A DNA stretch of 23,067 nt, from NCBI GenBank assembly GCA_903911165.1, contig CAIWCQ010000183.1:1-23067 (forward strand), written 5' to 3'. Shown piece by piece: positions 1 to 23,067 of the stretch; position 1 is the stretch's first letter; the number at the start of each line of letters is the position of its first letter. Both the position numbers and the translations under genes were made by a program. This DNA is from an uncultured Actinomycetes bacterium (lineage in GTDB: Bacteria; Actinomycetota; Actinomycetes; Mycobacteriales; Mycobacteriaceae). A model generated the notes under the pieces. That model had not been told where the DNA came from and searched no databases. It saw only the letters and a program-made list of their open reading frames with translations.

Positions 1-398
1 CGGCCGTGACTGAGTAGGTGGCTGGCCGCCGTGCCCACGATGTCGGAGAAATGCCTGCGCAGCACCTCCTCGACGGCCGACAGGGCAACCTCGGCGTGCG
101 CCAGTGGCACACACCTGCGGAGCAGGTGGAAAACTTCGGCGTCGACACGACGGTAGAAACGCTGCGCGAAGATTCTCTTCACCAAATCGATTCCACCGGC
201 CTGGCGAAGCACCGTCTCCTGCTCGGCGAGGTCGGTGACCATCGGCTCAGTCCAACTCAAACCGCGCCGGACGACGCGCCGCGACAACTCGACGGCAATC
301 ACGGAGGCAATCGGGTCGGCCAGGTCAACCAGGTCAGCTAGGTCAGCCAGGTCGGCCGCGTCGATGCCATCGGGCTGGGGCGGTGTCGTCTCGAACAT
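1..398 (-). CDS. Unknown protein, N-terminal 132 residues (runs off the window)
   Basis: The minus strand is open from an ATG at 398-396 to the window edge with no stop, giving at least 132 residues. An in-frame TAA lies upstream, so this ATG is the likely start. The first 12 residues are polar. Then comes a short acidic-leucine repeat (ADL, ADL, VDL, ADP), followed by an arginine-rich, probably helical stretch containing FAQRFYRRVDAEVF and VEEVLRRHFSDIVG. I see no signal peptide, membrane segment or catalytic motif, and I do not recognise the family. It lies downstream of the rhodopsin on the same strand, but a strong terminator-like hairpin separates them, so co-transcription would need read-through. 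The opposite strand is also open here but reads as low-complexity shadow. That the frame is coding is fairly likely; its function is unknown. Confidence 0.55.
   Translation of the reverse strand, partial: MFETTPPQPDGIDAADLADLADLVDLADPIASVIAVELSRRVVRRGLSWTEPMVTDLAEQETVLRQAGGIDLVKRIFAQRFYRRVDAEVFHLLRRCVPLAHAEVALSAVEEVLRRHFSDIVGTAASHLLSHG
314..358. repeat. Five tandem 9-bp units inside the partial gene
   Basis: Five consecutive 9-bp units of the form GGTCNNCCN or GGTCAGCTA run without gaps. On the minus strand they encode the (A/V)DL repeat near the N-terminus of the unknown protein. The period is a multiple of three, so gain or loss of units would keep the frame. Confidence 0.7.
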
Positions 399-456
399 GA
401 CGCCATTATCCCAGGGGGGTCTGACAAGTTAGGCAAGCAAAACGGCCCCGAATGCA

Positions 457-492
457 CTGACACCCCCCGGGAACAATCCCGGGGGGTGCCAG
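457..492 (-). terminator. Rho-independent-type terminator of the rhodopsin gene
   Basis: A 16-bp inverted repeat (457-472 with 477-492, one mismatch) closes on a 4-nt loop, 17 bp beyond the rhodopsin stop codon. On the minus strand it is followed after about ten bases by a short GTTTTG run. The stem is very GC-rich and the T tract is weak, as is common for mycobacterial terminators. Confidence 0.7.
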
Positions 493-508
493 TGTGCGTC
501 AAGCGCCG

Positions 509-1339
509 CTACGCTGCGCGGCTGGTGACCACGTGATCGTGCTCGTGGTGACCCTCCTCGGCGGCGAAGCTGGGATCGTCCGCGAAGGACTTCAGGCGGG
601 CGATCTTGTAGATCAACAGGCCGTAGAGGCACTTGGCCAGGATGTCGGCCAGTGAGTAACCGATCTGCTTGCCCACCCATGCGTCAGCTCCGGTGGTGCC
701 GAAGTAGATGGGCAGGAGGTACGCGATCGGGTACACGCCCCAGGTAGCGAACAACAGGATGCGGAGGTTGCTGACGGTCTTCCGCACAGACTCCGGCTGC
801 CGGTCCAGCGACTTGGTCAGCTCGACGAACAACACATAGAGGATGTAGAGGAAGGGGATGGTCGACAGCAAGCCCCAGACGTTGCGGGTCATATTGTCGG
901 CGCTGATCTCACCGGGGTAGCCGAGGGCGATCATGAGCGCCGAGGCCGGGATCAACCGCGCCAGCAGTGATGCCTGCAGCTTCTTGGCCAGCGCCAGCAC
1001 GACCACGAGTTCGGCCAGCAGCAACGGCACCGTGAGGAGCCAGTCGACGTAGCGGTAGCCCTCGTTGAACGACTCTCCGGCTGCCTGGGTGTAAATCCCG
1101 CGTCCGCCGGCCGCGTCGGTGGTGAACGCGTGCCTGAACGAGTCGAAAATCCGGAAGTAGTGGTAGGCAGCGATACCTGTCACCGTGGCCGAGATCACCA
1201 GGGCCTGCCGATAGCGCGGCAGAACGCGACTCCGGGAGGAGAACAGGAAGATCGTGGTGAACAACTGTGCTGCGATTGTCAGCGACAGAAAGTTGTACAC
1301 CGTGTCGAATTGGCCTTGAGTTAACTGTTCAGGGATCAT
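509..1339 (-). CDS. Type-1 microbial rhodopsin, proteorhodopsin/xanthorhodopsin-like proton pump
   Basis: This 276-residue protein has seven hydrophobic helices and every hallmark of a retinal-binding pump. Helix C reads RYVDWLLTVP with R96, counterion D99, T103 and carboxylate E110, which is the DTE pattern of outward proton pumps. Helix B has H60 in AYHYFR, equivalent to the histidine that pairs with the counterion in proteorhodopsin. Helix G has D232 and Schiff-base K236 in YSLADILAKC. L107 sits at the spectral-tuning position where Leu means green absorption. The NVWGLLSTIPF segment has a Gly (G156) where carotenoid-antenna rhodopsins have a small residue; that reading is from memory of the family. 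The C-terminus ends in a His-rich tail (EEGHHEHDH). The start ATG is preceded by AAGGTGAG. No retinal or carotenoid gene is visible, so the chromophore must come from elsewhere. Identity is very secure; pumping is inferred from motifs. Confidence 0.97.
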   Translation of the reverse strand: MIPEQLTQGQFDTVYNFLSLTIAAQLFTTIFLFSSRSRVLPRYRQALVISATVTGIAAYHYFRIFDSFRHAFTTDAAGGRGIYTQAAGESFNEGYRYVDWLLTVPLLLAELVVVLALAKKLQASLLARLIPASALMIALGYPGEISADNMTRNVWGLLSTIPFLYILYVLFVELTKSLDRQPESVRKTVSNLRILLFATWGVYPIAYLLPIYFGTTGADAWVGKQIGYSLADILAKCLYGLLIYKIARLKSFADDPSFAAEEGHHEHDHVVTSRAA

Positions 1340-1512
1340 CTCTCACCTTCAAGTAGCGACGCGGGTCCATGGTCAGACCTCAGCGTACGATAATGCACGA
1401 TCGCGCTAAAAGCGCACCAATGTCTCGATTTTGCCGCTTTTTATCTCGGCTGCGGCCACCGAAACGGGGCCACCAAGACGGGGCCACCACGATGACAGGG
1501 GGGCACAACGCC
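1340..1512. promoter_or_regulatory. Divergent control region between rhodopsin and SDR genes
   Basis: These 173 bp must hold the promoters for both neighbours. On the plus strand GATAAT at 1389-1394 is a plausible SigA -10 element, giving the SDR gene a leader of about 110 nt; I see no good -35. A perfect inverted repeat GCGCT-AAA-AGCGC lies at 1403-1415 and could be an operator or small hairpin. Two copies of the 12-mer ACGGGGCCACCA lie at 1464-1475 and 1478-1489, just before the SDR ribosome binding site. None of these has a demonstrated role. Confidence 0.4.
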
Positions 1513-2199
1513 ATGGCTGACCGCACCATCGACGGCGCGTCGATCATCGTGGTCGGCGCCAGCGGCGGCATCGGCCGTCACATCGTCAACCAACTCGCTG
1601 AGCGGGGTGCTCGTCTGACCCTGGTCGCACGCGATGTGACCCGGCTTGAATCGCGCGGCAACAGCAACGTGGTCGCGGCGGATCTGCGCGACGCCGAGGC
1701 TGGACGACGAATCGTGGCTGCCGCTCTAGCAACGAACGGCCGCCTCGACGGCCTGGTGAACGCCGCCGGTGTCGTCGCCTTCGGGCCCCTTGCCGACACC
1801 GACGACGACGTGATCGAAGACCTCTTCCTGACCAACGTCCTGGGGCCACTGTGGCTGATGCGGGCCGCCCTGCCCGCGCTGACCGAGTCCCGCGGATTCG
1901 TCGCCAACATCAGCGGTGTCGTCGCCGAACAGCCGCTCGCCGGGATGGCCGCCTACGCGGCGTCCAAGGCCGCGTTGACCGCCGCCGACCGGGCGTTGGC
2001 CCGCGAGTTGCGCGCGGCCGGAATCACCGTGACCGATGCGCGCCCACCACACACCGAAACCGGGCTGGCTGATCGACCACTCACCGGCGTCGCACCGAAG
2101 CTGCGTGAGGGATTGCAACCCGACGCCGTGGCCCGCCGCATCGTTGCGGCCATCATCGCCGGCGAGCGCGAGATACCCGGCGACGCGTTCAGCGCCTGA
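1513..2199 (+). CDS. Short-chain dehydrogenase/reductase (SDR)
   Basis: A classical SDR of 228 residues that would catalyse NAD(P)-dependent oxidation or reduction of an unknown alcohol or carbonyl substrate in the cytosol. The Rossmann glycine motif GASGGIG is at residues 15-21, acidic D57 lies at the expected adenine-side position, the NAAG motif is at 83-86, and the catalytic S134, Y148 and K152 (YAASK) are all present. The frame stays open upstream to 1369, but those residues are basic and unlike an SDR N-terminus. I chose ATG 1513 because it is preceded by AGGGGGG at good spacing and starts just before the first beta strand. A start at ATG 1492 is the main alternative. It is divergent from the rhodopsin gene and ends 20 bp from the convergent antiporter gene. 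Substrate cannot be told from sequence. Confidence 0.9.
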   Translation: MADRTIDGASIIVVGASGGIGRHIVNQLAERGARLTLVARDVTRLESRGNSNVVAADLRDAEAGRRIVAAALATNGRLDGLVNAAGVVAFGPLADTDDDVIEDLFLTNVLGPLWLMRAALPALTESRGFVANISGVVAEQPLAGMAAYAASKAALTAADRALARELRAAGITVTDARPPHTETGLADRPLTGVAPKLREGLQPDAVARRIVAAIIAGEREIPGDAFSA

Positions 2200-2219
2200 C
2201 TGATCCGGGGTCTGCGACC

Positions 2220-3791
2220 CTACGAGTTGGCGGTGGGCCGATCGTCGGCCGGTTGAACCTCTGCCTCCTCCGGTGCCCCATCGCCGACCACTTGATCGGC
2301 CAACTCCAACCCCGCGCCGGCATACACGTTGAAGGCGATGCCGACGCCGTGGTCCTTGGCCCAGTGCACCTCATCGTCGTATCGGGCGACGGCGGCGACC
2401 TTGCCGCTGAACCCCGACTCGCGCAGACATTCGAGCGCGGTGACGTTGGCGCCGTGACGCGGCATCGCCAGCACGGCAATGCGCACCGAGTCGGAGCGCT
2501 CCAGTTGGTTCCAGAAGTACAGATCGGTGGCGTCACCCTCGATCACTCGCAAGCCCTTCTCCGCGAGGCGCTCGACTCGGGGCCCGTCAAAGTCGACACC
2601 CACCACCCGGAGTCCATAGTGATCTGTAAGTCGTTGGTAGGCAGCAAATCCCACTCGGCCCATCCCGATCACCACGACCTCGGCGTCGCCGGCGTCGCCG
2701 GATCGTTCTTCGGGATGCAATGCGCTTTCATCCTGGGCGGGAAGCCGGGCCGCGATCTTCTCGACCATCAGATGTCCACGTCTGTTGACCAATGCCGACA
2801 CCACGAAGCTCAGTGCCACCGCGATCGACATCTCGACCAGCCAGGACTGGCCCAACAACCCTGCCGAGACACCGACCGACACGACGATCAGGCCGAATTC
2901 GGAGTAGTTCATCAGGCTCAGCCCCGCTAGCAACGCCGTGCGGTAGCGCAGCTTCAAGACCGACAACAGCACCACGTACCAGGCCGCCTTGAAAGGCAGG
3001 AGCAGCACCATCACCAGTGCGACGCCGATGGTGGGCAGGTCCGGTAGACCGGTCAGCCCGATCGACACGAAGAAACCTACGAGCAGCAACTCCTTGATGT
3101 GAAACAGCGACCGCGCGAGCTCGGACGAAGCCGGGTGCGACGCCAGCAGTACCCCGATGATCAGCGCGCCGAGGTCACCTTTGAGTCCGAGCGCGGAGAA
3201 CAACGCGTACCCGGGCACCAATGCCATCACGATGCCGAACAGTGACTGCATCTCGCCGTGGCCCAGCCGGGTCCAGATCTTGCGCAGGACCCGTGTCAGT
3301 GGCCATAGACCCACCAGTGCCAGCGCCCACGGGCTGGGCAGGTGACCACTGGTGGCCGTCAGGAATATCACGGCGATAATGTCCTGCATCACCAGGATGC
3401 CGACGGCGACGCGGCCGTAGAGCGCGTGCGATTCGCCCCGCTCCTCGAGGACCTTGACCACAAAAACCGTGCTGGAGAACGACATCGCGAAGGCGAGCAG
3501 GGCGATCGTCTGCATGCCCTGCCCAGCCAGCATGGCCACCCCGGCCACCGCGGCCAGCCACATGACGACACTTCCGAAAATGACGCTGACTACCATGTGC
3601 GCGGATGTGGTCAACCACACCTCGCGACGGAGCAATATGCGAATGTCCAATTTGAGACCGATAGCAAAGAGCAACAATGTGACGCCCAGGCCCGCCATCA
3701 TGTCCAGCTGGGGCAGTTCCGCCACGTCCAGGGCATTGATGACGAACCCCGCCGCCAGAAATCCGACCAGCGGGGGTAGCCGCGCAGCCAT
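2220..3791 (-). CDS. Kef-type CPA2 cation:proton antiporter with C-terminal TrkA-N domain (N-terminus apparently frameshifted)
   Basis: The open frame gives 523 residues. Residues 1-345 form a multi-helix Na+/H+ exchanger domain with family features PPLVGFLAAGF, FAIGLKLD, FSSTVFVVKVL, VMQD and GDLGALIIGVLLA. After a charged linker, residues 371-500 form a Rossmann-type RCK/TrkA-N domain with GMGRVG (376-381) and acidic D400, which binds nucleotide and gates transport. The family normally has one more N-terminal helix. ATG 3791 lacks a ribosome binding site and falls after where that helix should be. The helix is encoded just upstream in another frame (next entry). As it stands the protein may be truncated, or the gene may carry a real or sequencing frameshift. 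It would exchange K+ or Na+ for protons at the inner membrane. It is convergent with the SDR gene. Confidence 0.88.
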   Translation of the reverse strand: MAARLPPLVGFLAAGFVINALDVAELPQLDMMAGLGVTLLLFAIGLKLDIRILLRREVWLTTSAHMVVSVIFGSVVMWLAAVAGVAMLAGQGMQTIALLAFAMSFSSTVFVVKVLEERGESHALYGRVAVGILVMQDIIAVIFLTATSGHLPSPWALALVGLWPLTRVLRKIWTRLGHGEMQSLFGIVMALVPGYALFSALGLKGDLGALIIGVLLASHPASSELARSLFHIKELLLVGFFVSIGLTGLPDLPTIGVALVMVLLLPFKAAWYVVLLSVLKLRYRTALLAGLSLMNYSEFGLIVVSVGVSAGLLGQSWLVEMSIAVALSFVVSALVNRRGHLMVEKIAARLPAQDESALHPEERSGDAGDAEVVVIGMGRVGFAAYQRLTDHYGLRVVGVDFDGPRVERLAEKGLRVIEGDATDLYFWNQLERSDSVRIAVLAMPRHGANVTALECLRESGFSGKVAAVARYDDEVHWAKDHGVGIAFNVYAGAGLELADQVVGDGAPEEAEVQPADDRPTANS

Positions 3792-3844
3792 GGCGAGGCC
3801 GCAAGACCGAAGGTGATGAGGAGGTAGATGGCGACAACGGTCAT
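3792..3844 (-). other. Out-of-frame first exchanger helix and true start site of the antiporter gene
   Basis: An ATG at 3844-3842, preceded by a good ribosome binding site (AAGGGGACC), opens the sequence MTVVAIYLLITFGLAAS. This is the typical first transmembrane helix of Kef/CPA2 proteins. It is offset from the main frame by 53 nt (2 modulo 3), so adding one base, or removing two, near 3791-3800 would fuse it to MAARLPPLVGF. Without that change it stops after about 48 residues. Confidence 0.7.
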
Positions 3845-3897
3845 CGGCGGTCCCCTTGGTCCAAACACACAGGCGGTCGCAGACGTGGCTGCAACGA

Positions 3898-3973
3898 TGG
3901 AGCCGCCTAGGAGAATCGAACTCCTGACCTATTCATTACGAGTGAATCGCTCTACCGACTGAGCTAAGGCGGC
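3898..3973 (-). tRNA. tRNA-Thr, anticodon CGU
   Basis: The minus strand folds as a full cloverleaf. The acceptor stem pairs GCCGCCT with AGGCGGC, the D arm carries AGCTCAGTCGGTAGAGC, the anticodon stem pairs ATTCA with TGAAT around loop CTCGTAA (anticodon CGT), and the T arm carries GTTCGATTC. The discriminator base is T and the CCA end is encoded at 3900-3898. It decodes ACG. It lies 22 bp downstream of holB on the same strand and may be processed from the same transcript. Confidence 0.97.
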
Positions 3974-3995
3974 GTGGCTGACAGCCGAGCAGAGT

Positions 3996-5210
3996 CTACC
4001 CGTCGGCGCGTAACGCCTGCCCCATGGTGGCGACCATCGCGTCCACGGCAAATTTAGGCTTGACATTCATCGCCAGCGCCTCGCGGCAGGCAAGCACCGA
4101 CTCGACGCAGCGCAGCAGGCGCTCCGGTGGGGCATGGGCGGCCAATCTGGCCACCTGTTCAGCCATATCGGGGTGGCTGGCTCGTACCGAACCGACTCCC
4201 CCGGCCACCATCAGGGCGTCCCGGAAATAGCTGGCAAGATCGATCAGGGCACGATCAAGTGCATCGCGGGATGCTCGCGTCTGGCGCGATTTCTGGCGCT
4301 TCTCAAGGTCTTTGAAAGCGCCGACCGAACCGCGCAGCGCCCCTGCCGCGCCCTTACCCGTTCCGCCGCCGCCCAGTGCAGTGTTCAGTTCCTCGGTCTC
4401 GGCTTCGTTGCGGCCGACGTTGAGGGCGCGGGCCTCGCTCTCTGCCGCGGCGATGAGTTCCTCGACCGCGGCAAAGGCCCGCGCCGGCGTCGCGGAGTCG
4501 CGGGCCAGCCCAAGTGCCCGGCCGCGGCGGTCCCTCGCCTCGGGATCGGTCGCCAACCGGCGCGCCCGGCCGACGTGGCCACCGCTGACCGACGCCGCCC
4601 ACTGCGCCTGCTCCTCGGTGAGGCCATCGGTGTCCATCAGAACCCCGGCGATCGCCTCGACCGTCGGCGTCACCAATGCGACGTGCCGGCACCGCGACCG
4701 CAGCGTGATAGCGATGTCCTCCGGATCGACCGACGGCGCGCACAACACGAACACCGTTGCCGGCGGAGGTTCCTCAACGACCTTCAGCAGCACGTTGGCC
4801 GCGCCCTCAGTAAGCCGGTCAGCATCTTCGATGACAACGATGCGCCAGCGACCCGTGCTCGGCCGCCGCGATGCGGTCGCAACGATGCCCCGCATGTCGT
4901 CGACCCCGATCGACAATCCCTCTGGGATGACGCGACGGACATCGCCGTGGTTGCCGACCATCGTGGTCGTACAGGCCCGGCATCGCCCGCATCCGGGAAC
5001 TCCGTCGGACGTGCACTGCAAGGCCGCCGCAAAACACAACGCAGCCACCGAGCGACCCGATCCGGGTGGACCGGTCACCAGCCAGGCGTGGGTCATCGCA
5101 CCGGGGTTGACGGGATCGTGAGCAGAATCACCTCGCGCCGCCACCGCGGCAGCGACCAACTCGGCCTCGACGGCACTTTGGCCGATTAACCTCGCAAAAA
5201 CCCCGGACAT
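3996..5210 (-). CDS. holB: DNA polymerase III clamp-loader delta' subunit
   Basis: This 404-residue AAA+ protein is the delta' subunit of the clamp loader, which opens and places the beta sliding clamp during replication; it matches Rv3644c by position and architecture. The P-loop region is GPPGSGRS (47-54), with Arg at 53 where an active ATPase has Lys, fitting a stator subunit that does not hydrolyse ATP. A four-cysteine zinc module follows (C66, C74, C77, C80). The stretch VVIEDADRLTEGAANVLLKVVEEPP is the typical Walker B and sensor region, and LRSRCRHV holds the SRC motif. The C-terminal part is helical, with a Gly-rich linker GGGGTGKGAAG. ATG 5210 is the first start in frame. It is divergent from the adenylate cyclase gene 72 bp away, so that gap must hold both promoters. 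Confidence 0.93.
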   Translation of the reverse strand: MSGVFARLIGQSAVEAELVAAAVAARGDSAHDPVNPGAMTHAWLVTGPPGSGRSVAALCFAAALQCTSDGVPGCGRCRACTTTMVGNHGDVRRVIPEGLSIGVDDMRGIVATASRRPSTGRWRIVVIEDADRLTEGAANVLLKVVEEPPPATVFVLCAPSVDPEDIAITLRSRCRHVALVTPTVEAIAGVLMDTDGLTEEQAQWAASVSGGHVGRARRLATDPEARDRRGRALGLARDSATPARAFAAVEELIAAAESEARALNVGRNEAETEELNTALGGGGTGKGAAGALRGSVGAFKDLEKRQKSRQTRASRDALDRALIDLASYFRDALMVAGGVGSVRASHPDMAEQVARLAAHAPPERLLRCVESVLACREALAMNVKPKFAVDAMVATMGQALRADG

Positions 5211-5282
5211 CGCCTGCCCACACTAGCGGGAAACATCACTGCCCGGGGTTGTCGATCCCACGCTTCGGCCCGCTACGGTGAG

Positions 5283-6893
5283 TTGGTGAACAGCGCGCCG
5301 GTCAGGCGCGGGCGAGTGCGGGACTTCGTCCGCTGGGTGGCGCGCACACCATGGCCGGTCTTCGCCCTCGGCATGCTCCAAGCCAACATCATCGGCGCCC
5401 TGGTGGTGCTGGGCTTCCTGCGGTTCGGGCTGCCGCCCACCGATCGCATCCGATTGCAAGATCTACCGACGCTCAACATGGTGGTACTGATCGGATACGT
5501 CCTGACCGCCATCGCGGTGGGCTTATTCCTGAACTTGCGACTGCTGGCCCCGGTGTTCCGCTGGCAACGGCGCGACACGCTACTGACGTCGGCCAACGAC
5601 GATGATCCGTCGGCCACGGAGCAGGCCCGCCTGCGTGCCCTGCGAATGCCGCACTACCGATCCGTGATCACCATGTCGAGCTGGTTGGTGGGCTCGGTGG
5701 TTCTCATCGTCGCCAGCCGGCCCGTCGCCGAGCAGTCCGTTCCCGTGCTGGCCGTGGCCACTCTGCTGGGGGCGATCGCCGACACCATCATCGGCTACCT
5801 GCAGGCCGAACGCGTGCTGCGGCCCGTCGCGGTGGCCGCGCTCCGAGGCGGAATCCCCGACGGGTTCCGCCGCCCAGGCCTGGTCCAGCGACTGGTGCTG
5901 ACCTGGGTGCTGTCCACCGGGGTGCCGCTGCTGATGATCGTGCTGTCGATCGCCGCCACAAAATTCTCACTGCTGGACGCCCCGGCCGACACCCTGTTCG
6001 CGCCGATTCTGCTCACCGCCGTCGCCGCCCTGGTGGTCGGATTGGCCGGCAACATCCTCTCGGCCATGGCGATCTCAGACCCGCTGCGACAGTTGCGCTG
6101 GGCGCTCGGCGAGGTGCAACGCGGCAACTACAACGCTCACATGCAGATCTACGACGCCACCGAATTGGGCTTGCTGCAAGCCGGATTCAACGACATGGTG
6201 CGCGAGCTCAGTGAACGCCAGCGCATGCGAGATCTGTTCGGCCGCTACGTCGGTGAGGACGTCGCCCGGCGGGCGCTGGAGCGCGGCACCGAACTGGGCG
6301 GCCAGGAACGCGACGTCGCGGTCTTGTTCGTCGACCTAGTGGGCTCCACCCGGTTGGCTGCTACCCATCCCCCGGGCGAAGTCGTCGGTCTGCTTAACGA
6401 GTTTTTCCGCGTTGTCGTCGAAACCACCGGCAAGAACGGCGGTTTCGTCAACAAATTCCTCGGTGACGCCGCGCTGTGCATCTTCGGTGCACCACTGGAA
6501 CACCCGGATGCCGCAGGCGCGGCACTGGCCGCGGCACGGGAGTTGCACGACGAACTGGTCAGCGTGCTCGGCGAAGCCGAGTTCGGGATCGGGGTGTCGG
6601 CCGGACGAGCGATCGCCGGGCACATCGGCGCGCTGGCCAGGTTCGAATACACGGTGATCGGTGATCCGGTCAACGAGGCGGCCAGGTTGACCGAACTCGC
6701 CAAAACCGAACACGATCACGTACTGGCATCGGCGGTCGCAGTCAGTCGGGCTGTCGATGCGGAGGCCCTGTGCTGGCAGGTCGGCGAGATCGTGGATCTT
6801 CGCGGACGCACGGTACCGACTCAACTAGCGCGGCCGGTGAATCTGATCCAACCAGCAAACCCAAGCCAGTCCGTGGCTGCGGACGCGCTCTGA
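5283..6893 (+). CDS. Membrane class III adenylate cyclase with HAMP domain (Rv3645-like)
   Basis: This 536-residue protein makes cAMP from ATP at the inner membrane. Six hydrophobic segments (about 24-48, 64-92, 127-146, 152-178, 203-226 and 239-264) are followed by a HAMP linker (about 265-318) and a cyclase catalytic domain (about 340-500). Visible catalytic residues are metal-binding D351 (FVDLVGST) and D395 (FLGDA), adenine-selecting K391 and D461, and transition-state N464 and R468 (NEAAR). All are present, so an active homodimer is expected, and the Lys/Asp pair favours ATP over GTP. The start is TTG 5283 or GTG 5286; both sit just after GGTGAG. It ends 2 bp from the convergent topA stop codon. 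Known for the family: the M. tuberculosis Rv3645 class has this six-helix plus HAMP layout. The sensed signal is not evident. Confidence 0.95.
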   Translation: MVNSAPVRRGRVRDFVRWVARTPWPVFALGMLQANIIGALVVLGFLRFGLPPTDRIRLQDLPTLNMVVLIGYVLTAIAVGLFLNLRLLAPVFRWQRRDTLLTSANDDDPSATEQARLRALRMPHYRSVITMSSWLVGSVVLIVASRPVAEQSVPVLAVATLLGAIADTIIGYLQAERVLRPVAVAALRGGIPDGFRRPGLVQRLVLTWVLSTGVPLLMIVLSIAATKFSLLDAPADTLFAPILLTAVAALVVGLAGNILSAMAISDPLRQLRWALGEVQRGNYNAHMQIYDATELGLLQAGFNDMVRELSERQRMRDLFGRYVGEDVARRALERGTELGGQERDVAVLFVDLVGSTRLAATHPPGEVVGLLNEFFRVVVETTGKNGGFVNKFLGDAALCIFGAPLEHPDAAGAALAAARELHDELVSVLGEAEFGIGVSAGRAIAGHIGALARFEYTVIGDPVNEAARLTELAKTEHDHVLASAVAVSRAVDAEALCWQVGEIVDLRGRTVPTQLARPVNLIQPANPSQSVAADAL

Positions 6894-6895
6894 TC

Positions 6896-9703
6896 TCAGG
6901 CTTTCTTGGCGGCGGTCTTCTTGGCAGCGGTCTTCTTCGCGGCGGTCTTCTTGCGGATCACCTTGGTGGTCGTGCGCTTGACCGGTCCACGGGCGCGCCG
7001 CTCGGCGAGCAACTCCGAGGCACGGTCGTCGGTGATGGTCAGCACGTCGTCGCCTTTGCGCAAACTCGCGTTGGTCTCACCGTCGGTCACGTAGGGGCCG
7101 AAGCGGCCATCCTTGATCACCATCGGCTTACCGGAACCGGCGTCGGTGCCCAGTTCACGCAGAGGAGGCGTGGCCGCGCCCTGTCGGCCGCGACGCTTGG
7201 GCTCGGCGTAGATCTTCAATGCCTCCTCCAGCGTGACACCGAAGATCTGGTCCTCACCCGTCAACGACCGAGAGTCGTTGCCGCGCTTCAGATATGGTCC
7301 GTAACGACCGTTTTGAGCCGTGATCTCCTCGCCGTTCGCCGGATCTACTCCAACCAGCCGCGGCAGCGAGAGCAGCTTCAGAGCGTCATCAAGGGTTACC
7401 GTCGCCACGTCCATCGAGGCGAACAATGACCCGGTGCGCGGCTTTGGTCCGGTCGGCTTCTTGCCTTTCTTCGCAGCGACCCCGTCCTCACCGTCATCCG
7501 GGGGTGGGGGCAACAGCTCGGTGACATACGGCCCGTAGCGGCCGTCCCTCGCGACGATTTCATGGCCGGACTCCGGATCGACACCGAGAACCCGACCCTC
7601 CTGTGGCGTGGCAAAAAGGGCCTCGGCCAGTTCGAGGGTGAGTTCGTCAGGAGTGATCTCCTCGTTGACATTGGCTCGCTGCGGCGTGGATTCGCCGTCC
7701 TCGCCGATGACCATCCGCTCCAGATAGGCCCCGTTCTTACCCGGCCGCACACAGATCGTGCGACCCTCAGCGTCGTCGAAGAGGCGGATGGAGTTGATCC
7801 CGCGGGCGTCGATGCCCTCGAGGTTGATTCCGATGAGCTTCTTCAGCCCGCCGGCGCGGGCGATCGAGTGCGGGACGCCGTGCTCGCCGCCGAAGTAAAA
7901 ATTGTGCAGCCAGTTCGTGCGTTGCTCATGACCGTTGGCGATCTCGTCAAGTTCGTCCTCCAGTGCCGCGGTGAAGTCGTAGTCGACCAACCGCCCGAAA
8001 TGCTGCTCGAGCAACCCGGTCACAGCGAAAGCCACCCACGACGGGACCAGTGCGGTGCCCTTCTTATAGACGTAGCCACGATCTTGAATGGTCTTGATGA
8101 TCGAGGAATACGTCGACGGGCGGCCGATCCCGAGATCCTCCAGTGCCTTGATCAGTGACGCCTCGGTGTACCGGGCCGGCGGGTTGGTGGCGTGGCCGTC
8201 GGCGGTCAACCGGGTGGCATCCACCCGTTGGCCCTGTCGCAGCTGAGGTAGCCGGCTCTCGGCGTCGTCGGCTTCGCCGCCGGCGAGGTCGTCGACGGTC
8301 TCGACATATGCCTTCAAGAAGCCTGGGAAGGTGATCGTTCGACCGCTCGCAGCGAAGGTCGCCTCGCATCCGTCGCTGGCGTTGCCATTAATCCGCAGGC
8401 TCAGCGTGGTGCCGCGGGCGTCGGCCATCTGCGAGGCAACCGTGCGCTGCCAGATCAATTCGTAGAGCCGGAACCCGTCGGTATCGAGTTCTGCATGCAG
8501 CGCACCCGGGGTGGCGAACGTCTCTCCCGCCGGGCGGATGGCCTCGTGGGCCTCCTGCGCGTTCTTGACCTTGCGGGTGTACTGCCGCGGGGTGGGATGG
8601 ACGTACTCATCGCCGTAAAGCTGGCGGGCCTGGTTGCGCGCTGCGTCAATCGCCGACTGCGACAGCGTGGTCGAGTCGGTCCGCATATAGGTGATGTAGC
8701 CGTTCTCGTAGAGCTTTTGGGCAACGCTCATGGTGCGCTCGGCGCTGAACCGGAGCTTGCGGCCGGCCTCCTGCTGCAGGGTCGAGGTCATGAACGGCGG
8801 GTACGGGCGACGGGTATAGGGCTTCTCCTCGACCGAAGCCACGGTCAGCGCGGCACCTGCCAGCCCAGAGGCAAGCGAACCGGTGGCGGCCTCGTCGAGC
8901 ACCAGCACCTCATCGGCCTTGCGTAACACTCCGAGGGAGTCGAAGTCCCGGCCGGTAGCCACCCGCTTAGCGTCGACGGTGACCAACCGAGCGGTGAACC
9001 TTGGCGGGGTGGCGTTCGGATCCGACACGCTGGCGTCCAACTCGGCCAGGATGTCCCAGTAGGACGCGCTACGGAAGGCCATCCGCTCGCGCTCGCGTTG
9101 GACGATGATCCGCGTCGCCACGGACTGCACCCGGCCGGCCGACAACCCCCGGCCCACCTTCTTCCACAGCACCGGGCTTACCTCGTAGCCGTACAACCGG
9201 TCCAGGATGCGGCGGGTCTCCTGGGCATCGACGAGGTCGGTGTCGAGATCGCGGGGATCATCGGCGGCGGCCCGGATCGCCGATTCGGTGATCTCGTGGA
9301 AGACCATCCGCCGGACCGGGATTTTAGGTTTGAGGGTCTCCAACAAATGCCAGGCGATGGCCTCGCCCTCGCGGTCACCGTCGGTGGCCAGATACAACTC
9401 GTCGACGTCTTTGAGCAGACTTTTGAGTTCTGCGACGGTGGCCTTCTTATCCGGGCTGATCACGTAGAGGGGTTCGAAGTCGTGGTCGACGTCGACGCCG
9501 GTGCGGGCCCAGGGCTCGGACTTGTACTTGGCCGGCACGTCGGCCGCGTTCTTCGGCAGGTCGCGGATGTGCCCCCGGGAGGACTCGACGATGTAATTCG
9601 GGCCCAGGTAACCGGCGATTTTGCGCGCCTTGGTGGGCGACTCGACGATGACGAGCCGACGGACGTTGTCGCGGGGTCCGCTTCCGCGGTCGTCGTCAGC
9701 CAA
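6896..9703 (-). CDS. topA: DNA topoisomerase I
   Basis: This 935-residue type IA topoisomerase relaxes negative supercoils and is close throughout to the actinobacterial TopA family. The TOPRIM domain starts at RRLVIVESPTKARK with E21 and has D108/D110 in DGDREGE. The active-site tyrosine is Y339 in YITYMRTDS. After about residue 600 come several C-terminal topoisomerase repeats (NGRYGPYLKRGNDSRSL and KDGRFGPYVTDGETNASL) that lack zinc-finger cysteines, as is usual in mycobacteria. The protein ends in a basic tail of KKTAA units, encoded by near-perfect 15-bp repeats around 6901-6955, which binds DNA nonspecifically. The start codon is TTG at 9703; the next upstream gene on this strand ends 102 bp away. 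Confidence 0.98.
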   Translation of the reverse strand: MADDDRGSGPRDNVRRLVIVESPTKARKIAGYLGPNYIVESSRGHIRDLPKNAADVPAKYKSEPWARTGVDVDHDFEPLYVISPDKKATVAELKSLLKDVDELYLATDGDREGEAIAWHLLETLKPKIPVRRMVFHEITESAIRAAADDPRDLDTDLVDAQETRRILDRLYGYEVSPVLWKKVGRGLSAGRVQSVATRIIVQRERERMAFRSASYWDILAELDASVSDPNATPPRFTARLVTVDAKRVATGRDFDSLGVLRKADEVLVLDEAATGSLASGLAGAALTVASVEEKPYTRRPYPPFMTSTLQQEAGRKLRFSAERTMSVAQKLYENGYITYMRTDSTTLSQSAIDAARNQARQLYGDEYVHPTPRQYTRKVKNAQEAHEAIRPAGETFATPGALHAELDTDGFRLYELIWQRTVASQMADARGTTLSLRINGNASDGCEATFAASGRTITFPGFLKAYVETVDDLAGGEADDAESRLPQLRQGQRVDATRLTADGHATNPPARYTEASLIKALEDLGIGRPSTYSSIIKTIQDRGYVYKKGTALVPSWVAFAVTGLLEQHFGRLVDYDFTAALEDELDEIANGHEQRTNWLHNFYFGGEHGVPHSIARAGGLKKLIGINLEGIDARGINSIRLFDDAEGRTICVRPGKNGAYLERMVIGEDGESTPQRANVNEEITPDELTLELAEALFATPQEGRVLGVDPESGHEIVARDGRYGPYVTELLPPPPDDGEDGVAAKKGKKPTGPKPRTGSLFASMDVATVTLDDALKLLSLPRLVGVDPANGEEITAQNGRYGPYLKRGNDSRSLTGEDQIFGVTLEEALKIYAEPKRRGRQGAATPPLRELGTDAGSGKPMVIKDGRFGPYVTDGETNASLRKGDDVLTITDDRASELLAERRARGPVKRTTTKVIRKKTAAKKTAAKKTAAKKA

Positions 9704-9731
9704 CTGCGCCTACGCTCCAATTCAGTCGTGT

Positions 9732-9743
9732 CCGGATATCCGG
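9732..9743. promoter_or_regulatory. 12-bp palindrome upstream of topA
   Basis: CCGGATATCCGG is a perfect palindrome about 30-40 bp before the topA start, in the 102-bp gap that should hold the topA promoter. It could be a dimeric repressor site. I see no clear -10/-35 pair to place it against, so the role is speculative. Confidence 0.3.
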
Positions 9744-9805
9744 TCCGTGGACAATTTCGCACCCTTAGACCGGCAGACGCAAACCGACCCCCGAGGTAGA
9801 CCCTC

Positions 9806-10384
9806 TCAGATTCGCGGCCAGGACTCCAACGCCTCGGGGCCGTCAGGTGGCTCCCCCACGTTCTCCACCAGGCGAGACAGTCGTCGCCGGCCGCCGATCC
9901 GCAGGGCCGGGTGCGCGCCGCGGGTACCGATCAGGGTTGGGGCAATACCTACCCGCATCAGGGCCGAAGCCAGCGCCGAATGGGTGTCGGGGGCATGCGG
10001 GTCCAAGCCCAGCAGGTACCGGTCGGCATCGGGGGTACCGGCCGCCAGGGTCCAGGCCCGCAACTCGCGGGGACCCGGCAGCCAGTGCGACGGAACCGTC
10101 TTGACCGCGCCACGGGTCCAGTCCGCGGCGATGCCGAGCAGTCGAGCGTCAACCGCGGTACGCACCAGCGGGTTGTCCTCCTCGGTCCGGGAAATCTCGG
10201 CCCGCAGGCCGGCCGCGACAATCATGTCGGCCAGCGCGGCTGCCCGCCAATCCGCCTCGACCACCACCGAGAGCCTGGCCCCTTCCCCGACCATCACCAC
10301 CTGGCCGGCCGCCGCGAGCACCCCGGCGAGATCGGTGAACGCAGGGGGCACCGCCTCGGCAGAGAAGAACGACAGCTGGCTCAC
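9806..10384 (-). CDS. Conserved actinobacterial hypothetical protein (Rv3647c-like)
   Basis: This 192-residue protein sits between cspA and topA, where M. tuberculosis has Rv3647c. I do not know its function. It starts MSQLSFFSAEAVPPAFTDLAGVLAAAGQVV. The middle contains an acidic RTEEDNPLVRTAVDARLLG stretch and a WTRGAVKTVPSHWLPGPRELRAWTLAAG segment, and the C-terminus is basic (RIGGRRRLSRLVENVGEPP). There are no membrane helices, signal peptide or cysteine clusters, so it is probably cytosolic. Retention next to topA and cspA suggests a housekeeping role, but that is only context. ATG 10384 is the first good start; it lies about 130 bp downstream of the cspA stop, past the cspA terminator. 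Confidence 0.85.
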   Translation of the reverse strand: MSQLSFFSAEAVPPAFTDLAGVLAAAGQVVMVGEGARLSVVVEADWRAAALADMIVAAGLRAEISRTEEDNPLVRTAVDARLLGIAADWTRGAVKTVPSHWLPGPRELRAWTLAAGTPDADRYLLGLDPHAPDTHSALASALMRVGIAPTLIGTRGAHPALRIGGRRRLSRLVENVGEPPDGPEALESWPRI

Positions 10385-10455
10385 GATTCGACAGTAGGGC
10401 AGCCAACGACACGGTCTGCGCTGCCGGGCCCATCCGGCGCCGCCGGAAACGACAA

Positions 10456-10494
10456 CACCCCCGCGGGGCCCGGTGTTCGGGCCCCGCGGGGGTG
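10456..10494 (-). terminator. cspA terminator, perfect 17-bp stem
   Basis: Arms 10456-10472 and 10478-10494 are exact reverse complements of 17 bp around a 5-nt loop, beginning 20 bp after the cspA stop. On the minus strand the stem is followed by TTGTCGTTTCC, a weak T tract. It would also insulate the downstream Rv3647c-like gene from the highly expressed cold-shock transcript. Confidence 0.85.
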
Positions 10495-10514
10495 CTCGTC
10501 AGAGTTGGCGTCTT

Positions 10515-10718
10515 TCAGACGGCGCGAACGCCGGTGGCCTGGGGCCCCTTGGGGCTTTGGCCTACCTCGAACTCAACTTTCTGGTTCTCCTCCAAGGTGC
10601 GGAAGCCCGAACCCTGAATCTCCGTGTAGTGGACGAAAACATCGGCGGAGCCGTCCTCCGGAGCGATGAAGCCGAAGCCCTTCTCCGCGTTGAACCACTT
10701 CACAGTTCCCTGTGGCAT
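10515..10718 (-). CDS. cspA: Cold-shock protein
   Basis: A 67-residue single cold-shock domain that binds single-stranded RNA and DNA and acts as an RNA chaperone. It begins [18 protein letters not shown] with RNP1 (KGFGFI) and continues with RNP2 (VFVHY), both intact; length is that of a normal CspA. The frame is open far upstream, but ATG 10718 is the correct start because it is preceded by AAGGAAAG at good spacing and begins the domain exactly. It corresponds by position to Rv3648c. The gene is divergent from the helicase across 270 bp and so probably has a long 5' leader, which in this family often controls temperature-dependent translation. Confidence 0.97.
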
Positions 10719-10988
10719 TTTTCGTACTTTCCTTCTTTTCCGGGAGCAATCTACCCATGTTCGACGTAGATCGGGCCGGTTGAGACCGCCATCCTTCTTG
10801 GTTGTGCCGAGAAGAACCCCGGCGCAGACCCTCGCAGGAACCGCGACCGCAACGTCGATCCTGCGAAGCGCCAAACACGAACACAGAAGCTGCGACCGAG
10901 GTAATCCAATCACGTTCGGCTCGGTTAGGACAGTATCGGCGACAATTCGTGCGTCAGGCTCAAGGCGGGACGGGACAAGGGGGACGGC
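10719..10988. other. Divergent non-coding gap between cspA and the helicase
   Basis: No convincing protein gene lies in these 270 bp. It must contain the cspA promoter and leader on the minus strand and the helicase promoter on the plus strand. The cspA ribosome binding site is at its lower edge. I could not assign -10 elements with confidence. Confidence 0.5.
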
Positions 10989-13319
10989 GTGGTGAGTTTC
11001 GGCAGCGAGTTGCTGGCCGCCGTGTGCGGCGAGGCCGACGGCGCAGTGCGCGCCTCGCTGCGCCACGTCACTGAGATGCCCGCGCGCCGCGCCGAGTCGC
11101 GCGAATGGCCGCCCTGGGTCGGAACCGATCTGCTCGACGCTCTGCGCGACCGGGGTATCACCGCCGCGTGGTCCCACCAAATCGAGGCCGCCGAATTCGC
11201 CCACTCCGGTCGCGACGTGGTGATCAGCACCGGCACCGCTTCCGGTAAGTCGTTGGCGTTCCAGCTGCCGATCATGGACGCTCTGGCTCGCGATCCCCGG
11301 GCCCGGGCACTGTATCTGTCGCCGACGAAAGCACTCGGCCACGATCAGCTGCGCTGCGCGCACGAGCTGAGCGCCGCCGTGCCGCGCCTGGCCGACGTCG
11401 CACCGAGTGCTTACGACGGCGACACCGGCCCCGAGGTTCGCCGCTTCGCCCGTGAACGTTCACGCTGGCTGTTCTCCAACCCGGACATGATCCACGTGTC
11501 AATGCTGCGCAATCACGCCCGCTGGGCGATTTTCCTTCGCGGGCTCCGCTACATCGTGGTCGACGAATGTCATTACTACCGAGGTGTTTTCGGTTCGAAT
11601 GTGGCAATGATCCTGCGGCGCCTGCTACGGCTGTGCGACCGCTACCGCTCCCCCGGTTCAGCCGCTGCGACCGTGATCTTCGCCAGTGCCACCACAGCCG
11701 CACCAGGCGCTACCGCAGCCGAGCTGATCGGACGGCCCGTCGAGGAGGTCGTGGTGGACGGATCACCGCAGGGGGCACGCACGATCGCGTTGTGGGAGCC
11801 CGCGTTGCGCACCGATCTGCGCGGAGAGAACGGCGCGCCGGTGCGTCGTTCCGCGGGCGCCGACGCCGCCCGGATGTTGGCCGACCTGGTGGTGCAGGGC
11901 GCGCGAACGCTGGCCTTCGTGCGGTCGCGGCGAGGGGCCGAACTGATCGCACTCGCCGCCCGAGCGCGACTGGAGGACATAGCGCCGCACCTGCGGGACA
12001 CGGTGGCCTCCTACCGTGCCGGCTATCTCGCCGAGGACCGCCGCGCGATCGAACGGGCACTGTCCGGAGGGGCGGTGCGCGGACTGGCCACCACCAATGC
12101 CCTGGAATTGGGTATCGACATCGCCGGGTTGGACGCCGTGCTGCTGGCCGGATTCCCGGGAACGGTGACCTCGTTCTGGCAGCAGGCGGGCCGATGCGGT
12201 CGGCGGGGTCAGGGCGCCCTGGTCGTTCTGGTCGCCCGGGATGACCCGCTGGACACCTTCTTGGTCCACCACCCGGAGGCGCTACTCGGCAAGCCCGTCG
12301 AGCGGGTGGTCATCGACCCGACCAACCCCTACGTCGTGGGCCCGCAGTTACTTTGTGCTGCAACTGAATTGCCCCTCACGGAGCAAGAGGTAGAGGCGTG
12401 GAAAGCTGAACCGGTCATCGCGGCACTGGTCGCCGACGGATTGTTGCGCCGCCGCGCCGGACGGTACTTTCCTGCTGTCGGAACAGACCCGCACGACGCC
12501 GTCGACATCCGCGGCACAGCCGGCGGCAGTGTTGCCATCGTGGAGGCCGGCACTGGTCGGATACTGGGGAGCACCGAGGCCGCCCGGGCGCCGGCGACCG
12601 TGCACCCCGGGGCGGTTTACCTGCACCAGGGCGAAAGCTATCTGGTTGACTCGCTCAGCCTTGAGGACCGGGTGGCGTTCGTTCACGCCGAGGATCCCGG
12701 GTACGCGACATACCCCAGGGAGATCACCGACATCACCGTGACGGGCACCGGCGAACGTGCCAACCACGGCGCGGTGGCACTGGGCCTGGTTCCGGTATCG
12801 GTCACCCACCAGGTGATCGGTTTCCTCCGGCGCTCACTTTCTGGCGAAGTGATCGACTTCGTGGAATTGGACCTGCCCGAACAGAGCCTGGAAACCACCG
12901 CGGTGATGTACACCGTGACGCCAGAAGCTCTGCTGAACAACGGGATCGAACCATCTCGAATACCGGGTTCTCTGCACGCCGCCGAGCACGCTGCGATCGG
13001 CCTGCTGCCCCTGGTCGCAAGTTGCGATCGGGGGGACATCGGCGGACTCTCCACCGCCGTGGGTGAGGAGGGCCTGCCGACAGTGTTCGTCTACGACGGT
13101 CACCCCGGCGGTGCCGGCTTCGCCGAACGCGGTTACCGCCTGGCCGCTACCTGGCTGCGGGCGACACTGCAGGCGATCGAAGCGTGTGAGTGCCCGCGAG
13201 GATGCCCATCCTGTGTGCAGTCACCCAAATGCGGAAACGGCAACGACCCACTCGACAAAGACGGTGCCGCCGTCGTCTTGCGGTCAGTGCTGGCCCACTT
13301 GCCCGCGGACCAGCACTAA
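10989..13319 (+). CDS. DEAD/DEAH superfamily 2 helicase with DUF1998 cysteine cluster (Rv3649-like, MrfA-type)
   Basis: This 776-residue ATP-dependent helicase has motif I TGTASGKS near residues 80-87, motif II DECH in [10 protein letters not shown], motif III ASATT, and a second RecA domain ending in motif [12 protein letters not shown]. The C-terminal third is the DUF1998 region with a metal-binding cluster C733-x-C735-x3-C739-x2-C742, plus C748. This architecture is that of Bacillus MrfA/YprA, a 3'-5' helicase acting in repair of mitomycin-type DNA lesions; that role is known for the family and inferred here. GTG 10989 and GTG 10992 are both possible starts. The C-terminus, ADQH, ends before a 227-bp gap. 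It is divergent from cspA. Confidence 0.93.
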
Positions 13320-13534
13320 CCCAGACTCCGACCGACCCCTCGAGCGGTCGACTGCCAATACGGGAAATCACAGCGACATGAATAGAAAGCCGACACGATC
13401 GGACAACGCGATCCGTGCAGCAAGATGACCCTAAGGTCCGCTGGCAAACCCTACGCCGCGGATATCGAGGCGGCAAGCGATCGGGTCGGTTGAACCCCGA
13501 GGCCGACACCGTCCCGGATGTCGTAGCACGCCGT

Positions 13535-13540
13535 TAGACT
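13535..13540 (+). promoter_or_regulatory. -10 element for a leaderless mRNA
   Basis: TAGACT fits the mycobacterial TANNNT -10 pattern and ends 7 bases before the GTG at 13547, so transcription would begin at the start codon itself. There is no ribosome binding site upstream, which fits. No clear -35 is seen. The rest of the 227-bp gap (13320-13546) shows nothing else I can name. Confidence 0.5.
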
Positions 13541-13546
13541 TTCTTC

Positions 13547-14551
13547 GTGACGCAGGGCTGGTTGCTGGTAGAGACTCTCGGCGACCAACCCGTCGTCGTC
13601 GCCCAGGGTCGGCAAATGAAGAATTTCGTACCACTGGCGGGTTTTCTGCGCCGCAATCCGAACCTGGCTGCCATCGCGACCGCGATCGCCGAGACCGTCG
13701 CGAGCGGGCAGGGCTTGGTCAGCATCACGCCGAAAACCAATCGGGTGATCCGCACCGAACCGGTCACCATGACCGGCGGCCAGATCCACGGGGTGCACGT
13801 CTGGTGCGGCCCACCCGACGATGAGCCTCCCGAGCGCCCACTTCCCGGCCCACTGCTGTGGGACTTCACGCTGGGCGAGTCCAGCGGAAGCATCCAATAT
13901 CTGATCAATGCCGGGATGGATCCGGTCACGGAGCCGACCACCGGCCGCAGTTTCGTGGACGACATCCCCACTCGCAGCCTCAATCGTGACGAGGCGAAGG
14001 TGCTGGCGCAGACCCTCGATGCCGCACCCGACCGAACGTATTGTGCAACCTGGGAATTCACCGACAAGCTGGGCGGTTTTCGCCGGGTGGGTTTCGTCGT
14101 TCGCACCGCTATGGAATCGATGGAAGACGGCAGCGAACACCTGATCGCCCGGGCGATGAACCTCGTCGATGAGGTATGGGCCGCACCACCAGTGCCTGAC
14201 CAACTAGCGGAGCGCGTCCTGGGCGGTTTGGCCGAGCCTGGTGTGTATCGGCTTTTGATCGACCTGAATACCTGGATGCCCCTGAAGTGGCTCGATGATC
14301 CCTGCCCGTACTTCGACTGGCGATCCGGAGCGCAGATGCACCCCGATGATCGCTCGGAATACTCAGACCGGATGACCGAGGAACTTCAGTCCGGCTCCAC
14401 GAGTGCGGTCCTGCGCCTGCCCGGCAACGACGGCGCCGACTGGGTCCCCCTGCACGTCACCATCAATCGATTAGAACTGGACACCGGAGTCTTTGCCGGC
14501 CTGGTGACGCTGCGCCAGCCCGCCGAGGACGAACTCCACCCCAGTTACTGA
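13547..14551 (+). CDS. Rv3651-like conserved mycobacterial protein, possibly with PAS/GAF-type domains
   Basis: This 334-residue protein begins MTQGWLLVETLGDQPVVVAQGRQMKNFVPL. Position and sequence character match M. tuberculosis Rv3651. I recall that protein as having PAS/GAF-like sensory modules, but no ligand-binding residues can be named from sequence alone. The C-terminal third has a PAS-like look (DWRSGAQMHPDDRSEYSDRM, then VTINRLELDTGVFAGLVTLR). There is no signal peptide or membrane helix, so it is probably cytosolic. The GTG start lies directly at a predicted transcription start. In M. tuberculosis PE/PGRS genes follow here; in this genome the tad cluster follows directly, convergent, 13 bp away. 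A minus-strand open frame at 13451-14203 is a GC-driven shadow. Function unknown. Confidence 0.85.
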   Translation: MTQGWLLVETLGDQPVVVAQGRQMKNFVPLAGFLRRNPNLAAIATAIAETVASGQGLVSITPKTNRVIRTEPVTMTGGQIHGVHVWCGPPDDEPPERPLPGPLLWDFTLGESSGSIQYLINAGMDPVTEPTTGRSFVDDIPTRSLNRDEAKVLAQTLDAAPDRTYCATWEFTDKLGGFRRVGFVVRTAMESMEDGSEHLIARAMNLVDEVWAAPPVPDQLAERVLGGLAEPGVYRLLIDLNTWMPLKWLDDPCPYFDWRSGAQMHPDDRSEYSDRMTEELQSGSTSAVLRLPGNDGADWVPLHVTINRLELDTGVFAGLVTLRQPAEDELHPSY

Positions 14552-14564
14552 TCCACCCCAGTCA

Positions 14565-14903
14565 CTAGTCCACCGAGGATGGGCCGGCGCGAGCCGAGGC
14601 GCGCGCCACGCCCCCGAGCCGACCGCTCGTCGGAACGGTTGTGGTGACCACGACGTCGAGTTGATCGACATCGCACCCCGCCAGCACCGCCCCCATGGCG
14701 GCGGCAAGTCGGCGGGCCTGCCCGCAGGCGGCCACCGGTCCGAGGGGCAACCGGACAGCAGCTGCCAGCGCCGCCAGATCGGCCGCCGCCTGCGCACGGT
14801 GCCGCGCCAGCGCCGCGGTTCCGATCATGATTCCGCCGGCACTGCCGGTCACCACGATGGCGACCAGCGCTGCGGCCAGTACGGTGGCGGCTCCGGCGTC
14901 ATC
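14565..14903 (-). CDS. Rv3654c-like TadE-type pseudopilin (start uncertain)
   Basis: About 112 residues reading DDAGAATVLAAALVAIVV at the N-terminus, a single hydrophobic segment, then ARHRAQAAADLAALAAA, a pattern typical of the Rv3654c family of small TadE-like secreted or envelope proteins. The C-terminus is a Gly/Ala/Arg-rich tail ending PSSVD. No ATG, GTG or TTG lies in frame near the N-terminus. The ATG at 14902, which overlaps the tadE stop as TGATGA, is one base out of phase. Initiation is therefore unclear: a non-canonical codon, a frameshift, or a missing base. It is the last gene of the tad cluster. The M. tuberculosis homologue has been reported as secreted into macrophages; that is not testable here. 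Confidence 0.75.
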   Translation of the reverse strand, partial: DDAGAATVLAAALVAIVVTGSAGGIMIGTAALARHRAQAAADLAALAAAVRLPLGPVAACGQARRLAAAMGAVLAGCDVDQLDVVVTTTVPTSGRLGGVARASARAGPSSVD

Positions 14904-15219
14904 AGCGACCGGCCTCGGTGAGCGAGACGGCCTCCCCGACGATGACGACCCCGGGCAGCATCGGCGACCGGCTGCTGACCCTGGCGACCACGTACCCGCC
15001 GTCACGGCGAAGATCCATCGAAGCCCCCGCCGGGACGAGACCGGCGACCGCCGCGGCGGTCGCCGGATCGCCGCGCGCCGCCAACCGGGCCGCCTCCCGC
15101 GCGGCGTCGAGGCAACGCATCTGCAGCGAAACCGCGACGAGGCCCGCGCAACACAGCACCATGACGGCCACCAGGGTGGCGATGGCCAGTGCGGCCTCGA
15201 CGGTGCCGAACCCGCCATC
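14902..15219 (-). CDS. tadE: TadE-like pseudopilin, Rv3655c-like (start uncertain)
   Basis: About 105 residues with a class III prepilin-type N-terminus, GGFGTVEAALAIATLVAVMVL. Glycine comes before the predicted cut site and Glu lies at +5, as in TadE/F minor pilins. The hydrophobic helix is followed by RCLDAAREAARLAARGD, also typical. The frame continues upstream into flp without a canonical start. The tempting GTG-ATG at 15221-15216 is one base out of phase, and the in-frame ATG inside the helix would delete the processing site. The first in-frame residue after the flp stop region is about 15219, which I use as an approximate boundary. It would be a minor pseudopilin of the tad assembly. 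It sits just after flp, so translational coupling is likely. Confidence 0.75.
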   Translation of the reverse strand, partial: DGGFGTVEAALAIATLVAVMVLCCAGLVAVSLQMRCLDAAREAARLAARGDPATAAAVAGLVPAGASMDLRRDGGYVVARVSSRSPMLPGVVIVGEAVSLTEAGR

Positions 15220-15224
15220 ACCGG

Positions 15225-15428
15225 CTAGACCCTGGTGTTCAGCGCACGGTTGATGATGTTGGTCAGCGCGCCGACGATCGAGTCGCCGGTGACCACACCG
15301 TAGAGAATCGCGCCGAACGCCGCGGCGGCGATTGTGCCGATGGCGTACTCCACCGTCGACATCCCTGCCTCTTCGACCACCAACGCGGTCACCCTGCACC
15401 GGATCCTCCGATTCAGTTTGAGCAGCAT
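15225..15428 (-). CDS. flp: Flp-type pilin (Rv3656c-like, DUF4244)
   Basis: A 67-residue major pilin candidate. A basic leader (MLLKLNRRIR) precedes the prepilin peptidase site G22|M23 in EEAGMSTVEYAIGTIAAAA, with the required Glu at +5 (E27). After that come a hydrophobic assembly helix and a short tail (NIINRALNTRV). Size and layout match actinobacterial Flp/DUF4244 pilins. The start ATG has an excellent ribosome binding site, AAGAAGGGATGAG. It lies 57 bp after tadC, the widest gap in the cluster, which may allow separate and higher expression. No prepilin peptidase (TadV) is encoded in the window, so processing must come from elsewhere. Confidence 0.93.
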   Translation of the reverse strand: MLLKLNRRIRCRVTALVVEEAGMSTVEYAIGTIAAAAFGAILYGVVTGDSIVGALTNIINRALNTRV

Positions 15429-15485
15429 TTCTCATCCCTTCTTGTTGACATCGACTGTGTTGACACCGGTGACCTTCCGCGTGGA

Positions 15486-16064
15486 TCACAGCAACCCCCC
15501 GCCGAAGATGTCGCCGGCCAGACCCGCGACCACCGGAACGATGCCGAGGCAGACGAAGGCCGGTAGGAAGCACAGCCCGAGTGGACCGGCGATGAGAACC
15601 CCGGCACGTTCGGCGGCGGCCACCGCTGCGTGTCCGGCGTCCTGGCGGGACTGCTCAGCGAGTTCGGCGACGCCGGTAGCCAGCGCACTGCCCGAAGATG
15701 CCGACCGCCGGGCCAGACGGGAAAGCGCCTCACAACCATCGTCGGTGACCGGATCCGGAGTCCGCCAGGCAATGTCCGGGTCGGCGCCGAGCGCCAATAG
15801 ATCTGCGGCCCTTCGCAACTGCGCGCCGAGGACCACGGGAGCGTGCACGGCCACCGCTGCAGCCGCGGCGGAGACTGCCATGCCCGACGAGAGACACACC
15901 GCGAGCAGATCGAAGGTCGAGGCGGTCGCGAACGGGTCGGGCCTCGGTTCCCGTCCGCGGGCCGTTCTCCGCCCCATGGCCACTTCGCCGATCCGCCGCC
16001 GAGCGCGGAACGGACCCGTGCCGAGCAGCAGAGCACCGGCCAGCAACAGGGCGGCGGCGGTCAT
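15486..16064 (-). CDS. tadC: TadC-like inner-membrane platform protein
   Basis: This 192-residue protein is the second type II secretion F-like platform component of the tad machine (Rv3657c-like). It begins MTAAALLLAGALLLGTGP with a membrane segment. It then has a cytoplasmic T2SSF-like helical region (DLLAVCLSSGMAVSAAAAAVA and ALATGVAELAEQSRQDAGHAAVAAAERAGVLIAGPLGLCFLPAFVCLGIVPVVAG in essence), and a C-terminal hydrophobic hairpin ending GDIFGGGLL. The frame is open further upstream, but ATG 16064 overlaps the tadB stop as ATGA, so translation is coupled. TadB and TadC would anchor the TadA ATPase at the membrane. Confidence 0.9.
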   Translation of the reverse strand: MTAAALLLAGALLLGTGPFRARRRIGEVAMGRRTARGREPRPDPFATASTFDLLAVCLSSGMAVSAAAAAVAVHAPVVLGAQLRRAADLLALGADPDIAWRTPDPVTDDGCEALSRLARRSASSGSALATGVAELAEQSRQDAGHAAVAAAERAGVLIAGPLGLCFLPAFVCLGIVPVVAGLAGDIFGGGLL

Positions 16065-16849
16065 GGCGTCAGCCGATCGATGATGCGGTTCGCCCACGTC
16101 ACGCCGCTGCCGATCAAACCCACACCAACGAGCAGGAGCCATCCACCCCAAGCGCCACCGAGAAGAAACCGGACGGGGTCGGCTCCGATGAGCTCACCGA
16201 GTGCCACACCCAGGATCGGCAGCCCGGCCAGGATCGTGGCCGTGGCCCGGGCACCGGCCAATCCCGCCTGAACCCGGTCGGCAAACCGTTGCCGGTCGAC
16301 AATGTCGCGGTGCGCGGCCCGAATCAGAGTCGACATCGACAATCCATGCTCGGCGGCCACGATCCAACAGATGGCGAGCCGATCCCAGTACGCCGGCACC
16401 GCGGAATTCGCGGCCGCCGACCGAAGGCCCGCCGACACGTCGGCACCTAGTTGCGCGCGGGTCGCCACCGCTCGCAGCGAATCTCCCACGCCGCCCCGGG
16501 ACTCCGCTGCGGCGACGCTGAACGCCCGCACCGGATGCGCACCGACTCCCAATTCACCGACCAGGACCTCAAGCCCCGCTGTCAATGCCCGACTCTCGTC
16601 GCGGCGGCGTCGAGCTGCGGCCCACCGTCGCCGACGCCGGTCAGCCACCGCGATCAGCACCGCGACGGCCAACGCCAGCGTCGGCGGTGCCCAGATCGCG
16701 ATCCCCGCGGCGAGGGGAAGCACCAGCCATGTCGCGATCCGCGGCTCACGACGCCGGCGTCGCGCCGCCCGCAAACGGCCGCCCGGTGGCGCGGGCGCCA
16801 CCAGCAGAGCCGCCGCCAGCAGGCCGGCGGCAAGGGCGAGCGCACTCAT
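16061..16849 (-). CDS. tadB: TadB-like inner-membrane platform protein
   Basis: This 262-residue T2SSF-domain protein (Rv3658c-like) works with TadC as the membrane platform that TadA drives. Two N-terminal membrane segments ([19 protein letters not shown] and ATWLVLPLAAGIAIWAPPTLALAVAVLIAVA) are split by a basic loop of arginines. The cytoplasmic T2SSF core follows (LEVLVGELGVGAHPVRAFSVAAAES to AEHGLSMSTLIRAAHRDI), then two C-terminal membrane segments. I chose ATG 16849 because it overlaps the tadA stop as ATGA; a GTG three codons upstream is possible. It overlaps tadC by 4 bp in the same way. Confidence 0.92.
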   Translation of the reverse strand: MSALALAAGLLAAALLVAPAPPGGRLRAARRRRREPRIATWLVLPLAAGIAIWAPPTLALAVAVLIAVADRRRRRWAAARRRRDESRALTAGLEVLVGELGVGAHPVRAFSVAAAESRGGVGDSLRAVATRAQLGADVSAGLRSAAANSAVPAYWDRLAICWIVAAEHGLSMSTLIRAAHRDIVDRQRFADRVQAGLAGARATATILAGLPILGVALGELIGADPVRFLLGGAWGGWLLLVGVGLIGSGVTWANRIIDRLTP

Positions 16850-18009
16850 CGGGCGCACCTATCGTCGAGCAGTTCGCGCAACAGTTGCGCCCCCGACTGC
16901 CATCCGCGGTCGACGTGCCACACCGGCAACACCCGAACACGGCCGGTGTCGTCGCGGTCCAGCACTGCGATCTCGGAGAGTCGTCGCCCGCGGGGGCCGC
17001 GGCTGACGTGTAAGACCACCTGCACCGCCGCCCCGAGTTGGCTGTGCAGCGCCGCGGGACTCAACCCGTCCAGGGCGGCGAGTGCCTCGAGGCGGGCCGG
17101 CACCTCGGCCGGACTGTTGGCGTGAACCGTTCCGGCGCCACCGTCATGGCCGGTGTTCAGGGCGGCCAGAAGATCGACCACCTCCGCGCCCCTGACCTCT
17201 CCGACGACGATGCGATCCGGGCGCATCCGCAGTGCCTGTCGAACCAGATGACGCAGCGTAACCTCGCCTGCACCCTCGACATTAGCGCTGCGAGCGACTA
17301 GCCGAACGATGTGCGGGTGCCTCGGCGCCAATTCGGGTGCGTCCTCGACGCACACAATTCGTTCATGCCCGGCGACGGACCCGAGAGCCGCGGCGAGCAG
17401 GGTCGTCTTGCCCGCCCCGGTGCCGCCTGAGACCAGGAACGCCAACCGCGAGGAGATGATGTCGGCAAGCAGTGCCGCGGCGTCGGGGCTGATCGCACCG
17501 GCCGTCGTCAGCCCCGCCAGATCCTGGCTAGCGGGCCGAAGTACCCGCAGGGAAACGCAGGTTCCGGCAACCGCGATCGGCGGCAATACAGCGTGCAGTC
17601 GGACGGTGAACTGCCCGCCGCCCACCCCCGCGAGTTGCCCGTCGACCCACGGCTGGGCGTCATCGAGTCGCCGGCCGACAGCGTTAGCGAGGCGCTGCGC
17701 GAGACGCCGCACCGATGCCTCATCGGGAAACCGTATTTCACTGCGGCGCAGTCCATTTCCATCATCGACCCACACCTCGTCTGGTGCCGAGACCAGCACA
17801 TCGGTGACGCCCTCTGTTCGCAGTAAGGGTTCGAGAATTCCGGCACCGGTCAGTTCGGTCTCCAGCATGCGCAGGCTGTTCAGCACCTCGGTGTCGCCGA
17901 GCACCCCACCGGCCTCGGCACGAATCGCCGCCGCGACGACCGGCGGTCGCAGTGGTGCTGTCTCGACGGCCAGCCGCTCGCGAACCCGATCGATCATTGA
18001 CCCGCTCAT
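16846..18009 (-). CDS. tadA: TadA-like secretion/pilus assembly ATPase
   Basis: This 387-residue type II/IV secretion ATPase (Rv3659c-like) powers pilin assembly as a cytoplasmic hexamer. An N-terminal domain (about 1-160) precedes the catalytic core. The core has Walker A GGTGAGKT (195-202, K201), an Asp box around VEDAPEL (221-227), Walker B-type [10 protein letters not shown] with E271, and a His box [14 protein letters not shown] (286-299). All catalytic elements are intact, so the motor should be active. The start ATG overlaps the tadZ stop as ATGA and the stop overlaps the tadB start, so the genes form a tightly coupled operon. Long opposite-strand open frames here are shadows of high GC. 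Confidence 0.96.
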
Positions 18010-19070
18010 GCGGCTCGGACCTCAGGACCGGAACGCACCACACCCAGTACCGTCCGCGCTGCCGCAGCCAACGGCGACCGGCGACCCAGCCGCAGTCCAC
18101 CGTGTTCAAGATGTACCGCCAGCATCGGTTCCGGCCGCATCGACACCAATAGCGGTGCCGCCGCGACGTCGGCCACCTCCACGGCCCGCAGACCGCCCGG
18201 CGCCGGTCCGCGCACGACCAGACCAATGTTCGGATTCACCGCACGCACCAACCCCGCCACCGCCGCGGTCGCGGCGATGCCCCGCACGTCGCAACTCGTC
18301 ACGATCACCGCAAGATCCGCTGCCTCCAAGACCCGCACAGACGCCGCGGTGAGTTGCCGTGGCAGGTCACACACCACCGTGGCGCCACCACGCCGGCCCG
18401 CATCGACAATCGACGACGCCGCGTCGGCGTCGATCTCGTGGCACTCCCTCGTGCCGGACAGCACGCTCAGTCCGCGCGACCGCGGCAGCACTTCGCGAAC
18501 CGCACTCCAGCCAAGCCGGCCGCTCCCGACCGCAAGATCCGGCCAGCGCAAACCGGGAACGGATTCCACCCCCAGCATCAGATCGAGTCCACCGCCGCAG
18601 GGGTCCAGATCGATCAGCAGGGCCTCCTCGGCAATGCAAGCCAGCGCACCGGCGAAGACCGATGCGCCACCGCCCCCGCGGCCCGCGGTCACGGCGATCA
18701 CCCGACCGCGGCGGCGAGCGACGCGACCCATCTCCGACGCCTCGGACAGCCCGCGCACCAGTTCGGCCTCCTGGGCAGGCAGCACGCAGACGCGCCGGGC
18801 ACCCACCGCGATGGCCGCCGCCCACGTCGCAGCCGAGGGCTCACCCGCGCCCACCAGGAACACCTCGTCCCGCCGCGGCATCCCGGCCCGAACGCACCGG
18901 CCGGCACCACCCTCATCCACCACGACCGCGGCGGCCGTCGGCCACAGCTTGCGACTTGGCGTCGCTGTCCGGATCGCCCGCAGGCCGACCGCAGCGGCGA
19001 TGGCATCGGCGTTCGCGGACAACTCCGCGTCGTCGATGACCGAAAGCAGAACCGGAACTGGCGAAGGCAC
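18006..19070 (-). CDS. TadZ/Ssd-like MinD-family protein (Rv3660c-like)
   Basis: A 354-residue protein of the ParA/MinD superfamily that in tad systems places the machine in the cell; the M. tuberculosis homologue is annotated as a septum-site protein. A receiver-like N-terminal domain (about 1-115) precedes the ATPase-like domain, which begins RVIAVTAGRGGGGASVFAGALA. The P-loop is degenerate: both signature lysines of KGGxGKS are absent. ALLIDLDPCGGGLDLMLG and VVCDLPRQ supply the Walker B-like strands. It is therefore likely to bind nucleotide weakly or not at all. The frame is open to TTG 19199, but that overlaps the predicted 6C RNA. I prefer GTG 19070, which gives the family's usual N-terminus and length. 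It is the first gene of the tad operon. Confidence 0.88.
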   Translation of the reverse strand: MPSPVPVLLSVIDDAELSANADAIAAAVGLRAIRTATPSRKLWPTAAAVVVDEGGAGRCVRAGMPRRDEVFLVGAGEPSAATWAAAIAVGARRVCVLPAQEAELVRGLSEASEMGRVARRRGRVIAVTAGRGGGGASVFAGALACIAEEALLIDLDPCGGGLDLMLGVESVPGLRWPDLAVGSGRLGWSAVREVLPRSRGLSVLSGTRECHEIDADAASSIVDAGRRGGATVVCDLPRQLTAASVRVLEAADLAVIVTSCDVRGIAATAAVAGLVRAVNPNIGLVVRGPAPGGLRAVEVADVAAAPLLVSMRPEPMLAVHLEHGGLRLGRRSPLAAAARTVLGVVRSGPEVRAA

Positions 19071-19194
19071 TCGCTGAGGCTGACCCAGGGGCGGTCGGCC
19101 CGCCAGTCTGCCGTTGCGTACCTGTGGATGTCGCCCGGACTGGGGATTGTTTCGGGGCCACGTCACGCGGTGCGGCAAAGAACGAAGCACCCCA

Positions 19195-19290
19195 AACAAA
19201 GGACGACCCTCGCCAGGGGGGGAGGAGGCGAGGGTCGTCGTGTATCAGCCCCGGGGGGTCGGGCTGATGCACCCCCGGCCGAAGCCAGGT
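19195..19290 (-). ncRNA. 6C small RNA (B11 type)
   Basis: The minus strand has two strong hairpins with C-rich loops, the defining feature of 6C RNAs of actinobacteria. The first pairs 19261-19268 with 19244-19251 (extendable to 11 bp with one wobble) around a loop carrying six consecutive C. The second has a perfect 13-bp stem (19227-19239 with 19202-19214) and a loop with seven consecutive C, then CTTTGTTT, so it doubles as the terminator. A TATAGT -10 lies just upstream and predicts a transcript of about 95 nt, matching the known size of about 93 nt. In M. tuberculosis the 6C RNA lies beside Rv3660c on the same strand, as here. Published work links 6C RNA to replication and secretion genes through C-loop pairing; I infer a similar role. 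Confidence 0.85.
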
Positions 19291-19297
19291 GAACCCG

Positions 19298-19303
19298 ACT
19301 ATA
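19298..19303 (-). promoter_or_regulatory. -10 element of the 6C RNA
   Basis: The minus strand reads TATAGT from 19303 to 19298. A partial -35 (TTGCGC, 19328-19323) lies 19 nt upstream. Initiation would fall around 19290, just before the first hairpin. Confidence 0.6.
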
Positions 19304-19640
19304 CACACGCCCCCGGCCGGTAGCGCAAGGCTTACGGGCCTGATAAAACTACGTTTTTCCTGTGAAAGTACAGCCGCAGTCAGCTGACGTGAACTGCCAC
19401 TTTCGGTGCCGTTCGGCGACAAACTGCGACTGACTGCGCACCCTGATCGCCCACCGCCACGCTAAGCTACGAGGCCGAAATATGCTGGTGAATGCCCGGT
19501 TGGACGGCCCATCGCCGCCGAATCCACCGGGTGCGTACTCCCGCGCATGCGAATACAGCAAACCGATGGGTCACACCGGTAGCGGCCGCGTCGCGTTGGG
19601 GTCGGCGAACCTACGTCCGCACTCAAAATGATGCGGAATT
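19304..19640. other. Gene-free stretch between the two RNA genes
   Basis: No protein gene is supported here. In M. tuberculosis this place is taken by Rv3661 (HAD-family hydrolase, about 0.86 kb); I see none of its motifs, such as a DLDKT box, in any frame. The part from 19340 to 19370 is AT-rich for this genome. A 9-bp inverted repeat, CGCAGTCAG at 19375-19383 and CTGACTGCG at 19430-19438, flanks 46 nt. The stretch looks like a deletion scar or an added spacer. Confidence 0.55.
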
Positions 19641-19645
19641 GACTC

Positions 19646-19674
19646 TTGCTGTGACGGCCGTCACGGAGTACAAA
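19646..19674 (+). promoter_or_regulatory. Promoter of the Ms1-type RNA
   Basis: TTGCTG (19646-19651) and TACAAA (19669-19674) are separated by 17 bp, a SigA-like arrangement. Initiation is expected about 19681. A GTGACGGCCGTCAC palindrome fills positions 19651-19664 between the two elements and could bind a regulator. Confidence 0.6.
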
Positions 19675-19680
19675 GGTTTT

Positions 19681-19937
19681 ACGGACGCTTGGTGAAGCCA
19701 AGGGAGTGTCGGAAGAGAAGGTGCTCCCTCCGGATCTAAGCGATCCAGCACGGTTACGGGCACCCACGCGGAGCACGCCGCGATATGGCAGAAGTGTTGC
19801 GGGCCTGCGTAATTGCACAGCGTGTGCATGATCGCCGAGGCCAATAACGCAACCCACCTAGCACGCCTGGTAACCCGGAAATCCGTGCTGGCGGGCGGCG
19901 AGCCGAATTCACTTCGGAGCGCCGCCCGCTTTCATGT
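19681..19937 (+). ncRNA. Ms1/MTS2823-type RNA polymerase-binding small RNA
   Basis: I infer a structured noncoding RNA of about 255 nt from position, promoter and terminator. It lies just upstream of the Rv3662c-like gene, where M. tuberculosis has MTS2823 and M. smegmatis has Ms1, on the same strand relative to neighbours and close to their length of about 300 nt. The 5' part has a CTTGG-TGAAG-CCAAG hairpin (19688-19702), followed by an AGGGAG/CTCCCT pairing. The 3' end is a strong terminator hairpin. No credible reading frame fits. Known for the family: Ms1 accumulates in stationary phase and binds core RNA polymerase without sigma factor. I could not compare sequences directly, so the assignment rests on synteny and architecture. 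Confidence 0.75.
19891..19937 (+). terminator. Terminator of the Ms1-type RNA
   Basis: A perfect 10-bp GC stem (19891-19900 with 19920-19929) encloses an inner 5-bp stem CCGAA/TTCGG (19903-19907 with 19913-19917). It is followed by TTTCATGTT on the plus strand, giving a rho-independent-type terminator. Confidence 0.8.
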
Positions 19938-19954
19938 TCGGTGGGCCGCAGTTG

Positions 19955-20731
19955 TCAGCCCCCGGCGGCGTCGGCGATCGACAATGCCTCGCGCGCACCG
20001 TCTTCCAAGGCGCGGCAGCAATGCAACAGCCATTCCCGCACCGCGCCGGGATCGCCGGAAGCGAAGCCGGTAGCCGCGGACCGATACTCCTCAGTCCGGC
20101 GTAACCAGTACACCTCCGGCACCCCGAGTCCGTGCGGGTCGAGTCCGGTCTGAATTGTCACAAGGCGCGAAACCGCCCGTGCAACCACGCCGTCGGCACT
20201 ACCGAACGGCGCTAACGTCAGCAGTTCACCGTGCGCAACGGCCGCGAGAATCGGAGCACCAACAACGCTTCCGCCGGTGACCAGGCCGGTGAGCAGATCC
20301 AGTCGGGCCGAGATTTCGGGAACCTGCCGCGGCCGGCCGAGTTGCTGCTCGTCCACCAGATCGGCGGCAGCAAGAGAGTGCAGGCGCGCCAGTGCCTGCA
20401 ACGGGGCGCGTTGCCACACCCCGACCATTGCGGTGCTGCCGCCCTCAAGAGCCTGACCGACGCGCAATGCTCCGGCGAGTACCGGATCGTGTGACACCGC
20501 CGGTTGATCGATCTGCATACCGCCACCGTCGAGCGCAGAGGATGATCGCGCGCCACGGATCGCCGACTCTGCGGCGGTCAGCGGCCACTTCCGAAGATTG
20601 GTCCGGTGCCGGTGGGCTCTGCCCAGTGCCGCGCGGGCGGCCTCGGCGGCATCGGCCACGTCCTGCATCGCCGCCAGTGGTGCCAACAGGTCGCGCTTTC
20701 CTGACTCCACGGCCGGAAATGCTAGACCCAT
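19955..20731 (-). CDS. Conserved mycobacterial protein, Rv3662c-like
   Basis: This 258-residue protein occupies the place of M. tuberculosis Rv3662c, between the Ms1-type RNA and acs. It is rich in Ala, Leu and Arg. Near the N-terminus, WPLTAAESAIRGARSSSALDGG resembles the short region found before Fic/DOC domains, but I do not see the catalytic HPFxxGNGR motif, so AMP-transfer activity is not supported. The middle has ALARLHSLAAADLVDEQQLGRPR and the C-terminus reads EWLLHCCRALEDGAREALSIADAAGG. No signal peptide or membrane helix is seen. The start is ATG 20731; GTG 20710 is possible. It is divergent from acs with 53 bp between the start codons and convergent with the small RNA. In M. tuberculosis a dipeptide transporter operon follows Rv3662c before acs; it is absent here. 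Function unknown. Confidence 0.82.
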   Translation of the reverse strand: MGLAFPAVESGKRDLLAPLAAMQDVADAAEAARAALGRAHRHRTNLRKWPLTAAESAIRGARSSSALDGGGMQIDQPAVSHDPVLAGALRVGQALEGGSTAMVGVWQRAPLQALARLHSLAAADLVDEQQLGRPRQVPEISARLDLLTGLVTGGSVVGAPILAAVAHGELLTLAPFGSADGVVARAVSRLVTIQTGLDPHGLGVPEVYWLRRTEEYRSAATGFASGDPGAVREWLLHCCRALEDGAREALSIADAAGG

Positions 20732-20771
20732 CCCAATACGCGGTAGCCCAATACGTGCCCCATCCGGTGAC

Positions 20772-20777
20772 TACGCT
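20772..20777 (+). promoter_or_regulatory. Possible -10 element for acs
   Basis: TACGCT fits TANNNT and ends 8 bases before the acs ATG, which would give a leaderless or nearly leaderless mRNA. No ribosome binding site precedes the ATG, in agreement. No clear -35 is visible. Confidence 0.4.
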
Positions 20778-20784
20778 CACAGCC

Positions 20785-22749
20785 ATGACCGAGGCGCACA
20801 CAGATGTTCCGTCGTCGTATCCGCCGTCCGCCGACTTCGCCGCGCACGCCAATGCAACTGCAGATCTCTACCGCGAGGCCGACGAGGACCGACTTGCATT
20901 CTGGGCCGCACAGGCGAACCGGTTGTCCTGGGACACCCCCTTCACCGATGTTCTGGACTGGTCTGGCGCCCCAGTCGCGAAGTGGTTCGTCGGCGGAAAA
21001 CTCAACGTCGCCTACAACTGCGTCGACCGGCACGTCGAAGCCGGCCACGGTGAACGCATCGCCATCCACTGGGAGGGCGAACCTGTCGGGGACGCCCGCA
21101 CGATCACCTACGCCCAACTCAAAGACGAGGTCTGTAAGGCCGCCAACACGCTCACCGACCTCGGCCTGGTCGCCGGCGACCGGGTAGCCATTTACATGCC
21201 GATGGTGCCCGAGGCGATCGTGGCGATGCTGGCGTGCGCACGACTGGGTGTCATGCATTCCGTTATCTTCGCCGGGTTCTCGGCCACGGCACTGCGCGCC
21301 AGGGTCGATGACGCCCAAGCCAAGATGGTGATCACCACTGATGGCCAGTACCGGCGCGGCACCGCGGTGTCACTGAAGGACGCCGTCGACGAAGCCGTCG
21401 CCGGCCAGGAATGCGTGCGCAACGTTCTGGTGGTGCGCCGCACCGGTATTGAGATCCCGTGGACGCAGGGCCGCGACCTGTGGTGGCACGACATCGTGGA
21501 CGGCGCCTCGCCGGAGCACACCCCGGAAGCGTTCGACTCCGAGCACCCACTGTTCCTGCTCTATACATCGGGCACCACCGGCAAGCCCAAGGGCATCATG
21601 CACACCTCCGGTGGCTATCTCACGCAGGCGTCCTACACCCACCACTATGTCTTCGACATCAAACCGGAGACCGACGTGTACTGGTGCACGGCCGATATCG
21701 GTTGGGTGACCGGCCACAGCTACATCACCTACGGTCCGTTGTCCAACGGCGCAACCCAGGTGGTCTACGAGGGAACCCCGGCGTCACCCGACGAACACCG
21801 GCACTTCCAAATCATCGAAAAGTACGGTGTGACAATCTATTACACGGCACCCACCCTGGTTCGGACGTTCATGAAGTGGGGTCGCGAAATTCCTTTCGCC
21901 CACGATCTTTCGAGCCTTCGCTTGTTGGGCTCCGTCGGCGAGCCGATCAACCCCGAGGCGTGGCGGTGGTATCGGCTGGTGTTCGGTGCCGATAAGACAC
22001 CAATCGTGGACACGTGGTGGCAAACCGAGACCGGCGCGGTGATGATTTCGCCGCTACCCGGAGTGACCGCGTGCAAGCCCGGGTCGGCGATGCGCCCATT
22101 GCCCGGCATCTCGGCGAAGATCGTCGACGACGACGGCAACGAACTCCCGCCCGCCACTGAGCACGGCGAGCCCGTCACCGGTTACCTGGTGCTGGACAAG
22201 CCGTGGCCCTCGATGCTGCGGGGGATCTGGGGTGACCCGGAGCGGTTCGTCGAGACCTACTGGTCACGGTTCGCCGATCAGGGTTGGTACTTCGCCGGCG
22301 ACGGCGCACGTTACGGCAGCGACGGCGAGGTCTGGGTTCTAGGGCGTATTGATGACGTGATGAACATTTCGGGCCACCGGATTTCGACTGCCGAGGTGGA
22401 GTCGGCACTGGTGGGTCATGCCGGTGTCGCGGAGGCTGCGGTGGTGGGCGCCACCGATGCTCACACCGGGCAGGCTATCTGTGCGTTCGTCATCCTCAAG
22501 GCCAATCACACCGAAACCTCGCCGCACCAGATGGTCGAGGAATTGCGGGCGCAGGTGTCGCGGGAAATCTCGCCGATCGCCAGACCTCGCGAGATCCACG
22601 TCGTGCCAGAGCTTCCCAAGACCCGCAGTGGAAAGATCATGCGTCGGCTACTCCGTGACGTCGCTGAGGGCCGCGAACTCGGTGACACCTCGACCCTGGT
22701 GGACCCGACCGTGTTCGAGGCCATTCGATCCAGTAAAGCCGAGAATTGA
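20785..22749 (+). CDS. acs: Acetyl-coenzyme A synthetase (AMP-forming)
   Basis: This 654-residue enzyme activates acetate with ATP and CoA to acetyl-CoA through an acetyl-AMP intermediate, in the cytosol. The N-terminal Acs domain has FWAAQANRLSWDTPF and the conserved KWFVGGKLNVAYNCVDRH. The phosphate-binding loop is LLYTSGTTGKPKG (about residues 258-270), followed by TWWQTETG and the hinge-region FAGDGARYGSDGEVWVLGRIDDV. The A10 motif PKTRSGKIMRR places the catalytic lysine at K617, which in mycobacteria is the residue acetylated by the cAMP-activated Pat enzyme and restored by a sirtuin. The frame is open to 20392, but ATG 20785 gives the family's usual length and start. It corresponds to Rv3667 and is followed convergently by a protease gene 13 bp away. 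Confidence 0.98.
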   Translation: MTEAHTDVPSSYPPSADFAAHANATADLYREADEDRLAFWAAQANRLSWDTPFTDVLDWSGAPVAKWFVGGKLNVAYNCVDRHVEAGHGERIAIHWEGEPVGDARTITYAQLKDEVCKAANTLTDLGLVAGDRVAIYMPMVPEAIVAMLACARLGVMHSVIFAGFSATALRARVDDAQAKMVITTDGQYRRGTAVSLKDAVDEAVAGQECVRNVLVVRRTGIEIPWTQGRDLWWHDIVDGASPEHTPEAFDSEHPLFLLYTSGTTGKPKGIMHTSGGYLTQASYTHHYVFDIKPETDVYWCTADIGWVTGHSYITYGPLSNGATQVVYEGTPASPDEHRHFQIIEKYGVTIYYTAPTLVRTFMKWGREIPFAHDLSSLRLLGSVGEPINPEAWRWYRLVFGADKTPIVDTWWQTETGAVMISPLPGVTACKPGSAMRPLPGISAKIVDDDGNELPPATEHGEPVTGYLVLDKPWPSMLRGIWGDPERFVETYWSRFADQGWYFAGDGARYGSDGEVWVLGRIDDVMNISGHRISTAEVESALVGHAGVAEAAVVGATDAHTGQAICAFVILKANHTETSPHQMVEELRAQVSREISPIARPREIHVVPELPKTRSGKIMRRLLRDVAEGRELGDTSTLVDPTVFEAIRSSKAEN

Positions 22750-22762
22750 CGGAGCGCGCGGA

Positions 22763-23067
22763 TCAGGCCGGACCGGGAGCAGGCCCGGCGGTCGGGACGA
22801 AACCGGCACCGGGACGACTTTTGGCCGCAAGGTCGGCGAGTATCGCGTTGATCGACATGGTGATCGCCGGGGTATGCAGTGGGATGTATTTGATGATGCA
22901 GGTCGGAATCGAGTCGCTGAAAGCGCCGTGAATCATGCCGACGAGTCTGTTGTTCACCGTCACCGGGGCGCCGGAGTCGCCGGGCCGTCCGCAGACCTGG
23001 TTGACAATAGTTCCGGGTTCCTCCCCCGGTCCCCAGGTGACGCCGCACGAGTAGCCGGTCGTCCGGC
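22763..23067 (-). CDS. Trypsin-fold (S1 family) serine protease, C-terminal part
   Basis: The minus strand is open from the window end to a stop at 22763, giving about 100 C-terminal residues. It contains TTGYSCGVTWG, then NQVCGRPGDSGAPVTVNNRLVG, the catalytic-serine segment of alpha-lytic-type S1 proteases, with a probable disulfide between the two cysteines. The His and Asp of the triad and any signal peptide lie outside the window. The tail is Pro/Ala/Gly-rich and ends PTAGPAPGPA. Position after acs matches M. tuberculosis Rv3668c, described as a possible protease. It is expected to be exported or envelope-located, but that cannot be seen here. Confidence 0.9.
   Translation of the reverse strand, partial: RTTGYSCGVTWGPGEEPGTIVNQVCGRPGDSGAPVTVNNRLVGMIHGAFSDSIPTCIIKYIPLHTPAITMSINAILADLAAKSRPGAGFVPTAGPAPGPA

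Follow-up and report, generated by a model that had tools for sequence, protein, structure and literature searches.

The window, the whole stretch of DNA analysed here, is 23,067 nucleotides long and makes up an entire contig (C183) of a bin of 3.14 Mb, which is 97.6% complete and split into 524 contigs. At positions 509..1339 of its minus strand lies a complete actinorhodopsin gene with an ATG start, encoding a 276-AA member of an already known kind of pump; the assignment draws on the PF01036 match, individual residues, alignment, tree and structure model. The product matched PF01036 (Bac_rhodopsin) with 142.8 bits (cut-off 24.6; 1.5e-41) and 171 distinct PDB sequences, and this profile match together with the Schiff-base lysine K236 places it in the superfamily. 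All the functional residues named in the preliminary description were found where it had put them: the pump residues R96, D99, T103, E110, D232 and K236, of which D99/T103/E110 form the DTE motif, as well as H60, L107 and G156. The structure model has seven long helices and shows the seven-helix rhodopsin fold, with P131 inside the model helix 119-145 (helix D), and the protein ends in a His-rich C-terminus (EEGHHEHDH). Pump residues were kept in all 11 rhodopsin sequences compared, and in a homologue search the DTE motif was present in each of the 120 proteins listed (the best 120 of 7980 matched). The dN/dS of the gene was 0.17 against the related locus L018 and 0.12-0.28 against ten relatives in all, values as under purifying selection.

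Immediately 5′ of the rhodopsin ATG we observed purine-rich AAGGTGAGAG, identical in the five close relatives aligned; the stretch GAAGGTGAGAG at 1340..1350 of the minus strand, directly before the ATG, is the likely ribosome-binding stretch. A sigma-70 promoter scan of positions 300-1700 returned nothing, a result that says little for a mycobacterial host. On the other side, 3′ of the stop codon, a conserved hairpin at 455..494 (minus strand) combines an 18-pair stem with a 4-base loop, and the 77-nt segment folds with -55 kcal/mol (z -8.05). In the alignment of six loci (five distinct rows), 96.7% of the stem cells were paired and 6 of the 18 pairs had changed on both sides, vs. 1.6 in shuffles, while further pair types showed no excess (7 vs. 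6.7). The gene had been credited with a terminator of its own. A conserved and stable hairpin does follow the stop, but a T-run is absent and a terminator scan at the hairpin gave no match. Because the hairpin is very stable but has no U-tract, we infer that it is likely a transcription terminator of the U-tract-free kind.

Downstream of the rhodopsin gene, a conserved ORF at 3..398 (minus strand) is cut by the contig end; it gave no match in a Pfam scan and adjoins the rhodopsin gene also in five other loci (L018, L019, L020, L021, L034). Divergent from the rhodopsin gene lies a short-chain dehydrogenase (SDR) gene at 1513..2199 of the plus strand (mechanical ORF start 1369), which is its neighbour in L018, L020, L021 and L022 as well. 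It is followed by a gene at 2220..3791 (minus strand) for a Na+/H+ exchanger with a TrkA_N domain (KefB-like), identified by Pfam and locus comparison; this exchanger adjoins the SDR-rhodopsin pair in L021 and had no match in the compared stretches of L018 and L022. A tRNA scan placed tRNA-Thr (CGT) at 3898..3973 (minus strand), and the chromosomal backbone at 3996..9703 carries genes for a DNA polymerase III delta-type subunit (minus strand), an adenylate cyclase with a HAMP domain (plus strand) and topA (minus strand). Taken on its own, the rhodopsin gene may fairly be called a single-gene cassette. The SDR-rhodopsin-orfL arrangement, however, is common to the related metagenome-assembled genomes (MAGs) of L018, L020 and L021, so the gene is not a recent acquisition by the window strain.

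Comparison with solved structures identified RlActR of Rhodoluna lacicola (PDB 9hfk) as the closest sequence, with 62.6% identity over 254 columns. The two proteins share the DTE motif, the H, the Schiff-base K, the helix-D Pro and the helix-E Gly; the window protein differs in its mycobacterial host, a longer loop before helix C and the His-rich C-terminus. RlActR is characterised as a green-absorbing proton pump, according to the available portion of that work (PMC11790970). For two actinorhodopsins, absorption values of 534 and 544 nm have been given (PMC11790970, PMC12805836). Xanthorhodopsins and GR (3ddl, 6nwd, psXR 9wfa, Kin4B8 7ytb/8i2z) have the same fold as the window protein, and GR, psXR and Kin4B8, at 52-56% identity, agree with it in the pump residues and the antenna Gly. 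What sets actinorhodopsins apart from xanthorhodopsins is a proline halfway along helix D, as stated in the part of PMC8113403 at hand. This residue is P131 in the window protein and P in 9hfk; the corresponding position is V in GR and psXR and L in Kin4B8.

The tree agrees with this placement. Built from 55 of 89 sequences, after 34 rows without labels (most of them Cryobacterium) had been set aside, it joined the window sequence as sister to that of MAG HRS-HS9 (99/89), both within a set of four rows together with a Mycolicibacterium MAG and a Mycobacterium MAG (100/97). Fifty actinobacterial rows including 9hfk formed one clade (100/99) that excluded GR, psXR and Kin4B8; the branches leading to 9hfk and Kin4B8 are long. 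The search of genome contigs for relatives covered the best 80 of 275. The window rhodopsin thus groups with actinorhodopsins, RlActR among them. This grouping, the DTE set and K236 bear out the description of the gene product as a proton-pump-type rhodopsin, and make light-driven proton pumping, as a prediction, very likely.

The mycobacterial host was likewise borne out. The window genome falls in the same genus group as a genome (G332) with a contig of Mycobacterium sp. Marseille-P9652, and a Mycolicibacterium sp. MAG (L022) carries topA, cyclase, polymerase-III subunit, SDR and rhodopsin genes in the window order at 78-89% identity. Many genomes of the same genus are listed with 5-6 Mb, so the window bin with its 3.14 Mb is small. 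Record titles suggest a lake origin for most of the related MAGs. Near relatives of the window gene in L018, L019 and L020 come from MAG records titled Bifidobacterium breve; in the L020 genome blh has the same place as in a genome of the window's genus (G502). Since the gene order of L018 is that of the window and the blh place of L020 is that of G502, these titles look wrong for L018 and L020.

A search of the bin for retinal-forming and carotenoid genes, proposed as a check in the preliminary description, located blh, crtE/I/B-type genes and a lycopene cyclase gene, all on contigs other than the window. The single PF15461 protein (contig C256; 116.2 bits, cut-off 28) has 331 residues counted from an internal ATG and passes the curated cut-off for the Brp/Blh beta-carotene 15,15′-dioxygenase family (TIGR03753; 124.1 vs. 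95.25 bits). Its gene lies between a metE-like gene on one side and a DUF1211-like ORF with ligA on the other, and not beside a rhodopsin gene. L118 and L121 repeat the metE-blh order, with Blh identity of 77-79%; DUF1211 and ligA come next in L121, and the L118 contig stops after blh. Three related genomes in all (L001/L115, L118, L121) have the metE-like gene followed by blh, and in two of them DUF1211 and ligA flank blh on its far side. In the Blh alignment, for which 17 of 20 chosen loci were usable, H70, H123, H242 and H319 were present in 17/17 rows and H75 and H246 in 16/17. The rows were picked by motifs containing H70 and H242, so that only the conservation of H75, H123, H246 and H319 is independent of row choice.

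The carotenoid cluster on contig C258 encodes CrtI (TIGR02734, 518 bits, cut-off 238) together with a prenyl synthase and a phytoene-synthase-type protein (PF00494, 227 bits), both of which scored below every NCBIfam cut-off. Further genes of the cluster (L116:6340-9600) are for a methyltransferase, a Rieske/DUF5914 protein and an FAD oxidoreductase that is HpnE-like. The lycopene cyclase of the bin, on contig C308, is of the CrtY/CrtL type (PF05834, 211 bits; over the Pfam cut-off and under the NCBI cut-offs); a CarR-type cyclase (TIGR03462) was considered for this step and had no match in the bin. With blh, CrtI, synthase-type and cyclase genes, the bin therefore encodes a route to beta-carotene and retinal. 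This removes the main doubt raised at the outset, that the genome may hold no retinal source: on the genomic side, the absence that would have spoken against the pump is not what we see, and we reject it.

We then compared the occurrence of both genes across genomes. At the family level, rhodopsin exceeded the cut-off in 12 of 401 genomes (two weaker PF01036 matches, in G070 and G259, were left out), and all 11 genomes with blh were among these 12. At the genus level, 32 of 396 sampled genomes (8%) had rhodopsin, a count that includes G679 with a fragment match and G457 with a low score (97.8 bits), and 21 of 396 had blh. Every one of these 21 blh genomes also had rhodopsin (Fisher p 3e-27, a descriptive value uncorrected for kinship), and blh without rhodopsin was found in none of the 401 family-level and 396 same-genus genomes. 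The genus-level blh results are not independent of those from the blh search in 12 rhodopsin genomes reported below, some genomes being present under two handles (G405/G571, G403/G502, G409/G625, G412/G432, G411/G332). The PF15461 search of the same genus left 11 of the 32 rhodopsin genomes without detected blh; completeness is 90% or more in five of these (G523, G584, G713, G739, G747) and below 90% in the other six. One of the five, G584 (L134), is rated 100% complete and has an actinorhodopsin without a PF15461 match.

The two genes also differ in how closely they are placed. At most 0.5 kb separates the blh match from the rhodopsin match at nine mycobacterial loci (L026-L031, L035, L041, L049). 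M. chubuense and M. chlorophenolicum (L028, L031), whose rhodopsins belong to the same family with 78% and 77% identity to the window protein, have a blh match starting at most 100 bp from the rhodopsin match, whereas in the window bin it is on a separate contig. A locus scan with motif-checked frames, using 8 of the 11 blh proteins as queries, did not find blh near rhodopsin in 11 related-MAG loci (L018-L024, L032, L034, L036, L038), some of them short stretches. Four of these 11 genomes do carry blh, in every case on a contig other than that of the rhodopsin (G403, G405, G409, G412); the fifth match of this blh search, which covered 12 genomes, belongs to the genome of L037, where both genes sit at contig ends. 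As blh and rhodopsin are on separate contigs in related genomes, the two have come apart in the lineage of the window.

Taken together, the favoured reading (probability roughly 0.9) is that the window actinorhodopsin binds retinal made in the same cell, absorbs green light and pumps protons outward, the gradient supplementing respiration. CrtE-CrtI-CrtB, the lycopene cyclase and Blh would supply all-trans retinal, which would be bound on K236 of the seven-helix protein. Absorption would be green owing to L107, which we take to be the green-tuning position by the rule from proteorhodopsin. D99 would accept the Schiff-base proton and E110 would re-donate a proton from the cytoplasmic side; the centre would be tuned by R96, D232 and H60. 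Protons would thus leave the cell, and the gradient could benefit a small-genome, lake-type mycobacterium.

As an addition to the pump, the protein may work with two chromophores, a carotenoid in the groove by G156 passing energy to retinal and widening the spectrum. The suggestion that G156 leaves room for an antenna agrees with the sequence, which has Gly in helix E instead of a bulky residue. G156 aligns with the Gly of GR, psXR, Kin4B8 and 9hfk, the helix-E Gly pattern fits 117 of the 120 proteins listed (again the best 120 of 7980), the window bin has a carotenoid cluster, and carotenoid binding is reported for ActR-13023 in the section of PMC8113403 available to us. However, neither a CrtZ-type hydroxylase (PF04116) nor a CrtO above cut-off was found in the bin, where the only CrtO-like protein scored 240 bits vs. 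a cut-off of 1000, and these searches point to no defined antenna xanthophyll. RlActR has the same Gly, and the accessible text on that protein gives no carotenoid-bound form; the Gly is necessary and insufficient. We consider the antenna a tentative proposal, a little less probable than its absence.

That the protein serves mainly in a light-independent way, as a phospholipid scramblase or a membrane protein with pumping secondary, is improbable. A freshwater actinobacterial actinorhodopsin scrambles lipids without retinal, as described in the portion of PMC12805836 at hand, and the blh-less rhodopsin genomes counted above would fit such a use, though six of those 11 are less than 90% complete. 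Against it, the window bin keeps blh and the carotenoid route, the pump residues are kept in all 11 sequences compared, and blh was not found without rhodopsin in the genomes sampled. A light sensor instead of a pump, for which the single gene and the HAMP-adenylate cyclase gene about 4 kb away could be cited, is still harder to credit and was rejected, as the cytoplasmic donor E110 and the DTE motif are conserved throughout the relatives listed, the neighbours scanned include no sensory transducer, and the cyclase is part of the topA backbone, present also in L022. Mis-assembly with the rhodopsin end coming from another lake actinobacterium, conceivable for a gene no more than 1.4 kb away from where its contig ends, in so fragmented a bin, is the least probable of all and was dismissed, given the SDR neighbour shared with L018, L020, L021 and L022 and the position of the rhodopsin among mycobacterial sequences in the tree.

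The actinorhodopsin pump had been presented as a surprising trait for mycobacteria. It is indeed patchy, but the available text of a 2015 paper already records 'proteorhodopsin' genes in M. chlorophenolicum, M. chubuense and M. rufum, those of the first two predicted to be horizontally acquired and near tRNA genes (PMC4524478). The tRNA-Thr near the window rhodopsin repeats this proximity. Lake Mycobacterium has been cultured, with rhodopsins in 59 genome-sequenced cultures, counted over the whole set, in the part of PMC12381374 at hand. Our literature search, judged by title and abstract, found no paper devoted to mycobacterial rhodopsin. The host is thus unusual but not unprecedented, and light-driven energy capture appears, from its genes, to be a patchy but real trait of Mycobacterium, spread over small MAG genomes and some isolates.

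A more interesting lead than the window gene came from genomes of the same genus with a bacteriorhodopsin-like DTG rhodopsin (loci L126-L132 and L149-L153). There are at least seven (G747, G713, G684, G755, G657, G515, G523), a lower bound since the type was read from sequence in 23 of the 32 rhodopsin genomes and the other nine (G457, G490, G542, G546, G628, G638, G679, G709, G739) were counted as non-DTG by PF01036 score (63-140 bits, vs. 167-200). One DTG rhodopsin searched against solved chains was most like archaerhodopsin-2 (162.9 bits); the homologue search gave 655 relatives, and 119 of the best 120 listed showed DTG, the motif of the remaining one being unreadable. One DTG/actinorhodopsin pair compared was 31% identical over 224 residues. 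DTG and DTS rhodopsins of other bacteria are described, and SpaR (DTS) pumps only at acidic pH, as given in the accessible part of PMC10154332; a coarse literature search found nothing on mycobacterial DTG rhodopsins.

In five of the seven genomes (L126-L130) the DTG gene is flanked by genes for an ABC1 kinase on one side and a GH38 mannosidase on the other, a slot that is occupied by an actinorhodopsin in L023, L036, L038 and L141, of which L141 may be the L036 genome. The slot with a DTG rhodopsin is also listed at L149, L152 and L153. These neighbours were not seen, within the stretches examined, for L131, L132 and L150 (the second copy in G747), whose DTG genes group with other sequences, among them P0193 (named Solirubrobacteraceae). 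PF15461 was found in none of the seven DTG genomes vs. 21 of the 25 other rhodopsin genomes (p 1e-4, kinship uncorrected); the chance of all seven losing blh to incompleteness alone is about 3e-7 if the losses are independent, and one of them, G713, has 6% contamination. At L149 only about 640 bases separate an ABC-transporter ORF (728-1741) from the next ORF listed, which leaves no room for a carotenoid oxygenase gene in that gap; in M. tuberculosis the corresponding place is presumably taken by the carotenoid oxygenase gene Rv0654.

The odds seem to us about even that rhodopsins of lake mycobacteria are exchangeable single genes in fixed slots, with the ABC1-kinase/GH38 slot taking either a DTE or a DTG type. 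Being without blh, the DTG carriers would need another retinal supply, by a mycobacterial carotenoid oxygenase or by uptake, or would use the protein retinal-free. The window lineage would then be a milder form, with rhodopsin and blh split into two housekeeping loci. Two unlike rhodopsins in one slot, together with DTG carriers that have no blh, make rhodopsin exchange and retinal supply testable in mycobacteria. Exonuclease VII genes were seen near rhodopsin in one MAG (L024) and near blh in a different one (L120), hinting at further preferred insertion sites.
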